DNA from: Lacinutrix sp. WUR7
Lineage (GTDB): Bacteria > Bacteroidota > Bacteroidia > Flavobacteriales > Flavobacteriaceae
Direction: 5' to 3'
Assembly (NCBI RefSeq): GCF_016864015.1
Contig: NZ_CP045067.1
Location: 3,110,001 to 3,174,000 of the forward strand
DNA length: 64,000 nucleotides
Position 1 is the stretch's first letter, and each line of letters opens with the position of its first letter. Below the pieces are notes generated by a model, which was given only the letters and a program-made list of their open reading frames with translations, was not told the origin of the DNA and ran no database searches. Made by a program: the position numbers and the translations under genes. This document shows, in pieces, positions 1 through 64,000 of the stretch.

Positions 1-1
1 T

Positions 2-73
2 GAAGAGAATGTTAATCTATTTGCAGAAACTTATGGTTTATCTACAAGTACAGAAACATTGCTATTAAATTAA
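2..73 (+). CDS. C-terminal end of a protein cut by the window edge
   Basis: An open frame enters from the left edge and gives 23 residues ending STETLLLN before a TAA. It stops four bases before the ATG of the Spy/CpxP-like gene, so the two are probably co-transcribed. Too little is visible to name a family. Inference only: sigma and anti-sigma genes often precede such Spy-like proteins in flavobacteria, and the sigma-like promoter elements downstream would fit that. Confidence 0.6.
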   Translation, partial: EENVNLFAETYGLSTSTETLLLN

Positions 74-77
74 GAAT

Positions 78-599
78 ATGAAAAAGAATACTGTTTTATA
101 TATTTTACTTGTTTTTTTAATTGTTGTAAATGGTTTTTTTGTGTTTAACTACGTGGGGAAATCTAATGATAATAAAGCTGAAGGACGTAAAGATCCCATG
201 AGCTTTTTAAGAAAAGAATTAAAGTTTAATGATGCGCAACAGGAAAAGTTACAAACTATAAATGTTGCACATCATGAAAATATGATGCATAGCAATAACG
301 CGTTAAGAGATTTAAAAGATGCATTATTAAATAATATTTCTAATGCTTCGGTAGATGAAAAAACGATAGACTCTATTACAAGTTTAATAGGAAAAGAACA
401 AGCAAATCTAGAAAAGGAAGTTTATTATCACTTTAATAGTATTCATGATATATGTGATGAAAAACAAAAAGAAAAATTTAAGAAAATAATAAAGGATGCA
501 CTTCGTAGAGGTGGTGATGAAGGAGGAAGACCTCCAAGATCCCAAAGACCAGAAAGACCAGAAGGTCATAGACCTCCTCCGCCTCCAAACGATTTCTAA
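78..599 (+). CDS. Spy/CpxP-like periplasmic protein (heavy-metal sensor type)
   Basis: A 173-residue protein with one N-terminal membrane segment (about residues 6-26) and a helical, charged periplasmic part. Residues 49-60 (KFNDAQQEKLQT) resemble the LTxxQ repeat of the Spy/CpxP/ZraP group, whose members sense or buffer envelope stress and metals. A His/Met-rich patch follows at 65-71 (HHENMMH), and the C-terminus (about 148-173) is Arg/Pro-rich with six closely spaced prolines near the end. The ATG lies just after the preceding stop, so it belongs to an operon starting left of the window. A strong hairpin terminator follows. The family call rests on motif and architecture; metal binding is inferred. 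Confidence 0.75.
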   Translation: MKKNTVLYILLVFLIVVNGFFVFNYVGKSNDNKAEGRKDPMSFLRKELKFNDAQQEKLQTINVAHHENMMHSNNALRDLKDALLNNISNASVDEKTIDSITSLIGKEQANLEKEVYYHFNSIHDICDEKQKEKFKKIIKDALRRGGDEGGRPPRSQRPERPEGHRPPPPPNDF

Positions 600-612
600 T
601 AGAATATTATCT

Positions 613-645
613 AAAAGCGCTTCATAAATGAAGCGCTTTTTTTTT
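613..645 (+). terminator. Rho-independent terminator after the Spy-like gene
   Basis: A perfect 12-bp stem (613-624 with 629-640, core AAGCGCTTCA) with a 4-base loop, followed by a T run. It separates the Spy-like operon from the EF-hand gene. Confidence 0.9.
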
Positions 646-667
646 GGCTTTTATTTAACAATATGTA

Positions 668-698
668 GCACAAGGAATTAAATATGTTGGCATCTAAA
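668..698 (+). promoter_or_regulatory. ECF-sigma-like promoter, copy 1
   Basis: GCACAAG at 668-674, exactly 15 bases, then GCATCTAAA at 690-698. The second block ends 26 bases before the EF-hand ATG at 725. The same two blocks with the same spacing recur at 2698 and 4474. It does not fit the housekeeping TTG/TAnnTTTG pattern. The sigma factor responsible is not identified. Confidence 0.65.
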
Positions 699-724
699 AG
701 AACATAACAATAAATATTTTAGAT

Positions 725-1009
725 ATGAAAAGTAGCACAATTAAAAAAACAGTTTTAGCATTTGGTATAGTAGTATTAATATCTAATAGCGCTTTTGCAC
801 AGTCGCAAAACCGACAAGAAAAAACACCACCGTCTTTTAGTGAACTAATAAAAAAGATGGATGCAAACGAAGATGGTAAACTTTCTAAAGATGAAATTAA
901 AGGGCCTTTAAAAGAAAACTTTTCTAAAATTGATACCGATGAAGATGGTTTTATTTCAGAAGAAGAATTTAAAAATGCGCCAAAGCCTAAAGGAAGAGGA
1001 AAGAAATAA
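725..1009 (+). CDS. Small exported EF-hand protein
   Basis: A 94-residue protein with a clear Sec signal peptide ending at AFAQ (about residue 26). Two canonical EF-hand loops follow at about 46-57 (DANEDGKLSKDE) and 70-81 (DTDEDGFISEEE), with acidic residues at positions 1, 3, 5 and 12, so Ca2+ binding is likely. The tail is basic (KPKGRGKK). It has its own ECF-like promoter and is followed by a terminator. Its loop-helix-loop stretch resembles the C-terminal EF-hands of the YHYH protein at 3316 (both contain GPLKE.FSKID), which suggests common descent within this locus. Its cellular role is unknown. Confidence 0.85.
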   Translation: MKSSTIKKTVLAFGIVVLISNSAFAQSQNRQEKTPPSFSELIKKMDANEDGKLSKDEIKGPLKENFSKIDTDEDGFISEEEFKNAPKPKGRGKK

Positions 1010-1044
1010 AGAATAGTTTTTTGAGTGATTAGTTGATTGAAATT

Positions 1045-1074
1045 AAAGCTTCGTGTGATTGCGAAGCTTTTTTT
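1045..1074 (+). terminator. Rho-independent terminator after the EF-hand gene
   Basis: A 9-bp perfect stem, AAAGCTTCG (1045-1053) with CGAAGCTTT (1062-1070), an 8-base loop and a T run. Confidence 0.85.
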
Positions 1075-1095
1075 ACAATTAGAAAAATAATAAAT

Positions 1096-1809
1096 ATGAA
1101 GAAAATGAAAAAATTAAAAAGAAGCATCCATTTTCTTTTAGTGTCTTTAACCTGTAGTAGTTTCCTTTTAACTTTCCAAGCGTGTAGTACAGATGATGAT
1201 ATAGAGGCTACAACAGAAGAGTTTGATGATAGCAATTTTGAAACAATAGATTGGACCACAACAACACATAGCAGTGAAGTAGATCCGAATATGGATGAAG
1301 TTTTTGATAACAATACCGTGAAGAAATTAGAAATTGTTATTACAGAATCACGTTGGCAAAGTATGTTGGATAATATGACAGAAACGTATGGGGCGTTTGG
1401 GGTAGGAGTAAATTCCGAATCTGCAGATACAGAGGAAGGTTCCATTTTTGTTCCTTCAGAAGTGTTTTATAATGGTTTGGAGTGGTATAGAGTTGGCGTG
1501 AGTTTTAATGGAAACTCCAGTTTACAAAGTAGTTGGCAAAATGGTATTTTAAAGCTGTCCTTTAAATTGGATTTCGACTTTTTTGGAGAGGAGTATCCAC
1601 AAATTGATAAGCAACGCTTTTATGGTTTTAAAAATTTAAACCTTAAAAATAATTTTGATAACAAATCGATATTACAGGAAAACGGAAATACAGATACGTA
1701 TTCTAATTCTGTACACGTAGCTTTTTATAAAGTGTATATAGACCATGGAGATGGAGCGGAATATTTTGGTTTATATACTTTGGTGCAAGAATTAGATGAG
1801 AATGTTTAA
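1096..1809 (+). pseudogene. Truncated CotH-like lipoprotein
   Basis: The ATG at 1096 is chosen because it gives a proper lipoprotein signal (Lys-rich start, hydrophobic core, lipobox ending QAC). An in-frame TTG further upstream lies in the terminator. The 237 residues match the N-terminal part of CotH-family kinases: an acidic linker, the VKKLEIVITESRW entry strand, GVSFNGNSS, and a long FKLDF...FYGFKNLNLKNN stretch ending in a YFGLYTLVQELDENV-like nucleotide-pocket segment. CotH proteins are usually about twice as long. The catalytic DRN/DxD part is absent, and the 138 bases after the stop show no continuation. The remnant may still be exported, but kinase activity is not expected. Confidence 0.65.
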
Positions 1810-1947
1810 TACTAAGGATATAAAGACAATTATTGGAATTAATTTTCTGTAGATCCATAGTTCTTTGCATAGAAGGACCTCACCAAGTAAAAGTAATAAT
1901 GCTTTTTAACAACAATGAATTTAATCAAAAGTATAAAATAGGAAACT

Positions 1948-2697
1948 ATGAAGATTTTTAGAAAAATTAGAAGAACATTAGTCGCTTCAGGTAAAACTAA
2001 AAATTACCTACTATATGCTTTTGGAGAAATTTTATTGATTGTGATAGGTATTTTAATTGCATGGAAAATTAATAGTATCAATGAAATTAGAAAAAACAGA
2101 ATTGTAGAATTAAAAATATACCAAAGTTTAAATGAAGAGTTAAACGCTAATTTAGTTTTACTAGATTCTTCCATCGTTAGGTATGCTCATAACGTACAAA
2201 CCATCCAAAATACCATTCAATGCATACGTTCAAAATCCTATGATTTATCCGATGCATTAAAAGAAGGTATTATTGATGTAAATCATCAAGTTACCAAACT
2301 GCAAAGTGGTGCAATAAACTCGGTTAGTAGTACTAATAAATTCGAATTTATTGAAAGCGATTTGTTGCGAGATTTAATTGCTTCGTATCCAAATGAATTA
2401 AACAATTTTGAAAACCAAGAATTAAAAATTGGAAACATCGTTGTTAATCGTTTACAACCAGTTATCGAATCCCATATTTCATTAATTGATATTCTTTTAA
2501 CTAGAAATGTGAAATATAGTAATACCGAGCCGTATTCTAAACAAACAGATTATAATAAATTATTAAATAGTAGGGACTATCAAAATGTGTTAGTAGACAG
2601 GTTAATACAAACCGAAAGTCAACTAACAATTGCTAATAACTTAAGAGATAAAACACAAATAATAGCTTTTAAATTAAATAAAGAATTAGAGAATTAA
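1948..2697 (+). CDS. DUF6090-type membrane protein
   Basis: A 249-residue protein starting with the basic FRKIRR...NYLLYAFGEILLIVIGILIAWKIN pattern characteristic of the flavobacterial DUF6090 family: a cytosolic basic lead, one transmembrane helix (about 28-46), then a soluble helical domain. No catalytic motif is visible and the family has no known function to my knowledge. It follows the broken CotH-like gene at 138 bases and ends at the edge of the second ECF-like promoter (the GCA of its tail region is part of that promoter). Confidence 0.8.
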   Translation: MKIFRKIRRTLVASGKTKNYLLYAFGEILLIVIGILIAWKINSINEIRKNRIVELKIYQSLNEELNANLVLLDSSIVRYAHNVQTIQNTIQCIRSKSYDLSDALKEGIIDVNHQVTKLQSGAINSVSSTNKFEFIESDLLRDLIASYPNELNNFENQELKIGNIVVNRLQPVIESHISLIDILLTRNVKYSNTEPYSKQTDYNKLLNSRDYQNVLVDRLIQTESQLTIANNLRDKTQIIAFKLNKELEN

Positions 2698-2728
2698 GCA
2701 CAAGTTTTTTAACAATAATGCATCTAAA
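2698..2728 (+). promoter_or_regulatory. ECF-sigma-like promoter, copy 2
   Basis: GCACAAG at 2698-2704, 15 bases, GCATCTAAA at 2720-2728, then 17 bases to the ATG at 2746. Same blocks and spacing as at 668 and 4474. Confidence 0.65.
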
Positions 2729-2745
2729 GAAGAAACACCAAACAA

Positions 2746-3294
2746 ATGAAAAAGAATAATTTAAAAACAACTATCACTATTTTTTCCATGCTATTATGTT
2801 TTAGCCTTTTTGCACAAGGACCTCCAGGAGGTGGTGGTGGAGGTGGTCGTGGTGGCGGACAAGGAAGAGGAGGTCAAAAAGGCGGGAAACCAGAAGCTTC
2901 CGAAATTTTATTAAAGTTAGATACCAATAAAGATAATTTTATAGATAAAGATGAAGCTGCCAAAGATAAAAGAGGAAAAATTTCTGAAGATTTTGAGGTA
3001 ATAGATAGTAATGATGACGAACTAATAGATTTAGAAGAATTAGATGCTTCGTTAAACGATAGAAAACCTAAAAAAGTTTCGCCTAAAAAAATAATAAAAG
3101 AAGTAGATGATAATGGTGATGGTACGTTAAATGAATTAGAGATTGCGGCAAAAGGAAAACGCGATTTATCTGAAAAATTTAGTGAGATAGATACCAATAA
3201 GGATGCAGAATTAGATGAAGAAGAGCTGAAAGCCTTTTTTGGTGATTCGGAGGATGAAGATGATAAAAAATCAAAACGAAAAAGAAGAGATTAA
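2746..3294 (+). CDS. Exported four-EF-hand protein with Gly-rich linker
   Basis: A 182-residue protein with a Sec signal peptide ending LFAQ (about residue 24), then a Gly/Arg-rich linker (about 25-48). Four EF-hand-like loops follow, beginning DTNKDNFIDKDE, DSNDDELIDLEE, DDNGDGTLNELE and DTNKDAELDEEE. The first, third and fourth keep good Ca2+ ligand positions. The C-terminus is strongly charged (EDEDDKKSKRKRRD). It has its own ECF-like promoter and probably shares a transcript with the YHYH gene 21 bases downstream. It is likely a periplasmic or surface calcium-binding protein; partner unknown. Confidence 0.85.
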   Translation: MKKNNLKTTITIFSMLLCFSLFAQGPPGGGGGGGRGGGQGRGGQKGGKPEASEILLKLDTNKDNFIDKDEAAKDKRGKISEDFEVIDSNDDELIDLEELDASLNDRKPKKVSPKKIIKEVDDNGDGTLNELEIAAKGKRDLSEKFSEIDTNKDAELDEEELKAFFGDSEDEDDKKSKRKRRD

Positions 3295-3315
3295 ATTTAA
3301 ATGTGAATTATAATT

Positions 3316-4452
3316 ATGAGAAAGCAATACAAAATAATTACGATACTTTTAATAAGTGTATTTATTGGATGTAAAAGTAATACAAATTCACACAGTCATG
3401 ATGGTCAAGAAAGCCATTCTCATGAAAGTGATAATACTTCAGAAATAACCAATGATTATTTTGGTAATTATGATTTAGAAGATGAAGCTTATGGAACAAA
3501 AACGAGAGTTACTATTACAAAAGACTCCCGAATTATGGTGACAAATTCTTTACCAAATCATGAAACAGGAAGCTTTCCAAACCCAGGAAATCCAAATTCT
3601 ATTTCAGCAAAAAACAAAACCTATACTTTTCCATTAAACCCTATTTATACAGGTAAATCACAATGGATGCGCGAACCAGGAATTGCTTTAAATGGTATTA
3701 AGTTTGAACCACAAACAGCAGAAGTTGTGGTTTGCGAAACAGGTGAAAATTATAGAGTGGAAGCAATTCAAGACATTATAGATCTTGGCTTAGATTTTAA
3801 CCATGCACATGTGCAACCTACTGGAGAGTATCATTATCATGGTACGCCAACTTCCATGATTGAGAAATTTGATACTGGAGAAGATATAGTACATATTGGT
3901 TTTGCTCATGATGGTTTCCCGATATATTACTCTAAAAGCGGCAAGTATAAACCCAGCTTTGCACTTTTAGATGGAAATAGAGAAGGGGAAGATTGTACTT
4001 ATGATAATCCGAAAGAACATTTAGATATTGCTGTTGGCGGACATCATGATGGAAGTTTTGGTTCCGATTTCGAGTATGTAGATGGATTTGGAGATTTAGA
4101 TACCTGTAACGGTATTGAAGTAGATGGTCAATACATGTATTTTGTTACTAACGAGTTTCCTTATGTTGGTAGATGCGTTATGGGAGAAGTTTCTTCAGAT
4201 AAGAATCAAGGAGGACCTCCAAACAGTCAACAAGGAGGAGGACGTCCAAGTATTTCAGAAATTTTCACGAAAATGGATACCAATAAAGATGGTAAACTTT
4301 CTAGTACTGAAACACAAGGACCATTAAAAGAAGATTTTTCTAAAATAGATATAAATAAAGATACTTATAAATCTATAGAAGAATTAGAAAAAGCTTCTAA
4401 AGGGAATAATCAAAGACCACAAGGAGGAAAACCACAAGGTCGAGGAAATTAA
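3316..4452 (+). CDS. YHYH-domain lipoprotein with C-terminal EF-hands
   Basis: A 378-residue predicted lipoprotein (lipobox FIGC at about residue 19) followed by a His-rich acidic stretch (HSHDGQESHSHES). The central region is a YHYH domain: the name-giving tetrad at residues 172-175 in GEYHYHGTP, plus HVQPTG, GFAHDGFPIYY and the Cys-containing DTCNGIEVDGQYMYF segment. The C-terminal 80 residues add a Pro/Gln/Gly linker and two EF-hands (DTNKDGKLSSTE; a weaker DINKDTYKSIEE), very like the EF-hand gene at 725. YHYH domains are uncharacterised; the His/Tyr cluster suggests metal binding. It sits 21 bases after the four-EF-hand gene. Confidence 0.85.
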   Translation: MRKQYKIITILLISVFIGCKSNTNSHSHDGQESHSHESDNTSEITNDYFGNYDLEDEAYGTKTRVTITKDSRIMVTNSLPNHETGSFPNPGNPNSISAKNKTYTFPLNPIYTGKSQWMREPGIALNGIKFEPQTAEVVVCETGENYRVEAIQDIIDLGLDFNHAHVQPTGEYHYHGTPTSMIEKFDTGEDIVHIGFAHDGFPIYYSKSGKYKPSFALLDGNREGEDCTYDNPKEHLDIAVGGHHDGSFGSDFEYVDGFGDLDTCNGIEVDGQYMYFVTNEFPYVGRCVMGEVSSDKNQGGPPNSQQGGGRPSISEIFTKMDTNKDGKLSSTETQGPLKEDFSKIDINKDTYKSIEELEKASKGNNQRPQGGKPQGRGN

Positions 4453-4473
4453 AAAGAAAATATTATAAAAGTT

Positions 4474-4504
4474 GCGCAAGTTATTACCATTTATAGCATC
4501 TAAA
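4474..4504 (+). promoter_or_regulatory. ECF-sigma-like promoter, copy 3
   Basis: GCGCAAG at 4474-4480, 15 bases, GCATCTAAA at 4496-4504, then 23 bases to the ATG at 4528. Same arrangement as copies 1 and 2, with one base changed in the first block. Confidence 0.65.
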
Positions 4505-4527
4505 AACTAAATACTAAAAAAAACAAT

Positions 4528-5496
4528 ATGAAAAACTTATTTAAATTTTTCTTTTTATCGCTATTTCTAGCTTTAGCAATTTTGGCTTGTTCCGGTGATG
4601 ATAATGGTTCAAGTGATGAAGAAGAAGTAGAGGAAGAAACTACTTGGTACCTAGATGCAGATGGAGATGGTTATGGAGATCCAAGCGAATCTATCTCATC
4701 GACAACACAGCCTGATGGATACGTGAGTAATAACACAGATTCTGATGATACAGATTCAGACTCAGAAGCCGAAGTACAGCCAACTTTACACGAAGCTTTC
4801 GCAGACTTCGATGCAAATAATTTAACCATCATGTTAAGCGGAACAAATGTGGTAATAGAAAGTAATGGTTTGCCAAATCATACATCTCCTTATTGGTCTA
4901 ATACAACATCAAGAAGCATTACGGGGCCAGATGGAAATACTATGACAACAGTTTCAAACGCAGATCATCCTTTATGGGTAGAACCAACTGTTACTTCTCA
5001 AGATCAAATGGCTCCAGGGAATATTGATGATTTTAATGGTACGTATTCGTTAACCGTTTCTGCAAATCCGCAATTAGCATCTAGTTCTACTGCAACAGGT
5101 TTAGGAGCAATAGGTATTGCGATTAGTGGATCGATGATTTATAATGATGAAGAAGGGCCAAACATTCCTTTAGATAATGCTGTAGGATCTTTAGATTACA
5201 CTGCTGCACATACAGGACCACAAAGTTACCATTATCACTTAGAAACAAAAGCTTGGTCTGAAGATGATGATAACTTAATTGGTATTATTGCAGATGGATT
5301 TTTTCTTTACGGAAGAAAATGTGATGCAACAGGAACATACCCTACAGATTTAGATGCATCAGGCGGACATACAAGTACTACACAACATACAGACGTTGCA
5401 GAATATCACTATCATATTCAAAACGAATTATATTTAAATAGTTATTATATTTTATTCCCAGGTGATTATCAAGGAACTCCAAGTAATATTCAATAA
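4528..5496 (+). CDS. Second YHYH-domain lipoprotein
   Basis: A 322-residue lipoprotein (lipobox LAC, about residue 21) with an acidic linker and a thrombospondin-type-3-like calcium motif (DADGDGYGD). The YHYH domain contains two tetrads, at residues 234-237 (QSYHYHLET) and 293-296 (AEYHYHIQN), around an [14 protein letters not shown] segment analogous to the GFAHDGFPIYY segment of the neighbouring YHYH protein. It has its own ECF-like promoter and probably leads the transcript that includes the MORN/YwqK and SCO genes. Function unknown; a surface metal-binding role is inferred. Confidence 0.85.
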
Positions 5497-6094
5497 AAGC
5501 TGTATTATATTCAGTTTTATGCTCTTTTTTAATTGTCAGAATAAGACAGTTAAAAAAGAGCAATTAACTGCGGTTGCTATGGAGGTTTCTTTACCCGAAG
5601 TTTCTAAATCCGCATTAATTCTAAAGCCAAATATCGGACTTGTCTATTATCAAGATACCCCTTTTACTGGTATTTCTGTTTTAAGTTATCCTAACGGAAA
5701 TATGGCAGAATCTATTCCGTATAAAAATGGAAAAAAAGATGGAACGTTAAAGAAATGGTTTGAAAATGAAACATTAAGTTTTGAAGCATTTTATAAAAAC
5801 GGAAAGTTGGAAGAAACTGCTACATCTTGGTGGTTGAATGGAAATATAAGATCCGAGTCTCACTATAAAAATGGGATTGCCAACGGTATTCAAAAGCAAT
5901 GGTACAAAACTGGAGAACTATTTAAACAAATGACTATTGTAAATGGTAAGGAAGATGGCATGCAAAAAGCATGGAGAAGAAACGGAAAAATATACAATAA
6001 TTATGAAGCAAAAAATGGTAGAATCTTCGGATTAAAACGTGCCAATTTATGCTTTCAATTAGAAGAAGAAATTGTACAAGATGAAAAATTATAG
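5462..6094 (+). CDS. MORN/YwqK-repeat lipoprotein
   Basis: The frame holds several MORN_2-type repeats ([56 protein letters not shown]), the signature of proteins annotated as YwqK-family antitoxins. Such secreted lipoprotein forms are common in Bacteroidota and need not be antitoxins. The start is unsure: GTG at 5462 overlaps the previous gene by 35 bases but gives a plausible lipoprotein signal ending FFNC. The first ATG (5519) leaves only five residues before the Cys. It overlaps the SCO gene by 14 bases, so the two are translationally linked. Confidence 0.75.
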
Positions 6095-6734
6095 TTATAC
6101 TTTAATACTACTAATTATTTTTGCTAGTTGTAAAAATAAAAGTACAGAAAAAACAAGTAGAGTAGCCACTTTACCATTTTATAATGAAGCTAATTTCACA
6201 CCTAATTGGTTAGATTTAGATGGGGACAAAAGTAATGATTTTCATGAAATTCCAGACTTTTCATTAATCAATCAAGATGGAAATACAGTTACACAAGAAA
6301 CTTTTAAAGATAAAATTTATATCGCAGATTTCTTCTTTACTTCTTGTTCTGGTATCTGTCCTAAAATGACAGCCAATATGTCTCTTTTACAAGAAGCATT
6401 TTTAGAAGACGATGATGTTTTATTGATTTCACATTCGGTGACTCCAGAAAGTGATTCTATACCCGTTTTAAAACGCTATGCAGAAACCAAAGGCGTGATT
6501 TCTAATAAATGGCATTTAGTAACAGGAGATAGAAATGAAATTTATGACTTGGGTAGAAAAGCATACTTTATAGAAGAAGATTTAGGGGAAACTAAAACAG
6601 CAGATGATTTTTTACATACCGAAAACTTTGTGTTAATTGATAAAAACAAACATATTAGAGGAATTTATAATGGTTTAAATAAAACTTCTGTAGCACAATT
6701 AGTTACAGATATTAAAACACTTAAGTCCGAATAA
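6081..6734 (+). CDS. SCO1/SenC-type lipoprotein
   Basis: A 217-residue protein with a lipobox (FASC) and a thioredoxin fold. It carries the SCO signature CSGICP (Cys 89 and Cys 93) and the distal His (about 179, in DFLHTENFVLID) that together bind copper in the family. LLISHSVTPESDS is the usual SCO core strand. SCO proteins deliver copper to cytochrome oxidase CuA or act as thiol-disulfide reductases. The ATG at 6081 is preferred over an upstream TTG. It is the last gene of the YHYH-MORN-SCO unit. No oxidase genes are nearby, so the role here may be metal or thiol homeostasis rather than oxidase assembly. Confidence 0.9.
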   Translation: MKNYSYTLILLIIFASCKNKSTEKTSRVATLPFYNEANFTPNWLDLDGDKSNDFHEIPDFSLINQDGNTVTQETFKDKIYIADFFFTSCSGICPKMTANMSLLQEAFLEDDDVLLISHSVTPESDSIPVLKRYAETKGVISNKWHLVTGDRNEIYDLGRKAYFIEEDLGETKTADDFLHTENFVLIDKNKHIRGIYNGLNKTSVAQLVTDIKTLKSE

Positions 6735-6834
6735 AAAAATATACATTAAAATAAAACCATATACATTGTAAGGTATTTTAAAAAGGTATAACTAACTTTA
6801 AAAGTTTTCTGGTTTACTTTAAAATACATTATAA

Positions 6835-9800
6835 ATGGTTAAAAATTTACTAAGATTATTTGTTTTTCTTCTTATTTCTTCTTGTGCAACGTATAAAGCA
6901 CAATACAGCTCTAAGGTTATAAACACTAGCTTTCCTGATAAAGAAATAGAACATTCTTTCTATTTAATTGGAGATGGAGGTAATTCGCCTATAGGAGAAT
7001 CTTCAAAAACAATCCAAGCTTTTAAATCCGAATTATCTAAAGCTACTAAAAATAGTACAGCCATTTTTCTTGGTGATAATATTTATCCAAAAGGATTACC
7101 GAACAAAGAAAGCGAAGGTAGAGCATTTGCAGAACATCAATTAAATACCCAAACACAAACTACAGCAGACTTTAAAGGAAATGCTATTTTTATTCCTGGA
7201 AATCACGATTGGTATAGTAACGGACTTAAAGGATTAAAACGCCAAGAGAAGTATATTGAGAATATTTTAGGGAAAGATACTTTTTTACCAGAAAATGGCT
7301 GTCCGATAGAAAAAATACATGTTTCTGATGATGTCGAATTAATACTTATTGATACCCAATGGTTTGTTACCAATTGGGATAACCATCCTACCATTAACGA
7401 CGATTGCGAAATTAAAACCAGAGAACTTTTTTTTAACGAATATAGCAGTTTAATTAAAAAAGCAAGAGGTAAAACTACCATCGTAGCATTACACCATCCT
7501 ATGTATACCAATGGTTTACATGGCGGACAATATGATTTTAAAAGTCACATGTCACCAATTCCTGTTTTAGGATCGTTAAAAAACCTATTGCGAATTACAA
7601 CTGGAGTTTCTAATGCAGATATTCAAAACAAACGGTACAACGAATTAAGAAAAAGACTAATTACCATTTCGCAAGAAAACAGTAAAGTCGTTTTTGTTTC
7701 TGGTCATGAGCATAATTTGCAATATTTGGTAGAAGATAATTTACGTCAGATAGTTAGTGGTTCCGGATCTAAAGTGACACCAACTAGAAATGTTGGCGGC
7801 GGACAATTTTCATACGGAACTCCGGGATATGCAAGGCTAGACGTCTTTAAAGATGGTTCTTCGTATGTGCGTTTTTATTCTGTAGAAGAAAATAAAATAG
7901 TATTTGAAACCGAAGTTTTAAAGCCTAATGAAAACAAATCAGACACCATATATCCGGAAACCTTTCCGAAAGAAAAATCAGCTTCCATTTACACGGTAGA
8001 AGAAACAGATAAATCTGGTCTAACAAAATTTCTTTGGGGAGAAAGATATCGAAACACATATAGCACAAAGGTTACTGTACCAACCGTAAATTTAGACACC
8101 CTTTTTGGAGGTGTTACTATTGGAAGACGAGGTGGAGGAACACAATCAAAATCGTTACGTCTTATTACTAAAGATGGTAAAAAGCAATACGTAATGCGTG
8201 CTATGCGTAAACAAGGTACACAGTATTTACAAGCCGCTTTTTTTAAAGATCAATATCTCGATGGAAAGTTTGATGATACTGCTGCTGAGGATTTAATCTT
8301 AGATGTATTTACAGGTTCCCATCCGTATGCACTTTTTACGGTTGGTGATTTATCGGATGCTGCAGGTGTGTATCATTTAAATCCGAAATTATACTATGTG
8401 CCAAAACAAAACGCCTTAGGTGATTTTAATGAACAATTTGGAGATGAATTATATATGATTGAAGAGCATGCTTCTGATGGTCATGGCGATCAAGCGAGTT
8501 TCGGATTTTCTAACTCCGTTTTAAGTACAACAGATGTAATGAAAAAGTTGCATAAAGATGAAGATTTAATCTTAGATGAAGCGGCTTACATTCGTGCACG
8601 TTTATTTGATATGCTAATTGGAGATTGGGACAGACATCAAGATCAATGGCGCTGGTTAGAGTTTGAAGAAAATGGTAAAAAGGTATATAGACCATTGCCA
8701 AGAGATAGAGATCAGGTTTTCTCCATTATGTCAGACGGTGCAATGCTTACATCTGCTGTTACTATTATTCCTACTGCTAGATTATTAAGAAAATATGATG
8801 ACGATTTAGTGGATGTTAAAGGGGTTAATGTAGAACCTTACCCTTTAGATATGGAGTTCATTATGCTGTCGGATAAAGAAGTTTGGGATGCGCAAGTGAA
8901 GACCATTCAAGAAGGTGTAACAGATGAAGTTATAGATAAAGCATTTTTAAATTTTCCGGAAGAGGTTAGAGGAGAAGTTACCGATAAAATCAAACAAACG
9001 TTGAAAGCGCGTCGTGCAAATCTTCAAAAAATTGCAGATAGATATTACAGTCTAGTAAATAAATACGCGGTTATAAAAGGAACAAATAAAGACGATTGGT
9101 TTGATGTAGAACGTTTGCCTAACGGAAAAACGAAAGTTATCGCATATAGAATTAAAGGAGGGGAAAAAGGAGATGTTTTTCATGAAAGAACCTATAATAG
9201 TGAGGTAACCAAAGAAATTTGGATTTATGGTTTAGATGATGATGATACGTTTCATGTATTTGGAAATAACACCAATAACCAAATGCGCGTGCGTTTAATT
9301 GGTGGTCAGAATAATGATATCTATAATATAGAACAAGGAAAAAAAGTTACTTTTTACGATTATAAATCTAAAGAGAATACCATTATTACTAATAAAGGGC
9401 ATCAAAAATTTACGGATGATTATGAAACAAATGTATACGATTATAAAAAGTTAAAAAACAATGTAAATCAGTTTATACCAACGCTTGGATCTAATCCAGA
9501 TGATGGCTTTAAACTTGGCGTTTCTAATACATATACCGTTTATGGTTTTGAACGAAATCCTTTTACTTCACAACATACGCTTTCTGCTGCTTATTATTTT
9601 GCAACCAATGGTTTCGAATTAGATTATAAAGGAGAATTTGCTAATGTATTTAAAGGATTGAATTTTGGGTTAGACCTTCATTTTAATAGTCCAAATTATT
9701 CTATAAACTTCTTTGATTACGGTAATTCTACTCCTAATTTTGAAGCAGATGAAGATCTTGTTAGTTTAGATTATAACCGAGTGAAAATAAGAACATTGTT

Positions 9801-10524
9801 TGCAATGCCTTCCTTGATTTGGCGCGGACAATTGGGTGGTTTTTTTAAAGCAGGTATATTTTATGAATCGAACGAAGTAGAAAGAACGAATAGCCGATTT
9901 ATAAATGGATTTATAGGCGATGGCAATGAAGTTAGTGATGCTTTTTATGGTGCAGATGCTTCGTATTCTTTTGAAAATAAAGATAATGAAGCGTTCCCAA
10001 CCTTAGGAATGCAATTTGGTTTGCAAGTTGGTTTTAAAAATAATATAGATTCTAATAAAGGGTTTGGGTATATCATTCCAGAATTAGGTTTTGATTATAA
10101 ATTAATTCCTAGTGGAAAATTAGTTTTAGCAACCAATTTTAGCGGGCATTTTAATTTAGGAGATAATTTCGAATTTTATCAAGCCGCAACCTTAGGAGCA
10201 AATACTGGATTACGTGGTTATAGAAACGAACGTTTTACAGGTAAAAGTGCTTTTGTGCAAAGTACCGATTTACGTCTTAATTTTTTAAGTCTTAAAACAA
10301 ACGTATTACCAATAAGTCTTGGTGTTTATGGTGGTGCCGATTATGGTCGCATTTGGGTAGATAATGATTTGGTTGCAACTAGATCTTATAATAGTGACCG
10401 TTGGAATACCTCTTTTGGTGGTGGTGTATTTGTAACTATGGTAGAGATGTTTACCGCAAATGTATCCGCTTTCAATAGTGAGGATGGTTTGCGTTTTGCT
10501 TTTAAATTAGGCTTCGGATTTTAA
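6835..10524 (+). CDS. Lipoprotein fusing metallophosphoesterase, kinase-like segment and Omp85-like barrel
   Basis: 1229 residues with a lipobox (ISSC, about residue 17). Residues about 40-340 form a calcineurin-type phosphoesterase: GDGG (46-49), GDN (80-82), GNHD (122-125), HH (220-221) and GHEH (290-293), all metal ligands present. Residues about 400-800 contain LFDMLIGDWDRHQDQW (DRH at 599-601) and PRDRDQVF (about 622-629), which recall the catalytic and metal motifs of HipA/CotH/Fam20-like kinases. From about 880 to the terminal Phe is a beta-barrel-like region with LRGYRNERFTG, matching the loop-6 VRGF motif of Omp85 proteins. The phosphoesterase part is sure, the barrel likely and the kinase fold an inference. 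It is monocistronic after a 100-base gap. Confidence 0.85.
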   Translation: MVKNLLRLFVFLLISSCATYKAQYSSKVINTSFPDKEIEHSFYLIGDGGNSPIGESSKTIQAFKSELSKATKNSTAIFLGDNIYPKGLPNKESEGRAFAEHQLNTQTQTTADFKGNAIFIPGNHDWYSNGLKGLKRQEKYIENILGKDTFLPENGCPIEKIHVSDDVELILIDTQWFVTNWDNHPTINDDCEIKTRELFFNEYSSLIKKARGKTTIVALHHPMYTNGLHGGQYDFKSHMSPIPVLGSLKNLLRITTGVSNADIQNKRYNELRKRLITISQENSKVVFVSGHEHNLQYLVEDNLRQIVSGSGSKVTPTRNVGGGQFSYGTPGYARLDVFKDGSSYVRFYSVEENKIVFETEVLKPNENKSDTIYPETFPKEKSASIYTVEETDKSGLTKFLWGERYRNTYSTKVTVPTVNLDTLFGGVTIGRRGGGTQSKSLRLITKDGKKQYVMRAMRKQGTQYLQAAFFKDQYLDGKFDDTAAEDLILDVFTGSHPYALFTVGDLSDAAGVYHLNPKLYYVPKQNALGDFNEQFGDELYMIEEHASDGHGDQASFGFSNSVLSTTDVMKKLHKDEDLILDEAAYIRARLFDMLIGDWDRHQDQWRWLEFEENGKKVYRPLPRDRDQVFSIMSDGAMLTSAVTIIPTARLLRKYDDDLVDVKGVNVEPYPLDMEFIMLSDKEVWDAQVKTIQEGVTDEVIDKAFLNFPEEVRGEVTDKIKQTLKARRANLQKIADRYYSLVNKYAVIKGTNKDDWFDVERLPNGKTKVIAYRIKGGEKGDVFHERTYNSEVTKEIWIYGLDDDDTFHVFGNNTNNQMRVRLIGGQNNDIYNIEQGKKVTFYDYKSKENTIITNKGHQKFTDDYETNVYDYKKLKNNVNQFIPTLGSNPDDGFKLGVSNTYTVYGFERNPFTSQHTLSAAYYFATNGFELDYKGEFANVFKGLNFGLDLHFNSPNYSINFFDYGNSTPNFEADEDLVSLDYNRVKIRTLFAMPSLIWRGQLGGFFKAGIFYESNEVERTNSRFINGFIGDGNEVSDAFYGADASYSFENKDNEAFPTLGMQFGLQVGFKNNIDSNKGFGYIIPELGFDYKLIPSGKLVLATNFSGHFNLGDNFEFYQAATLGANTGLRGYRNERFTGKSAFVQSTDLRLNFLSLKTNVLPISLGVYGGADYGRIWVDNDLVATRSYNSDRWNTSFGGGVFVTMVEMFTANVSAFNSEDGLRFAFKLGFGF

Positions 10525-10617
10525 TACGTTTGTAATTTTAACTCGCACAGCTACAGATATTCATGCAAATATATTTGTATTCTAATCCTTATTTTTGTTT
10601 TAAACAAATCACCATAA

Positions 10618-12117
10618 ATGCTTAAATACATTCAAAAACATTCCATTTTATCTATTTCGGTAGGCATCATTTTTCTATGCACTTTAATTGTTTTTTTTGC
10701 AACCGAAACAAGTTATAATGCTATTGAAATTGCATCGTTATGGGTTCGGAATTATTTTGGATACTTCTATTTGTACTTAGGTTTTGGCTGTGTTGTAGCA
10801 TTATTATGGATTGCATTTTCCAAATACGGAAACATAAAATTAGGGGAACCAGCTTCTAGACCAGAATACTCGTTGTGGTCTTGGATTGCTATGTTGTATA
10901 GCGCAGGAATGGGATCTGGTATTTTGCTAAGAGCAGTACAAGAACCAGTTTTTATGCAACAAAATCCACCTTTTGCATCTGGTTTATCTAATGAAACTGT
11001 AGCATTAGAATTCACGTTTTACCAATGGGGAATTACTGCTTGGGCATTTTATGGGCTATTTGCGGTTATTGTTGGCTACGCATTGCATGTTAATAAAAAG
11101 AAAGTCAGAATAAGTGCTACCATAGAAGATCGTATTAAAAGCAAACCGATAAGAGCAAGTGTAGATATTATCACTATTATCACCACTATTTTTGGATTAA
11201 TAGCAGCAATTGGTTTGGGTACCACACAAATTAATGGTGGATTAAATCACGTTTTTAGTACAGATTTTGGTTTTGTAACAACTATAATTCTTTGTATTTT
11301 TATTTCAACAATAGCGTGTTATTCTGCTTGGCAAGGCGTTAATAAAGGGATTAAAATATTTTCAAAATTAAATATTATTGTCACGCTATTCATCCTTTTA
11401 TTTGTCTTTTTTACAAGTGATGTACAAGGTATTGTCGTTTCATTTTTTACAGCTTTATTTCAATACATTGTCGACTTTATACCCATGAGTTTGGCCATTG
11501 GAGACTATAATCCTGGATTAGAGTTTTTAACAGGATGGACCTTCTATTATTGGGCATTTTGGTTAGCTTGGGCACCTTTTACAGGTATATTTATTGCGCG
11601 TATTTCTAAAGGAAGAACGATAAGACAATTATTATTAGGTGTGCTAATTATTCCTAGTTTAGGAACCTTCTTTTGGTTTTCGGTTTTTGGTTCTTCAGCA
11701 TTTCATTTAATAGAAGCTTGGGGAAGTTACGATAACCAATTTGGTAATGTATTCTCATCTATTTTTGTGTTTTTTGAACAGTATCCGTTTGCTACATTTC
11801 TAAATATAACGTCTATATTTTTATTAATTAGTTTTTTGATTACATCTGTCGATTCGGCTGTATTCGTCCTAAGTATGTTTACAGATAAAGGGTCTAAAAA
11901 CCCAAATAGAACACATCGTGTCATTTGGTCTATTTTCATCTTGTTGGCAACCATTGCCTTAATTCTTTTAGGAAATATTAAAGCAAATGTCAATGTTTTA
12001 GAAGCTGTACAACGCTTGTTAATTATAACGTCGTTACCGTTTTCGTTTTTCATCATCATTATGTTTGGCTTTTTTGTAAAAGATCTTAGAAAAAACCGAC
12101 TAAAAGCCAATAATTAA
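10618..12117 (+). CDS. BCCT-family transporter (betaine/choline/carnitine type)
   Basis: A 499-residue protein with about 12 transmembrane helices and BCCT landmarks: LYSAGMGSGILLRAVQEP (the glycine-rich helix), FYQWGITAWAFYG, and FYYWAFWLAWAPFTGIFIARISKGRTIR, the Trp-rich substrate helix and following conserved loop. BCCT carriers import quaternary ammonium compounds such as glycine betaine, driven by Na+ or H+. In a marine-type organism osmoprotection or use as a nutrient is plausible. It has no catabolic neighbours, and the AlkB-like gene follows after 13 bases, possibly on the same transcript. Confidence 0.9.
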   Translation: MLKYIQKHSILSISVGIIFLCTLIVFFATETSYNAIEIASLWVRNYFGYFYLYLGFGCVVALLWIAFSKYGNIKLGEPASRPEYSLWSWIAMLYSAGMGSGILLRAVQEPVFMQQNPPFASGLSNETVALEFTFYQWGITAWAFYGLFAVIVGYALHVNKKKVRISATIEDRIKSKPIRASVDIITIITTIFGLIAAIGLGTTQINGGLNHVFSTDFGFVTTIILCIFISTIACYSAWQGVNKGIKIFSKLNIIVTLFILLFVFFTSDVQGIVVSFFTALFQYIVDFIPMSLAIGDYNPGLEFLTGWTFYYWAFWLAWAPFTGIFIARISKGRTIRQLLLGVLIIPSLGTFFWFSVFGSSAFHLIEAWGSYDNQFGNVFSSIFVFFEQYPFATFLNITSIFLLISFLITSVDSAVFVLSMFTDKGSKNPNRTHRVIWSIFILLATIALILLGNIKANVNVLEAVQRLLIITSLPFSFFIIIMFGFFVKDLRKNRLKANN

Positions 12118-12130
12118 GAAAAGGATTATT

Positions 12131-12760
12131 ATGGAATCATTCAATCCAATAGATTTGTTTTCGACTAATGAGGTGATTAAAACCGAATTTGATTTGCCTG
12201 GTGCTGCTGTAACTTTATTTGAGAATTTCTTTTCAATAGAAGAAAGCGATAGATTGTATAATAGCCTTTTAAAAAACACCAATTGGGAGCAAGACCAAAT
12301 GGCTATTTACGGTAAACAAATAGACTTACCTAGACTTACAGCTTGGTATGGCGATACGGATTTAGAAGTGGCCTATGTTGGAAAAACAACAAAGCTACGT
12401 CCTTGGACTGCGGAGCTATTAAAAATCAAACAACGCATAGAGCAGGAGGTAGACATCAAATTTACACGCTGTTTACTTAATTATTATAGAGATGGAAAAG
12501 ACAGCGTAGATTGGCATCAGGATTATGAAGTAAATCAACGCAAAAACACGGTTATCGGCTCCGTTACTTTTGGAGAAACAAGACCTTTTCAACTTAAACA
12601 CGCAACGCGTAAAGATTTAAAACGCATAGACATTCCTTTAAAACACGGTAGTTTGTTACTAATGCAAGGTGCTACTCAAGATAATTGGAAGCATAAAATT
12701 CCGAAAACCACAAAAAAAATTAGACCACGAATAAACCTAACCTTTAGATGGGTTGGATAA
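12131..12760 (+). CDS. AlkB-like 2-oxoglutarate/Fe(II) dioxygenase
   Basis: A 209-residue protein with the AlkB/ALKBH2 set of motifs: RLTAWYGD, CLLNYYRDGKDSVDWHQDYE (Fe ligands His and Asp), GSLLLMQGATQDNWKHKIPK (second Fe His) and RPRINLTFR (2-oxoglutarate-binding Arg). AlkB proteins directly reverse N-alkyl lesions such as 1-methyladenine in DNA or RNA. Its length is normal for the family. It lies beside a locus rich in detoxifying enzymes, consistent with repair of alkylation damage, although it is read with the BCCT gene rather than with them. Confidence 0.9.
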   Translation: MESFNPIDLFSTNEVIKTEFDLPGAAVTLFENFFSIEESDRLYNSLLKNTNWEQDQMAIYGKQIDLPRLTAWYGDTDLEVAYVGKTTKLRPWTAELLKIKQRIEQEVDIKFTRCLLNYYRDGKDSVDWHQDYEVNQRKNTVIGSVTFGETRPFQLKHATRKDLKRIDIPLKHGSLLLMQGATQDNWKHKIPKTTKKIRPRINLTFRWVG

Positions 12761-12926
12761 AACCAAAATGGTTTTAATAAAGGATTAACTAAAACTAAAT
12801 GTACCTTTTGCAGTTTGGAAGCGTGCTTATTATCTTTTTTATGAAAACTTTAGGAATTACCTTTAATTATACTGGTATTCCTTGTTTTTATACGTCATTT
12901 TGGATTGATTTTCTAGTTGTTTTTGT

Positions 12927-12996
12927 ACTATCATTTATGACCGTTATTGCGAGGTTTTAATACTATACTTACTTTTGTCACTATAAAAATGATAGT
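12927..12996 (+). promoter_or_regulatory. Promoter of first nitroreductase unit with HxlR-type operator
   Basis: Housekeeping-type promoter: TTG at 12947-12949, 20 bases, TACTTTTG at 12970-12977. The near-palindrome ACTATA-AAAAT-GATAGT lies at 12980-12996, over the expected start site. Further half-sites are at 12927 (ACTATC) and 12962 (ACTATA). The same elements at the same distances recur at 16953-17022. The 257-base gap before the nitroreductase holds nothing else that I can support. Confidence 0.7.
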
Positions 12997-13017
12997 TAAT
13001 TAAAAAAACATATAAAA

Positions 13018-13683
13018 ATGAATTTACACGACACATTAAACTGGAGATACACTACAAAGGAATACGACACAACCAAAAAAATCTCTGATGCAGATATGGG
13101 GGAAGTCAAAAATTTATTAAGAATGAGTCCTTCAAGTATTAACCTGCAACCTTGGCATTTTATTATTGCTGAAACTACAGAGGGAAAAGCGCGTATGACA
13201 AAAGGAACTCAAGGCTTCTTTCATTTTAATGAACCAAAAATAACGAATGCATCAGCTGTAGTATTATTTTGTTCAAAAACTAGTGAAGGTGCAGATGATA
13301 TTTTTTATAAACACCTTTTAGAAGTACAGGATAAAGACGGAAGATTCCCTAATGAAGACATAAAGAACGGAATGTACGGAGGGATGAACGCTTTTGGAGA
13401 CATTCATAAATATGATTTAAAAGACTATCAACATTGGATGGAAAAGCAGGTATATCTTAACATTGGAAACTTTTTGTTAGGAGTTGCAAGTTTAGGTATC
13501 GATGCAACACCAATGGAAGGTATTGATGTAAAAGCGTTAGATGAAGAATTCGGATTAAGAGCAAAAGGATTCACATCTTTAGTAGTTGTTTCTTTAGGCT
13601 ATAGAGCTGCATCGGATTTTAATTCAACGGACAAAACTCCAAAATCTAGATTACCACAAAGTGAAATTATCACTGTAATATAA
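13018..13683 (+). CDS. NfsB-type nitroreductase, paralogue 1
   Basis: A 221-residue FMN-dependent nitroreductase-family enzyme. The N-terminal RYTTKEYD, SPSSINLQPWHFI (FMN phosphate-binding Ser/Asn region), the GIDATPMEGID segment and the closing FTSLVVVSLGYR are typical of oxygen-insensitive NAD(P)H nitroreductases that reduce nitroaromatics and quinones. It is clearly paralogous to the gene at 17049, sharing most motifs almost word for word. It begins a unit with the MDR-type reductase 20 bases downstream and is probably controlled by the HxlR regulator at 16440. Confidence 0.9.
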   Translation: MNLHDTLNWRYTTKEYDTTKKISDADMGEVKNLLRMSPSSINLQPWHFIIAETTEGKARMTKGTQGFFHFNEPKITNASAVVLFCSKTSEGADDIFYKHLLEVQDKDGRFPNEDIKNGMYGGMNAFGDIHKYDLKDYQHWMEKQVYLNIGNFLLGVASLGIDATPMEGIDVKALDEEFGLRAKGFTSLVVVSLGYRAASDFNSTDKTPKSRLPQSEIITVI

Positions 13684-13703
13684 TTGCAAAAAATTTAATT
13701 CAG

Positions 13704-14711
13704 ATGAAAGCAATAGGATACAAAGAGAATTTACCAATAGACAATGTAAATTCGCTACAAGACATAGAAATAAAGACTCCAAAAGCAACTGGAAGAGATA
13801 TTTTAGTGGAAATTAAAGCCATTTCGGTAAATCCAGCAGATTATAAAGTACGTGCAAATATGCCTGTACAGGGTGACGATTGGAAAATTATAGGTTGGGA
13901 TGCAACCGGAATTGTAAAGCAAGTTGGAGAAGATGTTACTTTATTTAATGTTGGTGATGAAGTTTGGTACGCTGGCGATTTTACACGTCAGGGTAGTTAT
14001 GCGCAATTTCAGGTGGTAGATGAACGTATTATAGGTAAAAAACCAACAAGTTTATCCTATGCGGAAGCTGCGGCGTTACCATTAACAACACTTACTGCTT
14101 ATGAAATGTTGTTTGATAGATTAGAGGTTTCTAAAGACGATGCCAATAAATCCATTTTAATAATAGGTGCAGCAGGAGGCGTTGGTTCTATAATGGTGCA
14201 ATTAGCTAAAAAGTTAACAAAACTGAACATTATTGCTACTGCTTCTCGCGAAGAAACTACCGATTGGTTAAAAGAATTAGGTGCAGATACGGTTATCAAC
14301 CATAGAAATAAATTGAGTGAAGAGTTTGAAAAATATAGCCTTCCAGCGCCAGAATATGTTGTGAGTTTAAATGCTACAGAACAACATGTAGATGAAATTG
14401 TAAAGCTGATTAAACCGCAAGGGAAATTCGGCTTTATTGATGATCCAAAAGTAATGAATGTGATGCCTTTTAAAGGAAAAGCAGTGTCTACACACATCGA
14501 GTTAATGTTTACGCGTGCTATGTTTCAAACAGAAGATATGATTGAGCAACATAACATTTTAAATAAGGCTTCTGAGCTAATAGATAACGGGACAATTAAA
14601 ACCACTTTAGGCGAAAACTTCGGAACTATTAATGCGGAAAACCTGCGTAAAGCACACGCTTTTTTAGAAACAGGAAAAGCAAAAGGTAAAATAGTTTTAG
14701 AAGGATTTTAG
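13704..14711 (+). CDS. MDR-family zinc-less reductase (quinone-reductase/ZADH type)
   Basis: A 335-residue medium-chain reductase: the N-terminal GroES-like part has VEIKAISVNPADYKVRANMP and GWDATGIV, and the Rossmann part has IIGAAGGVGSIMVQLAKK for NAD(P)H. The cysteine cluster for structural zinc and the catalytic zinc ligands of true alcohol dehydrogenases are not seen, so an NADPH:quinone or enone reductase is likelier than an alcohol dehydrogenase. It lies 20 bases after nitroreductase 1 and before a pair of palindromic repeats. Substrate unknown. Confidence 0.85.
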   Translation: MKAIGYKENLPIDNVNSLQDIEIKTPKATGRDILVEIKAISVNPADYKVRANMPVQGDDWKIIGWDATGIVKQVGEDVTLFNVGDEVWYAGDFTRQGSYAQFQVVDERIIGKKPTSLSYAEAAALPLTTLTAYEMLFDRLEVSKDDANKSILIIGAAGGVGSIMVQLAKKLTKLNIIATASREETTDWLKELGADTVINHRNKLSEEFEKYSLPAPEYVVSLNATEQHVDEIVKLIKPQGKFGFIDDPKVMNVMPFKGKAVSTHIELMFTRAMFQTEDMIEQHNILNKASELIDNGTIKTTLGENFGTINAENLRKAHAFLETGKAKGKIVLEGF

Positions 14712-14738
14712 TCTCAATGAGATAAATAATAATGTTAC

Positions 14739-14851
14739 GTCACTTCGAGTGATTTTATTGGAATAGAATGAAAATAAAAATGTATCGAGAAGCACAGCAA
14801 TAAGATTGGTTCTCGATACAAAATTCTAAAAAGAATTTCACTCGAACTGAC
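14739..14851. repeat. Palindromic intergenic repeat, copy 1
   Basis: A 113-bp element bounded by GTCACTTCGAGTG and CACTCGAACTGAC, inverted ends differing at one base. Inside it, TGTATCGAGAA is mirrored by TTCTCGATACA. The transcript would fold into a long hairpin. No coding frame. The design resembles REP/MITE-like elements seen between flavobacterial genes. Confidence 0.8.
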
Positions 14852-14880
14852 AAATTAACTATTAATCAATATATAAGAAT

Positions 14881-14994
14881 GTCACTTCGAGTGTTTTTAT
14901 TGAAATAAAATGGAAATAAAAATGTATCGAGAACTTAGGAATACGGTTGTTTTTCAATATTAACAACTTTAGAATTAGTTTCACTCGAACTGAC
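14881..14994. repeat. Palindromic intergenic repeat, copy 2
   Basis: A second 114-bp copy in direct orientation 29 bases after copy 1. It has the same outer ends and the same GAAATAAAA/AATGTATCGAGAA left half. The right inner arm has drifted, so its inner hairpin is weaker. Together the two copies fill almost all of the 302-base gap before the cupin gene; no promoter was recognised there. Confidence 0.8.
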
Positions 14995-15013
14995 GAAATA
15001 TATAAATAGAAAA

Positions 15014-15490
15014 ATGAATTTCAAATCAATTATAGCAGCACTAGCTGTAACAGTACTATTTGCCAGTAACACAGCAAATGCACAAGTAAATACGATAGAT
15101 TCTATAGCCACTTCAAAAGTGCAACATTTCAATTTTGATAAAATGGAATCAGAAACTATTGGAGAAGGAATTAAACGTAAATGGTTCCATGGTGAAAAAG
15201 GTCAAATGACAATTTTTAATTTAGAAAAAGGAGCGCATATTCCTTGGCACAAACACCCAAACGAGCAGATAACATACATAATGTCTGGTAAGGTTAAAAT
15301 CAAGACTATTATTGATGGTAAAGAGGAATTTGTAGAAGTTGGAGCAGGAGAAGTGATTGTTTTTCCTGAAAATGTACCTCACGAATTTTGGGCATTAGAA
15401 GAAACTGTAGATTTGGATGTGCATGTTCCTGTTCGTGAAGATTGGTTGTCTAAAGAGCTTCCGGATTACTTGAAGAAGAGCAAAAAATAA
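15014..15490 (+). CDS. Exported cupin protein
   Basis: A 158-residue protein with a Sec signal peptide ending ANAQ (about residue 24) and one cupin barrel. Motif 1 is HIPWHKHPNEQITYIMSGKVKI (His, His and Glu metal ligands); motif 2 is VIVFPENVPHEFWA (His ligand). The C-terminal VHVPVREDWL is typical of small cupins that act on or near quinones and other ring compounds, but no specific reaction can be assigned. It lies between the MDR reductase and the SDR enzyme, with a terminator after it. Confidence 0.85.
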   Translation: MNFKSIIAALAVTVLFASNTANAQVNTIDSIATSKVQHFNFDKMESETIGEGIKRKWFHGEKGQMTIFNLEKGAHIPWHKHPNEQITYIMSGKVKIKTIIDGKEEFVEVGAGEVIVFPENVPHEFWALEETVDLDVHVPVREDWLSKELPDYLKKSKK

Positions 15491-15528
15491 TTAATTGATA
15501 ATCCCTAATTATTGATTAATAATAGAAG

Positions 15529-15553
15529 AAGCCACAATATACAGTGGCTTTTT
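15529..15553 (+). terminator. Rho-independent terminator after the cupin gene
   Basis: AAGCCAC and GTGGCTT form a 7-bp stem around an 8-base loop, followed by T residues. Confidence 0.75.
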
Positions 15554-15579
15554 CTGCTTTAAGCTGAAAATAATACAAT

Positions 15580-16386
15580 ATGAGTAAAACAATAATAATC
15601 ACAGGAAGCACAGACGGAATAGGAAAGTTAACCGCTTTAAAACTTGCGCAAGATGGACATACTGTTTACGTTCACGGTAGAAGTGAAGCTAAAGTAAACA
15701 ATGTTGTTGCCGAAATTAAAGAAGCTTCCAATAACCAAAAGATTAAAGGTTTGGTTGCTGATTTTTCAGATTTAAAAGCTGTTAAAAAATTAGCAGAACA
15801 GATTAAAAACGACATTCCGAAAATAGATATTTTAATAAACAATGCAGGTATTTTTAAATCAGAAAGCACATTAACTAAAGACGGTTTAGATTTTAGAATG
15901 GTTGTAAATTATTTAGCACCTTATCTGTTAACAAATGCTATTCTTTCAAATATTGAAAATGCTGATTCCCCAAGAATTATTAATTTAAGTTCTGCTGCAC
16001 AAGCACCAGTTTCAGAAGCTGTTTTAAGAGGAAAAGAGCAAGTTTCAGAAAACGATAGTTATGCGCAAAGCAAGTTGGCATTAACCATGTGGAGTTTTAA
16101 TTTAGCGAAACAAGAACCAAAAATTGCCGTTATAGCTGTAAATCCGGGCTCGTTATTAAATACAAAAATGGCAAAAGAAGCTTTTGGAGATTATTGGTCT
16201 CCGGCAGAAAAAGGTGTGGATATTTTGTATGATTTAGTGACTTCTGAAGCATATAAAAACGATATAGGGAAGTATTTTGATAATGATAAAGGAAATCCAA
16301 AAGGTCATTTTTCATCAGCGCATCCAGGTGCTTATGATAAATTGAAGATTGAAAACTTATTACAACAAACGGATAGTTTATTGTAA
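15580..16386 (+). CDS. Short-chain dehydrogenase/reductase
   Basis: A 268-residue classical SDR: TGSTDGIG (cofactor glycine motif, about residues 7-14), a following HGR suggesting NADP preference, NNAG at about 87-90, LSSAAQ (catalytic Ser), YAQSK (catalytic Tyr and Lys) and AVNPGSLLNTKM. This arrangement resembles retinol-dehydrogenase-like and WW-domain-oxidoreductase-like SDRs that reduce carbonyls. It sits just before the convergent HxlR gene and shares a bidirectional hairpin with it. Confidence 0.9.
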   Translation: MSKTIIITGSTDGIGKLTALKLAQDGHTVYVHGRSEAKVNNVVAEIKEASNNQKIKGLVADFSDLKAVKKLAEQIKNDIPKIDILINNAGIFKSESTLTKDGLDFRMVVNYLAPYLLTNAILSNIENADSPRIINLSSAAQAPVSEAVLRGKEQVSENDSYAQSKLALTMWSFNLAKQEPKIAVIAVNPGSLLNTKMAKEAFGDYWSPAEKGVDILYDLVTSEAYKNDIGKYFDNDKGNPKGHFSSAHPGAYDKLKIENLLQQTDSLL

Positions 16387-16406
16387 ACGCTTCATTTTTA
16401 AAACAT

Positions 16407-16435
16407 AATAAGACTACCTAATAGGTCGCCTTATT
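16407..16435. terminator. Hairpin between the SDR gene and hxlR
   Basis: AATAAG...ACCTA/TAGGT...CTTATT form an interrupted stem between convergent genes, flanked by A/T on both sides, so it could end transcripts from either strand. Confidence 0.6.
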
Positions 16436-16439
16436 TATT

Positions 16440-16829
16440 TTACTCTACCTCATTAAACAAAAACTCGCCTTTTGTTTCAGCTGCATGCAAACCCCATTCT
16501 ACAATAAGGGTTAGAATAGGAGTAAGGGTTTCACCAAATTCGGTAAGTCTGTATTCTACTTTTAAAGGTGGTTTTTTAGTAAACACTTTTCTGCTTACCA
16601 TACCATCGGCTTCTAATTGCTTTAGCTGTAAACTTAGTGTACGCTCTGTAATACCAGGAATTTCCTTTCGTAATTCGTTATACCGTTTTTTGCCACCAAT
16701 TAAATGGGTTAGAATTACACTTTTCCATTTACCACCAATCAATTCCATAGCAGCACTGGTTGGACAAAACGATATTTTATCGTTGATTTTAATCTTTGGT
16801 TTTTTTTCAAACAGTTCTTTTCTGTCCAT
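16440..16829 (-). CDS. HxlR-family redox/electrophile-responsive regulator
   Basis: A 129-residue winged-helix protein of the HxlR (DUF24) family: FCPTSAAMELIGGKWKSVILTHLIGGKKRYNELRK, then GITERTLSLQLKQLEADGMV (recognition helix region) and EYRLTEFG (wing). Cys22 in FCPTS corresponds to the conserved cysteine by which YodB/HypR-type members sense quinones, diamide or other thiol-reactive compounds. The ATG at 16829 is preferred to an upstream TTG because it starts 22 bases after the recognised -7 box. It lies convergent to the SDR gene and divergent from the large nitroreductase operon, and is likely autoregulated. Confidence 0.9.
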   Translation of the reverse strand: MDRKELFEKKPKIKINDKISFCPTSAAMELIGGKWKSVILTHLIGGKKRYNELRKEIPGITERTLSLQLKQLEADGMVSRKVFTKKPPLKVEYRLTEFGETLTPILTLIVEWGLHAAETKGEFLFNEVE

Positions 16830-16850
16830 TTCTATTGTAGTTTTATTTTG

Positions 16851-16897
16851 CAAAGGTAGTGTGCTTTAATTTAGTGTGCAACTATACTTTTTATAGT
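16851..16897 (-). promoter_or_regulatory. hxlR promoter with perfect 6-5-6 palindromic operator
   Basis: Reading the minus strand: TTG at 16881-16879, 20 bases, TACCTTTG at 16858-16851. The perfect inverted repeat ACTATA-CTTTT-TATAGT at 16881-16897 touches the -33 element. It has the same half-sites and spacing as the two nitroreductase operators. Confidence 0.7.
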
Positions 16898-16952
16898 AAA
16901 TAAATTTTATTGTATATAACAGTATAACAATGTATTATATGTTAAAATTGAT

Positions 16953-17022
16953 ACTATACTTCATGACCGTTATTGCATAATAATTAAACTATAATTACTT
17001 TTGTCACTATAATTTTGATAGT
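16953..17022 (+). promoter_or_regulatory. Promoter of second nitroreductase operon with HxlR-type operator
   Basis: TTG at 16973-16975, 20 bases, TACTTTTG at 16996-17003, then ACTATA-ATTTT-GATAGT at 17006-17022. Extra ACTATA half-sites lie at 16953 and 16988. The 14-mer ATGACCGTTATTGC at 16963-16976 is identical to 12937-12950 in the other promoter. Confidence 0.7.
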
Positions 17023-17048
17023 ACAAATTATCAGCCAAATATAAAAAG

Positions 17049-17702
17049 ATGAATTTAAATGAAATATTAAACAACCGCTACACAGTTAAAGAATTTGATC
17101 CTACTAAAAAAGTATCTAATGACGATTTTGAACAAATCAAATCTTTATTACGTTTAAGTCCATCAAGTATAAACTTACAGCCTTGGCATTTTATAGTTGC
17201 TGATACGAAAGCAGGTAAAGAGCGTATTGCAAAAGGAACAGAAGGAACCTTTCCTTTTAATACTCCAAAGGTTTTAGATGCTTCCCATGTAATTGTGATT
17301 GCGGCTAAAACAGGAATTGACGAAAATTATATAAAAAGCATTCTAGATAAAGAAGACGAAGATGGGCGTTATGCAAAACAAGAATATAAAGATCAAGCTT
17401 ACGCAGGACGTATGATGTTTGCAAATCTGCATCGGTATGACCTTAAAGATGTACAACCTTGGATAGAAAAACAAGTATACCTTAATATGGGTTCTTTATT
17501 AACAGGTGCAGCAGTTTTAGGTATAGATGCTTGCCCAATGGAAGGTGTAGATGTAAAAGCTTTAGATAAAGAGTTTGGTTTACATAAAAAAGGATATACC
17601 GCTTTAGCTGTAGTGTCTTTAGGGTATAGAAAAGACACCGATTTCAATTCTAAACTTCCAAAATCTAGATTTTCAGTAGATACCATTATTACTAAATTAT
17701 AA
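17049..17702 (+). CDS. NfsB-type nitroreductase, paralogue 2
   Basis: A 217-residue nitroreductase-family flavoenzyme, a close paralogue of the protein at 13018: RYTVKEFD, LSPSSINLQPWHFIVAD, GIDACPMEGVDVKALDKEFGL and VVSLGYR. It is expected to reduce nitro groups or quinones by two-electron steps with NAD(P)H. First gene of a long plus-strand operon that runs to the aldehyde dehydrogenase at 27357 with mostly short gaps. Probably repressed by HxlR until an electrophile modifies the regulator. Confidence 0.9.
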   Translation: MNLNEILNNRYTVKEFDPTKKVSNDDFEQIKSLLRLSPSSINLQPWHFIVADTKAGKERIAKGTEGTFPFNTPKVLDASHVIVIAAKTGIDENYIKSILDKEDEDGRYAKQEYKDQAYAGRMMFANLHRYDLKDVQPWIEKQVYLNMGSLLTGAAVLGIDACPMEGVDVKALDKEFGLHKKGYTALAVVSLGYRKDTDFNSKLPKSRFSVDTIITKL

Positions 17703-17725
17703 TCTATATAAAAACCATATAAATA

Positions 17726-18649
17726 ATGAAAAAATTCTTTAAAATAATTGGAGGTATCATCGTGAGCTTGTTAGCAATTGGTGCTATACTATTTTTCTTT
17801 TTTCCAAAAGTGTTGATAGACCAAACCAATGCAAGCTATGCTAATGCAGCAAACCTGGAAAAGAAAACGGTGGAAATAAATGGATACACCGTACATTTTT
17901 ACGAAAGCAAAGCGAATGATGATAAACCAGACTTTGTACTACTTCACGGAATGGCAGACGATAAAAGTAGCTTTTTACAAACTGCTAAATTTTTATCTAA
18001 TGAGTATCATCTAATTCTTCCTGATTTGGCTGGACACGGCGATAATGAAAGAAAACAGGGACTGGATTATTCTATAGACGGACAAGCCACTTTTCTAAAA
18101 TCGTTTTTAGAGCAACTTAACGTAACAAACTTTAACCTCATAGGTAATTCGATGGGCGGACATACAGCTGCTGCCTATGCTATAAAATACCCTAATGATG
18201 TTAAAAATTTAATCTTATTAGATGCTGCGGGTATAAAAATAGATGACCACGTTGTGTATGGTGGTTTTGGTAAAAAAATTGAAAATAAAGAAGAGTTAGA
18301 TGTTGTGCTACAACGTGTTTTTTACAAAGTACCAGACCTTCCGGGACCCATAGCGAATTATATGATGGAGACTGTGAACAGCAGTAAAGATTTTGTTGAT
18401 AACACCTTGATTCCTGCTATTACTAGAGGAAAATTCTTCAATCTTAAAGACGATGTTCAGTATATAAAAGCGCCAACATTAGTATTACAAGGGAAACACG
18501 ATGAAGTGGTACGTTTTAATGTAGCTGAATACTACAAAGACCATATTCCGAATGCAACTTTAGTAGTTATCGAAAACGCAGCACATTCACCTCAATTAGA
18601 AGTTCCTGAAGAAGTGGCAAACGATATTAAAAAGTTTATAAAATTATAA
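17726..18649 (+). CDS. Alpha/beta hydrolase, membrane-anchored
   Basis: A 307-residue protein with an N-terminal signal anchor (about 5-27) and an alpha/beta-hydrolase domain: VLLHGMADD (oxyanion HG), LPDLAGHGDNE, NLIGNSMGGHTA (nucleophile Ser in GNSMGG), a QGKHDEVV acid region and ENAAHSPQLE (catalytic His). The pattern is close to C-C bond hydrolases and epoxide-hydrolase-like lipases acting on small esters or ring-cleavage products. It probably faces the periplasm. It lies 23 bases after nitroreductase 2; substrate unknown. Confidence 0.85.
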   Translation: MKKFFKIIGGIIVSLLAIGAILFFFFPKVLIDQTNASYANAANLEKKTVEINGYTVHFYESKANDDKPDFVLLHGMADDKSSFLQTAKFLSNEYHLILPDLAGHGDNERKQGLDYSIDGQATFLKSFLEQLNVTNFNLIGNSMGGHTAAAYAIKYPNDVKNLILLDAAGIKIDDHVVYGGFGKKIENKEELDVVLQRVFYKVPDLPGPIANYMMETVNSSKDFVDNTLIPAITRGKFFNLKDDVQYIKAPTLVLQGKHDEVVRFNVAEYYKDHIPNATLVVIENAAHSPQLEVPEEVANDIKKFIKL

Positions 18650-18658
18650 AAACAGATA

Positions 18659-19510
18659 ATGATGAACACTAACACAAAAACTATTCATGCAGCTATTGTG
18701 CAATATCACCGTTGGTATCTTTTTTATGAACGTGATTTTGAAAACAAGCAACGCCTAGAAAACCAGTTAGAAATTTTAGCAGATTCTATAAAAATGAAAT
18801 CTGCAGCGGGAGAAATGCAGGGCAAAGAAAATTATCCTGAAAGATTAAAAGTCTATAAAGGCTGGAAAAATGCGCATCATATCCAAAATATTACAGTTAA
18901 CAAATTAGAGGATGGTACTATTAACCTTGAGGCTGATATTGTATATCAAAATTTAAAATCAGATGGATCTAATGATAGTTACCCTTTGCATTACAGCACG
19001 TTTTTAAAAGAAGTACCTAATGCACTATTACCAGTTTTCACAGAGATAAATATTCAACCAACGGGCGAAATTAAAAATCCTACGTTTGAAGACGCCTATC
19101 CCGAAAACAGAATGTTATCGCTCATGCATTATTGGTTGTTAAATATGGAGCAATTAGATGGTAATGTGGAACCTTTTAAAGAATTATTAGCTGAAGGTTT
19201 TAAACTTAATTTTTCAACAAATAGCGAGCCTATTGTTACCATAGAACAATTAGAAGAATGGTTAAACGGAACGCCATTACAATTAACAGAAAGCAGTCAT
19301 TCACCTGAGAACTTTTCCGTAAAAGTTATTTCAGATAATCAATATGAAGTTAACGTTGATTTTGTTTGGAATGGAAAAACAAAAGACGGACAAATAGTTA
19401 CAGCAACTACAGCACACCATTGGATTGTACAGGATACTCCTAATGACAGATTTGCAAAAATAAAAGAGGTTACCATAACCCAAAAAGTACCACTAACTCC
19501 AATAAAGTAA
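18659..19510 (+). CDS. Double NTF2/SnoaL-like protein
   Basis: 283 residues without signal peptide. The sequence reads as two NTF2-like halves: about 8-140 (AIVQYHRWYLFYERDFENKQRLENQLEIL then mixed strands) and about 155-280 (MLSLMHYWLLNMEQLDGNVEPFKELLAEGFKLNFS, then ATTAHHWIVQD and AKIKEVTITQ). SnoaL-like folds serve as small-molecule cyclases, isomerases or binding proteins. No catalytic residue can be assigned. It lies nine bases after the hydrolase. Confidence 0.65.
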   Translation: MMNTNTKTIHAAIVQYHRWYLFYERDFENKQRLENQLEILADSIKMKSAAGEMQGKENYPERLKVYKGWKNAHHIQNITVNKLEDGTINLEADIVYQNLKSDGSNDSYPLHYSTFLKEVPNALLPVFTEINIQPTGEIKNPTFEDAYPENRMLSLMHYWLLNMEQLDGNVEPFKELLAEGFKLNFSTNSEPIVTIEQLEEWLNGTPLQLTESSHSPENFSVKVISDNQYEVNVDFVWNGKTKDGQIVTATTAHHWIVQDTPNDRFAKIKEVTITQKVPLTPIK

Positions 19511-19535
19511 TTACACTCTTTATAAACACATAATT

Positions 19536-20159
19536 ATGAAAAGCACCATAGTAAAATTCACAGCAAAACCAGAACACGCAACTAGTTTTGCAGCAACCTT
19601 AAAAGAAGCACAAGCAGCGACACGAAAAGAAGCTGGTAATAAAGAAATTAAAGTATTTGTATCGAATACAGATGCCAATGTATTTTTTGTTTACGAACGT
19701 TGGGCAGACAAAGCTGCAATAACCTCTCACGATAACGAGTCGCACACAAAAAAGTTAATGGAAGTAGGGCAAACAGCTTTGCAAATCGCTCCAGATTTTT
19801 ATTTTTTAGGGGATACCAATCCTTTACCAGATCGTTCTAAATCTCCAAATGCTGAAGATGAATTATTCATTATTTTCTTCATATTTAAGTTGAAGTCGGG
19901 TTATAAAAAACAAGTTTTAGCACAGTTTGAAGATCATGTTACCAACACAAGAAAAGAGGAGCAAGGAAACATTCTTTTTGATTTATACACGGTAGACGAC
20001 CAAGAAGATACTTTGGCGGTTTATGAACATTGGAGAACAGCATCAGATGTTTGGGACATTCATTTTTATCAACCATATGCAATGAAAACAGGTAAATTGT
20101 TGGAAGAAGCTGTAGAGGGAGATTTAAAACAGTATATGAATTTTGTAACAGAAATTTAA
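19536..20159 (+). CDS. Tandem ABM-domain monooxygenase-like protein
   Basis: A 207-residue protein with two antibiotic-biosynthesis-monooxygenase (ABM) units. The first (about 3-90) has KFTAKPEHATSFAATL, KVFVSNTDANVFFVYERW and DNESHTKKL. The second (about 105-205) has IFKLKSGYKKQVLAQFEDH, NILFDLYTVDDQEDTLAVYEHW and HFYQPY. ABM proteins are cofactor-free quinol or anthrone monooxygenases, or heme-degrading and related enzymes. The quinol-oxygenase type would fit an operon of quinone reductases. Both units keep the strand-ending YE.W/YEHW motif. Confidence 0.8.
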   Translation: MKSTIVKFTAKPEHATSFAATLKEAQAATRKEAGNKEIKVFVSNTDANVFFVYERWADKAAITSHDNESHTKKLMEVGQTALQIAPDFYFLGDTNPLPDRSKSPNAEDELFIIFFIFKLKSGYKKQVLAQFEDHVTNTRKEEQGNILFDLYTVDDQEDTLAVYEHWRTASDVWDIHFYQPYAMKTGKLLEEAVEGDLKQYMNFVTEI

Positions 20160-20171
20160 AAATTTTTTAAA

Positions 20172-21074
20172 ATGAAAAATATAATTACAGCACTAGTTTA
20201 CGGAATTATCGTTGCAGTTGGTATTCAGGAAATTTCTTCTCAAGAACCAAGTATGAGAACTTTTAATGAAAACACAAAAGCAGTACAATTAGATAAGGGT
20301 ACGATGCAAATTTTTGATTACGGTCAAACTAAAGTTCACGTTTACGAAACCAAAGGGTTTTTTAATACACACGCTTTTTTTATTGAAAAAAACGGAAAAG
20401 GAGTATTGATTGAAACACCACCTATGAAAGATAATTACAAGGAACTTGTAAATTATATTGTTGATATAGGTTACACAAATATTGATGTGATGGTTTCTTA
20501 TCATTTAATAGGTAAGCACTTTTTTGATACGGACAAACTAAAATTCAACCATATATATTCTAATCAAGAATCTTTAGATTATATGACGAATTCTGGTAAT
20601 GAATCGCTCTCAAAATTAGCAGAAGTTTCAAGTGAAGATCTAGACGAAACTACAATAGTACCAACCGATTTGCTAGAAGCAGGAGCACAAGAAATTTCAG
20701 GAATTCCTTTTATTATTACGCCAACTGGTTTTGGTTTTGATGTAGAAATGCCAGAAATAAAGGCGGTCCACTTGCATATGGTTGGGCACGATAACCATAC
20801 TATGATTTTTAATTCTGAATTTATAGACACCGTAATTAACGAGCTTTCCGCTTTTCAAGAAAAAGGGTATGCGACCTATTTTTCTTCACACAGTGCACCC
20901 GAAACTTCGGGAGATGTGACCGTTAAAATCAACTATCTTAAAGAGATGAAAGCTATTCTTTCAGCTTCTAAAAATAGCGAAGAATTTATTCAGAAAATGG
21001 ATAAAGCCTATCCTAATTTTGGTTGGAGAAATTACTTATTAGGAAGTGCAAATATGTTGTTTACTGAAAACTAA
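20172..21074 (+). CDS. Exported metallo-beta-lactamase-fold-like protein
   Basis: A 300-residue protein with an N-terminal signal (ends SSQ, about residue 24). The opening (QTKVHVYETKGFFNTHAFFIEKNGKGVLIETPP) and the helix after it look like the first half of an MBL fold. The usual HxHxDH is degenerate (YHLIGKHFFD), but later His residues (HMVGHDNHTMIF, SSHSAPE) remain. It may be a divergent MBL hydrolase with altered metal binding, or a fold relative that lost activity. It lies 12 bases after the ABM protein. Confidence 0.65.
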   Translation: MKNIITALVYGIIVAVGIQEISSQEPSMRTFNENTKAVQLDKGTMQIFDYGQTKVHVYETKGFFNTHAFFIEKNGKGVLIETPPMKDNYKELVNYIVDIGYTNIDVMVSYHLIGKHFFDTDKLKFNHIYSNQESLDYMTNSGNESLSKLAEVSSEDLDETTIVPTDLLEAGAQEISGIPFIITPTGFGFDVEMPEIKAVHLHMVGHDNHTMIFNSEFIDTVINELSAFQEKGYATYFSSHSAPETSGDVTVKINYLKEMKAILSASKNSEEFIQKMDKAYPNFGWRNYLLGSANMLFTEN

Positions 21075-21102
21075 TTCAGTTGAACAAAAAAAATCAACCA
21101 TT

Positions 21103-21957
21103 ATGAAAAAACTAATACTATTATTTTCTTTAGCGCTTTTCGCTAGCTGCGGAAATGAGACTAAAAAAGAAGCAATGTCAACTTCGGAAGAAGCACACGG
21201 ACATTCACATTCTGAAGGTGCGGACGAACACGGTTTGGCACCTCATACCGAAAATACCATTCATCAATATGCACCAACGGTTGCCTTATTAAATAGTATT
21301 TATGAAGGTGATATTACCCCGCAACAAATGGTACAGCAAGGTAACATTGGTATTGGAACCGTAAATCATTTGGCTGGCGAATTGGTTGCTGTAGATGGAG
21401 TGGTTTATACGATTGATGCCGAAGGCGGAATCGCAGAAGCACCAGACGATTTAGAATCTCCGAATATGACGATGATAAATTTTCAACCGAAACAAACCGT
21501 AACTGTTGAAAATATTGAGTCTTATGAAGACTTAACTAGAGAGCTTCAAAAATATTCAACCTCTAAAAATAGCTTTTACGCATATAGAATTAAGGGTGAA
21601 TTTAAGCACTTAAAAATGGCTTCAGCGCACAAGGTAGAGAACGAAGATGTGTCTTTATTTGAATATTTAGACACACGTGTTATGTACACTAGAGACAACA
21701 TTAAAGGGACTTTGGTTGGTTTATTTACACCAGATTATCTAGGAAACATCGTAATTCCTGGAATGCATTTTCACTTTTTATCAGATGATATAAAATTGGG
21801 CGGACATTTAGAAGACATCAAATTTGATAAGCTTTCTATTGAAATTCAAGAAGTAAACCAAGTGAATTTACAACTTCCAGAAACTGAAAAATTCAGAAAT
21901 AAAGATTTAAAACAAGGTGCAGCACCAAAGGCTACAGCAAAACAAAATGGTAAATAA
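21103..21957 (+). CDS. budA: Acetolactate decarboxylase, predicted lipoprotein
   Basis: A 284-residue protein starting at ATG 21103, chosen because it gives a lipobox signal (LFASC). The mature part is an alpha-acetolactate decarboxylase: GNIGIGTVNHLAGELVAVDGVVY, the central MINFQPKQTV block and GMHFHFLSDDIKLGGHL, whose His 222, 224 and 235 are the zinc ligands of the family. The enzyme turns acetolactate into acetoin and is normally cytosolic; a lipid-anchored form in an electrophile operon is unusual. It has a His-rich linker after the lipid anchor (HGHSHSEGADEHG). It follows the MBL-like gene after 28 bases. Confidence 0.85.
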   Translation: MKKLILLFSLALFASCGNETKKEAMSTSEEAHGHSHSEGADEHGLAPHTENTIHQYAPTVALLNSIYEGDITPQQMVQQGNIGIGTVNHLAGELVAVDGVVYTIDAEGGIAEAPDDLESPNMTMINFQPKQTVTVENIESYEDLTRELQKYSTSKNSFYAYRIKGEFKHLKMASAHKVENEDVSLFEYLDTRVMYTRDNIKGTLVGLFTPDYLGNIVIPGMHFHFLSDDIKLGGHLEDIKFDKLSIEIQEVNQVNLQLPETEKFRNKDLKQGAAPKATAKQNGK

Positions 21958-21964
21958 TAATAGA

Positions 21965-23212
21965 ATGAAGAAGTACATAATTTTAGTTTTAGCATTGTCT
22001 TTCTCTTTTGCAAGCATTGCGCAAAACACAAAGGAAGATAACTATAAAACAGGCGTAAAAATTGTAAACGAGGTAAATGGCGATGGCGCTTCCAAAGGTC
22101 TGGAAGCTGCTTTTAAAAGCGTGTCTCCAGATATGGCAGATTATATTATTCGTTATGGTTTTGGAGAAATATATAGCAGACCGGGTTTAGATTTTAAGAC
22201 AAAAGAATTATTAATAATAGCTAGTCTTACTACACAAGCCAATGCAAAATCGCAATTAAAGTCGCATATGAAAGCTGCACTTAACCTTGGTGTAACCCCA
22301 GATGAGATTTCTGAAACGATGATTTTGTTAAGTCTCTATACTGGTTTTCCTGCAGCAAACAATGGGATTTTTGCTTTGAAAGAAGTTTTAGATGAAACTA
22401 ATTATGCTGCTTCTTTTAAAACAAATTCAACGAATCAATTAATTAAAAACTGGGAATTAGAGGGTTTTGCTATGCCAGAATCTATAGTAGCTTCTCCAAC
22501 TGAAGATTGGTTGTATGTTTCTAACGTAAATCAGAATGAAAAGGGATATATAAGCCGAATTACAAAAGCCGGTAAAGTAGATAATTATAAATGGGTTACA
22601 GGTTTAAATAACCCTGCTGGTTTAGCTTTATACCAAGACAATTTGTATGTAGGTGATGGTAAGGAACTTCATATAATTGATGTAAAAAAAGGTAAGCTCA
22701 TAAATAGCTTTACATCAACAGATGTGGTTTCATTAAATGATGTTGTAGTTTCTAAAACTGGACAGGTTTTTATCTCTGATATTGCAGGCGGAAAAATTTT
22801 CACCTTAGAAAATAACAAACTAGAGATTTGGTTTCAAACACCAGAAGTTAAGCATCCTAATGGTGTTTTTATTCAAGATGATAATTTGGTTATTGCCAAT
22901 TTTGGTGCCGAATTATCTTTATCCTTAACTCCTGATAAATATGGAAGTATTTATAAAGTAAACCTAAAAGATAAAACATTTTCAATGCTTAAAAGTTCTT
23001 ATCAATTAGGTGCTTTAGATGGATTAACGGCAGTTAAAGATGGTTATTTAGTAACAGGAGGTACAGTAAGTGATTTGTTTTTTATTAATAAGGATACTCG
23101 AAAAAGAATAGGAACATTTCCAAAAGGATTGGCAGATATCAGTATAGAAAATTACACATTGTATGCGCCAATTCTTTTTAGTAATAAAATTGAATCTTTT
23201 TCACTGCCATGA
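21965..23212 (+). CDS. Exported carboxymuconolactone-decarboxylase/beta-propeller fusion
   Basis: A 415-residue protein starting at ATG 21965, with a signal peptide ending SIAQ. Residues about 30-140 form a CMD domain (SRPGLDFKTKELLIIASLTTQANAKSQLKSHMKAALNLG...EI) without the CxxC of AhpD-type members, so a decarboxylase-like or structural role is likelier than peroxidase. Residues about 160-415 form an SMP-30/NHL-like six-blade propeller (LEGFAMPESIVASPTEDWLYVSNV; GLNNPAGLALYQDNLYVGD; GVFIQDDNLVIANFG). SMP-30 relatives include lactonases. CMD and lactonase-like parts in one chain suggest sequential action on lactones. It lies seven bases after budA. Confidence 0.8.
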   Translation: MKKYIILVLALSFSFASIAQNTKEDNYKTGVKIVNEVNGDGASKGLEAAFKSVSPDMADYIIRYGFGEIYSRPGLDFKTKELLIIASLTTQANAKSQLKSHMKAALNLGVTPDEISETMILLSLYTGFPAANNGIFALKEVLDETNYAASFKTNSTNQLIKNWELEGFAMPESIVASPTEDWLYVSNVNQNEKGYISRITKAGKVDNYKWVTGLNNPAGLALYQDNLYVGDGKELHIIDVKKGKLINSFTSTDVVSLNDVVVSKTGQVFISDIAGGKIFTLENNKLEIWFQTPEVKHPNGVFIQDDNLVIANFGAELSLSLTPDKYGSIYKVNLKDKTFSMLKSSYQLGALDGLTAVKDGYLVTGGTVSDLFFINKDTRKRIGTFPKGLADISIENYTLYAPILFSNKIESFSLP

Positions 23213-23299
23213 GATCTCAGTACAAGTAAAAAAGTTGATGAGAAGTAACAAGACATCATCATAAAAAAAGAAGATTTAATCAATAAAAAACACACCATA

Positions 23300-24241
23300 A
23301 TGAAAGCAATATTATTAGAAAAAGCAGGAGGACCAGAAAACCTACATTTAGCAGAAGTTAAAAAACCGAGTATAAAAGAGAACGAAGTATTAGTTGCTGT
23401 TAAAGCAATTTCTTTAAACCCAGCAGATGTAAAACCAAAGTACGCAGATGCAATGCTAAGTATGATGTACGGTAAAGAACGACCAATAATTTTAGGTTGG
23501 GACATTGCAGGTACAATTACAGAAGTTGGTGCGACAGTTACCAATTTAAAAGTTGGCGATAAGGTCTTCGGAATGGTAAACTTTCCAGGTGTTGGTAATG
23601 CTTACGCAGAATTTGTTGCTGCTCCTGAAGCACATTTAGCGGTAATGCCCAATAACGTTTCTTTTGAAGAAGCTGCAGCAACGACATTGGCAGCCTTAAC
23701 CGCATTACAAATTTTATCAGGAAAAGTTAAAAAAGGCGACAGAGTTTTAATACAAGCGGGTTCTGGTGGCGTTGGTCACTTTGCAATACAAATAGCAAAA
23801 AGCTTCGGAGCGTATGTAATTACTACAGCTTCAGCAAAAAACAAAGATTTTGTATTGTCTATTGGTGCAGATGAAGCTATTGATTATCACACACAAAAAT
23901 TTGAAGAAATTTTATCAGATATCGACTTTGTATTAGATACACAAGGTGGTATAGTTTTAGAAAATTCAGTAAAAGTTTTAAAAAATGGCGGAGCAATTAT
24001 AACCACGGTCGCACCAGATTTACAAGAAGAAGTTAAGGCTGTAGCCGAAAAAGAAAACAAAACAATAACTAATATTTTAGTGCATTCTAGTGCCGAAGAT
24101 ATGTACACCTTAAAAGGGATGCTAGAAAGCGGAGCTATAAAACCAAACATCTATAAAACCTTTGCTTTTGAAGACATGGCAGACGCCCATAGAGAAGTTG
24201 AAAAAGGAAGAACAGTTGGTAAAGTGATTGTTACTATTTAA
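23300..24241 (+). CDS. MDR-family NADPH:quinone reductase-like enzyme
   Basis: A 313-residue medium-chain reductase with GGPENLHLAEVKKPSI, VAVKAISLNPADVK, ILGWDIAGTI and VLIQAGSGGVGHFAIQIAK (nucleotide-binding glycines). Zinc-binding cysteines are absent, as in quinone oxidoreductases (zeta-crystallin type). It is shorter than the MDR enzyme at 13704 and only loosely similar. Within the HxlR-type operon it would add another one-step quinone or enone reduction. An 87-base gap precedes it without a recognisable promoter. Confidence 0.85.
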   Translation: MKAILLEKAGGPENLHLAEVKKPSIKENEVLVAVKAISLNPADVKPKYADAMLSMMYGKERPIILGWDIAGTITEVGATVTNLKVGDKVFGMVNFPGVGNAYAEFVAAPEAHLAVMPNNVSFEEAAATTLAALTALQILSGKVKKGDRVLIQAGSGGVGHFAIQIAKSFGAYVITTASAKNKDFVLSIGADEAIDYHTQKFEEILSDIDFVLDTQGGIVLENSVKVLKNGGAIITTVAPDLQEEVKAVAEKENKTITNILVHSSAEDMYTLKGMLESGAIKPNIYKTFAFEDMADAHREVEKGRTVGKVIVTI

Positions 24242-24254
24242 GAGCATTTTGGTT

Positions 24255-25193
24255 ATGGATAATAATAATTCTACAAACGCTTTAATTTTTAACAAAGATG
24301 CATCAAACCACAAGAAAAGACCTTTTCTAGTAGATAAAGAAGAGTATCCTTTTAAAAGTAATTGGTATGACAAAGATGGTGTTTCGATGCACTACATAGA
24401 TGAAGGAAAAGGCATACCTATTGTATTAGCACACGGAAACCCAGAATGGTCATTTATATATAGAAATATTATAAAAGAGTTATCTGGTGAAGCAAGATTA
24501 ATAGCTTATGATTTACCAGGTTTTGGATTTTCAGATACGCCTAAAAATTTTGATTATACTCCGCAAGAGCACGCAAAATGGGTGAAATCTTTGGTGCTTG
24601 ATTATTTAAAACTTGAAAAGTTTATTTTGGTTGTGCAAGATTGGGGCGGACCAACCGCATTGCATCTTGCTACAAATCAACCCGATAGGATTCTAGGAAT
24701 CGTTATTTCTAATACTTGGGCGTGGAAAGCCAATAAAGAGTCTGAAAAATTTTCTAATTTCTTTAAAACGGAAGAAGGAAAGAGACTTATTTATGAGGAA
24801 AATTATTTTGTAAGAACATTGCTTTTAAAAAGTATGAATAAAAAATCTGGCAATAATCAAGCGATTATTGATGCTTATGAAATGGTATTTCCAACACCAG
24901 AATCTAGAAAAGGAACATTGATTTTTCCACAGCATATTACACTTTCAGAATCTTGGTTCCTGGAAATAGAAGAAAAATTACATCTTTTAGCAGACAAACC
25001 AGTGGAGTTGATCTTTGGTGAGAAAAATAGAACTCTAGGAAATCCAGAATCGATTGCTAAATGGCGTTCTTATTATCCAAATGCAAATGTGCAATTATTG
25101 CCAAATGCAGATCATTTTACACAAGAGGAAAGCCCTGAGAGTTTTGTGTTTGCACTTAGACGAATATTAAAAGAGAATAAGAATTCTATATAA
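24255..25193 (+). CDS. Haloalkane dehalogenase-like alpha/beta hydrolase
   Basis: A 312-residue protein; ATG 24255 preferred. It has the haloalkane-dehalogenase pattern: HGNPEWSF at 60-67 (Asn62 and its neighbours shape the halide and oxyanion site), YDLPGFGFSD, and VVQDWGG with nucleophile Asp129 and halide-holding Trp130 in place of the Ser of esterases. LIFGEKNRTLG supplies an acid, and NADHFTQEE the catalytic His287. These enzymes hydrolyse carbon-halogen bonds to alcohols. Fluoroacetate dehalogenases and epoxide hydrolases share the Asp nucleophile, so the substrate is open. A marine-type host and the detox operon fit halogenated compounds. Confidence 0.8.
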   Translation: MDNNNSTNALIFNKDASNHKKRPFLVDKEEYPFKSNWYDKDGVSMHYIDEGKGIPIVLAHGNPEWSFIYRNIIKELSGEARLIAYDLPGFGFSDTPKNFDYTPQEHAKWVKSLVLDYLKLEKFILVVQDWGGPTALHLATNQPDRILGIVISNTWAWKANKESEKFSNFFKTEEGKRLIYEENYFVRTLLLKSMNKKSGNNQAIIDAYEMVFPTPESRKGTLIFPQHITLSESWFLEIEEKLHLLADKPVELIFGEKNRTLGNPESIAKWRSYYPNANVQLLPNADHFTQEESPESFVFALRRILKENKNSI

Positions 25194-25217
25194 ATAATAA
25201 TAAAAAAACGAGATAAA

Positions 25218-25811
25218 ATGAAATATGAAATTTCAATGTTTTCTGATTTTCAATGCCCTTATTGCTATATAGCAAAAGGAACTATGGATAGCCTGAAAAA
25301 AGAATATGATATTGAAATTAACTTTAGAGGATATGAAATTCATTCAGACATACCTGAAAACGGTATTCCCTCAAAAGATTATTTTCCAAATGCAAAACAG
25401 AAAAATATTCAGCTACAAGAATTTGGACGTCAATTCGGTTATGAATTTGCAGATATAACTACTATGCCTAATTCTAACAAAGCATTACAGGTTGCAGAGT
25501 ATGCTAAAGAGGTAAACAAATCGGATGCCTTTAATACACTAATGTACGAAGCATTCTTTTTTAAAGACATAAACATAAGTTTGGTTCCTGAAATAAAAAA
25601 AATGGCATTGTCAGTAGGTATTTCAGAAGTAGAAGTTGATCAGGTTTTTGCTACAAATAAGTATAAAGAAATATTAGAATCCAATAAAATATTTTGTAGA
25701 GATAATAATATTTCTAGTGTTCCAACTTTTATTATTAATAATAAAATTATAGTGGTTGGAGCTCAAAGTGCTGAAAATTTCAGAAAAGTCTTTGAAGAAT
25801 TAAAAGCATAA
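25218..25811 (+). CDS. DsbA-family FrnE-like oxidoreductase
   Basis: A 197-residue cytosolic protein (no signal) of the DsbA/2-hydroxychromene isomerase/FrnE group: SDFQCPYCYIAKG with a CPYC active site (about residues 14-17), a helical insert and the cis-Pro strand SSVPTFIINNK near residue 165. FrnE-like proteins act as disulfide isomerases or as polyketide- and ring-modifying enzymes; the CxxC suggests thiol chemistry. It lies 24 bases after the dehalogenase-like gene in the same operon. Confidence 0.85.
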   Translation: MKYEISMFSDFQCPYCYIAKGTMDSLKKEYDIEINFRGYEIHSDIPENGIPSKDYFPNAKQKNIQLQEFGRQFGYEFADITTMPNSNKALQVAEYAKEVNKSDAFNTLMYEAFFFKDINISLVPEIKKMALSVGISEVEVDQVFATNKYKEILESNKIFCRDNNISSVPTFIINNKIIVVGAQSAENFRKVFEELKA

Positions 25812-25866
25812 ATAAACAGTAACGATTATATAAAATTTTTATAAGAACATATAAAACATACCGAAA

Positions 25867-27357
25867 ATGAAAACACAAGACGAATTACCAAATTACACAA
25901 AAAAAATATTTGTTGGTGGAGAATGGAAAGACGGAAAAGGACCAGCAATAAAAGATATTAACCCTTGGAATCAAGAGGAGTTATTCTCTTTAAATAGTGC
26001 TACGGAAGATGATGTTAATGAAGCTTTTGAAACAGCTGCAATTGCGCAAAAAAAATGGGCAGCAGTTTTACCTCCAGAAAAGAGCAGAATGATGCTTAAG
26101 CTTGCCGAAGTGGTAAGAAACAGAAAGCAAGAGTTTGCAGAATGGGCAAGAAAAGAAGTCGGTGCAACTTTAGCAAAAGGTTATTTTGAAGCCGAATTAG
26201 TAGCTAGTGTTTTTGAAAGTGCTGTGCATTTACCATTATTAGTAGAAGGTAAAATTTTACCAAGAGATATAGAGGGTAAAGAATCTATTGCAGTTAGAAA
26301 ACCATTAGGGGTTATCGGATTAATCTCTCCTTGGAATTTCCCTGGACAATTAACTGCGCGTACTTTAGGACCTGCCTTAGCAGTAGGTAATGCGGTGGTT
26401 TTAAAACCAGCATCGACATCTATAGTTACGGGAGGATTAATTTTTGCTTCATTTTTAGAAGAAGCAGGTTTCCCAAAAGGGTTATTAAGTGTGTTACCTG
26501 GTGGCGGAAGCACTATTGGTACTGCCATTACAAAGCATCCAATCTCAAAATTAATTTCTTTTACAGGATCAACTCCGGTTGGTCGTCAAGTAGGAATTAA
26601 CGCGTTGAGTGCTGATATTATAAAAAACATCGAATTAGAATTAGGAGGTAATAGTCCGTTTGTAGTATTGGAAGATGCAGATATTGATCAAGCTGTAGAA
26701 GCTGCTGCTTGGGGTAAATTTATGAATCAAGGTCAGATTTGTATGGCTATAAACAGAATTATTGTAGAAGATAAAGTCTATGACGAATTCACAGAGAAGT
26801 TTATTGCCAAAGTAAAAACCTTAAAACGTTTAGATATGAATGATCCTGACACGTTTGTAGGACCAATTATAGATCAAGCACAATTTGACACCGTTAAAAA
26901 TTTAATAGACGAAGCTAAAGCACAGGGTTATAAAATGGCTTTAGGTGGTGAAGCAGATGGCTTACATATGCCACCACACGTTTTTGTAGATACCGATGAA
27001 AACTGTCCGTTATTCAAAAATGAGATTTTTGGACCTGCAGTAACTATTACACGTGCTAAAGATATGCAAGACGCATTGCGTTTAGCTAATGCTACAGATT
27101 TTGGTTTGTCTAGTTCTGTGTTTACACAAGACGAAGCTAAAGGAATGGCGTTTGCACAAGGTATTGAGGCTGGTATGACGCATATTAATGACCAACCAGT
27201 AAATGACAGTGCTTATGCACCATTTGGAGGTGTTAAAAACTCTGGATTAGGTCGTTTTAATGGTCAATGGGGCGTAAAATCGTTTACTGTTGCACATTGG
27301 ATTACCATTCAAAAAACGCCAAGAAAATACCCGTTTAAAGCTTCGGATTTTCAGTAA
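25867..27357 (+). CDS. NAD(P)-dependent aldehyde dehydrogenase
   Basis: A 496-residue ALDH of full length: PWNFPGQLTARTLGPALAVGN, FTGSTPVGRQVG, the catalytic Glu in IELELGGNSPFVV, catalytic Cys292 in MNQGQICMAINRI, and EIFGPAVTI. The sequence resembles benzaldehyde/salicylaldehyde-type and other aromatic or aliphatic ALDHs that oxidise reactive aldehydes to acids. It is the last gene of the HxlR-type operon and is followed by a hairpin. It would remove aldehydes made by dehalogenation or alcohol oxidation. Confidence 0.9.
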   Translation: MKTQDELPNYTKKIFVGGEWKDGKGPAIKDINPWNQEELFSLNSATEDDVNEAFETAAIAQKKWAAVLPPEKSRMMLKLAEVVRNRKQEFAEWARKEVGATLAKGYFEAELVASVFESAVHLPLLVEGKILPRDIEGKESIAVRKPLGVIGLISPWNFPGQLTARTLGPALAVGNAVVLKPASTSIVTGGLIFASFLEEAGFPKGLLSVLPGGGSTIGTAITKHPISKLISFTGSTPVGRQVGINALSADIIKNIELELGGNSPFVVLEDADIDQAVEAAAWGKFMNQGQICMAINRIIVEDKVYDEFTEKFIAKVKTLKRLDMNDPDTFVGPIIDQAQFDTVKNLIDEAKAQGYKMALGGEADGLHMPPHVFVDTDENCPLFKNEIFGPAVTITRAKDMQDALRLANATDFGLSSSVFTQDEAKGMAFAQGIEAGMTHINDQPVNDSAYAPFGGVKNSGLGRFNGQWGVKSFTVAHWITIQKTPRKYPFKASDFQ

Positions 27358-27380
27358 AATATAAAAGGGTGTTTGTTTTT

Positions 27381-27414
27381 AATGCTGAGTTTAATATTAA
27401 TTAATCTCAGCATT
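27381..27414 (+). terminator. Terminator at the end of the large detox operon
   Basis: AATGCTGAG (27381-27389) pairs with CTCAGCATT (27406-27414) around an AT-rich loop, followed by a short T-rich tail. Confidence 0.7.
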
Positions 27415-27484
27415 TCTTATATTATAAAGCGAAAAGAAATTACTTCCGTTTTTGAAGTACTATTGTATTCAAAAAAAAGATAAA

Positions 27485-27498
27485 ATTACCTAGGTAAT
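27485..27498. promoter_or_regulatory. Perfect 14-bp palindrome upstream of marC
   Basis: ATTACCTAGGTAAT reads the same on both strands and lies 45 bases before the marC start. It could be an operator; no regulator can be assigned. Confidence 0.3.
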
Positions 27499-27542
27499 AT
27501 AGAAGTAATTCAATTTTTTTGCAAATTAAATTTTTACTATAA

Positions 27543-28163
27543 ATGGATAACTTAATTACATTTTCAATTACGGTATTTACTGCCTTTTTTGCTATAACCA
27601 ATCCCATATCTAATATGACCGTTTTTGTTTCTTTAACACAAGGAGCAGATAAGAAAACGAAGCATGATATAAATAAACGATCCAATATTATAGCCTTTAT
27701 TATTGTGGCTGTATTTGTGCTTTTAGGAAAATATATTTTCGAATTATTTAATATCAGTATTCCAGCTTTTAAAATTACAGGTGGTATTTTGATCTTCTTT
27801 ATTGGATTTGATATGCTGCAATCTAAGCAGTCTAATGTGAAAACGCTGGACAACGTTCATGTAGATGAAAACATTGCTGTTTCTCCACTAGCTATACCAA
27901 TTTTAGCAGGACCTGGAACTATTGTAACTGCAATGAATTTTGTGTCTAATGTGGAAACGATTCATATTATATTGGTAATTCTAATTTTTGGCTCTATGAG
28001 CTTAATAACTTATTTCACCTTTAGATTAAGTGATCTAATTGTTAAAATAGTTGGTCATAATGTGATATCTGTAATAGGAAAAATAATGGGATTAATTATA
28101 GCTATTATTGGAACAGGTATGATAATTACAGGAATTAAAATATCATTTAATTTAATGGCTTAG
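27543..28163 (+). CDS. marC: MarC-family integral membrane protein
   Basis: A 206-residue protein with about six transmembrane helices. FFAITNPISNMTVF near the start and PLAIPILAGPGTIVTAM in the middle are the two conserved half-repeat motifs of the MarC/UPF0056 family. MarC was once linked to multiple antibiotic resistance, but that link has not held up and its substrate is unknown. It is likely a separate transcript between two hairpins. Confidence 0.9.
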   Translation: MDNLITFSITVFTAFFAITNPISNMTVFVSLTQGADKKTKHDINKRSNIIAFIIVAVFVLLGKYIFELFNISIPAFKITGGILIFFIGFDMLQSKQSNVKTLDNVHVDENIAVSPLAIPILAGPGTIVTAMNFVSNVETIHIILVILIFGSMSLITYFTFRLSDLIVKIVGHNVISVIGKIMGLIIAIIGTGMIITGIKISFNLMA

Positions 28164-28201
28164 TTAGATTACTAAAAATACCAAGTGCATCCATTTATAT
28201 T

Positions 28202-28235
28202 ATAAGCGATTAAAATTAATTTTATAATCGCTTAT
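28202..28235 (+). terminator. Terminator after marC
   Basis: An 11-bp perfect stem, ATAAGCGATTA with TAATCGCTTAT, around a 12-base AT loop, with T-rich sequence after it. Confidence 0.75.
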
Positions 28236-28258
28236 TTATTTATAACTAATTTAGTCCT

Positions 28259-28855
28259 ATGAAAAAAATACTCATTTTGTTTTCGCATCCTAAATTCGAA
28301 AAATCTAGAGTTAACCAAGCTTTAATTAATCATATTAAAGACAAGGAAAATGTGACTATTCATGATTTATATGAAGAATACCCGGATTTTCATATTGATG
28401 TTGCTGTAGAAAAAGAATTACTTAATCAGCACGACATTATTATCTGGCACCATCCTTTTTATTGGTATAGTTGTCCGCCTTTAATGAAGCAATGGATTGA
28501 TATGGTATTAGAGTTTAATTGGGCTTATGGTCCAGAGGGTAATGCATTACAAGGTAAAATATGCTTAAATGCGATTACTACAGGAGCTTCTAAAGAGGTA
28601 TATTGTTCCGAGGGTTATAACAGTTTTACCGTGAAACAATTTTTACGACCTTTTGAACAAACAGCAATTTTGTGCGGCATGGAATATTTTCCACCATTTG
28701 CAGTTATGGGCACCCACAAACTTAGCGATGAAGCTTTAACAGATTATAAAATGAACTACGGAAAATTAATAGATTTACTACAAGTTAATTTATCGGCTAA
28801 TGACTTTGGAAACAAATCATTTATAAATGATATTCCACAACTAAATAACGTATAA
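28259..28855 (+). CDS. kefF: KefF-like flavodoxin-fold NAD(P)H oxidoreductase
   Basis: A 198-residue flavodoxin-fold quinone reductase: ILFSHPKFEKSRVNQAL (FMN phosphate loop), HDIIIWHHPFYWYSCPPLMKQWIDMVLEFNWAYG and TTGASKEVY. The WHHPFYWYS.PPLMKQWIDMV block is the hallmark of KefF/KefG/YabF-type ancillary subunits. These bind the Kef potassium efflux protein and reduce quinones. The next gene, three bases on, is KefC-like, so the pair is one functional unit. Confidence 0.9.
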   Translation: MKKILILFSHPKFEKSRVNQALINHIKDKENVTIHDLYEEYPDFHIDVAVEKELLNQHDIIIWHHPFYWYSCPPLMKQWIDMVLEFNWAYGPEGNALQGKICLNAITTGASKEVYCSEGYNSFTVKQFLRPFEQTAILCGMEYFPPFAVMGTHKLSDEALTDYKMNYGKLIDLLQVNLSANDFGNKSFINDIPQLNNV

Positions 28856-28858
28856 AAG

Positions 28859-30748
28859 ATGACTGGAAGTATACTTTTTGAAGCCATAGTTTTTCTTGCC
28901 GGAGCCATTATTTGTGTTTCTATTGCCAAACGTTTAGGATTAAGCTCTGTGATAGGATACTTATTAGCAGGAGTATTAATTGGTCCGTATGTATTCGGTT
29001 TTATTGGAAATGAAGGAGATGATATTTTGCATTTTGCCGAATTTGGAGTAGTCATGATGTTGTTTTTAATTGGATTAGAAATTGAACCAAAAAATTTCTG
29101 GAACATGCGAAAAACCATACTTGGTATGGGCGGAATTCAAGTAGGAGGAACCATGTTACTCTCCTATATATTATTTACTGTTTTAGGTTTTGAGTGGAAA
29201 ATAGCCTTGGTTATTTCCATGGCTGTGGCATTATCATCAACAGCAATTGCCATGCAAACCATAAAGGAAAAAAGATTAATGGATACTACCTTTGGTACGT
29301 CTGCTTTTTCCATTTTATTGTTTCAAGATATTATCGTGATTTTTATGTTGGGTTTTATTCCGCTGTTATCGAATACAGAGGATAACGCTTCCGCGGAAAA
29401 CAACAGTGAACATACTAATTTACTAGATAGTCTTCCTGTTGGTTTTCAAACTTTAGCCATTCTTTTATCGGTAGTTTTAATCATTGTTGCTGGCCGTTAT
29501 TTAATTGTTCCTATGCTACGAAAAGTAGCTAAAACAGGCGTTCGTGAGCTATTAATTGCAGCAGCTTTTTTAATTGTTTTTGGCATTTCCTTTTTAATGG
29601 AATATGTTGGAATTAGTCCAGCTCTTGGAGCGTTTTTAGGTGGTGTTGTATTGTCTAATAGTGAGTTTAAGCACGAATTAGAAAGTACACTTGAGCCTTT
29701 TAAAAACTTACTTCTAGGATTATTTTTTATGGCCGTTGGTGCTTCTATTAACTTTATTGTTATTGCAAATAGTCCGCTAACCATTGGTGGAATTTTGATA
29801 GCAGTTATTGTGATTAAAGCCATCGTTTTATTTTTAACGGGACAAGTGTTTGGTTTAAAATTAGATCAAAAATTATTACTTACGTTTAGCTTGGCCCAAA
29901 TTGGTGAATTTGCTTTTGTATTACTATCATTTGCATTTGGCCTTCATATTTTGTCGCAAGAACAAATGGATATGATGCTCGTAATTACAGCTTTATCGAT
30001 GTCATTAACACCAATTATTAGCATGATTAATGAGCGTGTTATTCTTCCTAGAATTGGTACAAAAGAATCCATAAAAAGACCAATGGATCACATCGCTAAA
30101 TCACAAAAAATAATACTAGTAGGTTTTGGTCATTTTGGAAGTACAATAGGTCGTTTTATGCGTTCTCATGGCGTGGAAGCTACTATTTTAGATCATGATT
30201 CAAATCGTGTAGATTTTCTTAGAAAAATGGGATTCGAAGTGTATTATGGGGATGCAACGCGATTAGATTTATTAGAATCTGCGGGAATCGCAGAAGCTAA
30301 AATAATTATTTGTGCGACCAATAAGATTGAAGTTTCTAAAGCGATTAGTAAAATTGTAAAAGAAAAATATCCGCATGTGGAATTAATGATTCGTACTAAA
30401 AATCGCTATGATGCCTACGAATTACTAAATCTTGGAAATGAAAATATCTATCGCGAATCCTTAGAAACGTCCTTAACTTTAGCGAAAGATGTATTGAGTA
30501 AAATGGGTTTCCGTAAATATACGTTGAATAGACAAGTACAGAATTTTATCAAGTATGATGAAGATAGTTTAAGGCGTCTGGCTTCCGAACCTAAAAGTGA
30601 AGATAACTATATTTTTAAAGCAAGAAAAGAGCTAGAACAACAAGAGAAGTTTTTAAATGAAGATTTTAAAAGAGGTATTGTAGAATATGATAATCATTGG
30701 GATAGCGAACATATTAGAAAAGCTCTAGATAATAAAGAAGACCAATAA
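28859..30748 (+). CDS. kefC: KefB/KefC-type K+/H+ antiporter with RCK domain
   Basis: A 629-residue protein: about 12-13 transmembrane helices of the CPA2 type (residues about 5-385), with ISPALGAFLGGVVLSNSEF and AQIGEFAFVL. A Rossmann RCK/TrkA-N domain starts near residue 413 (ILVGFGHFGSTIGRFM), with YYGDATR for nucleotide or glutathione binding, and a charged C-terminal tail. Kef systems let K+ out and acidify the cytosol when electrophile-thiol conjugates form, protecting against methylglyoxal and similar toxins. Bacteroidota mostly lack glutathione, so the gating thiol is unclear. Confidence 0.9.
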   Translation: MTGSILFEAIVFLAGAIICVSIAKRLGLSSVIGYLLAGVLIGPYVFGFIGNEGDDILHFAEFGVVMMLFLIGLEIEPKNFWNMRKTILGMGGIQVGGTMLLSYILFTVLGFEWKIALVISMAVALSSTAIAMQTIKEKRLMDTTFGTSAFSILLFQDIIVIFMLGFIPLLSNTEDNASAENNSEHTNLLDSLPVGFQTLAILLSVVLIIVAGRYLIVPMLRKVAKTGVRELLIAAAFLIVFGISFLMEYVGISPALGAFLGGVVLSNSEFKHELESTLEPFKNLLLGLFFMAVGASINFIVIANSPLTIGGILIAVIVIKAIVLFLTGQVFGLKLDQKLLLTFSLAQIGEFAFVLLSFAFGLHILSQEQMDMMLVITALSMSLTPIISMINERVILPRIGTKESIKRPMDHIAKSQKIILVGFGHFGSTIGRFMRSHGVEATILDHDSNRVDFLRKMGFEVYYGDATRLDLLESAGIAEAKIIICATNKIEVSKAISKIVKEKYPHVELMIRTKNRYDAYELLNLGNENIYRESLETSLTLAKDVLSKMGFRKYTLNRQVQNFIKYDEDSLRRLASEPKSEDNYIFKARKELEQQEKFLNEDFKRGIVEYDNHWDSEHIRKALDNKEDQ

Positions 30749-30755
30749 AGTATTG

Positions 30756-31631
30756 ATGCAAAAAGACATTCCACATATTGTGTTTAATTCTAAAAAACCA
30801 GATAATAATGGTATAGAGATATTAACGATTGAAAGTCTTTCTGTTCGAAAAAAGGATATCCCGCATAATCCGGAAAAAGCACATCAATTGGCGTTTAACA
30901 TGATTGTGTTTTATACCGAAGGAAAAAGTAAGCATCTAGTAGATTTTGTATGGCACGAAGTGAAACCAAACACGATTATTCACTTGTCTAAAGGGCAAAT
31001 TAATGCCTTTCAGTTTCATGAAGATTTAAAAGGATTTATTATACTTTTTACAGACGAATATCTTAAAAAACAGATAAATAATTTGCTAAAAAACGAATTA
31101 GTTAGAATGTTTAATGCACACTTATTTTCGCCAATTATTCAGGTTCCTAAAGATTCGAATGTTGCGAAATATCTACAATTATTTTATGAAGAATATTCCC
31201 GTATAGAGGAAGATTACAATCAAGAAAATACCTATAATTCCTTATATTCTATCATTTTTTCAAAATTAGAACGTTTAAAACAGTACCAAACATTTCATTT
31301 AAAAAGCTCGGATAAATTAAATACGTTTCTAGCCTTTAAATCGCTTTTAGAAAACCACTATATTCAAAGTAGAAATGCAGATTTTTATGCAGAGAAATTA
31401 AACATCACGTATAAACATCTAAACACTATTTGCAAAGACACCCTTGCTATTACTGCGAAACAATTTATTGATGAATTTATAATTCTTGAAGCAAAAAGAT
31501 TGCTAATAAATTCGGAAATAAAAAGTACAGAATTAGCCTATTCTTTAGGTTTTGAAGAACCTACAAATTTTGTAAAATACTTCAAGAAGCATACCGGATT
31601 TACCCCAAATCAATTCAAAAAACAGTACTAA
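30756..31631 (+). CDS. AraC-family transcriptional regulator
   Basis: A 291-residue protein with an N-terminal cupin-like sensor (HLSKGQINAFQFHEDLKGFIILF, about 75-100) and a C-terminal AraC double helix-turn-helix (about 190-291) ending TELAYSLGFEEPTNFVKYFKKHTGFTPNQFKK. ATG 30756 is preferred over the TTG one codon earlier. It begins seven bases after kefC, so it could be co-transcribed and control kefFC or an unlinked target. Confidence 0.9.
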   Translation: MQKDIPHIVFNSKKPDNNGIEILTIESLSVRKKDIPHNPEKAHQLAFNMIVFYTEGKSKHLVDFVWHEVKPNTIIHLSKGQINAFQFHEDLKGFIILFTDEYLKKQINNLLKNELVRMFNAHLFSPIIQVPKDSNVAKYLQLFYEEYSRIEEDYNQENTYNSLYSIIFSKLERLKQYQTFHLKSSDKLNTFLAFKSLLENHYIQSRNADFYAEKLNITYKHLNTICKDTLAITAKQFIDEFIILEAKRLLINSEIKSTELAYSLGFEEPTNFVKYFKKHTGFTPNQFKKQY

Positions 31632-31750
31632 TAAGTATATTGTTTCTTTATAGAATAGCTATTGTGGTTCGATATTTACCTTTTTTACTCTTATATTCAT
31701 CGGTAGTTAAGCTTATGTTTTTCTGAAATTTGTTTTAAAATATAAGATTA

Positions 31751-31945
31751 ATGTCAGATATAAAAACTTGCCCAACTTGTGGCGCAAAAGCAAAGTATAA
31801 AGTTAAAGATGCTGTTGAAACTTTTGAGGCTGTGCAAGACGAAGAAGTCTTGAAAAAAGTGGGGCAGCTTAAAAAAGCAATGCAAAAGTTTAAAGAAAAA
31901 GCGGAAGCGCTAGAAAAAGAATTAACGGAATTAAAATCAAAATAA
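31751..31945 (+). CDS. Small single-CxxC protein with coiled coil
   Basis: A 64-residue protein beginning MSDIKTCPTCGAKAKY: one CxxC knuckle (residues 7-10), then a Lys/Glu-rich helix with heptad spacing (about 30-64). One CxxC is half a zinc ribbon, so a dimer could bind zinc between chains. Eight bases separate it from the NTF2-like gene. Function unknown; the composition and clean start make it look real. Confidence 0.65.
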   Translation: MSDIKTCPTCGAKAKYKVKDAVETFEAVQDEEVLKKVGQLKKAMQKFKEKAEALEKELTELKSK

Positions 31946-31953
31946 CGCAACTT

Positions 31954-32331
31954 ATGGATATTCAAAAAAACAAAGAGAATGCTATTGCTTTCTATAAAAT
32001 GGCCTATGAAGGAAATCCTACTAAAGCAGTAACGCTTTATGTTGGTGATGCTTATAAGCAACATAATCCTATGGTTGCAGATGGTCCGCAAGCATTTATT
32101 GATTATTTTAATCGCATGCAAAAAGAATACCCTGTAAAGTCTATGGATTTTGTAAGAAGTGTTGCTGAAGGGGATTTAGTAGCTTTACATACGCATCAAA
32201 TTTGGCCAGATAATGACGAGTACGTTACTATGGATTTTTTTAGATTTGATACCAACGGAAAAATTGTAGAACATTGGGACAGCATTCAACAAATACCAGA
32301 TACTTCTAATAATAATAATACCATGTATTAA
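31954..32331 (+). CDS. SnoaL-like NTF2-fold protein
   Basis: A 125-residue protein of the predicted-ester-cyclase/SnoaL type: NAIAFYKMAYEGNPTKAV, YVGDAYKQHNPMVADGPQAFIDYFNRM and AEGDLVALHTHQIWPDNDEYVTMDFFRFD, then KIVEHWDSIQQIP. The Tyr/His/Asp pocket residues are conserved in many members without known substrate. It is second in a run of closely spaced genes that continues into the ergothioneine pair. Confidence 0.85.
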   Translation: MDIQKNKENAIAFYKMAYEGNPTKAVTLYVGDAYKQHNPMVADGPQAFIDYFNRMQKEYPVKSMDFVRSVAEGDLVALHTHQIWPDNDEYVTMDFFRFDTNGKIVEHWDSIQQIPDTSNNNNTMY

Positions 32332-32339
32332 GTCATATT

Positions 32340-32969
32340 ATGAACGTAATTAAAAAGAATTTTGGTTGGGTAATCGTTACCATACTAGCCAGTTTACCAT
32401 TACTAGTTATCTTCAAAATGATAAACATCGATTTTTCAAATGGTTTATCGTTTTCCTTTGCCGAAAATGCTGTTGGAGAAGGACGTACAACTGTTGAAAT
32501 GTTATATCATGTTTCTGGGGAATTTGCCATTCGTTGGATGACTGCTGTATTAACCTGTACACCGTTTTTTATCCTTTTCGGAATTTCAAATCTTTTTGTA
32601 CGACAAGCTATGGGAATAGCAACAGCAGTTTGGAGTTTACTTCATTTTATCATTTTTATTGCTGCGGAAGGTTTTTTAGAAACCTTTACTCAAGTCAATT
32701 ATATTGCAGGCTTTATTGCTGTTTTAATATTGATTCCATTGCTGTTTACATCCAATAGAAAAGCAATGAAACGACTTAAAAAGAATTGGAAAAAGCTACA
32801 AAGCTTTTCCTATGCTGCCATTTTATTAAGTTTAATTCATGTGGCTATTTTAGATAAAACATGGATTATTTATGCGGTCATTGTTGGTTTGGGTTTTATT
32901 CTTAGAATTCCTTTGGTCAAAAATAAAATTATTAAATTTAGAAAAAATAGAAGAATAGCAAAGGCTTAA
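32340..32969 (+). CDS. Ferric-reductase-like (MsrQ/YedZ-type) heme membrane protein
   Basis: A 209-residue protein with about six transmembrane helices. His residues lie in LYHVSGEFAIRW, SLLHFIIFIAAEG and AILLSLIHVAILDK, the spacing expected for heme ligands in the ferric reductase-like domain. MsrQ passes electrons to the periplasmic methionine sulfoxide reductase MsrP; no msrP is in the window, so the partner is open. It lies eight bases after the NTF2-like gene and five before egtB, suggesting one operon devoted to redox stress. Confidence 0.75.
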   Translation: MNVIKKNFGWVIVTILASLPLLVIFKMINIDFSNGLSFSFAENAVGEGRTTVEMLYHVSGEFAIRWMTAVLTCTPFFILFGISNLFVRQAMGIATAVWSLLHFIIFIAAEGFLETFTQVNYIAGFIAVLILIPLLFTSNRKAMKRLKKNWKKLQSFSYAAILLSLIHVAILDKTWIIYAVIVGLGFILRIPLVKNKIIKFRKNRRIAKA

Positions 32970-32974
32970 TTATA

Positions 32975-34123
32975 ATGAATATTAGCAAAATATATAAAGA
33001 GGTTAGAAATGCAACCATAGATTTTTGTAGTCATTTAGAAATAGAAGATTATTCCATTCAAGTCGTACAATTTGCCAGTCCTGCAAAATGGCACTTAGCA
33101 CATACAACATGGTTTTTTGAAACTTTTATTCTCAAAAACTATGTACAAGATTATGTGGCGTTTAATGCTAATTTCAACTTTCTATTTAATAGTTATTACA
33201 ACAATGTAGGAAGTAGAATATTGCAAACCAATAGAGGTAATATGTCGCGTCCCAGTACCGATGAAATCTTTGCATATAGAGCGTATGTCGATACTGAAAT
33301 GCAAGATTTCTTAAAGGATGTTTCCGATAAAAATTTACTAGATTTAGTAACACTTGGTTTAAACCATGAGCAACAACATCAAGAATTATTAATTACGGAT
33401 GTAAAATATATGCTTGGTCATAATCCTATTTTTCCGTTGTATCATGAAGGTGTTAATCTTATCAAAGATAACAATGCGAATACGGAAAGTATTACCATTA
33501 AAGCTGGTTTATATAAAATTGGTCATCAGGGAAATGATTTTTGTTATGATAATGAATTAGGAGTGCATCAAGTATATGTGGATGATTTCGAAATAAATAA
33601 TCATGTAGTGACCAATGGGGACTATTTAGAATTTATGGAATCTGGAGCCTATTCTGATTTTAATCTTTGGTTAGATGATGGTTGGTCTTGGGTAAATAAA
33701 AACCAGATCCATGCACCAATGTATTGGCACAAAATAGAAGGAGAATGGCACAATTATACCTTAGCAGGATTACAAAAAGTAGATAAAAATGCCATATTGA
33801 GTCATATTAATTTTTACGAAGCAAATGCTTTTGCCGAATGGAAAGGCATGCGTTTACCAACCGAATTTGAATGGGAAATTGCTTCCCAACAATTGGATTG
33901 GGGAAAACGTTGGGAATGGACAAATAGTGCGTATTTACCATATCCAAATTTTGAAAAAGAAAATGGAGCAGTAGGTGAGTACAACGGAAAATTTATGAGT
34001 AACAAAATGGTGCTTCGTGGTGCATCTGTTGCTACTTCTAAAAACCACAGCAGAACAACATATCGTAATTTTTTTAACCCAACAGAAAGGTGGCAATTCA
34101 CCGGAATTAGATTAGTAAAATAG
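32975..34123 (+). CDS. egtB: EgtB-like sulfoxide synthase
   Basis: A 382-residue protein with an N-terminal DinB-like helical domain and a C-terminal FGE-sulfatase domain. The DinB part has KWHLAHTTWFFE (His40, His43) and HEQQHQE (His131, His135), giving the HX3HXE iron site. The FGE part has AGLYKIGHQGNDFCYDNE, VTNGDYLEFM, RLPTEFEWEIA, RWEWTNSAYLPYP, VLRGASVAT and RTTYRNFFNPTERWQFTGIRL. EgtB joins a thiol donor to hercynine with O2. It is followed directly by egtD. Other nonheme sulfoxide synthases (ovothiol, selenoneine) share the fold, but the linked EgtD favours ergothioneine. Confidence 0.9.
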   Translation: MNISKIYKEVRNATIDFCSHLEIEDYSIQVVQFASPAKWHLAHTTWFFETFILKNYVQDYVAFNANFNFLFNSYYNNVGSRILQTNRGNMSRPSTDEIFAYRAYVDTEMQDFLKDVSDKNLLDLVTLGLNHEQQHQELLITDVKYMLGHNPIFPLYHEGVNLIKDNNANTESITIKAGLYKIGHQGNDFCYDNELGVHQVYVDDFEINNHVVTNGDYLEFMESGAYSDFNLWLDDGWSWVNKNQIHAPMYWHKIEGEWHNYTLAGLQKVDKNAILSHINFYEANAFAEWKGMRLPTEFEWEIASQQLDWGKRWEWTNSAYLPYPNFEKENGAVGEYNGKFMSNKMVLRGASVATSKNHSRTTYRNFFNPTERWQFTGIRLVK

Positions 34124-35071
34124 ATGATTGAAACATTTAAAAAAGAAGTAAAACTAGGATTAGATAATAACCCCAAAACACTTCCATCCAAATATTTTTA
34201 TAACAAAATTGGCGATGCTCTTTTTGTTGAAATAATGAATCTTCCAGAATATTATCTAACAAGAAGTGAATTAGATATTTTTCAAAATAGAACCCAAGAA
34301 TTAATAAGTGGGTTGCAGCTTAAAGCTAATGCGCATTTTGAGTTAATTGAGCTTGGTGCTGGGGATGGTTTAAAAACTAAAAAGCTTCTAAGCGCATTAG
34401 ATAAACAAGATTTTACGTTTGATTATCTTCCAATTGATATTTCTTCCAACGCATTAAGTTTGCTAAAAAAAGACCTTTCAGAAACATTACCAAACGTATC
34501 TGTTAAAACACAACAAGGGGATTATTTTGAAATATTAGCTTCCTTAAAAAACAGTAACAAACCTAAAGTTATTTTGTTTTTAGGTTCTAATATAGGTAAT
34601 ATGAAAGATGCATGGGCAGCAGAATTTATCTATAATTTAGGAGCCAATTTAAAACCAGGAGACAAGCTCTTATTAGGTGTGGACTTAATAAAACCGAAAG
34701 AAATTGTTTTACCAGCTTACAACGATAATAAAGGGATTACCGCTAAATTCAACCTTAATTTATTGCATCGAATGAATGAAGAATTAGGTGCCGATTTTAA
34801 CCTTGAAAATTTTAAACACCAACCGGAATATAATGAAGCCGAAGGTGTTGCTAAAAGTTTTATTGTGAGCATAGTAAAACAAACTGTAAATATAAAATCT
34901 ATAGGAGTTTCTTATAGTTTTGAAGCGGAAGAAAAAATACACACAGAAATTTCAAGAAAATATAACGATGCGTTAATCGAAAAAATTATTGCAAACACAG
35001 ACTTTTCTCTAGACACTAAAATACTAGATAGTAAAGGGTATTTTGCCGATTATATCTTGACAAGACACTAA
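34124..35071 (+). CDS. egtD: EgtD-type L-histidine N-alpha-trimethyltransferase
   Basis: A 315-residue SAM methyltransferase of the DUF2260/EgtD family: LPSKYFYNKIGDALFVEIMNLPEYYLTRSE, LIELGAGDGLKTKKLL (SAM motif I), YLPIDIS, ILFLGSNIGNM, LLLGVDLIKP and the C-terminal ISRKY region. It trimethylates histidine to hercynine, the first step of ergothioneine synthesis. Its ATG follows the egtB stop with no gap, so the two are translated together. Confidence 0.93.
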   Translation: MIETFKKEVKLGLDNNPKTLPSKYFYNKIGDALFVEIMNLPEYYLTRSELDIFQNRTQELISGLQLKANAHFELIELGAGDGLKTKKLLSALDKQDFTFDYLPIDISSNALSLLKKDLSETLPNVSVKTQQGDYFEILASLKNSNKPKVILFLGSNIGNMKDAWAAEFIYNLGANLKPGDKLLLGVDLIKPKEIVLPAYNDNKGITAKFNLNLLHRMNEELGADFNLENFKHQPEYNEAEGVAKSFIVSIVKQTVNIKSIGVSYSFEAEEKIHTEISRKYNDALIEKIIANTDFSLDTKILDSKGYFADYILTRH

Positions 35072-35073
35072 AA

Positions 35074-35742
35074 ATGCCAGAAACAAAACTTGCCGTATTA
35101 GGACTTGGAAGTCGCTCAACGTTATTTTATTTGAGCGAATTGAATCGTTTATACAATCAAGCGAAAGGTGGTTACAGCACATGTCCATTTGTACTATTAA
35201 ATACAGATTTCAATGCTATTAATGTTTTATTGCCAAATCCTTCCGAAGAGTTAGACGCCGTTTTAAAAACCTATATAAGTGAAATAGAAACGTATAATTT
35301 ACAGCAGATTTTAATTCCAAATATTACCCTTCACGAAACCATAGATAGATTACATATTGCTAAAGACGTATTGCATCCTGTTAATTTAAGTATTAAAAAA
35401 ATCAAAGCCAACAATTGGAATAAAGTTGTTTTGTTTGGTTCGTTATTTAGTATGCATGCTTCCTATATAAAAAATCAATTATTAGCAAATGGTATTGAAG
35501 TCGCCCTACCAACTCAGGAGGATATGGAGTTTATAGATGACGTAAGAAAGCAAATTTATAATGAAACAGAAACTACTGAGTTGATTGAAAAATATCACTC
35601 ATTAATTAATTCATATTCCACTAATAATCCTGTAATTATTTCTTGCACAGAATTGTCAATTTTAAAACCTAAAGGCAATAATAACGTTCTAGATATGGCA
35701 GATGTACAAATTGAAGAAGCCATAAAACATTGTCTAGCTTAG
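35074..35742 (+). CDS. Aspartate/glutamate racemase-family protein lacking one catalytic Cys
   Basis: A 222-residue protein of the Asp/Glu racemase fold: LAVLGLGSRSTLFYLSELNRLY at the start (the family's GGxGxxST.YY region), the VVLFGS.FSMHASYIKNQL block of the second lobe and SCTELSIL, carrying the second catalytic Cys. Where active racemases have a Cys in an N-terminal PCNTAH-like motif, this protein reads IPNITLHE, with no Cys. It may be a one-base enzyme of another type or have lost racemase activity. It starts two bases after egtD, so a role linked to ergothioneine is possible but unproven. Confidence 0.75.
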   Translation: MPETKLAVLGLGSRSTLFYLSELNRLYNQAKGGYSTCPFVLLNTDFNAINVLLPNPSEELDAVLKTYISEIETYNLQQILIPNITLHETIDRLHIAKDVLHPVNLSIKKIKANNWNKVVLFGSLFSMHASYIKNQLLANGIEVALPTQEDMEFIDDVRKQIYNETETTELIEKYHSLINSYSTNNPVIISCTELSILKPKGNNNVLDMADVQIEEAIKHCLA

Positions 35743-35842
35743 CGCATACATTTACCATTTTTAGGCTAAGATTCATCTTAAGTTTTGTTAGAAAATCAGG
35801 CACCTTTGTATTATCAAATTATTAATTGTAAAAACAACTATT

Positions 35843-36697
35843 ATGAAAATAGCAGTAACATCAGCAAGCGGAAAATTAGGAGCTTCCATAGTGAAACATC
35901 TAGTTCATTTAATTGGTAAGGAAAACGTTATTGGTATTGCACGTACACCAGAAAAAGCTGTGCATTTAGGTGTTGAAATTAGAAAAGGAGATTACAATAG
36001 TAGAGAACAGTTTGATGGCGCTTTAAATGGAGTAGATACTGTATTATTGGTTTCAGGGATGGATACACCAGATAAACGGATTATACAACACAGAAATGTT
36101 ATTGAAGCAGCAAAGCAAAATGGTGTTCAAAAAATAGTGTATACAAGTATTGTAGGTGCCGAAGAAGGGAATGCTTTTAGTCCAATTGTGCAAACCAACA
36201 GACAAACAGAGAAAGATATTCAAAACTCAGGACTAAACTGGGTGATTGGACGAAACGGAATTTACATTGAGCCAGATTTAGAATACATAGACACCTATGT
36301 GAAAGAAGGGGAAATAAGAAATTGTGCAGCAGATGGAAAATGTACCTACACAAGCCGTGAGGAATTAGGTTTCGCTTACGCTAAAATGCTAACCGAAGAC
36401 AAACACAATGCGCAGATTTATAATCTTGTTGGTAATGGCATTACGCAAACACAACTTGTAGAAAAAATTAATAAAGTTTTTAATACCAATCTAGTTTTTA
36501 AAAACGAATCTGTTGAAGCTTATAAGGCAGAAAGAACTGAAGCGTTAGGTGATTTCATGGGAACTGTTATTGCAGGTATTTATGAAGGGATTAAAGAAGG
36601 TGCAAATGATGTGTCTTCGGATTTTGTAACAGTTACAGGTAGACCACATTTATCTACAATAGAAATGATGAAGAATTTCAAAAACACACAAGAATAA
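35843..36697 (+). CDS. NmrA-like SDR / NAD(P)H:quinone oxidoreductase
   Basis: A 284-residue atypical SDR: MKIAVTSASGKLGASIVKHL (NAD(P) glycine motif), ARTPEKA, GVDTVLLVSGMDTPDKRIIQHRNVIEAAKQNGVQKIVYTSIVGA, WVIGRNGIYIEP and the C-terminal HLSTIEMMKNF. The pattern matches QOR2/YtfG-type quinone reductases and NmrA-like proteins. It stands alone, with about 100 bases before it and a hairpin after it. Confidence 0.85.
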   Translation: MKIAVTSASGKLGASIVKHLVHLIGKENVIGIARTPEKAVHLGVEIRKGDYNSREQFDGALNGVDTVLLVSGMDTPDKRIIQHRNVIEAAKQNGVQKIVYTSIVGAEEGNAFSPIVQTNRQTEKDIQNSGLNWVIGRNGIYIEPDLEYIDTYVKEGEIRNCAADGKCTYTSREELGFAYAKMLTEDKHNAQIYNLVGNGITQTQLVEKINKVFNTNLVFKNESVEAYKAERTEALGDFMGTVIAGIYEGIKEGANDVSSDFVTVTGRPHLSTIEMMKNFKNTQE

Positions 36698-36827
36698 TTA
36701 GTAATAGTGCTTTTGTAACGAGCGTATCTTAGCTTGTAAATACTAGCTTACAATTGCAAACAGAGGAATAGTAGCATCATAAAAAGGAATAGCTACACCT
36801 TTGTAGTTTTTTTGATTAATAGCAAGT

Positions 36828-36854
36828 AAGGCTATCTATAAGGATAGCTTTTCT
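36828..36854 (+). terminator. Terminator upstream of the methyltransferase gene
   Basis: GCTATC (36831-36836) pairs with GATAGC (36843-36848) with A/T extensions and a T-rich tail. It ends the QOR-like transcript. Confidence 0.65.
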
Positions 36855-36890
36855 TATTTAAAAGGATTCATTTTATTTAAAATTAAGTGT

Positions 36891-37631
36891 ATGAAAGATA
36901 ATTTTTCAACGGAATCGGATAAGTATGCAAAGTACAGACCTATCTATCCTGAAGCCTTTTTTGATTACCTAAAATCATTAATGGAGAGGAAACAAATCGC
37001 TTGGGATTGTGGTACAGGCAATGGACAAGTAGCATATAAACTTGCGCAAAGTTTTGATACGGTAATGGCTTCCGATTTAAGTCAAGCGCAAATAGATAAC
37101 GCCAGCAAATCCGATAATATTTATTATACCGTACAACGTGCAGAAAAAACAAATTATGCCGATGCAATTTTTGATTTAATCATTGTTTCACAAGCAATTC
37201 ATTGGTTTGATTTTGATGCTTTCTATAAAGAAGTAAAACGAACTTTGCATCCCAATGGTTTCCTTTGTGTGGTTGGCTATGGTACTATTCAAATGTCTGG
37301 CGAAATTGGTAAATTAATTGCTCATTTTTATAGCGATATAATTGGTTCGTATTGGGATGAAGAACGTAAATATTTAGACGAAAACTATCAATCGATTCCA
37401 TTTCCTTTCCAAGAAATAGAAACGCCTACTTTTATTAATACCTTGTATTGGTCTTTAGAACACCTAATTGGTTATTTAAATACATGGTCTTCCGTGAAAC
37501 ATTTTATAGATCAAAATGCGTATAATCCTGTCGATTCTTTACAATTGCAATTGGAAAAACATTGGAATAGTGAAGACCTTAAAGAAGTAAAATTCCCCAT
37601 ATTACTAAGAATAGGAAGGCTTAAAGAATAG
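36891..37631 (+). CDS. Class I SAM-dependent methyltransferase
   Basis: A 246-residue methyltransferase of the trans-aconitate/UbiE-like type: YAKYRPIYPEAFFDYL, AWDCGTGNGQVAYKLA (motif I), VMASDLSQAQIDNA (motif II acid), IIVSQAIHWFDFDAFYKEVKRTLHPNGFLCVV. HWF.F is frequent in eukaryote-like methyltransferases of this clade. No linked pathway indicates the substrate. Confidence 0.9.
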   Translation: MKDNFSTESDKYAKYRPIYPEAFFDYLKSLMERKQIAWDCGTGNGQVAYKLAQSFDTVMASDLSQAQIDNASKSDNIYYTVQRAEKTNYADAIFDLIIVSQAIHWFDFDAFYKEVKRTLHPNGFLCVVGYGTIQMSGEIGKLIAHFYSDIIGSYWDEERKYLDENYQSIPFPFQEIETPTFINTLYWSLEHLIGYLNTWSSVKHFIDQNAYNPVDSLQLQLEKHWNSEDLKEVKFPILLRIGRLKE

Positions 37632-37779
37632 ATTTATAGTATGTCTTTTTAATGTTAATTACCTAGATAGTTACTCCCATTTGCATACGATTTGTCCTTC
37701 TTGTTAAGCAGGTTTTGTGCAATCCAATAATCCTAAAGGTTGTCTTATTTTATAGATGACCTTTTTTTAATTATTACAT

Positions 37780-37797
37780 TTAGTAAACGTTTACTAA
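37780..37797. promoter_or_regulatory. Perfect 18-bp palindrome upstream of the TetR gene
   Basis: TTAGTAAACGTTTACTAA is a perfect inverted repeat 47 bases before the TetR start, a typical size and place for a TetR autoregulatory operator. Confidence 0.65.
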
Positions 37798-37843
37798 TTA
37801 ATTTACTATATTAGTCTCTAATTACTAATCACGTGTATTTATT

Positions 37844-38470
37844 TTGAAAAACAAAATCAAGATTACTGCCATTTCCTTATTTAATACCTACGGAATATCT
37901 AATGTTTCCATGAAGCAAATTGCGGATACTTTAAACATTAGTCCGGGAAATTTAAGTTATCACTATAAAACAAAAGCAGATCTTTTGGCTACTATTTATA
38001 AAGAGATGTATGCCGAAACGCTGGATTATATCCTTCCGGAAAACACGTATATCACCTTATTTCATTTTGAAGAAATGATGCTAAAGTTTGACGATCTACA
38101 ACAACGATATGCTTTTTTCTTTAATGATATTGTGCACATTATTAAAACCTATCCCAAAATTGCGAAACAGTACGAAGCATCTAACTTAATTCGTTTTAAA
38201 GACGCTAGAAAACTAATCGATTATTATATCGAAACAGGAAGAATGCAGCCAGAAAATGAATTTATAGACTATAATAAAACCATTTATACCGTTTGGATGA
38301 CGAGTACCTTTTGGCAATCACAAAAACTAGCAATACAAACAAAAGACTACACCGTAAATAAATGTCCGTCTATAGAAATGCTTTGGTCTTTATTTCTACC
38401 ATATTTAACAGCGAAAGGATTAGAAGAATATCAACAATTAAGACAATTTGTAAAACTCCCTAATACATAA
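37844..38470 (+). CDS. TetR/AcrR-family regulator
   Basis: A 208-residue regulator: KIKITAISLFNTYGISNVSMKQIADTLNISPGNLSYHYKTKADLLATIYKEMY is the TetR N-terminal helix-turn-helix (about 3-55). The rest is a helical ligand-binding domain without recognised motif. The start codon appears to be TTG at 37844, as no ATG or GTG precedes the helix-turn-helix in frame. It lies five bases before the Mpo1-like gene, so it probably regulates it and itself through the palindrome at 37780. Confidence 0.9.
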   Translation: MKNKIKITAISLFNTYGISNVSMKQIADTLNISPGNLSYHYKTKADLLATIYKEMYAETLDYILPENTYITLFHFEEMMLKFDDLQQRYAFFFNDIVHIIKTYPKIAKQYEASNLIRFKDARKLIDYYIETGRMQPENEFIDYNKTIYTVWMTSTFWQSQKLAIQTKDYTVNKCPSIEMLWSLFLPYLTAKGLEEYQQLRQFVKLPNT

Positions 38471-38474
38471 TATC

Positions 38475-38960
38475 ATGAGAAAAATAGATTCCCTTTTAAC
38501 AGAGTACGCCGAAAGTCATCAAACAAAGATGAACATTGCTATACATTATGTTTGTGTACCATTAATCTTCTTTAGTTTAATTGGTTTGTTGGCTAGTATT
38601 CCTTTTCCTGAAGCAATCACACAAGCGTTGCCAAACGGATTATTACCTTATGCGCATTTTGGAACTGTAGTAATCGTTTTTGGATTGTTCTATTATTTGC
38701 GTTTATCTTTTGTACTTTTTATTGGAATGCTATTGTTTTCTGCATTGGTATTGATCGGTATTCAGCAAATAAATCAACTAGATATTGCGCCACTATGGGT
38801 AATCATGTTGATTATTTTTGTTGTGGCTTGGATTGGTCAATTCATTGGTCATAATCATGAAGGGAAAAAACCTTCATTCCTAAAAGATCTTCAGTTTTTA
38901 ATGATTGGTCCAGCTTGGACAATGAGCCATGTATTCGAAGCGCTACATATTAAGTTTTAA
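38475..38960 (+). CDS. Mpo1-like (DUF962) membrane protein
   Basis: A 161-residue protein with four transmembrane helices: YAESHQTKMNIAIHYVCVPLIFFSLIGLL at the start and WIGQFIGHNHEGKKPSFLKDLQFLMIGPAWTMSHVF at the end. The conserved His residues (SHQ, IHY, GHNHE) match the yeast Mpo1 (YGL010w) family, Fe(II)-dependent dioxygenases that shorten 2-hydroxy fatty acids. A lipid-related role under TetR control is plausible. Confidence 0.85.
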   Translation: MRKIDSLLTEYAESHQTKMNIAIHYVCVPLIFFSLIGLLASIPFPEAITQALPNGLLPYAHFGTVVIVFGLFYYLRLSFVLFIGMLLFSALVLIGIQQINQLDIAPLWVIMLIIFVVAWIGQFIGHNHEGKKPSFLKDLQFLMIGPAWTMSHVFEALHIKF

Positions 38961-39029
38961 TAAATAATACTTCCGAAGTATTTCATAAAAACCAATAAAA
39001 CTCCACTATCTTTGCACAAAATATAAATT

Positions 39030-40370
39030 ATGTCACAATCGTTTTCTAGCTTAGGTATTAACAATACACTGCAAAGTAATTTAGCAGAATTAAACATTAC
39101 GGAACCTACAGATATTCAACAAAAAGTAATTCCGGTAATATTAACGCAAAAAGAAGATGTTGTTGCAATTGCAAAAACAGGAACAGGGAAAACTGCTGCT
39201 TTCGGATTGCCTTTATTACAATTAATAGATGTTAATAAGAGTAATATTCAAGCAGTTATTTTAGCACCAACAAGAGAACTAGGGCAACAAATTTATAACA
39301 ATTTAGAATCTTTTAATTCAGATGCTTTACAAGTTTCGATTGCAGGATTATTTGGAGGAATTCCAATAAAACCACAAATTGAAAAACTAAAAGAAAACAC
39401 ACATATAATAGTTGCAACGCCTGGTCGTTTAGCCGATTTAATAGAAAGAAACGCATTAAACGTTAAGGAAATTACTTATTTTGTTTTAGATGAAGCAGAC
39501 GAAATGGTTTCTGCGCATAAAGAAGGTATTGATGCTATAATTAAATCCTTACCAAAAACCAGAAGAACCTTATTGTTTACGGCAACCATGCCTGGAACGA
39601 TTAAGCAATTGGTGCAAAATAGCCTTTCTAAAAAAGTAGTTACTATTGAAGCAGATATGACAACGGTTGGTCATCAAGGAATTGATCATCAATACGTAGT
39701 TGTAGAACCTATTGAAAAACTAAATGTTTTAATGCATTTTCTAAATACTAACGAAGGAAAACGTGGTATCATTTTCTGTAAAACTAAAGCGGCAGTAAAT
39801 AAATTAGCTAAAAATCTAGCAATTAATAAATTCTCATCAGGAGCCATCCATGGTAGTTTGTCACAAGGAATTCGAGATCGAATTATGGGACAGTTTAGAG
39901 AAGGACATATTAATATTTTAGTCGCTACAGATTTAGCTGCTCGTGGTATTGATGTGAAAGATTTAGCCTTTGTGGTAAATTATCATTTACCAGATACCTA
40001 TGATGCGTATGTGCATAGAAGTGGAAGAACAGCTAGAGCAGGAGCTACCGGATTATCTCTAAGTGTAATTCAAGAAGATGAAGTTGCTGATATTCCAGAA
40101 TTTGAAAACGAATTAGGGATTACTTTCTCACCATATATAAAAGCGGATGCTAAAAGTATTGAAGAGAATAACGGATTACTTTGGGCTAGAAAAATATTTA
40201 AAACGAAAGTAAATAGAGATATTCCTGAAGATTTTAAAGGAAAAATAAAAACCATTTTTCATCATTTAACCAAAGAAGAATTGGTAGATAAAATTTTATC
40301 CAATTACATAGCCGAAAACAATACTATTGTGGAAAAACCAGAGGTTACAAAGAAGAAAAAGAGAAAATAG
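39030..40370 (+). CDS. DEAD-box RNA helicase
   Basis: A 446-residue SF2 helicase with the Q-motif region (LNITEPTDIQQKVIPVIL), AKTGTGKTA (Walker A), PTRELGQQ, ATPGRL, DEADE (motif II), TATM, IIFCKTK, DLAARGIDV and HRSGRTARAG (motif VI). The short C-terminal tail is basic (EVTKKKKRK). Such proteins remodel RNA in ribosome assembly, mRNA decay or cold adaptation. TATCTTTG at 39007-39014 fits a -7 box, but no convincing -33 partner was seen. It lies three bases before a second helicase gene. Confidence 0.93.
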   Translation: MSQSFSSLGINNTLQSNLAELNITEPTDIQQKVIPVILTQKEDVVAIAKTGTGKTAAFGLPLLQLIDVNKSNIQAVILAPTRELGQQIYNNLESFNSDALQVSIAGLFGGIPIKPQIEKLKENTHIIVATPGRLADLIERNALNVKEITYFVLDEADEMVSAHKEGIDAIIKSLPKTRRTLLFTATMPGTIKQLVQNSLSKKVVTIEADMTTVGHQGIDHQYVVVEPIEKLNVLMHFLNTNEGKRGIIFCKTKAAVNKLAKNLAINKFSSGAIHGSLSQGIRDRIMGQFREGHINILVATDLAARGIDVKDLAFVVNYHLPDTYDAYVHRSGRTARAGATGLSLSVIQEDEVADIPEFENELGITFSPYIKADAKSIEENNGLLWARKIFKTKVNRDIPEDFKGKIKTIFHHLTKEELVDKILSNYIAENNTIVEKPEVTKKKKRK

Positions 40371-40373
40371 AAA

Positions 40374-41684
40374 ATGGGTAACTATATAAAAGCACAGCAA
40401 GATATTTTAGATAAATTAAAAATAGAAGCGCTAAATCCAATGCAGGAAGAAGCCTTATTATCTATTACAAGTACTGCAAATACGGTATTACTTTCTCCAA
40501 CAGGAACAGGTAAAACGGTTGCCTTTTTGTTACCTACAATAGCAGATTTAAATAAGAATTGTAAAAATATACAGCTATTAATTTTAGTGCCTTCTCGGGA
40601 GTTGGCCATTCAAATTGAGCAGGTTATTCGTACCATGGGCTCTGGTTTTAAAGCCAATGCTGTTTATGGAGGAAGACCTTTTAGTAAAGACAAATTAGAT
40701 TTAGCACATACGCCAGCAATACTAGTGGGTACTCCAGGACGTGTTGCAGATCATTTACGTCGGGAAACATTTTCTGTTGAAGATATTGAGACTCTAGTTT
40801 TAGATGAATTTGATAAATCTCTAGAAGTTGGATTTGAAAAAGAAATGAAAGAGATTATTAGTAGTCTTCCGGCTATTAAAAAACGAATTCTGACTTCTGC
40901 TACGCAAGACATGGAAATTCCGCGTTTTGTTGGTTTAAAAAACGAATTAGTAATTGATTATTTAGATACAAAAATTTCGAATCTAGAAATTAAGAAAGTA
41001 AAATCTCCAGACAAGAATAAGCTGCAAACTTTAGTAGACTTATTACACGATATAGGTAATAAACCAGGAATTATTTTCTGTAATTTTAAAAATACCATTC
41101 AATATGTTAGCGATTTTTTAAACGAAAATAATATTGCTCATGGCTGTTTTCAAGGAGGTATGGAACAGATAGATCGAGAACGCGCTTTATTGAAATTTAG
41201 AAACGGAACCCATCAAATTATAATAGCAACAGATTTGGCTGCTCGTGGATTAGATATTCCGGAATTGAACTATATTATTCATTATCAACTGCCTTTAAAA
41301 GCGGAAGAATTTACCCATAGAAATGGTAGAACAGCCCGTATGAATGCAGAGGGGACTGCTTATGTATTACATTGGGAAAAAGAAACGTTGCCTGATTTTA
41401 TAGAAACGGATGATATTGTAGTGCCAAAAGGAAAAGTAACAGAACTAGCTACAAAATGGTGCACCTTATTTATTTCTGGTGGAAGAAAAGATAAAATCTC
41501 AAAAGGAGATATTGCTGGTTTACTGTTTAAACAATGTGATCTAGACAAATCGGAAATTGGTGTCATAGAACTAAAACAAGATTGTGCATTTGTTGCTGTT
41601 CCTAAAAGCAAGGCTTCCTTTATTGTGGATACCATTAATAATGTGCGTCTAAAGAAAAAGAAAGTCCGTGTAACTATGGTTTAA
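40374..41684 (+). CDS. Second DEAD-box-type helicase with DEFD motif
   Basis: A 436-residue SF2 helicase, divergent from its neighbour: LSPTGTGKTV, PSRELAIQ, GTPGRVADHL, DEFDKS in place of DEAD, TSATQDMEI, GIIFCNFK, DLAARGLDI and HRNGRTARM. The C-terminal 70 residues (about 365-436) look like a DbpA-type RNA-binding domain (ISGGRKDKISKGDIAGLLF; VPKSKASFIVDTINNVRLKKKKVRVTMV), which in DbpA targets 23S rRNA. Translationally coupled to the upstream helicase. A role in ribosome assembly is inferred. Confidence 0.9.
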   Translation: MGNYIKAQQDILDKLKIEALNPMQEEALLSITSTANTVLLSPTGTGKTVAFLLPTIADLNKNCKNIQLLILVPSRELAIQIEQVIRTMGSGFKANAVYGGRPFSKDKLDLAHTPAILVGTPGRVADHLRRETFSVEDIETLVLDEFDKSLEVGFEKEMKEIISSLPAIKKRILTSATQDMEIPRFVGLKNELVIDYLDTKISNLEIKKVKSPDKNKLQTLVDLLHDIGNKPGIIFCNFKNTIQYVSDFLNENNIAHGCFQGGMEQIDRERALLKFRNGTHQIIIATDLAARGLDIPELNYIIHYQLPLKAEEFTHRNGRTARMNAEGTAYVLHWEKETLPDFIETDDIVVPKGKVTELATKWCTLFISGGRKDKISKGDIAGLLFKQCDLDKSEIGVIELKQDCAFVAVPKSKASFIVDTINNVRLKKKKVRVTMV

Positions 41685-41685
41685 G

Positions 41686-42423
41686 CTATATGCTTATTAA
41701 ATAGTTTTTCTGAAACATTTTATCATAAATATCTTTGCTAAACATATACAGTTGTGCAGGTTTTTTGGATACACCAACTTGTTTTTCGTCTAGTGCAATA
41801 ATGTATTTTTTGTTTATTAATTTTCTTCTAAAATTTCTATTGTCTATTTCTATTCCAAGAATAGATTGATATACATCTTGTACCTCGTTTATGGTGAACT
41901 TATCTGGAAGTAATTTAAAAATGATTGGTTCCGACAAACATTTTATTTTTAAATCTTCATAGGCTTCTAATATGATATTTTCATGATCAAAACCTAATTC
42001 TGGTAAATCATTAACAGGAAACCATTTTGCTTGTTTTTTGCTGTTATTTAAATCCACATCTTCTGTTTTTAAAAGAAAGTAATAAGCTATAGTTGTCGTT
42101 CTTAAATGAAACGCTTCCTTTTCTATCCAAATAATATCTTTAGGATTCATCAATCGATCTGGATCACCAAATGCTTTAAATTGTTTTTTATATTGATTCG
42201 TTAAACCAGTTAATTCTTTTAATACTCTAGTAGCTGTTTCGTCTAAAGTTTCTTCTTTATATACATGATATCCTGTAAGAACATAATCGTCTACTAAAAT
42301 CTCTTTTTTGTTTTCCGATTCTAAAAAACGTTTTATTAATAAAACATTTAAAGATTTGGTGTTTATGTCAAATCCAAAAACGACACAATCCACAGATATA
42401 TTTAATATTTTTTCAGCTTCCAT
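41686..42423 (-). CDS. NrtR/AraR-like regulator with degenerate Nudix domain
   Basis: A 245-residue protein: N-terminal Nudix-like domain (about 10-145) and C-terminal winged helix (about 165-240, NFRRKLINKKYI). The Nudix box reads GYHVYKEETLDETATRVLKELTGL, so the REUxEE glutamates are missing and hydrolysis is unlikely. That is typical of regulator forms that bind a nucleotide or sugar. It is divergent from the sugar importer operon at 42687 and convergent with the helicase gene (one base apart). It probably controls the polyol operon. Confidence 0.85.
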   Translation of the reverse strand: MEAEKILNISVDCVVFGFDINTKSLNVLLIKRFLESENKKEILVDDYVLTGYHVYKEETLDETATRVLKELTGLTNQYKKQFKAFGDPDRLMNPKDIIWIEKEAFHLRTTTIAYYFLLKTEDVDLNNSKKQAKWFPVNDLPELGFDHENIILEAYEDLKIKCLSEPIIFKLLPDKFTINEVQDVYQSILGIEIDNRNFRRKLINKKYIIALDEKQVGVSKKPAQLYMFSKDIYDKMFQKNYLISI

Positions 42424-42480
42424 AAAATAAGTTTTGTATAAAAACGGGTTTTGTTTTGTATGGCACTAATATAGAAAAAA

Positions 42481-42501
42481 TATAATTAAACGTCAATTAT
42501 A
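42481..42501. promoter_or_regulatory. Inverted repeat in the regulator/operon intergenic region
   Basis: TATAATT and AATTATA flank AAACGTC (7-7-7). The inner strand contains TAAACGTCA, the complement of TGACGTTTA found again at 42649-42657. It lies 58 bases upstream of the regulator start. Candidate operator. Confidence 0.5.
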
Positions 42502-42623
42502 CATTACTATTGTTATGTGTCGTGATTACTAAAAGTTTGATTATGATGTTAATATAGCACACATAAATGGTAAAATATAATATTTTTTTACATGAAAATT
42601 AGGTTTTTCTTAATAATTTATAA

Positions 42624-42657
42624 TACATTTGAAAAACAAACGTAAAAGTGACGTTTA
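42624..42657 (+). promoter_or_regulatory. Candidate operon promoter and operator
   Basis: TACATTTG at 42624-42631 fits a -7 box, though no -33 TTG was found. AAACGT-N7-ACGTTT at 42638-42656 is an inverted repeat over the likely start site and includes the TGACGTTTA shared with 42487-42495. Confidence 0.5.
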
Positions 42658-42686
42658 TAAAATAGCAACCATTTAAAACCAAAACC

Positions 42687-43553
42687 ATGAAAAGACAATC
42701 AAAATTATTCTTGCAGAATTCTTTAAAGGCAGAAAACAAAAAACAGTCTAATACACTTTTAGTACTACTCAGTTTTTTAATGGTATTGTCATTTAACTTG
42801 GGTTTTGCACAAGAGGAAGAAATGGGAGACGATTATAAACCATTTAGTATTGGTGCCCATTTAAAAAACATGCATACTTGGCATGGATTTGTAGTGCATC
42901 AAGGTGTTGTGATTGCAACAAACATTGAATACAATTCTAGAAATGAGAAATTTACTTTTGGTTTTTGGGGAGGAGCAAGTTTTTCAGGAGCAGATATTGT
43001 TAGCAATACAGGAGAAAATGTAAGTGCTCTTTATAAAGAGTTTTCTATTTATACGAAATATCGTGTTTCCGATAAGTTCTTTATAGAAGCCGTTTCGCAT
43101 AATAATTATACAGGAGTAGAAGAAAGAGGTGACAAGTTACATTATTGGAGATATGACAAAACGCAAGGTTATAATTTCGTGGATGTTAATTTCGGATATA
43201 ATATAACACCAAATACACTACTATATCTAGCAACTATTGTTGGTGGTGGTTCTGGGGATTATGAAGTAGAAGCGGATGGTTCATTAACTGATTCTTGGAC
43301 ACATTATTTTGAAGTGAGTAGTAAAGTTTGGAAAAATAAAGATTCTAGCTTATCTCTTTTTGCTGGTGGTGCTTGGTCTTTTATTACCGACAAAACATTT
43401 TATACCGAAGAAGCAGGAAATATTATAAATGTAGGAGCAACTTTTAATAAGCAAATCTCAATAAAAAATTATAACTTACCTGTGGATGTGACTGTTATGT
43501 GGAATCCGGAAAAGGAAAAAACAGTTTTACAGTTAGATATTACTTTATTTTAA
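42687..43553 (+). CDS. Outer-membrane beta-barrel protein of polyol operon
   Basis: A 288-residue protein with a long basic N-terminus and a signal peptide ending GFAQ (about residue 42). The rest is beta-rich with alternating polar and aromatic residues (FTFGFWGGASFSG, YKEFSIYTKYRVSDKFFIEAVSH, FVDVNFGYNITPNTLLYLATIV) and a terminal Phe, as expected for an outer-membrane barrel. It is first in an operon with an ABC sugar importer, so it may be the outer-membrane entry pore in place of a SusC/D pair. No named family recognised. Confidence 0.7.
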   Translation: MKRQSKLFLQNSLKAENKKQSNTLLVLLSFLMVLSFNLGFAQEEEMGDDYKPFSIGAHLKNMHTWHGFVVHQGVVIATNIEYNSRNEKFTFGFWGGASFSGADIVSNTGENVSALYKEFSIYTKYRVSDKFFIEAVSHNNYTGVEERGDKLHYWRYDKTQGYNFVDVNFGYNITPNTLLYLATIVGGGSGDYEVEADGSLTDSWTHYFEVSSKVWKNKDSSLSLFAGGAWSFITDKTFYTEEAGNIINVGATFNKQISIKNYNLPVDVTVMWNPEKEKTVLQLDITLF

Positions 43554-43585
43554 ACACAACATTAATTATACTAATACAAACCATT

Positions 43586-44650
43586 ATGAAAACTCAAAAC
43601 TTACAAACCGTTTTAAAGAAGATGTATTTGCCAATACTGGTAATTGCATTGTTTTTTAATTTCTCTAGTTGTGTGGAACAAACAGATGCAACAAAAACAA
43701 CAGTAAATAGCGGAGAGGATACAGGAGAAATTGTCCAAAGTGATATAGATCTTACAGGTAAAAAAATTGGTTATTGTTCACCTTCATTAAATGCACCATA
43801 TTATCAAGCATTATTGCAAAGTATTCAATCTAGTACAGAAAAAAATGGAATGATATTTTACGCCGCAGACGGACAAGATGATATTAACAAACAAATAGCA
43901 GCTGTAGAAGATTTAATAACCAAAGGAATAGATGCTTTATTATTGAATCCTAAAGATCCTGATGCTTTAGTAGGTGTTACAAAACTAGCTAAAGCGGCAG
44001 GTATTCCAGTTTTTATTATTGATAGTTCTATCGATCCTTCTGCAGAATATGTAACAACTATTCAATCTAATAATCTTGCAAATGGCGAATTAGCTGGAGA
44101 ATGGTTAGTCAAAAAAATGGGAAATAAAGTAATGAATATTGCACTATTAAGTGGTAATGCAGGAAATCCTGTAGGAAGAACTAGAAAACAAGGTTTATTG
44201 CAGGGAATTACCGAAGAGCAATTACGTACACAAGGTAAGATTGATTTAAATGTAAAAACACAAGCATATACAGAATGGTCTTATGCAGGAGGTTTAAAAG
44301 CGATGGAAGATATTTTAGTTGCACATCCAGACATTAACGTAGTCATTACAGAGTCGGACGTTTGTGTATTAGGAGCTATCAAAGCCATTGCACAGGCAGG
44401 AAAAACAGACGACATTTTAATTGTTGCTGGAGCAGATGGACAAAAAGAAGCTATTAAGTACATTATGGATACCGATTTTTACGGTTGTACCGCGATGAAT
44501 AGTCCAGTACAAATTGGTAAAAATGCTGTAGAATATGCAATTCAATATATGAATGGTAAAAGAGATTTTAAGAAAACATCTTTTACCGCACCATTATTAA
44601 TTACCAAAGAAAATGCTGCAAAGTACTATAATCCTAAAGCATTGTTTTAA
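43586..44650 (+). CDS. Sugar ABC transporter substrate-binding lipoprotein
   Basis: A 354-residue protein; ATG 43586 gives a lipobox (FSSC). The mature part is a periplasmic-binding-protein type 1 domain of the RbsB class: KIGYCSPSLNAPYYQALLQSIQ, DGQDDINKQIAAVEDLITKGIDALLLNPKDPDAL, GIPVFIIDSSID, GEWLVKKMG and AMNSPVQIGKNAVEYAIQYM. It binds a monosaccharide or polyol for the importer encoded next. It lies 32 bases after the barrel gene. Confidence 0.9.
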   Translation: MKTQNLQTVLKKMYLPILVIALFFNFSSCVEQTDATKTTVNSGEDTGEIVQSDIDLTGKKIGYCSPSLNAPYYQALLQSIQSSTEKNGMIFYAADGQDDINKQIAAVEDLITKGIDALLLNPKDPDALVGVTKLAKAAGIPVFIIDSSIDPSAEYVTTIQSNNLANGELAGEWLVKKMGNKVMNIALLSGNAGNPVGRTRKQGLLQGITEEQLRTQGKIDLNVKTQAYTEWSYAGGLKAMEDILVAHPDINVVITESDVCVLGAIKAIAQAGKTDDILIVAGADGQKEAIKYIMDTDFYGCTAMNSPVQIGKNAVEYAIQYMNGKRDFKKTSFTAPLLITKENAAKYYNPKALF

Positions 44651-44668
44651 TCACTAATCCCAACGGAT

Positions 44669-46192
44669 ATGAAAAATTCAGAAAATGAATATCGTCTTGA
44701 AATGACTGGAATATCAAAAAGTTTTGGTGTTGTTTCGGTTCTTAAAGATGTGAATTTAAAAGTAAAACCAGGAGAAATTCATGCTTTGTTGGGTGAAAAT
44801 GGTGCCGGAAAATCTACTTTGATTAAAATATTAAGTGGTGTGTACCAAAAAGATTCTGGAAAAGTAATTTTAAATGGGGAAGAAATAAATCCGAAGAATA
44901 CCCATGATGGCCAGGTTTTAGGCATCAGTGTGGTCTATCAAGAATTATCTTTAGTAAACGATTTGTCCGTTGCCGAAAATATTTATCTGCATAAATTAGG
45001 TGCTAGTAAATTCTGGATGAATTGGAAAGAAATAACCAAAGACGCACAAGAATTAATAGATTCTTTAGGTTTTAAAATTGATGCTTCAGCCAAAGTAAGA
45101 GATTTAAGTATTGTTCAAAAACAAGTAGTAGAAATAGCAAAAGCATTATCGGAAGACACCAAAGTTTTAGTTTTAGATGAACCGACAACTGTTTTTGATC
45201 CTAACGATATTAAAAAACTGTTCAACAATCTTTTCAAATTAAAAGAAAAAGGAGTTTCTATTATTTATATCTCCCATCATTTAGATGAAATTTTTAAAAT
45301 AGCCGATTCTATTACTGTTCTTAGAGATGGTGTAGATACGGGTACTATGGCTGTTAAAGATACCGATAAAGATGGCGTTATTCGATTAATGATTGGTCGT
45401 GAACTAAAAGATTTATATCCAGTAAGAGATATCAAAATTGGAGATGTTCCTGTATTTGAAGTGAAAAATTTAACAGCAAAAGACACGCTGGTTCATGATG
45501 TTTCCTTTACGGTACATCCAGGAGAGGTTCTTGGAATTGCAGGTTTAGGAGGTAGTGGAAGAACAGAAACTGCTAAACTTATTTTTGGAGCAGACAAAAA
45601 GCAATCAGGAACCTTAATCTTAAATGGAAAAGAAATAAAAACAAAAACACCGGTTTGTGCGGTTGGGCATCAAATAGGATTTGTTTCGGAAGACAGAAAA
45701 GAAGAAGGAGTATTTTTACCCTTATCGATTAGAAGAAATATAAGTGTTACTAGTTTTAAACCAATTTCGAGCAGACTTGGTTTTTTAAACGTGGATAAAG
45801 AATATGTAAATGTTTTAGACTTAATTGAAAAACTAAGTATTAAAGCACCAAGCTCCGAAGTAAATGTTAATAATCTGAGTGGTGGAAATCAGCAGAAAGT
45901 AGCTTTAGCAAAATGGCTAAGTATTGACAGTAAAGTTATTTTTATTGATGAACCAACGCGAGGCGTGGATGTAGGAGCAAAAATTGAAATTTACAATTTG
46001 ATTAATGAAGTTGCCGCCAAAGGTGTTGGTGTTGTTGTAATATCTTCAGATATGCCAGAAATAATGGGAATCGCAGACCGTATTCTTGTGATGCATAAAG
46101 GGACCTTTTATGGCGAATTACAAAAGGAGCAATTTTCCGAAGAAAACATATTGCGTTACTCCATTGGAGAACCGTTAAAACAACTAAACTAA
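44669..46192 (+). CDS. Sugar ABC transporter double ATPase (RbsA type)
   Basis: A 507-residue tandem ATPase. First half: GENGAGKST (42-50), VRDLSIVQKQVVEIAKAL (signature region), VLVLDEPTTVFDP. Second half: GLGGSGRTETAK (degenerate Walker A), NLSGGNQQKVALAKWL, VIFIDEPTRGVDVGAKIEIY. One canonical and one degenerate site is the rule for RbsA/XylG/MglA. It powers uptake with the permease at 46210. Confidence 0.93.
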   Translation: MKNSENEYRLEMTGISKSFGVVSVLKDVNLKVKPGEIHALLGENGAGKSTLIKILSGVYQKDSGKVILNGEEINPKNTHDGQVLGISVVYQELSLVNDLSVAENIYLHKLGASKFWMNWKEITKDAQELIDSLGFKIDASAKVRDLSIVQKQVVEIAKALSEDTKVLVLDEPTTVFDPNDIKKLFNNLFKLKEKGVSIIYISHHLDEIFKIADSITVLRDGVDTGTMAVKDTDKDGVIRLMIGRELKDLYPVRDIKIGDVPVFEVKNLTAKDTLVHDVSFTVHPGEVLGIAGLGGSGRTETAKLIFGADKKQSGTLILNGKEIKTKTPVCAVGHQIGFVSEDRKEEGVFLPLSIRRNISVTSFKPISSRLGFLNVDKEYVNVLDLIEKLSIKAPSSEVNVNNLSGGNQQKVALAKWLSIDSKVIFIDEPTRGVDVGAKIEIYNLINEVAAKGVGVVVISSDMPEIMGIADRILVMHKGTFYGELQKEQFSEENILRYSIGEPLKQLN

Positions 46193-46209
46193 TTTTAAAA
46201 ACTCACGTT

Positions 46210-47178
46210 ATGACTTCAACAATAAAACAACAACTAAGCAGTCCTGGTGGAATACTTAAGTTTTTAGTAAAATATAATACTATATTTATTTTTGTTTTGC
46301 TGCTTATCTTTTCCGCATTAATTTCGGATGTATTTTTCACTTCCGTGAACCTTTCCAACTTATTAAAACAAGTCTCAGGAATAGGGATTATTAGTATTGG
46401 TATGCTAATCGTAATTCTAACTGGTGGTATCGATTTATCTGTTGGTTCCATGGTGGCGCTACTTGCAGTAACCTTCGCTATTTTGGTAAATACGGTAATT
46501 TTACCGGTTGCCATTATATTAACTATTATTATTGGCTTTGGTTTAGGAAGCGTTTCAGGATATCTCGTTGCTTATCAGAAAATGGCACCTTTTGTAGCCA
46601 CATTAGCTTTAATGACTATTGCTAGAGGTTTAGGTTTTATCTACTCTAAAGGCTCTCCAATAACATTTAAAACGCCAGGTGGAGAGTTCATGTCTAATTT
46701 TGCAAATAATAGCACGTTAGGTGTTCCTAACATTGCCATCGTGTTCTTCATCATTGTAATTATGGCAATGGTTATGTTACGTTATAACGTGTTTGGTAGA
46801 TTAATAATCGCCATTGGTAGTAATGAAGAAGCTTCTCGTTTATCCGGAATTAAAGTAAATAAATACAAGTTTTTAGTCTACGCTATTTCTGGTGCTTTAG
46901 CTGCTACTGCCGCAATTATTGTTGCATCTAGAACAAACTTAGGTTCTCCAAACATGGGAATGGCTTGGGAACTAGATGCAATTGCTGCTGTAGTAATTGG
47001 TGGAGCAAGTTTAAATGGAGGTAGAGGTACAGCAATAAATACCTTAATGGGAGTACTAATTTTGGGATTAATAGGAAATATTCTAAACCTGTTAAATGTA
47101 CCATCTTATCCGCAACAAGTAGTAAAAGGAGCTATTATCATATTTGCAGTATTGCTTCAAAGATTTGAAAGTAAATAA
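46210..47178 (+). CDS. Sugar ABC transporter permease (RbsC type)
   Basis: A 322-residue protein with about ten transmembrane helices. ILTGGIDLSVGSMVAL and the EAA-like GSNEEASRLSGIKVNKYKFLVYAISGALAATAAI...ELDAIAAVVIGGASLNGGRGT are the standard BPD_transp_2 landmarks. It probably forms a homodimer with the double ATPase. It lies 17 bases after the ATPase gene. Confidence 0.93.
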   Translation: MTSTIKQQLSSPGGILKFLVKYNTIFIFVLLLIFSALISDVFFTSVNLSNLLKQVSGIGIISIGMLIVILTGGIDLSVGSMVALLAVTFAILVNTVILPVAIILTIIIGFGLGSVSGYLVAYQKMAPFVATLALMTIARGLGFIYSKGSPITFKTPGGEFMSNFANNSTLGVPNIAIVFFIIVIMAMVMLRYNVFGRLIIAIGSNEEASRLSGIKVNKYKFLVYAISGALAATAAIIVASRTNLGSPNMGMAWELDAIAAVVIGGASLNGGRGTAINTLMGVLILGLIGNILNLLNVPSYPQQVVKGAIIIFAVLLQRFESK

Positions 47179-47186
47179 AAAAGGAG

Positions 47187-48683
47187 ATGAAAAATTATAA
47201 ATTAAACAATATGAATCTTTCTGCTATTTCGGAAAGAATTTCTACCCCAAAATACGATAGATCTAAAGTGACCACAGGTATTGTACATGTTGGTATTGGC
47301 GGATTTCATAGAGCGCATGAAGCTTTTTATACTGATGAATTATTGCACGACCCAACCGTTACAGATTGGGGAATTTGTGGCATCGCATTATTAGATTTCG
47401 ACACTAAAATATATAACACATTAAAAGAACAAGATGGTTTATATACTCTAATTGTTAAAGAATTAGATGGTACACTAACAAAACGAGTTATTGGTTCTAT
47501 TGTAGAGTGTTTGTATGCGCCGGAAAACCCAGTGAAGGTGATAGAAAAAATGGCGAGTTCCGAAGTTAAAATCATATCCTTAACTATTACGGAAGGTGGT
47601 TATAATTATGATGAAGCTACCAAACAATTCGATTTTACAAATCCGTTAATTAATCACGATTTAGAAAATCCACAAGCTCCAAAAACTATTTTTGGCTATT
47701 TAACACAAGCTTTAAAACTTAGAAAAGAACGCGGTTTAAAAGGTTGTACTATTCAATCTTGTGATAATATTCAAGGTAATGGTCATTTTGCTAAAAAAAT
47801 GCTTTTAAGCTATGTGCAAGTTGCCGAACCGGAATTGGTAGCATGGATAGAAGCAAATGTATCTTTTCCAAATGCCATGGTAGACAGAATTACACCAGCT
47901 ACATCGCCATTAGATATAGAAATATTAAAAGAAACTACAGGTATTGATGATGCTTGGCCAGTAGTTTGTGAGCCTTTTAAACAATGGGTTATTGAAGACG
48001 ATTTTATTGCAGGAAGACCAGCTTGGGAAACTGTTGGAGCACAATTTGTGGAAGATGTTGTTCCTTATGAAAAAATGAAATTAAGTTTACTAAATGCTGG
48101 ACATTCTGTATTAGGGATTCTTGGTGCATTATATGGGTATTCTACTATTGATGAAGCTGCTAGTAATGCCGATATTAGTTCATTTTTAAGGATTTATATG
48201 GGGAATGAAGTAACACCAACTTTAGGCGATCTCGAAGGCGTTAACTTAAAAAACTATAAGTTTTCATTAATACAAAGGTTTGGTAACACCTATATAAAAG
48301 ATCAAATTGACAGAATCTGTTCGCAGAGTTCTGCTAAAATTCCAATATTTATTTTACCTACCATTAATACACAATTAGAGAGAAAAGGATCCATAGATCA
48401 TGCTGCTTTTGTTATCGCTGCTTTTGCTATATATAGTGTTGGTGTCAATGAATTTGGAACGCAGCTTATTATTAAAGATGCTATGGAAACCGTTTTAAAT
48501 GAAAAAGCCATTGCATCTAGAAAAAACTCGGAAGCTTTCTTAGAAATAGAATCGATTTTTGGTAAACTTAAAAACAATACCACTTTTGTAAAATCATATA
48601 TAAATGCATACCAAAACATTATTCAAAATGGGATTGAGAAATCGGTAAAGGATATTAACAGTAATGTTTTAAATAAAATTTAA
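47187..48683 (+). CDS. Mannitol dehydrogenase-family oxidoreductase
   Basis: A 498-residue long-chain polyol dehydrogenase: GIVHVGIGGFHRAHEAFYTDELL (cofactor-binding start), MVDRITPATSPLDIE, EPFKQWVIEDDFIAGRP and KMKLSLLNAGHSVLGILGALYGY, containing the catalytic Lys/Asn/His of the family. Members oxidise mannitol, arabitol or sorbitol to ketoses, or reduce fructuronate. With a PfkB kinase next, polyol to ketose to ketose phosphate is the likely route. An AAGGAG-like ribosome site precedes its ATG, which is rare here. Confidence 0.92.
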   Translation: MKNYKLNNMNLSAISERISTPKYDRSKVTTGIVHVGIGGFHRAHEAFYTDELLHDPTVTDWGICGIALLDFDTKIYNTLKEQDGLYTLIVKELDGTLTKRVIGSIVECLYAPENPVKVIEKMASSEVKIISLTITEGGYNYDEATKQFDFTNPLINHDLENPQAPKTIFGYLTQALKLRKERGLKGCTIQSCDNIQGNGHFAKKMLLSYVQVAEPELVAWIEANVSFPNAMVDRITPATSPLDIEILKETTGIDDAWPVVCEPFKQWVIEDDFIAGRPAWETVGAQFVEDVVPYEKMKLSLLNAGHSVLGILGALYGYSTIDEAASNADISSFLRIYMGNEVTPTLGDLEGVNLKNYKFSLIQRFGNTYIKDQIDRICSQSSAKIPIFILPTINTQLERKGSIDHAAFVIAAFAIYSVGVNEFGTQLIIKDAMETVLNEKAIASRKNSEAFLEIESIFGKLKNNTTFVKSYINAYQNIIQNGIEKSVKDINSNVLNKI

Positions 48684-49586
48684 ATGAAAAATATAGTTTG
48701 TTTTGGAGAAGTGCTATGGGATGTTTTTCCCACACATAAAAAAATTGGTGGTGCTCCTCTAAATGTTGCTTTACGTTTACAATCATTAGGAAACCAAGTT
48801 TATATAATTAGTAAAATTGGTGACGATGCCAATGGGAGAAAAATAGTTTTTCATGTAATAGAGAACCATTTAAATACAGAAAATCTACAAATAGATAATA
48901 CGTTTAAAACAGGAGACGTACAGGTAACTCTTAATGATAAAGGTTCTGCTTCTTATGTCATAGAATTTCCAAGAGCTTGGGATTATATTGAATTGACAGA
49001 AGCTACAAAAACAGCAACAAAAAATGCAGATGCTTTTATTTTTGGAAGCTTAGTAACAAGAAATAGCACTTCAAAAAATACCTTATATGCGCTTTTAAAA
49101 CTAGCGAAGTACAAAATATTCGATGTAAACTTAAGAGCTCCTTTTTATACTACAGAAGTCTTAAACCATTTAATGCTTCAAGCAGATTTTATTAAGTTTA
49201 ATGATGATGAAATTATGGAGATTAGTAGAAATAACAACTTCAATTCAGAAATATTAGAAGAAAACATAAAATTTATAACAGAACATACAAATACAAAATC
49301 TATTTGTGTAACCAAAGGTAGTCAAGGCGCTATTTTGTATTATAATAATACGTTCTATTACAATAGTGGTTATGCTATTCAAGTTGTAGATACCGTTGGT
49401 GCTGGTGATTCCTTTTTGGCTACATTAATAAATAAATTACTAAATCAAGACAATCCACAAGAAGCTATAGATTTTGCTTGTGCAGTTGGTGCTTTAGTAG
49501 CAGGAAGTGAAGGTGCAAACCCTGTAATAAGCAAAGAAGACATCCTGAAATTTATAAATTCTAAAGATATTTTTTGTGACGAATAA
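48684..49586 (+). CDS. PfkB-family sugar kinase (fructokinase type)
   Basis: A 300-residue kinase: VCFGEVLWDVFPTHKKIGGAPLNVALRLQSLG (PfkB signature 1 region), ICVTKGSQGAILYYN and VVDTVGAGDSFLATL (signature 2) with catalytic Asp242. It starts directly after the dehydrogenase stop. It likely phosphorylates the ketose (fructose or similar) made by that enzyme. Last gene of the operon; two hairpins follow. Confidence 0.92.
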   Translation: MKNIVCFGEVLWDVFPTHKKIGGAPLNVALRLQSLGNQVYIISKIGDDANGRKIVFHVIENHLNTENLQIDNTFKTGDVQVTLNDKGSASYVIEFPRAWDYIELTEATKTATKNADAFIFGSLVTRNSTSKNTLYALLKLAKYKIFDVNLRAPFYTTEVLNHLMLQADFIKFNDDEIMEISRNNNFNSEILEENIKFITEHTNTKSICVTKGSQGAILYYNNTFYYNSGYAIQVVDTVGAGDSFLATLINKLLNQDNPQEAIDFACAVGALVAGSEGANPVISKEDILKFINSKDIFCDE

Positions 49587-49611
49587 TTGATTAATAGCAA
49601 TTCAATTATTT

Positions 49612-49680
49612 AAAGGCTTTTATCTAGTGGGTAAAAGCTTTTTTAATAAAAAAGGTTGTCCAATTAGGACAACCTTTTTA
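49612..49680. terminator. Double terminator after the polyol operon
   Basis: First hairpin: AAAGGCTTTTA with TAAAAGCTTTT (49612-49642). Second: a 13-bp perfect stem, AAAAAGGTTGTCC with GGACAACCTTTTT (49649-49679), symmetrical, so it can also stop the convergent DJ-1 gene. Confidence 0.85.
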
Positions 49681-49698
49681 TATAATAATTAGAAAATA

Positions 49699-50376
49699 TT
49701 ACTTTAAACTTTCTAATAATTTTTCAGCTACTAACTCAGAAGATGCTGGGTTTTGTCCAGTAATTAAGTTTCCATCTTGAATAGCATAAGCTTGCCAAGC
49801 GTCTGCGTTAGAGTAGAAGGCACCATTTTCAATTAGCATATCTTCCACTAAAATTGGCACAACTTCTGTTAAACCAACTTGCGTTTCTTCGGTATTAGAA
49901 AATCCAGTTACTTTTTTGCCTTTTACTAAACGTGTACCATCTTCGTTTTTCACATCTTTTAATGCAGCTGGCGCATGACATACAAAAGCAATAGGTTTTT
50001 TCTGCGTATTGAATTTTTCAATTAAAGCAATAGAAGTAGCATCGTTTGCTAAATCCCATAATGGTCCATGACCTCCTGGGTAAAATACAGCATCATAATC
50101 ATCTGCGTTTATATCTTCTAATTTCTTGGTGTTTGCAATAAGCGCTTTAGCTTCCGCATCGTTATTAAAACGTTTTGTAGCTTCTGTTGCAGCATCTGGA
50201 GAATCGCTACTTGGGTCAATTGGTGCAGCTCCTCCTTTTGGTGTTGCCAAAGTAATAGTTGCTCCTTTATCTAATAATGTATAATATGGGCTTGCAAATT
50301 CTTCCACCCAAAATCCTGTTTTTTTTCCTGTATCTCCTAATTTATCATGAGATGTTAATACAAATAATACGTTCAT
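49699..50376 (-). CDS. DJ-1/PfpI-family protein (Hsp31-like)
   Basis: A 225-residue class I glutamine-amidotransferase-like protein: VLFVLTSHDKLGDTGKKTGFWVEE, ITLATPKGGAAPIDP, YDAVFYPGGHGPLWDLA and IAFVCHAPAAL, with the nucleophilic Cys at the elbow. Length and motifs fit the Hsp31/YhbO-like subgroup linked to glyoxal defence and protein repair. It is last in the minus-strand oxidoreductase cluster; the 136-base gap before it carries palindromes, so it may have its own promoter. Confidence 0.9.
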   Translation of the reverse strand: MNVLFVLTSHDKLGDTGKKTGFWVEEFASPYYTLLDKGATITLATPKGGAAPIDPSSDSPDAATEATKRFNNDAEAKALIANTKKLEDINADDYDAVFYPGGHGPLWDLANDATSIALIEKFNTQKKPIAFVCHAPAALKDVKNEDGTRLVKGKKVTGFSNTEETQVGLTEVVPILVEDMLIENGAFYSNADAWQAYAIQDGNLITGQNPASSELVAEKLLESLK

Positions 50377-50406
50377 ATCTTTTATTTTTTTTAATTCGGT
50401 TTTTGC

Positions 50407-50472
50407 TTCTGAAATTATTTCAGAAAGTGTTGTGCTTTTTGTGTATTACAACTATAAGTTATAACGATAGTT
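50407..50472. promoter_or_regulatory. Palindromes upstream of the DJ-1-like gene
   Basis: TTCTGAAAT-T-ATTTCAGAA (50407-50425) is a perfect 19-bp inverted repeat. AACTAT...ATAGTT (50450-50472, 11-base spacer) uses the same half-site bases as the HxlR-type operators but with wider spacing. Both lie between 31 and 96 bases upstream of the start. Confidence 0.4.
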
Positions 50473-50512
50473 AGCGTTACCGCTAGTGTTTTAACAATGT
50501 TTAGTTATAAAT

Positions 50513-51673
50513 TTAGTATGCCATTTTCACAATCTTTTCAACTTTATCTGGAGATAAAGATTGGTGTTCTCCTAATCCCATCCAACCACGATCTATAAAG
50601 CGTTGTTTGATTTTCTCAGCAGTTCCTTCATAATCTTTAGTATAATCTGATAGCTTTGTATCGATACCTAATTCATGGAAAAAGTCTACTGTTTTTTCAA
50701 TTGCAGCATAAGCTTTGTCGTCTGTACTACCTTTCGTAATATTCCAAACACGTTCCCCATATTGTGCTAATTTTTCTTTTTTATCTTCAAAATTAAACTT
50801 GTAATGACTAGGTGCAATTACAGCTAAGGTACGTGCATGGTCAATACCAAATAGAGCAGTTAACTCATGTCCGATAGCATGTACAGCCCAATCTCCGGGT
50901 ACTCCTTTTTGAATTAATCCGTTTAGAGCCATCGTACAACTCCACATAAAGTTGGAGGCAGCTTGATAATCTGTAGGATCTTTTAATACCTTAGGAGCGA
51001 CTTCAATAATGGTTTGTAAAATGCTTTCTGCAAAACGATCTTGTAATAATGCTCCTGTTGGATAAGTCAAATATTGTTCTAAAACGTGTGTAAAAGCATC
51101 GGTTAAACCATTTGCTAATTGACGTTGCGGAATAGAAGTAATGACTTCCGGATCTAAAATGGAAAACTGAGGGAATAAACCAGGTCCGCCCATTGCTAAT
51201 TTTTCCTTTGTTTCTGATCTTGTAATAACAGCACCAGAATTCATTTCAGATCCTGTTGCTGGAATGGTTAAAACCACTCCAAAAGGCATACCTTTTTCGG
51301 TTCTAATATTTTTAGTTAAAATATCCCATGGTGTATCTCCATCGTATACTGCAGCTGCAGATAAAAATTTAGTACCATCAATAACAGAACCACCACCAAC
51401 TGCCAATAAATATGTGATGTTTTTGTCTTTAATAACTTGTAACGCTTTAAGTAATGTTGCGTATTCTGGGTTTGCAGGAATACCGCCAAACTCTGTAACA
51501 TCCACATCTGCTAAAGCAGTCTTCACTTGGTCGTAAATACCGTTTTTCTTAATACTTCCTCCACCATAAAGTAATAATACTTTGGCATCTTGAGGGATTT
51601 CTTCTTTTACTTTTTTTATGGTATCCTTTCCAAAAATAATTTTGGTTGGATTTTTAAATTCAAAATTGTTCAT
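50513..51673 (-). CDS. Iron-type alcohol dehydrogenase (YqhD/BDH-like)
   Basis: A 386-residue group III alcohol dehydrogenase: NPTKIIFGKDT at the start, LLYGGGSIKKNGIYD, AVGGGSVIDGTKFL, PATGSEMNSGAVIT, DAFTHVLEQYLT and HAIGHELTALFGIDHARTLAV (metal-binding Asp and His residues). YqhD-like enzymes reduce short aldehydes with NADPH and protect against lipid-peroxidation aldehydes and glyoxal. It lies 26 bases after the MDR gene on the minus strand. Confidence 0.92.
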   Translation of the reverse strand: MNNFEFKNPTKIIFGKDTIKKVKEEIPQDAKVLLLYGGGSIKKNGIYDQVKTALADVDVTEFGGIPANPEYATLLKALQVIKDKNITYLLAVGGGSVIDGTKFLSAAAVYDGDTPWDILTKNIRTEKGMPFGVVLTIPATGSEMNSGAVITRSETKEKLAMGGPGLFPQFSILDPEVITSIPQRQLANGLTDAFTHVLEQYLTYPTGALLQDRFAESILQTIIEVAPKVLKDPTDYQAASNFMWSCTMALNGLIQKGVPGDWAVHAIGHELTALFGIDHARTLAVIAPSHYKFNFEDKKEKLAQYGERVWNITKGSTDDKAYAAIEKTVDFFHELGIDTKLSDYTKDYEGTAEKIKQRFIDRGWMGLGEHQSLSPDKVEKIVKMAY

Positions 51674-51699
51674 CTTCTTTTCTTTTTAATTATTTAAAT

Positions 51700-52698
51700 C
51701 TAAATTTTAACAATCATTTTTCCTTTGTTCTTTCCTTCAAATAAATCGATAAAAGCATTTGGAATATTATCAAAACCTTCTACAATAGTTTCGGTATATT
51801 TTAATTTTCCTTCTGCTAACCAACCTGCTAAATGTTGCATGGCTTCAGGGAATTTATCCGCATAATTAGATACGATAAACCCTTGCATTAAAGCACTGTT
51901 TTTAACTAGGAATGGTTGTACACTTAGGCTTGTGGGTAATTCTGTTTCATTATAAACAGAAATTGCACCACAGATTATAATTCTTGCAAAACGGTTGATA
52001 TTAAACAACACAGCATCAGAAATCGGTCCACCAACATTATCGAAATAAATATCTACACCATTTGGAGCGAGTTTTTTAAGGTCGGCATTAATATCTGTAC
52101 TCGTATTGTAATTAATTCCTGCATCAAAGCCAAATTTATTTTTTAGCATATCAATTTTCTCATCGGTTCCCGCAATTCCTATAACATGAAGTCCTAAAAT
52201 TTTGGCTATTTGTCCAACAACACTACCAACAGCCCCAGCAGCTCCAGAAACCACAATAGTTTCTCCCGCTACAGGTTTACCAATTTGCGTTAAACCTAAA
52301 TAAGCAGTTAGTCCTGTCATTCCTAAAACACCTAAGTATGCACTTAATGGTGCTTTGGTAGCATCTATTTTATTTAAACCTTCTCCGTTAGATACTTGCT
52401 GTGTAGACCAGTTTAACATACCAGAGACATAATCACCTACTGTAAATTTTTCGTTTTTAGAAGCTACTACTTTTGCAACAACACCAGATTGTACTGGTTT
52501 ATGTAACTCGAAAGGAGGAACGTAAGACTTTGCATCGCTCATTCTTCCTCTTAAATAGGGATCTACAGATACGTAAGCAGCTTCTAAAAGAATTTCTCCT
52601 TCAGAAATTGTAAGTTCCGTGTCTTCATTAACAAATTCAAAATTGGAAATTGTTGGTTTTCCTACTGGTCTATTATTTAATAAAATAGTCTTTCTCAT
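51700..52698 (-). CDS. MDR-family NADP-dependent oxidoreductase (CurA/leukotriene-B4-dehydrogenase type)
   Basis: A 332-residue protein; ATG 52698 preferred over an upstream TTG that overlaps the previous gene. RPVGKPTISNFEFV, AAYVSVDPYLRGRM, GMTGLTAYLGLTQIGKPVAGETIVVSGAAGAVGSVVGQIAK, YFDNVGGPISDAVL and AFIDLFEGKNKGKMIVKI are the marks of the PTGR/CurA group, which reduces double bonds of enones and 2-alkenals. It fits an aldehyde and enone detox cluster. Confidence 0.9.
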   Translation of the reverse strand: MRKTILLNNRPVGKPTISNFEFVNEDTELTISEGEILLEAAYVSVDPYLRGRMSDAKSYVPPFELHKPVQSGVVAKVVASKNEKFTVGDYVSGMLNWSTQQVSNGEGLNKIDATKAPLSAYLGVLGMTGLTAYLGLTQIGKPVAGETIVVSGAAGAVGSVVGQIAKILGLHVIGIAGTDEKIDMLKNKFGFDAGINYNTSTDINADLKKLAPNGVDIYFDNVGGPISDAVLFNINRFARIIICGAISVYNETELPTSLSVQPFLVKNSALMQGFIVSNYADKFPEAMQHLAGWLAEGKLKYTETIVEGFDNIPNAFIDLFEGKNKGKMIVKI

Positions 52699-52708
52699 TG
52701 CTTTTGTT

Positions 52709-53341
52709 TTATTCAATTACAGTTACTAATTCTTCCATAGGTTTTCTAACCTTAACTAAGTTTACTAACCAATCTGCATCTTCTTTTCTATAACCAATAG
52801 GTAGCATTACAGCACTACGTAAACCTTTTTCACGTAAGCCTAAAATTTCATCTACAGCAGCAGGATCAAAACCTTCTAATGGAGTTGCGTCAACCCCTTC
52901 AAAAGCAGCGGCAGTTAATGCTTCCGTAAAAGCAATGTATGCTTGTCTTGCAGCGTGGTTAAAGTTTTCTTCGGCGTCTTTTTGAGGATACATCCCTAAT
53001 AACATCTGACGGTAGTTTTCCCAACCTTCATTTTCAAATCCGCGAATTTCATTTGTTAAATCAAACATATGGTTTATACGGGCTTCCGTATAAGTGTCCC
53101 AAGCTGCAAATACTAAAAGATGAGAACAGTCTGTAATTACAGATTGGTTCCAAGCAATTGGTTTAATTTTTTCTTTCACTTCTTGATTTTTAATTACAAA
53201 AATCTCGAAAGGTTGTAATCCGCTTGACGTTGGTGCTAAACGAGCAGCTTCTAAAATACGTTCTATTTTATCTTCAGCTACTTTTTTTCCATTCATTGCT
53301 TTTGCTGCGTATCTCCACTTTAATTTATCTAATAATTCCAT
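52709..53341 (-). CDS. Nitroreductase-family NAD(P)H-dependent oxidoreductase
   Basis: A 210-residue flavoenzyme: LKWRYAAKAMNGKKV, ARLAPTSSGLQPFEIFVI (FMN site), AFEGVDATPLEGFDPAAVDEILGL and MLPIGYR. It is related to, but clearly distinct from, the two NfsB-like paralogues at 13018 and 17049. It sits in a TetR-headed operon between an atypical SDR and an MDR enzyme. Confidence 0.9.
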   Translation of the reverse strand: MELLDKLKWRYAAKAMNGKKVAEDKIERILEAARLAPTSSGLQPFEIFVIKNQEVKEKIKPIAWNQSVITDCSHLLVFAAWDTYTEARINHMFDLTNEIRGFENEGWENYRQMLLGMYPQKDAEENFNHAARQAYIAFTEALTAAAFEGVDATPLEGFDPAAVDEILGLREKGLRSAVMLPIGYRKEDADWLVNLVKVRKPMEELVTVIE

Positions 53342-53357
53342 ACGTTCAATTGTGTTT

Positions 53358-54023
53358 TTATGTATTTTTTGTTATTCTTTTAATATCGTTTGAAGTAATA
53401 ATAACTTCGGCATGACTTGTACTATTGGCTAAGTTTATCATTGCCTGAGCAATATCTTCAGGTTCTGTTATTTTGTATTGCTTCAGTTTTCCTATAAATA
53501 AAGGTTGAATCACTTTAAAAATGGCTAATCCAATTTTTTCAAGTGTTCTTCTTTCTTCACGTTTTCCTCCAATTAATGAAGGTCTAAAAATGAAGGTGTT
53601 TTTGATGTTTTGTTTTTGAACATCACGTTCCATTTCTCCTTTTGTTTTATTGTAAAACACTGGACTTTTTGCATTTGCTCCTAATGCGGAAACCACTAAA
53701 AAAGTTGGAATATTATTTTCTTTAGCAAGCTTTGCCGCAGCAACAGGAATACCATAATCTATTTGTTTATAAACTTCTTTATCTGGTGTTTTTGCTTTCG
53801 TTGTGCCAATACAACAGTAAACTTCGTCTGCTGTAAAATCGGATTTAAATTGCTCTAGTTTTAATAAATCACCAATAAATTGAGTGACTTCAGAGGGTAA
53901 ACCTTCCATTTTAGAACGCGAAAACAACTTGATACTTTTATACGTATTGTCGGCTATTAATTTTTGAAGTAAAATATTTCCTGTTAATCCGGAAGCACCT
54001 AAAATAATTGCTGTTTTTTTCAT
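53358..54023 (-). CDS. NAD(P)H-binding atypical SDR (HTATIP2/YbjT-like)
   Basis: A 221-residue Rossmann protein: AIILGASGLTGNILLQKLI, KLFSRS, VYCCIGTTKAKTPDKE, YGIPVAAAKLAKENNIPTFLVVSALGANAKSPVFYNKTKGEMERDV and FRPSLIGGKREE. This is the TIP30/CC3-like oxidoreductase pattern. It starts one base after the TetR stop; substrate unknown. Confidence 0.88.
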   Translation of the reverse strand: MKKTAIILGASGLTGNILLQKLIADNTYKSIKLFSRSKMEGLPSEVTQFIGDLLKLEQFKSDFTADEVYCCIGTTKAKTPDKEVYKQIDYGIPVAAAKLAKENNIPTFLVVSALGANAKSPVFYNKTKGEMERDVQKQNIKNTFIFRPSLIGGKREERRTLEKIGLAIFKVIQPLFIGKLKQYKITEPEDIAQAMINLANSTSHAEVIITSNDIKRITKNT

Positions 54024-54024
54024 A

Positions 54025-54609
54025 TTATTGACATACTTTTATACTGCTCCAAGCAGATTGATAGGCTTCTTCTAAATGGGTTTTATCTAATTGAAATGCA
54101 CCACGTTTTTGGATATTCATTAAAAATGATAACGGATTTATAGAATAGGCATATAATAAATAATCGGATAATGGTTTAATAATGCCTTCTTTTTTACCAC
54201 GAGCCCAAAGATCGAGTAGTGGTTGTAGGTGTTTGATTCCTTCCTGTCTGCTTACTTCATCAATCATTGGTGTATTATCACATTGTGCTAAAAAAATAGC
54301 GTGTTCACATTCCTTTAATTTAAAATCTGCAATACGTTTCCAAATGTGTTCAAAACCAGCTTCAACAGATAGGTTGGTATTAAATTCCGCGAAAGCATAG
54401 TTTGTATATTCTGCTTTTACTTCTATATACGTTTGGTTAACTAAATCCTGCTTATTTTCAAAATACAAATAAATTGTAGCAGGAGAAACGTTAGCCATTT
54501 TGGCAATTTTACTCATTGGTGTAGCATGAAAACCATTGTTGTTAACCAACTCGATAGTTGCCTTAACCAATGCATTGCGTTTATCTATACTTTTCTGAAG
54601 TTTTGCCAT
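54025..54609 (-). CDS. TetR-family regulator of the oxidoreductase cluster
   Basis: A 194-residue regulator: LVKATIELVNNNGFHATPMSKIAKMANVSPATIYLYFENKQDLVNQTYIEVK is the TetR helix-turn-helix, followed by an FadR/YsiA-like helical ligand domain. It is the first gene of the minus-strand unit, with a -7-like box and a 6-2-6 palindrome just upstream, so autoregulation and control of the downstream oxidoreductases are likely. Confidence 0.9.
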   Translation of the reverse strand: MAKLQKSIDKRNALVKATIELVNNNGFHATPMSKIAKMANVSPATIYLYFENKQDLVNQTYIEVKAEYTNYAFAEFNTNLSVEAGFEHIWKRIADFKLKECEHAIFLAQCDNTPMIDEVSRQEGIKHLQPLLDLWARGKKEGIIKPLSDYLLYAYSINPLSFLMNIQKRGAFQLDKTHLEEAYQSAWSSIKVCQ

Positions 54610-54627
54610 TATGATTTAATTCTTATA

Positions 54628-54656
54628 CAAAGATATATAAAAAATGAATGTTCATT
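54628..54656 (-). promoter_or_regulatory. TetR gene promoter element and operator
   Basis: TATCTTTG on the minus strand (54635-54628) fits a -7 box 19 bases from the start. AATGAA-TG-TTCATT (54643-54656) is a palindrome of the kind bound by TetR proteins, lying between the -7 box and the expected -33 region. Confidence 0.6.
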
Positions 54657-54745
54657 CTTTTTTTAACAAAAATTTATAAATGGTTTATTCAAGTGGAATT
54701 AAATTGGAATAGTATATGGGGTATAGCGAGCAATAATGCTTTTGT

Positions 54746-55483
54746 TTAAATATATTTCTCTTTAACATCTTTTACATCTAAAACATTAGTTTCGGAAACA
54801 AATTTCATTAATAGATATATCGATAAGATATTACAAACAATAATTAACACGGTAAATGTTTTGTTATAAATAAAAAACTCATTGATAGGAGATAAACAGA
54901 TTTGAAAAATATAAAAAATCCCAGAAGCTAATAGAACAACTACATTATTGTACATATTATTCACATAAATCATAGCAAATGTAAGTGCATAAATTAGTAA
55001 AAAGAAGATACACAAAAAGGTAAAAAAGAACATGTTACCAGGAATGAAATCTATTATAAGTTCTAGAACGGCAAAAATTAAATAACTAACTAATATAAAT
55101 CCGGTTAAGAAGGGAAAAGTTAATAATGACTTTAATTTGGTTTTAGATAAATATCCTCTAAGAACAAGTGTAGTGCAAAATAAAAACAAAGATGTAGCTA
55201 TAGTAATCCACATAAAATAATCTTCAAAATTATAAAGAGATAAAACATTGGAAACAAGTATTGCTAGTAAAGCAAAAATAAAAAGGGGTTTTGTTTCTTT
55301 TTTAGCAACACTAATATACTTTAAAATAATAGTAAAAATAACAACTGGTATTACATAGACTAAGTCCTTTTTATCCATGGCAATACTTACTACTAAAGAA
55401 GCCAAAAAAGACAAAGAAAATAAAACATCATAAACAGTAATTTTTTTAAAAAAACTACGTGTAATTGATTTCTTTTTAGACAT
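54746..55483 (-). CDS. Multi-pass membrane protein of unknown function
   Basis: A 245-residue, very hydrophobic protein with a basic N-terminus (MSKKKSITRSFFKK) and about eight transmembrane helices; the C-terminal 20 residues are charged. Helix number and length resemble the YhhN/lysoplasmalogenase family, but I see no diagnostic motif, so this is only a suggestion. It stands alone, about 250 bases from the divergent patatin gene; that gap shows no clear element. Confidence 0.65.
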   Translation of the reverse strand: MSKKKSITRSFFKKITVYDVLFSLSFLASLVVSIAMDKKDLVYVIPVVIFTIILKYISVAKKETKPLFIFALLAILVSNVLSLYNFEDYFMWITIATSLFLFCTTLVLRGYLSKTKLKSLLTFPFLTGFILVSYLIFAVLELIIDFIPGNMFFFTFLCIFFLLIYALTFAMIYVNNMYNNVVVLLASGIFYIFQICLSPINEFFIYNKTFTVLIIVCNILSIYLLMKFVSETNVLDVKDVKEKYI

Positions 55484-55735
55484 TTAAGGGGAGGATTAAT
55501 ATTTAATATGGTATGAAGATAGAATTAAAATACGTCAAAAAAAAGAGAATTCTGAATTTAGAATCAATCTTTAATAAAAGGATTATTTTCTAAATAAAAC
55601 TCCAGTCATTAAAAGAAAAAAAAGAATGTAAAAAAGTTTCCATTTACCAATATTATGAAATAATCAGGTACTTCTACTTATACCCAAAGCGTAATTAATA
55701 ACTATCTTTAAGGTCAATTAATTGTTATTATTTTT

Positions 55736-57436
55736 ATGCCTCAGAAAACAAAAATACAGCCAGAATTTATACCCTTTGAAAATATAGGTCTTTGCTTTAG
55801 TGGTGGTGGTTATCGAGCTACTTTTTTTGCTTTAGGAATATTATCTTATTTAGATCACGTAAGCTATAAAAGTAAATCGTTATTGCAATCAGTAAAAGCA
55901 TTAAGCACAGTAAGTGGAGGTACACTAACGGGAGTTGCTTTTGCTAAGGCGGTTCAAGATCCCGATTATAATTTCAAAGATTTTTTTAAAAACTTCTATG
56001 CTACCTTTACTCCAGAAAATGATGTGCTTTTAAAAACAGCTATTAGTAAACTAGAAAACGATAGCGTTTGGAAAGCAAATCCCTATAAAAATAGATCGCT
56101 AATTAATGCATTTGCCTTGACCTATCAAGAAATACCAATCTTTGAAGGTTCTTTTCAACACTTTAAAGAGGATAAAATCAAACATTTAGAACAGGTTTGT
56201 TTTAATGCTACCGATTTTTCTTTCGGATTAACCTATCGTTTTCAAAACAAAGGATACTTTGGTAATAATCCGTTATACAAAAACAATCAAAAACAAATAA
56301 ATGCTTTGCGTAATGAAGTAATGTTAGGAGATGTTATTGCATCTTCTTCTTGTTTTCCGGTAGGATTTGAACCTTTAGTATTTCCAGACGACTATTTCGA
56401 CAACCATAACAGTCCGGCTTACAAAAACTTAAAAGGATTAGATAATTTTATAGACGGTGTTGGTATTATGGATGGAGGCATTGCAGATAACCAAGGAATT
56501 GGTAGTATGATGCTTATTAACGAAAGAATGGAGAGAACAAAAAAAGGCCTTGACCTAATTATCGTTAATGACGTAGGAAGCTATAAAATGAAACCTTGGC
56601 AACAAGATACTACCAAAATAGAAAAAAGTTCTACAGTAAAACGTGTAATCAATAAAATACTACAGTACTTTACTATAAAACCGCTGTATTGGATAACATT
56701 TATAGTGGGTTTACTTATTTTGATTTTAAATAATATGAGCGTTTTTGGTAGTCAAGATTATACAGGTTTGTACATTTTAGGAGGTGCCATTTTTGGAATT
56801 GGTTTATTATTAACTGCATTTGGCTTAGTGGCTTCCGTGATTAAATCTTCTGTGACATCTAGGTTAAAAACACTATTTAAAAAGAATGTTCCAGAACCAT
56901 TGTTAGAGGATATAGTCACCTTTAAAAAATTAGATATTAGTTTAATTCAAGTGATGCTTTCCGATAGATTAACATCTGCAATGACAATGATAAATGATGT
57001 GTTTCTAAAACAAATGCGACGTATTAATTATGATTTGTTTTACTCTAAAAGTGAATTAAATAACAAGCGTATTACAGCTACTGTTTACAAATTAAATGGG
57101 AAAATTTCACCTTATAGTAATAGTTCAGGCTATAATAAGGATATAAAACCCATGCCAAGTAAAAGCTTAGAGAGTGTTTGTTTGACGGCTTCGGAAACAC
57201 CTACAACATTATGGTGGGACAAAACAGATGTAGCCAAAAATAGAATGGAGACTTTAGTGGCTTGCGGACAATTCACCGTTTGCTATGAACTTATGGATTA
57301 CATTTTAAAACTAAAAGCAGATCCGGAGAATACCATCACCGACTTTACCGAAATCGATAAATTATACGCCGCTTTGCAAACCGATTGGAAAGCATTTAAC
57401 AAGCATCCCTTGTGGTTGGTGGAAGCGTTGAAATAA
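55736..57436 (+). CDS. Patatin-like phospholipase with internal membrane hairpin
   Basis: A 566-residue protein. The N-terminal half is patatin-like: GLCFSGGGYRATFFALG (oxyanion GGGYR), LSTVSGGTLTG (nucleophile Ser in VSGG) and IMDGGIADNQG (catalytic Asp in DGG). Two hydrophobic helices follow (about 318-338 and 345-370: PLYWITFIVGLLILIL; YILGGAIFGIGLLLTAFG). The C-terminal cytosolic part has LVACGQFTVCYELMDYILKLK. The dyad is complete, so lipid acyl hydrolase activity is likely at the inner membrane. The membrane hairpin inside a patatin protein is less common. Confidence 0.85.
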   Translation: MPQKTKIQPEFIPFENIGLCFSGGGYRATFFALGILSYLDHVSYKSKSLLQSVKALSTVSGGTLTGVAFAKAVQDPDYNFKDFFKNFYATFTPENDVLLKTAISKLENDSVWKANPYKNRSLINAFALTYQEIPIFEGSFQHFKEDKIKHLEQVCFNATDFSFGLTYRFQNKGYFGNNPLYKNNQKQINALRNEVMLGDVIASSSCFPVGFEPLVFPDDYFDNHNSPAYKNLKGLDNFIDGVGIMDGGIADNQGIGSMMLINERMERTKKGLDLIIVNDVGSYKMKPWQQDTTKIEKSSTVKRVINKILQYFTIKPLYWITFIVGLLILILNNMSVFGSQDYTGLYILGGAIFGIGLLLTAFGLVASVIKSSVTSRLKTLFKKNVPEPLLEDIVTFKKLDISLIQVMLSDRLTSAMTMINDVFLKQMRRINYDLFYSKSELNNKRITATVYKLNGKISPYSNSSGYNKDIKPMPSKSLESVCLTASETPTTLWWDKTDVAKNRMETLVACGQFTVCYELMDYILKLKADPENTITDFTEIDKLYAALQTDWKAFNKHPLWLVEALK

Positions 57437-57499
57437 GTAGCATTAGTTATTTTAATATAGAAGTAATAACCGAATATAAATAGAAAAATATGTCGTGCG

Positions 57500-58402
57500 T
57501 TAATTAGAATATAAAATTAAAAACACACCAATCAGAATACCAAATAACGGAATCAATTTCTTGCGCTTGTTTTTCTCTTTAAATACCAAACCTCCAATCA
57601 CTACAGCGATTATTAACTGACTTCTTTTTATAGCAGATAATAACATAATTAAAGCATCCAGATCCTGTAGCGCTTTAAAGTAAAAATAATCTGCAGCAAC
57701 CAATAAAACACCAACAGCAATGATGGTCCAACGAAATGTAAATGCTTTTCGTTTTTCAGCAAAAGGAAACCAGGTCACCGATAAAATAAACAATAGAATG
57801 AGAACCGTATACCAGCAAAACCAGAATTGTAAGGTTTGCGGATTTAAGGCTAAATTCTGAATTAAAAACTTATCATATAAACCGCTAGAAGCACCTAAGA
57901 AAGTTGCAGCAATAATGGCAAAGATCCATTTATTCCTCTTAAAGTTTATGCCTTCTTTTTTTCCTATTTTAGAATATAGTATCACAGAAAAAATAATAAG
58001 AAAAAATCCAATCCATTGTAAAAAATTAGGTGTTTCCTTATAAATTAATATAGCACCTATAAAAGTAAAAAACGGACCAGCAGAGCGTATTGGAGTCACA
58101 ATAGTAATTGGCAAATGCTTTAAAGCTTGATATGCTAATATCCACGAACAAGCCATAATCATCGATTTTATAAAAATAAAACCATGTATTTTCCAAGGAA
58201 TACTTGTAATATGTAATCCTATTTCTTTGGTATATTCTGGAAAATAAATGGAGCCAATAAATAACGGAAGCAATAACAAAAAACCAGAACCAATAGTACC
58301 TAACAATACAGGAAATACTTCATTGCCTTGTACTGCATGCTTTTTACACAGATTGTGTAATCCTAAAAAAAGAGCCGCCAATAAACCTAAATACATCCAC
58401 AT
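57500..58402 (-). CDS. EamA/DMT-family transporter
   Basis: A 300-residue protein with ten transmembrane helices in two EamA repeats (MYLGLLAALFLGLHNLCKKHA; IFAIIAATFLGASSGLYDKFLI). The first repeat contains QALKHLPITIVTPIRSAGPFFTF. DMT carriers export or import metabolites; substrate unknown. A broken second copy lies at 62600-62917. Convergent with the patatin gene. Confidence 0.9.
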   Translation of the reverse strand: MWMYLGLLAALFLGLHNLCKKHAVQGNEVFPVLLGTIGSGFLLLLPLFIGSIYFPEYTKEIGLHITSIPWKIHGFIFIKSMIMACSWILAYQALKHLPITIVTPIRSAGPFFTFIGAILIYKETPNFLQWIGFFLIIFSVILYSKIGKKEGINFKRNKWIFAIIAATFLGASSGLYDKFLIQNLALNPQTLQFWFCWYTVLILLFILSVTWFPFAEKRKAFTFRWTIIAVGVLLVAADYFYFKALQDLDALIMLLSAIKRSQLIIAVVIGGLVFKEKNKRKKLIPLFGILIGVFLILYSN

Positions 58403-58741
58403 GGCGCGAATATAGTTTTTTAATGGATTTTGTAATTATAATGTGATATGATTTTTATAAGCTTCATGAAAAAACACAAGAACTCCGATGTTTTAGCAGA
58501 AAGCAGATATTACTCTTAGTCTTGAAGAAGTAAACATATAAGTTATAAGCGCATGCTAAAAAGCGATGTGAAATACAGATTTGTTATTAATATGAAGTCT
58601 TTAAAAGAGCAATAGTCTACTGTTTATTAAATATAACGCTGTAAAACAATCGATTAAAACAATAAAAATAAAGATGCCAAGTGAAATTAATTTTCAATAA
58701 ATTGAAAATTAGTTAATTAATTAGTTGCTTCTTACAATTAT
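58403..58741. other. Long non-coding gap upstream of first cold-shock gene
   Basis: No open frame with a credible start and no RNA family was recognised here. The notable element is a perfect inverted repeat, TAATTTTCAAT-AA-ATTGAAAATTA at 58688-58711, about 30 bases upstream of the cold-shock promoter. It could be an activator site or a small hairpin. Confidence 0.5.
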
Positions 58742-58756
58742 TGGCACCATCTTTGC
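58742..58756 (+). promoter_or_regulatory. Sigma-54-like promoter of first cold-shock gene
   Basis: TGGCAC-CATCT-TTGC matches the -24/-12 consensus exactly and lies 36 bases before the ATG at 58792. CATCTTTG inside it also approaches the housekeeping -7 box (TAnnTTTG), with a TTG 20 bases upstream, so both readings are possible. Confidence 0.5.
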
Positions 58757-58791
58757 CTAGTATTAAAATAATAATAATAAATTACATTACA

Positions 58792-58983
58792 ATGAACAAA
58801 GGAACAGTAAAATTTTTCAACGACACTAAAGGTTTTGGATTCATCACTGAAGAAGGAGTTGATAAAGACCACTTCGTACACATTTCTGGATTAATCGATG
58901 AGATTAGAGAAGGTGACCAAGTAGAGTTTGACTTACAAGAAGGAAACAAAGGATTAAATGCAGTTAACGTAAAAGTTATCTAA
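58792..58983 (+). CDS. cspA: Cold-shock protein, copy 1
   Basis: A 63-residue CSD protein: KGTVKFFNDTKGFGFI (RNP1, GFGFI) and HFVHISGL (RNP2). It binds single-stranded RNA and DNA as a chaperone. ATG 58792 is chosen because it starts the fold exactly; an in-frame upstream TTG overlaps the promoter. It differs from copy 2 at only two residues (Asn2/Ser, Gln43/Glu). It is monocistronic with its own terminator. Confidence 0.95.
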   Translation: MNKGTVKFFNDTKGFGFITEEGVDKDHFVHISGLIDEIREGDQVEFDLQEGNKGLNAVNVKVI

Positions 58984-59006
58984 GACATATATACTTAAAG
59001 TTTTAC

Positions 59007-59040
59007 AAAGGCCTATCCATTTATTTGGATAGGCTTTTTT
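59007..59040 (+). terminator. Terminator of first cold-shock gene
   Basis: GCCTATCC with GGATAGGC, loop ATTTATTT, then six T. The 3' region from the stop codon to this hairpin is nearly identical to copy 2. Confidence 0.9.
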
Positions 59041-59102
59041 AGTTTGCATAGTTTAGGTTTCGAAAAGTGTCATTATCTTTGACGAAAAATTGAGGAATTG
59101 GT

Positions 59103-60638
59103 ATGAGTGAAAATAAATCGAATGTAGACATAGCATCTTGTATTACAACATTAGAGACGCTATTAGAAAATACCAATTTGCTTTTCGAATTACCCGAAGA
59201 ACAACGTATTGCACTTTATAAAGTCGCTGGCGAATTGTCTAGACCAAATCGGGATGAGTTTCAACGCAGACGTAAAGACGCTAAAAAAGCGGCAAAACGT
59301 AAAATGATTGCTAAAGATAAGCATGCTAGAAAAACTACAGGAATACGTTCTGCCAGAGAAGCTTCCTTGTTTGTCGCTCCAAAATTATTAGCAGCCGCTG
59401 CAATCCCAGACAAACCTTTAGAATTAGAATCTCCAAGAAACTGCTACGTTTGTAAAACCGTTTTCACACAATTACATCATTTTTATGATACTATGTGTAC
59501 CGAATGTGGCGATCTAAACTACGCGAAACGCTTTCAAACTACAGATTTAAAAGATCAAGTTGCCGTAATTACTGGTTCTAGATTAAAAATAGGATATCAT
59601 ATTACATTAATGTTATTGCGTTCTGGTGCAACTGTAGTTGCTACCACGCGTTTTCCTGCAGATTCTGCCATCCGTTTTTCTAAGGAAGAAGATTATAAAG
59701 ATTGGAGCGATCGTTTACATATTCACGGACTCGACTTAAGACATATTCCAAGTGTGGAGATTTTCTGTAATTATATAGAACAAAAATATAATCGCTTAGA
59801 TATTTTAATTAATAATGCAGCACAAACGGTAAGAAGACCTTCTGGTTTTTATTTCCATTTAATGGAAAATGAAAAGCTTCCTATTAATAAACTTCCAGAA
59901 TTAGCACAAACGCTTTTAAAAGATCACGAAAGTTGTTTAGAAGAATTAACAAGCTTAAGTGTTGGTCCTTCAAAAACCAATAAAAATAATGTATTGCCAG
60001 TAACTTGGCACGGACCAGAACCAGGAATTGGTTTACGAAATTCTGCAGAATTATCGCAAATCCCATACAGTTTTGATAACTCTTTACAAACGGCTGAAGT
60101 TTTTCCAGAAGGTAAATTAGATGCAGATTTACAACAAGTCGATTTAAGAAAAACCAACAGCTGGCGTTTAAAATTAGGTGAAATTGAAACTACAGAAATG
60201 GTAGAAGTACAGCTTGTTAATGCTGTTGCTCCCTTTGTTTTGTGTAATCGTTTGTCTAATGTAATGATGAAAGAGAACACCGGTAAGAAGCACATTATCA
60301 ACGTTTCAGCAATGGAAGGGAAGTTTCATAGATTTAAGAAAGTCGACAGGCATCCACATACCAATATGGCAAAAGCAGCGCTAAATATGTTAACGCATAC
60401 TTCGGCTTCTACCTTTGCTAAATCGGGTATTTATATGAATGCCGTAGATACCGGTTGGGTCACCGATGAAGATCCTGCAGCTTTATCTAAAAAGAAAGTG
60501 GAAGTACACGATTTTCAACCTCCTTTAGATATTGTGGATGGCGCAGCACGTGTTATGGATCCTTTAATAGATGGTATCAATACCGGAAAACATTGGTCTG
60601 GTAAATTCTTAAAAGACTACTTTCCTATTGATTGGTAG
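59103..60638 (+). CDS. Large SDR protein with zinc-finger-like N-terminus and missing catalytic Tyr
   Basis: 511 residues. The N-terminal 115 are helical and very basic ([14 protein letters not shown]), followed by [22 protein letters not shown], a CxxC...HH...CxxC knuckle. The SDR domain begins [23 protein letters not shown] (about 153) and has [11 protein letters not shown] and INVSAMEG (catalytic Ser). At the YxxxK position it reads TNMAK, so the Tyr is replaced by Thr. [12 protein letters not shown] follows. It may bind nucleotide without normal SDR catalysis, and the basic zinc-finger-like part suggests nucleic-acid or protein binding. It lies between the two cold-shock genes. Confidence 0.8.
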
Positions 60639-60787
60639 CATCATTTTGTGGTTTCGAACGTATAAAATAATTTGTTTTTGAAGCCATTTCCTGCTTTTCA
60701 CTATATCTTTTTTCTGAAAAAGAAAAAAGGATGCCGTTGCAATCAGGGCTAAACATATTTGCAAAGTTTAAGGGCCAATTAATTTTT

Positions 60788-60802
60788 TGGCACCATCTTT
60801 GC
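60788..60802 (+). promoter_or_regulatory. Sigma-54-like promoter of second cold-shock gene
   Basis: TGGCAC-CATCT-TTGC, identical to the element at 58742, 44 bases before the ATG at 60846. No TTG stands 20 bases upstream of the CATCTTTG here, so the housekeeping reading is weaker than at copy 1. Confidence 0.5.
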
Positions 60803-60845
60803 ATTCTATATAGTAATTATTAAAATTAAATATATTACAATTATT

Positions 60846-61037
60846 ATGAGTAAAGGAACAGTAAAATTTTTCAACGACACCAAAGGATTCGGATTTATCA
60901 CAGAAGAAGGAGTAGACAAAGATCATTTTGTACACATTTCAGGATTAATCGATGAGATTCGCGAAGGTGACGAAGTTGAATTCGATTTACAAGAAGGAAA
61001 CAAAGGACTAAATGCAGTTAACGTAAAAGTTATCTAA
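60846..61037 (+). CDS. cspA: Cold-shock protein, copy 2
   Basis: A 63-residue cold-shock-domain protein with RNP1 (GFGFI) and RNP2 (HFVHI), 61 of 63 residues identical to copy 1. The DNA differs mostly at third positions, so the duplication is not brand new or the protein is under strong selection. The upstream 16-mer TTGGCACCATCTTTGC and the 3' untranslated region are also shared. Confidence 0.95.
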   Translation: MSKGTVKFFNDTKGFGFITEEGVDKDHFVHISGLIDEIREGDEVEFDLQEGNKGLNAVNVKVI

Positions 61038-61060
61038 GACATATATACTTAAAGTTTTAC

Positions 61061-61094
61061 AAAAGCCCATCCATTTATTTGGATGGGCTTTTTT
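61061..61094 (+). terminator. Terminator of second cold-shock gene
   Basis: AAAAGCCCATCC with GGATGGGCTTTT, loop ATTTATTT, T run. One base pair differs from copy 1 by a compensated change (T-A to C-G). Confidence 0.9.
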
Positions 61095-61132
61095 ATGTTT
61101 ATACAATTGCCATATCAGGAAACAGAATCTTT

Positions 61133-62101
61133 TTAAACCGCATTTTTCCAAGTTTCTTTTAAATACACCAGGTCTTTTTTAATTCTTTTAAATACTTCCT
61201 TTTCCGGAATCGTTATTTTGGAATGCCCTTTTTCAGCACCACCTAAATCATACTCGACATGTAGCGAAACAGGAACGTTAATTTTATATTTTTTGAGCAA
61301 TGAAAAGTAACGATTAAAATCGACCATACCTTCACCAAGAGGAACATTTATTGGTTGCCATAATCCATTTATAATTCCCCATTTAAAATCTTTTATGACT
61401 ATAGAATTAATAAAAGGTTTTATTCGTCGTAATCCTAATTCCCAGCTTTCTCCACCTTCTACAACCGCATGTCTAATATCATATTGTGATCCCATGAATT
61501 TACCTTCTGTTGCTTCCAAAATAGGAAGTAAATACCAAATAGGAGCGCCAACATGATTCCCAGAATGGTTTTGATAGCCACCAATAAGTCCTAATTTTTC
61601 ATTTAATACTTCTAATGCTTTTGCTTGTTTTCCATAAAGAATTTGACTCTCTATAATCGATTTGTCTTCTGGGTATTTTAACCAATCGGTTCGGTAATGC
61701 GTAAATCCAAGGGTACTTGCCGTTTCCAATACTGTTTTATTTACCATGTTATTAGCATCCCACACATTCGTACTCATCAGCTTTGGGATCAGTCCGTGTT
61801 TTTTCATTTCTGCTACAGCTTTTGGCAAATCCATTTTTACATTTTCTGGTAATACATGTCCTTTTCGTCGTACTGTTAAATCTATACCATCAAAACCCAT
61901 CGCTACAGCTGCCGCAGACATCTCATTATAATCTAGAAATTGTAAATGTTTAGAAAACAAATGCACATGTAAATCTCCTTCCAATTCTTGCTGAAATTTA
62001 GGTGTTGGATCTTGAAAAGATAGGAGTGGAATCGATGCAATTCCCATTGCGGAAAGTTTAGCAAATTCTCTTCTAGAATACTTGGACGTACAACGATTCA
62101 T
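61133..62101 (-). CDS. Tat-exported sugar phosphate isomerase/epimerase-like TIM barrel
   Basis: A 322-residue protein with a twin-arginine signal (SRREFAKLSAMGIASIPLLSF). The mature TIM barrel is of the xylose-isomerase/AP-endonuclease-2 type: GDLHVHLFSKHLQFLDYNEMSAAAVAMGFDGIDLTVR, YQNHSGNHVG, GSQYDIRHAVVEGG, IVIKDFKWG and SLHVEYDLGGAEKG. The His/Asp/Glu metal ligands appear present. Such exported proteins in Bacteroidota act on sugars or cyclitols outside the cytosol; substrate unknown. Monocistronic. Confidence 0.88.
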   Translation of the reverse strand: MNRCTSKYSRREFAKLSAMGIASIPLLSFQDPTPKFQQELEGDLHVHLFSKHLQFLDYNEMSAAAVAMGFDGIDLTVRRKGHVLPENVKMDLPKAVAEMKKHGLIPKLMSTNVWDANNMVNKTVLETASTLGFTHYRTDWLKYPEDKSIIESQILYGKQAKALEVLNEKLGLIGGYQNHSGNHVGAPIWYLLPILEATEGKFMGSQYDIRHAVVEGGESWELGLRRIKPFINSIVIKDFKWGIINGLWQPINVPLGEGMVDFNRYFSLLKKYKINVPVSLHVEYDLGGAEKGHSKITIPEKEVFKRIKKDLVYLKETWKNAV

Positions 62102-62349
62102 TTTGTAGTGATTTGTGAAGGAAGTAGTAAGATACTATTTTTTTGAAGGAATTTTAGAATACGGAAAAGGTATTGTGCTTTATTGAAAAGTTGCTCTTCT
62201 CCAGATACCAATAAACTTTTAGAGCTAACGTGTTGAATTTTATCTATATAACTAAAAATAGGTTTTCATCACTATGAATATCACTTTTAACGAAAGCTTT
62301 TGTAGTAATATTTTTATATATTTATTAAATAACTAAAACTTTTCTTACA

Positions 62350-62505
62350 ATGAAATACAGAATATTCGCATTATTAATGATTTTTGCTTTTTCAACTTCT
62401 ATGAGCGCCATTGAGATTAGAGGTAAGAGAAAAAAACCTTCACAAGGTTATTCACAACAAACCGTGGAAACGCCTAATGTATTGGATTTAGAAAATAAGA
62501 TGTAA
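62350..62505 (+). CDS. Small secreted protein
   Basis: A 51-residue frame with a clear signal peptide (MKYRIFALLMIFAFSTSMSA) and a short mature part (IEIRGKRKKPSQGYS...). It is followed within 20 bases by a hairpin terminator, which supports its being a real transcript. A 248-base gap precedes it. No family recognised. Confidence 0.6.
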   Translation: MKYRIFALLMIFAFSTSMSAIEIRGKRKKPSQGYSQQTVETPNVLDLENKM

Positions 62506-62522
62506 CCAAAATATACTTCAAT

Positions 62523-62558
62523 AAAAAAAGCAATGTTATCTAACGTTGCTTTTTTTTA
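62523..62558 (+). terminator. Terminator after the small secreted protein
   Basis: AAAAAAAGCAATGTTA pairs with TAACGTTGCTTTTTTT with one G-U pair, followed by more T. Confidence 0.8.
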
Positions 62559-62599
62559 TACCATACTTTCAATAGCATAATACAATCTATTTTTTGCAT

Positions 62600-62917
62600 T
62601 ACACTACAAGCCCCTAAAAAGGTAGCAGTAATAATGGCGAAAATTCATTTGTTCCGTTTAAAATCAATGCCTTCTTTTTTACCAATTCTAGAATATAATA
62701 TTACCGAGAATATAATGGTGAAAAAACCAAGCCATTGGTAGATATTAGGACTCTCTTTATAAATTAAAATAGAACCAATAAAAGTAAAAAATGGAGCAGC
62801 AGAACGTATTGGTGTAACAATAGTTAAAGGTAAATGTTTTAAAACCTGATATGCTAAAACCCATGAAGCAGCCATTATACCCGATTTTATAAAAATAAAG
62901 CCTAAATATCCTTTCCA
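62600..62917 (-). pseudogene. Remnant of an EamA/DMT transporter
   Basis: Minus-strand frame matching the middle of the DMT transporter at 57500. By hand count about 63 of 76 residues agree over the best part (MAASWVLAYQVLKHLP... to ...KEGIDFKRNK). The next codon, TGG (Trp) in the intact gene, is TGA here (62647-62645), and the frame goes on for about 14 matching residues (IFAIITATFLGA). The N-terminal and C-terminal thirds are missing. Dead copy of a recent duplication. Confidence 0.85.
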
Positions 62918-62918
62918 T

Positions 62919-62951
62919 AAAAAACCCTCAATAGTAGAAAACTATTAAGGG
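62919..62951 (-). terminator. Terminator of the secreted protein gene at 62981
   Basis: Read on the minus strand: CCCTTAATAGT with ACTATTGAGGG around TTTCT, one mismatch, then six T. It abuts the transporter remnant. Confidence 0.75.
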
Positions 62952-62980
62952 AGGAAAAACCATCGTTTTATAGGGATTAT

Positions 62981-63511
62981 TTATAAGATATCATCCATAG
63001 GATTTATCTCAATTGCTTTGGTTTTATTTCCTTTTCTAAGCTGCATTTTATATAATACCTCGGTATCTTTATTATGTCTATAATTGTTATAACACCAGGT
63101 TTTTGCAACCATCCAACCTGCATATTTTTTGGCAACTATTACACTAATATTATATGGAATACGAACATTTTTAAATACACCTTCCGATTGCAAAAGTGTT
63201 CCATCTTTAGCATAAATAGCATCTACATGGTTGTTGCCTTCGGTAAAATGTACACTATAAGTCGTATTTACATTTGCAGCATACACAGCCGCATTCTTTA
63301 TGTTGTAATTAAAAACTTGTAGTTGTAGCTTTTTGGTTTTTGCAGATAAATAGGAGGTACCTATTATCTTTTCAGAAACCGAATTAAAATCCTTTTTTAC
63401 ATGTGTGCTTTCTAAAGTATGGTCTGTGGTTTCTGTGTAGGCAATGTCAGATTGGGAATACGTTACTTGTGCGAATCCTAGGAATAGGAAGGTAATAAAC
63501 ATTGTTTTCAT
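62981..63511 (-). CDS. Secreted protein of unknown function
   Basis: A 176-residue protein with a Sec signal ending TYSQ (about residue 20). The mature part is beta-rich (KLQLQVFNYNIKNAAVYAANVNTTYSVHF, DAIYAKDGTLLQSEGVFKNVRIP, YAGWMVAKTWCYNNY) and ends with basic and acidic patches. The layout resembles small PepSY/BLIP-like secreted proteins of flavobacteria, but no motif proves it. Own terminator. Confidence 0.75.
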   Translation of the reverse strand: MKTMFITFLFLGFAQVTYSQSDIAYTETTDHTLESTHVKKDFNSVSEKIIGTSYLSAKTKKLQLQVFNYNIKNAAVYAANVNTTYSVHFTEGNNHVDAIYAKDGTLLQSEGVFKNVRIPYNISVIVAKKYAGWMVAKTWCYNNYRHNKDTEVLYKMQLRKGNKTKAIEINPMDDIL

Positions 63512-63708
63512 GATGTTGTGTTTTAAAATGATTGAACTATTCTGATTTTGCTATTACAATAGTTTAGAGAAACTCATTAATAAACCTTTCGGCTAATGTA
63601 AAGCATAATCAAGATAACCTGCTTATTTTTAGATAGACACGTAATGAACAAGCAATAGACAACTAATAGACAATATTATTATATGGCAAGGATTCAAGAA
63701 GGAAATGG

Positions 63709-63999
63709 CTATAGTTGCTGGATGAAATCGTCTAGATGCACATCATCTGCAAGTTTCATTTTTTTACGAAGACGGTAGCGGCTAGTATTTAAAGATGCAA
63801 TCGCAATATTTTGAAGGGTTGCAATATTCCTACTGTCCATTTTTAATCGAATAAGAGAACACAAACGTATTTCATTTTTAGTTAAATTAGGAAATAACTC
63901 TGATAAATGTGTATAAAAAGCATCATTAAGCTTATCTAAACGTTCATAGAAAACGATACTATCCTTATCAAACTGCACTTTATTTTTAATTTCTTCTTC
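63709..63999 (-). CDS. C-terminal end of a LuxR-like helix-turn-helix regulator (cut by window edge)
   Basis: 97 residues remain, open to the right edge. FPNLTKNEIRLCSLIRLKMDSRNIATLQNIAIASLNTSRYRLRKKMKL is the helix-turn-helix typical of the C-terminus of large flavobacterial regulators with sensor repeats (TPR or triple-Tyr type) and a coiled-coil lead-in. The sensor part lies outside. The 197-base gap to the next gene has no clear element. Confidence 0.8.
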   Translation of the reverse strand, partial: EEEIKNKVQFDKDSIVFYERLDKLNDAFYTHLSELFPNLTKNEIRLCSLIRLKMDSRNIATLQNIAIASLNTSRYRLRKKMKLADDVHLDDFIQQL

Positions 64000-64000
64000 C

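Follow-up and report, generated by a model that had tools for sequence, protein, structure and literature searches.

The 64,000-nucleotide stretch of the Lacinutrix sp. WUR7 genome analyzed here (positions 3,110,001 to 3,174,000 of NZ_CP045067.1; hereafter the window) contains three 17-bp palindromes which, judged from their conservation in related bacteria, are very probably operators of a regulator of the HxlR family. Many relatives keep both this 17-base site and a second, near-unchanging block next to the promoter, and we think that HxlR contacts this block too. With such a predicted contact, HxlR may do more at its targets than repress them. The sites provide an operator code, and with it a means to read regulons, for a group of Bacteroidota HxlR regulators; a description of such a code was not found in the literature searched. 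Which of activation, repression or both takes place at the block promoters would bear on the question why one family holds activators and repressors. The features concerned are, in order of position:

12927–12949, + strand: upstream block ACTATC-N5-TGACCGTTATTG, −55 to −33, ending in the −33 TTG
12962–12967, + strand: additional half-site ACTATA, 18 bp before the operator (half-site exact in 55 of 92 unique target promoters)
12970–12977, + strand: −7 box TACTTTTG, first nitroreductase promoter
12980–12996, + strand: predicted HxlR operator ACTATA-N5-GATAGT, −2 to +15 of the first nitroreductase promoter, exact match
13018–13683, + strand: nitroreductase, PRK11053-type (NCBIfam-type match NF008275, above cut-off)
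13704–14711, + strand: zinc-type alcohol dehydrogenase (ADH)/quinone-oxidoreductase-like gene (TIGR02817), 20-base gap after the 13018 gene and probably co-transcribed with it
16440–16829, − strand: hxlR, winged-helix regulator of the HxlR family (Pfam PF01638), 129 aa from ATG 16829, single Cys22
16851–16858, − strand: hxlR −7 box TACCTTTG, 20 bases from the −33 TTG (16879–16881)
16881–16897, − strand: predicted HxlR operator of the hxlR promoter, perfect dyad overlapping the −33 TTG, conserved in relatives
16953–16975, + strand: upstream block ACTATA-N5-TGACCGTTATTG, −55 to −33, ending in the −33 TTG
16988–16993, + strand: additional half-site ACTATA, 18 bp before the operator (same 55 of 92)
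16996–17003, + strand: −7 box TACTTTTG, second nitroreductase promoter
17006–17022, + strand: predicted HxlR operator ACTATA-N5-GATAGT, −2 to +15 of the second nitroreductase promoter, exact match
17049–17702, + strand: nitroreductase, PRK11053-type (NCBIfam-type match NF008275, above cut-off)
17726–23212, + strand: closely spaced same-strand genes, by their gaps a probable operon (alpha/beta hydrolase, Pfam-less protein, two-ABM-domain protein, weak MBL-like match, others)

A pattern scan of the window found ACTATA-N5-KATAGT exactly at 12980, 16881 and 17006, where the original prediction had placed it, and nowhere else; these are four matches at three places, as 16881 counts on both strands. 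Dinucleotide shuffles gave an expected mean of 0.06 exact matches, and none of 100 reached four. With two mismatches allowed, 29 matches compared with 20.1 expected and 5 of 100 shuffles reached 29; this count is near chance, and therefore the weight rests on the exact sites only. The dyads at 12980 and 17006 lie just past the nitroreductase −7 boxes as claimed, with two bases in between, and the one at 16881 does overlap the hxlR −33 element, sharing one base with the TTG. Since the dyads lie over +1 or overlap −33, their positions fit repression, and the predicted repression at all three promoters is plausible on this positional basis.

The hxlR product belongs to PF01638 (E 1.5e-30; 105.3 bits against a curated cut-off of 20.8; 137-aa frame), and its nearest solved structure is HypR/YybR (4a5m, E 1.5e-30). 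The best NCBIfam match, RrpB (NF047364), scored 77.4 bits, below the curated cut-off of 175. A TTG start at 16853 falls within the −7 box, which makes ATG 16829 the likely start; the pattern of this box, TAnnTTTG at −12 to −5, is given in passages of PMC9723704. Numbered from ATG 16829, the conserved cysteine that had been expected is Cys22; it is kept in 98 of 99 aligned proteins, in line with the N-terminal sensing cysteine of the HxlR (MarR/DUF24) family. As it is the only cysteine, the protein cannot form a two-Cys disulfide like that of YodB.

Conservation strongly supports the predicted operator and regulon. With the HxlR protein as query, 61 related loci were retrieved, and in 51 of them the exact dyad lies within 300 bp upstream of hxlR; outside these stretches, 722,701 bp held two dyad sites, one by a second hxlR and one by an apparent hxlR remnant. 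Spacers of 0 to 12 bases were tried, and 5 alone was found upstream of hxlR. A search by DNA only (−7 box plus dyad) gave 47 sites, spread over 42 of the 299 family genomes, and none in the control, and in all 30 loci retrieved from these sites an hxlR homologue lay beside a nitroreductase, ADH-type or short-chain dehydrogenase (SDR) gene. At ten scored positions, the target dyad is kept with no or one mismatch in 90 of 92 unique target promoters. These comprise 32 one-operator and 60 two-operator promoters, after four false dyads (CCTATA-N5-CATAGT, located where hxlR coding begins in L119, L123, L124 and L158) had been moved out of 64. After this reassignment by hand, base 12 of the target operator is T in 27/32 and G in 5/32 one-operator promoters, and G in 48/60 and T in 12/60 two-operator promoters. 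In four loci (L057, L058, L059 and L061), Asn replaces Thr61 in HxlR. There, TAAAGT takes the place of TATAGT as right half of the hxlR operator, whose left half is not uniform, and the block half reads ACTAAC or ACTGAC, not ACTAT[AC]. This co-variation of Thr61 and half-sites may reflect a single evolutionary event.

The proposed genome scan bore out the window trio and no further regulon members. Across the 3,987,475 bp, exact matches were found at six places; the other three (L004, L005 and L006; 2021221, 2696032 and 3013629) we take as chance. Two lie inside ORFs and one between ORFs (≥80 aa), and the 3-kb stretch around each gave no match to the eight query proteins of the window. The exact TGACCGTTATTG is likewise absent near them, and having neither matching genes nor an exact block they were rejected as regulon members. 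L006 is one of three −7-plus-dyad matches in the genome, but lies within an ORF, away from hxlR. One-mismatch genome counts (44 and 41) were close to those of the reversed-pattern control (43 and 37). A one-mismatch copy of TGACCGTTATTG was seen within an ORF 1.3 kb from 2021221.

The original prediction had overlooked the second element, ACTAT[AC]-N5-TGACCGTTATTG. Within one mismatch, this block is present in 57 of 61 protein-retrieved loci and in all 30 operator-retrieved loci, in the latter at one fixed distance; it is exact in 29 of 30 loci chosen independently of it. Its distance to the −7 box is exactly 20 bases in 48 of 49 sites found (control, 2), and the operator offset from the −7 box shifts by one base among target promoters, so that the block is in register with the polymerase and not with the operator. 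Few cases excepted, the block is found with HxlR. Its left half and spacer are like those of the operator, and its right half is unlike. The 12-mer is exact only twice in the genome, at both nitroreductase promoters, and 12 of its 14 one-mismatch copies lie inside ORFs; a site of a widely used regulator is thus thought unlikely. We know of no binder of the block, and a literature search with the 12-mer and its shorter and reverse forms gave no title on Bacteroidota regulation among the matches listed.

The sites, their conservation, their fixed geometry and their link to HxlR are read directly from the sequences; from these we infer HxlR binding, repression and its release by quinones, the cysteine chemistry, the inducer and the contact with the block. 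In the model that we consider probable as a whole, the one-Cys HxlR (MarR/DUF24) would recognize as a dimer the 17-bp dyad ACTATA-N5-KATAGT, both in the hxlR promoter and ahead of two oxidoreductase operons. In its unmodified state, the regulator would cover the nitroreductase start sites (−2 to +15) and the −33 edge at hxlR and thereby hold transcription down; an electrophile or oxidant would modify Cys22 and release HxlR, and the enzymes would then remove the compound. The block at −55 to −33 would be a second HxlR contact upstream of the free −33, through which HxlR may tune or activate the same promoters. Against this model speak the activators among relatives of known function, the constancy of CCGTTATTG, the L160 block away from any hxlR, the one-base shift of the operator offset and the L006 match. 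More tentatively, Bacteroidota HxlR may make dual use of a symmetric start-site dyad for repression and the asymmetric, near-invariant block ACTAT[AC]-N5-TGACCG beside −33. HxlR at the block, perhaps modified, would then contact sigma or keep the polymerase poised, and a move from one site to the other, of unlike symmetry, would turn the repressor into an activator and back.

Among known relatives, HypR is a two-Cys disulfide switch, from which the window HxlR with its single cysteine differs. The QsrR site is GTATA-N5-TATAC; if this is right, the TATA-N5-TATA core is common to the window dyad. In Bacillus subtilis, HypR (YybR) senses through Cys14 and has the flavin disulfide reductase HypO under its control, according to passages of PMC6943732. 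Passages of PMC8063818 and PMC6798810 describe YodB (B. subtilis) and QsrR (Staphylococcus aureus) as MarR/DUF24 repressors of nitroreductase and quinone reductase with a reactive N-terminal cysteine. However, YodB prefers TACT-N7-AGTA, unlike the window operator ACTATA-N5-KATAGT (ACTATA-N5-TATAGT at hxlR), and has a second cysteine (Cys6-Cys101′ intersubunit disulfide, in a passage of PMC8063818) which the one-Cys window HxlR lacks. The name-giving HxlR of B. subtilis, of the same Pfam family, senses formaldehyde through a Cys11-Lys13 crosslink (as stated in part of PMC7835342); where it has Cys-x-Lys, in helix 1, the window HxlR has Cys22-Pro-Thr. The arrangement is shared with the RrpB type: in excerpts of PMC8765430, RrpB of Campylobacter jejuni has one cysteine and acts as repressor of a flavin reductase gene that is oriented divergently, and the window hxlR encodes a one-Cys regulator divergent from a nitroreductase whose flavin dependence is assigned by family. 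In the same excerpts, RrpA and RrpB are reported to bind inverted repeats of TATCAT with 19 or 24 nt or of TTATAA with 17 nt between them, the sites described there include no TGACCGTTATTG block, and at the target gene itself no protection by RrpB was seen.

Concerning the block only, and compatible with the dyads being operators, it might merely be an optimal −33 region for the housekeeping polymerase, kept since repressed promoters need strong binding, which we regard as doubtful. Its fixed spacing to the −7 box would fit, as would the constancy of CCGTTATTG even in loci with an altered HxlR helix and half-sites; the right half of the block also varies there (TGTCCG or CATCCG), so that HxlR contact is argued for the left half only. 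However, across 60 genomes, the present one among them, CCGTTATTG-N19-21-TANNTT had 51 matches and its reversed form 46 (summed columns), a count close to the control which makes a generic −33 element unlikely, and 19 of 30 loci retrieved for it were not of the HxlR kind, the other 11 being of this kind with a dyad. Furthermore, the hxlR promoter has a different sequence ahead of its TTG, and none of the 14 one-mismatch 12-mers in the genome, largely within ORFs, lies beside an HxlR, nitroreductase, ADH or SDR match (one is near a 23% hydrolase match).

It is rather improbable that HxlR is chiefly an activator whose modified form recruits polymerase from the block, with the dyads serving autoregulation and fine control. 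The block does occupy −55 to −33, a usual activator position, in rigid phase with the −7 box (48/49 sites), and L057, L058 and L059 lack the start-site dyad (at least four mismatches), yet still have the −7 box at 20 bases from a variant block. Precedents exist in passages of the cited papers: HxlR of B. subtilis acts as an activator (PMC7835342), RrpA activates, unlike its paralogue RrpB, which represses (PMC8765430), and HypR is described in PMC6943732 once as a repressor that becomes inactivated and elsewhere as a regulator that oxidation activates. However, dyads over +1 at 12980 and 17006, of a kind kept in 90 of the 92 target promoters, are hard to explain without repression. Quite improbable, in our view, is that the dyads are HxlR repressor sites and a separate, unlinked factor binds TGACCG and activates. 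The block is indeed asymmetric, unlike a MarR-type dyad, and in L160 it stands ahead of a gene for an AraC-type regulator; a near −7 box (TAACTTTA) follows there after the same 20 bases, and neither an operator nor hxlR lies within 1.5 kb. Against this, block plus −7 box came with hxlR in all 30 loci retrieved (of 49 sites), left half and spacer match the HxlR operator, and an unlinked factor would have no other target here, as the exact 12-mer is confined to these two promoters. That 12980 and 17006 are leftovers of a promoter duplication is very unlikely given the cross-genus conservation: both genes are in one family and their promoters are alike in several blocks, but these are split by unlike sequence and recur ahead of ADH and SDR genes in other genera.

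The geometry between the hxlR operator and the block was analyzed in 63 two-operator loci, i.e. 66 rows minus L181, L185 and L186, whose upstream dyad was taken as the false CCTATA-N5-CATAGT one. The distance from operator start to TGACCG was 81–84 in 40 loci, 92–97 in 21, 72 in one and 111 in one, with no distance of 85–91. In a jitter control with a period of 10.5, the phasing was reached by 0/5000 (46 loci), 98/5000 (13) and 698/5000 (5), false rows included; helical phasing was judged weak and therefore not relied upon. The smallest number of changes on the tree was 12 (three false rows included). In support of the proposed model, the neighboring nitroreductase in L038, read by eye, looks broken and its operator decayed, while the hxlR operator is intact.

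Exact matches to the 17-bp palindrome ACTATA-N5-KATAGT, originally predicted to be the operator of the HxlR-family regulator, were found within the 64 kb only at 12980, 16881 and 17006, exactly where the prediction had placed them (four matches, with 16881 matching on both strands). Shuffled windows contained a mean of 0.06 exact dyads and none of 100 shuffles was as high as the observed four, while at two mismatches 29 dyads compared with 20.1 expected. The proposed genome scan gave six exact places, namely the three window sites and three others, which within their 3-kb stretches had no match to the window query proteins and no exact copy of the upstream block described below. At one mismatch the genome count was about that of the control (reversed-pattern search), so weak dyad sites are not callable.

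The regulator gene encodes an HxlR-family winged helix protein (Pfam E 1.5e-30), for which HypR/YybR of B. subtilis is the nearest solved structure by sequence (E 1.5e-30). The nearest NCBI family is Campylobacter RrpB, but the score lies below the family cut-off. ATG 16829 is the likely start; the TTG start of the longest hxlR ORF, at 16853, falls within hxlR's own -7 box. The two target genes code for PRK11053-type nitroreductases; after the first comes a TIGR02817 quinone-oxidoreductase-like alcohol dehydrogenase (ADH) gene, after the second a tight same-strand gene run to about 23212. Elsewhere in the genome there are two HxlR-family matches without an exact dyad nearby, one of which (G000:C1:2869962-2870129, L002) is broken by TGA.

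Scanning public genomes with the HxlR protein yielded 74 loci, 61 of them at ≥61% identity (L027-L087; mostly Flavobacteriaceae, plus Labilibaculum-like, Chryseobacterium and Saprospiraceae). In 51 of these 61 loci, the 300 bp preceding the hxlR match contained an exact perfect dyad, with 55 sites in 18,300 bp upstream of hxlR versus two in the remaining 722,701 bp; these two precede a second hxlR (L035) and an apparent hxlR remnant (L038). When spacers of 0-12 were tried upstream of hxlR with fixed half-sites, all 55 sites had a spacer of 5 and every other length gave zero. The scanned stretch of the 13 more distant loci (L088-L100, 38-45% identity) contained no dyad, even with two mismatches allowed. 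L038 (about 300 bases upstream of hxlR and around -3015) apparently holds the locus in two copies, one with intact hxlR, a broken-looking nitroreductase gene and a decayed operator, the other with an intact nitroreductase gene and a short hxlR-like remnant.

Since no protein entered it, a DNA-only search for -7 box, two bases and dyad provided an independent test of whether the dyad belongs to HxlR. It matched 47 sites, spread over 42 of the 299 family genomes (reversed pattern: 0), and all 30 loci retrieved carried an hxlR homologue inside the 3-kb stretch, near a nitroreductase, ADH-type or SDR gene; three of these 30 places (L105, L106, L122) overlapped with the protein search. Conservation along both routes thus upholds the predicted link between dyad and regulator, and the dyads are very probably operators of the window HxlR. 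Among the 17 sites outside the 30 examined is L006 (G000:C1:3013629, 1501-1527), where a -7 box and perfect dyad, probably a chance match, sit inside an ORF of 111 aa; hxlR is distant from it and the block absent.

Scaled to the position of TAnnTTTG at -12 to -5 in Flavobacterium (PMC9723704), the nitroreductase operators cover the start site (-2 to +15), and that of hxlR (-51 to -35) shares one base with the -33 TTG. These positions fit steric repression, which we consider the probable role of the dyads. Operator base 12 is T in 27 of 32 relatives with one shared operator, and the right half is GATAGT in 48 of 60 dedicated target operators, as in both window target operators (counts after moving four false rows). 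In L102, L103 and other one-operator loci, the promoters of hxlR and of the target overlap in head-to-head orientation. On the opposite strand, an hxlR-type -7 box directly adjoins the block in 17 of 28 promoters with one operator versus 3 of 64 with two (before moving these rows), and in two-operator loci the block remains with the target promoter.

Side-by-side comparison of the target promoters revealed a further element, the block ACTAT[AC]-N5-TGACCGTTATTG, which the original prediction had missed:

12927-12949, block upstream of nitroreductase gene 13018
16953-16975, block upstream of nitroreductase gene 17049

Its 12-mer (≤1 mismatch) occurred within 300 bp of hxlR in 57 of the 61 protein-retrieved loci (absent in L058, L059, L071 and L082), and at one fixed offset in all 30 operator-retrieved loci, 29 of them exact. 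Nine copies lay elsewhere in the 74 loci: four precede additional hxlR-type promoters (L035, L038, L042, L071), one exact copy falls, judged by position, within an hxlR coding sequence (L074), and four with one mismatch are apparently unrelated. When the family genomes were searched for the 12-mer, 17 to 25 free bases and the -7 box, 46 of the 299 had a match (49 sites in total, control 2); the gap was exactly 20 bases at 48 of these sites (exception in genome G018). All 30 loci retrieved contained hxlR and the operator (≤1 mismatch), and 29 the ACTAT half; as 26 of the 30 places were shared with the operator search, the two sets should not be counted as independent. In a phylum-wide scan, the half-site joined to the 12-mer turned up in 12 of 395 genomes (14 sites; control 0); 13 of these sites had the start-site operator and 12 had hxlR in the retrieved stretch. 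The two sites without hxlR were the 13018 promoter itself (hxlR about 3.4 kb away) and L160 (G383:C2:385248, 1501-1523), where the block, a 20-base gap and a near -7 box (TAACTTTA) precede a gene for an AraC-type regulator; L160 has no dyad at the start site and lacks hxlR within 1.5 kb.

The block seems not to be a general promoter element, because the exact 12-mer occurs in the genome only at the two nitroreductase promoters, 12 of 14 one-mismatch copies lie within ORFs, and CCGTTATTG plus -7 box gave 51 sites in 60 genomes versus 46 in control columns (dyad in 11 of 30 loci retrieved, none in 19). The left half and spacer resemble the operator (e.g. ACTATACTTTT), with the halves likewise 11 bp apart. 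Residue 61, the first part of the presumed recognition helix and Thr in the window HxlR, is Asn in L057, L058, L059 and L061, the only four among 99 aligned proteins. There, the hxlR operator has the right half TAAAGT and the left half ACTATA, ACTTTA, GCTTTA or GCTATA (L059 read by eye, the script having chosen another stretch), and the blocks read ACTGAC-N5-TGTCCG, ACTAAC-N5-CATCCG (twice) and ACTAAC-N5-TGTCCG, followed by unchanged TTATTG. This co-change of operator, block half and protein, which may be one event, suggests that the block half is bound by HxlR. CCGTTATTG, invariant across 95 unique promoter sequences (preselected for ≤2 mismatches in the 12-mer), stays constant in the Asn61 loci, which points to recognition of that part by polymerase or something equally constant. 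Start-site dyads are gone from L057, L058 and L059 (best match ≥4 mismatches; 3 in L061), while block, spacing and -7 box persist, so the block apparently can function alone. That HxlR itself touches the block is possible, if somewhat doubtful.

In the proposed mechanism, HxlR dimers at the dyads would repress hxlR and both oxidoreductase operons, and modification of Cys22 by quinone-like or other electrophiles or oxidants would weaken binding and allow enzyme production. Having only one Cys, the protein cannot form a YodB-type two-Cys disulfide, which leaves S-alkylation, a mixed disulfide or a Cys22-Cys22' link. On the block, HxlR would occupy -55 to -39, four bases upstream of its own-promoter position (-51 to -35); there it would not cover the -33 TTG and would be suitably placed for aiding polymerase. 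The family includes both activators and repressors: RrpA activates mdaB and RrpB represses nfrA (PMC8765430), HxlR is an activator (PMC7835342) and YodB a repressor (PMC8063818, PMC6798810). In a literature search that covered few subscription papers, no title or abstract opening on HxlR or the 12-mer described this operator or block. A Zobellia transcriptome paper mentions HxlR once, among up-regulated regulator families (PMC5613140).

An intergenic repeat of about 115 bases lies in two copies at 14739-15000, with inverted ends (GTCACTTCGAGTG ... CACTCGAACTGAC). A 16-mer from it has 12 genome copies (control 0), four of which lie near 124 kb at intervals of about 170 bases.
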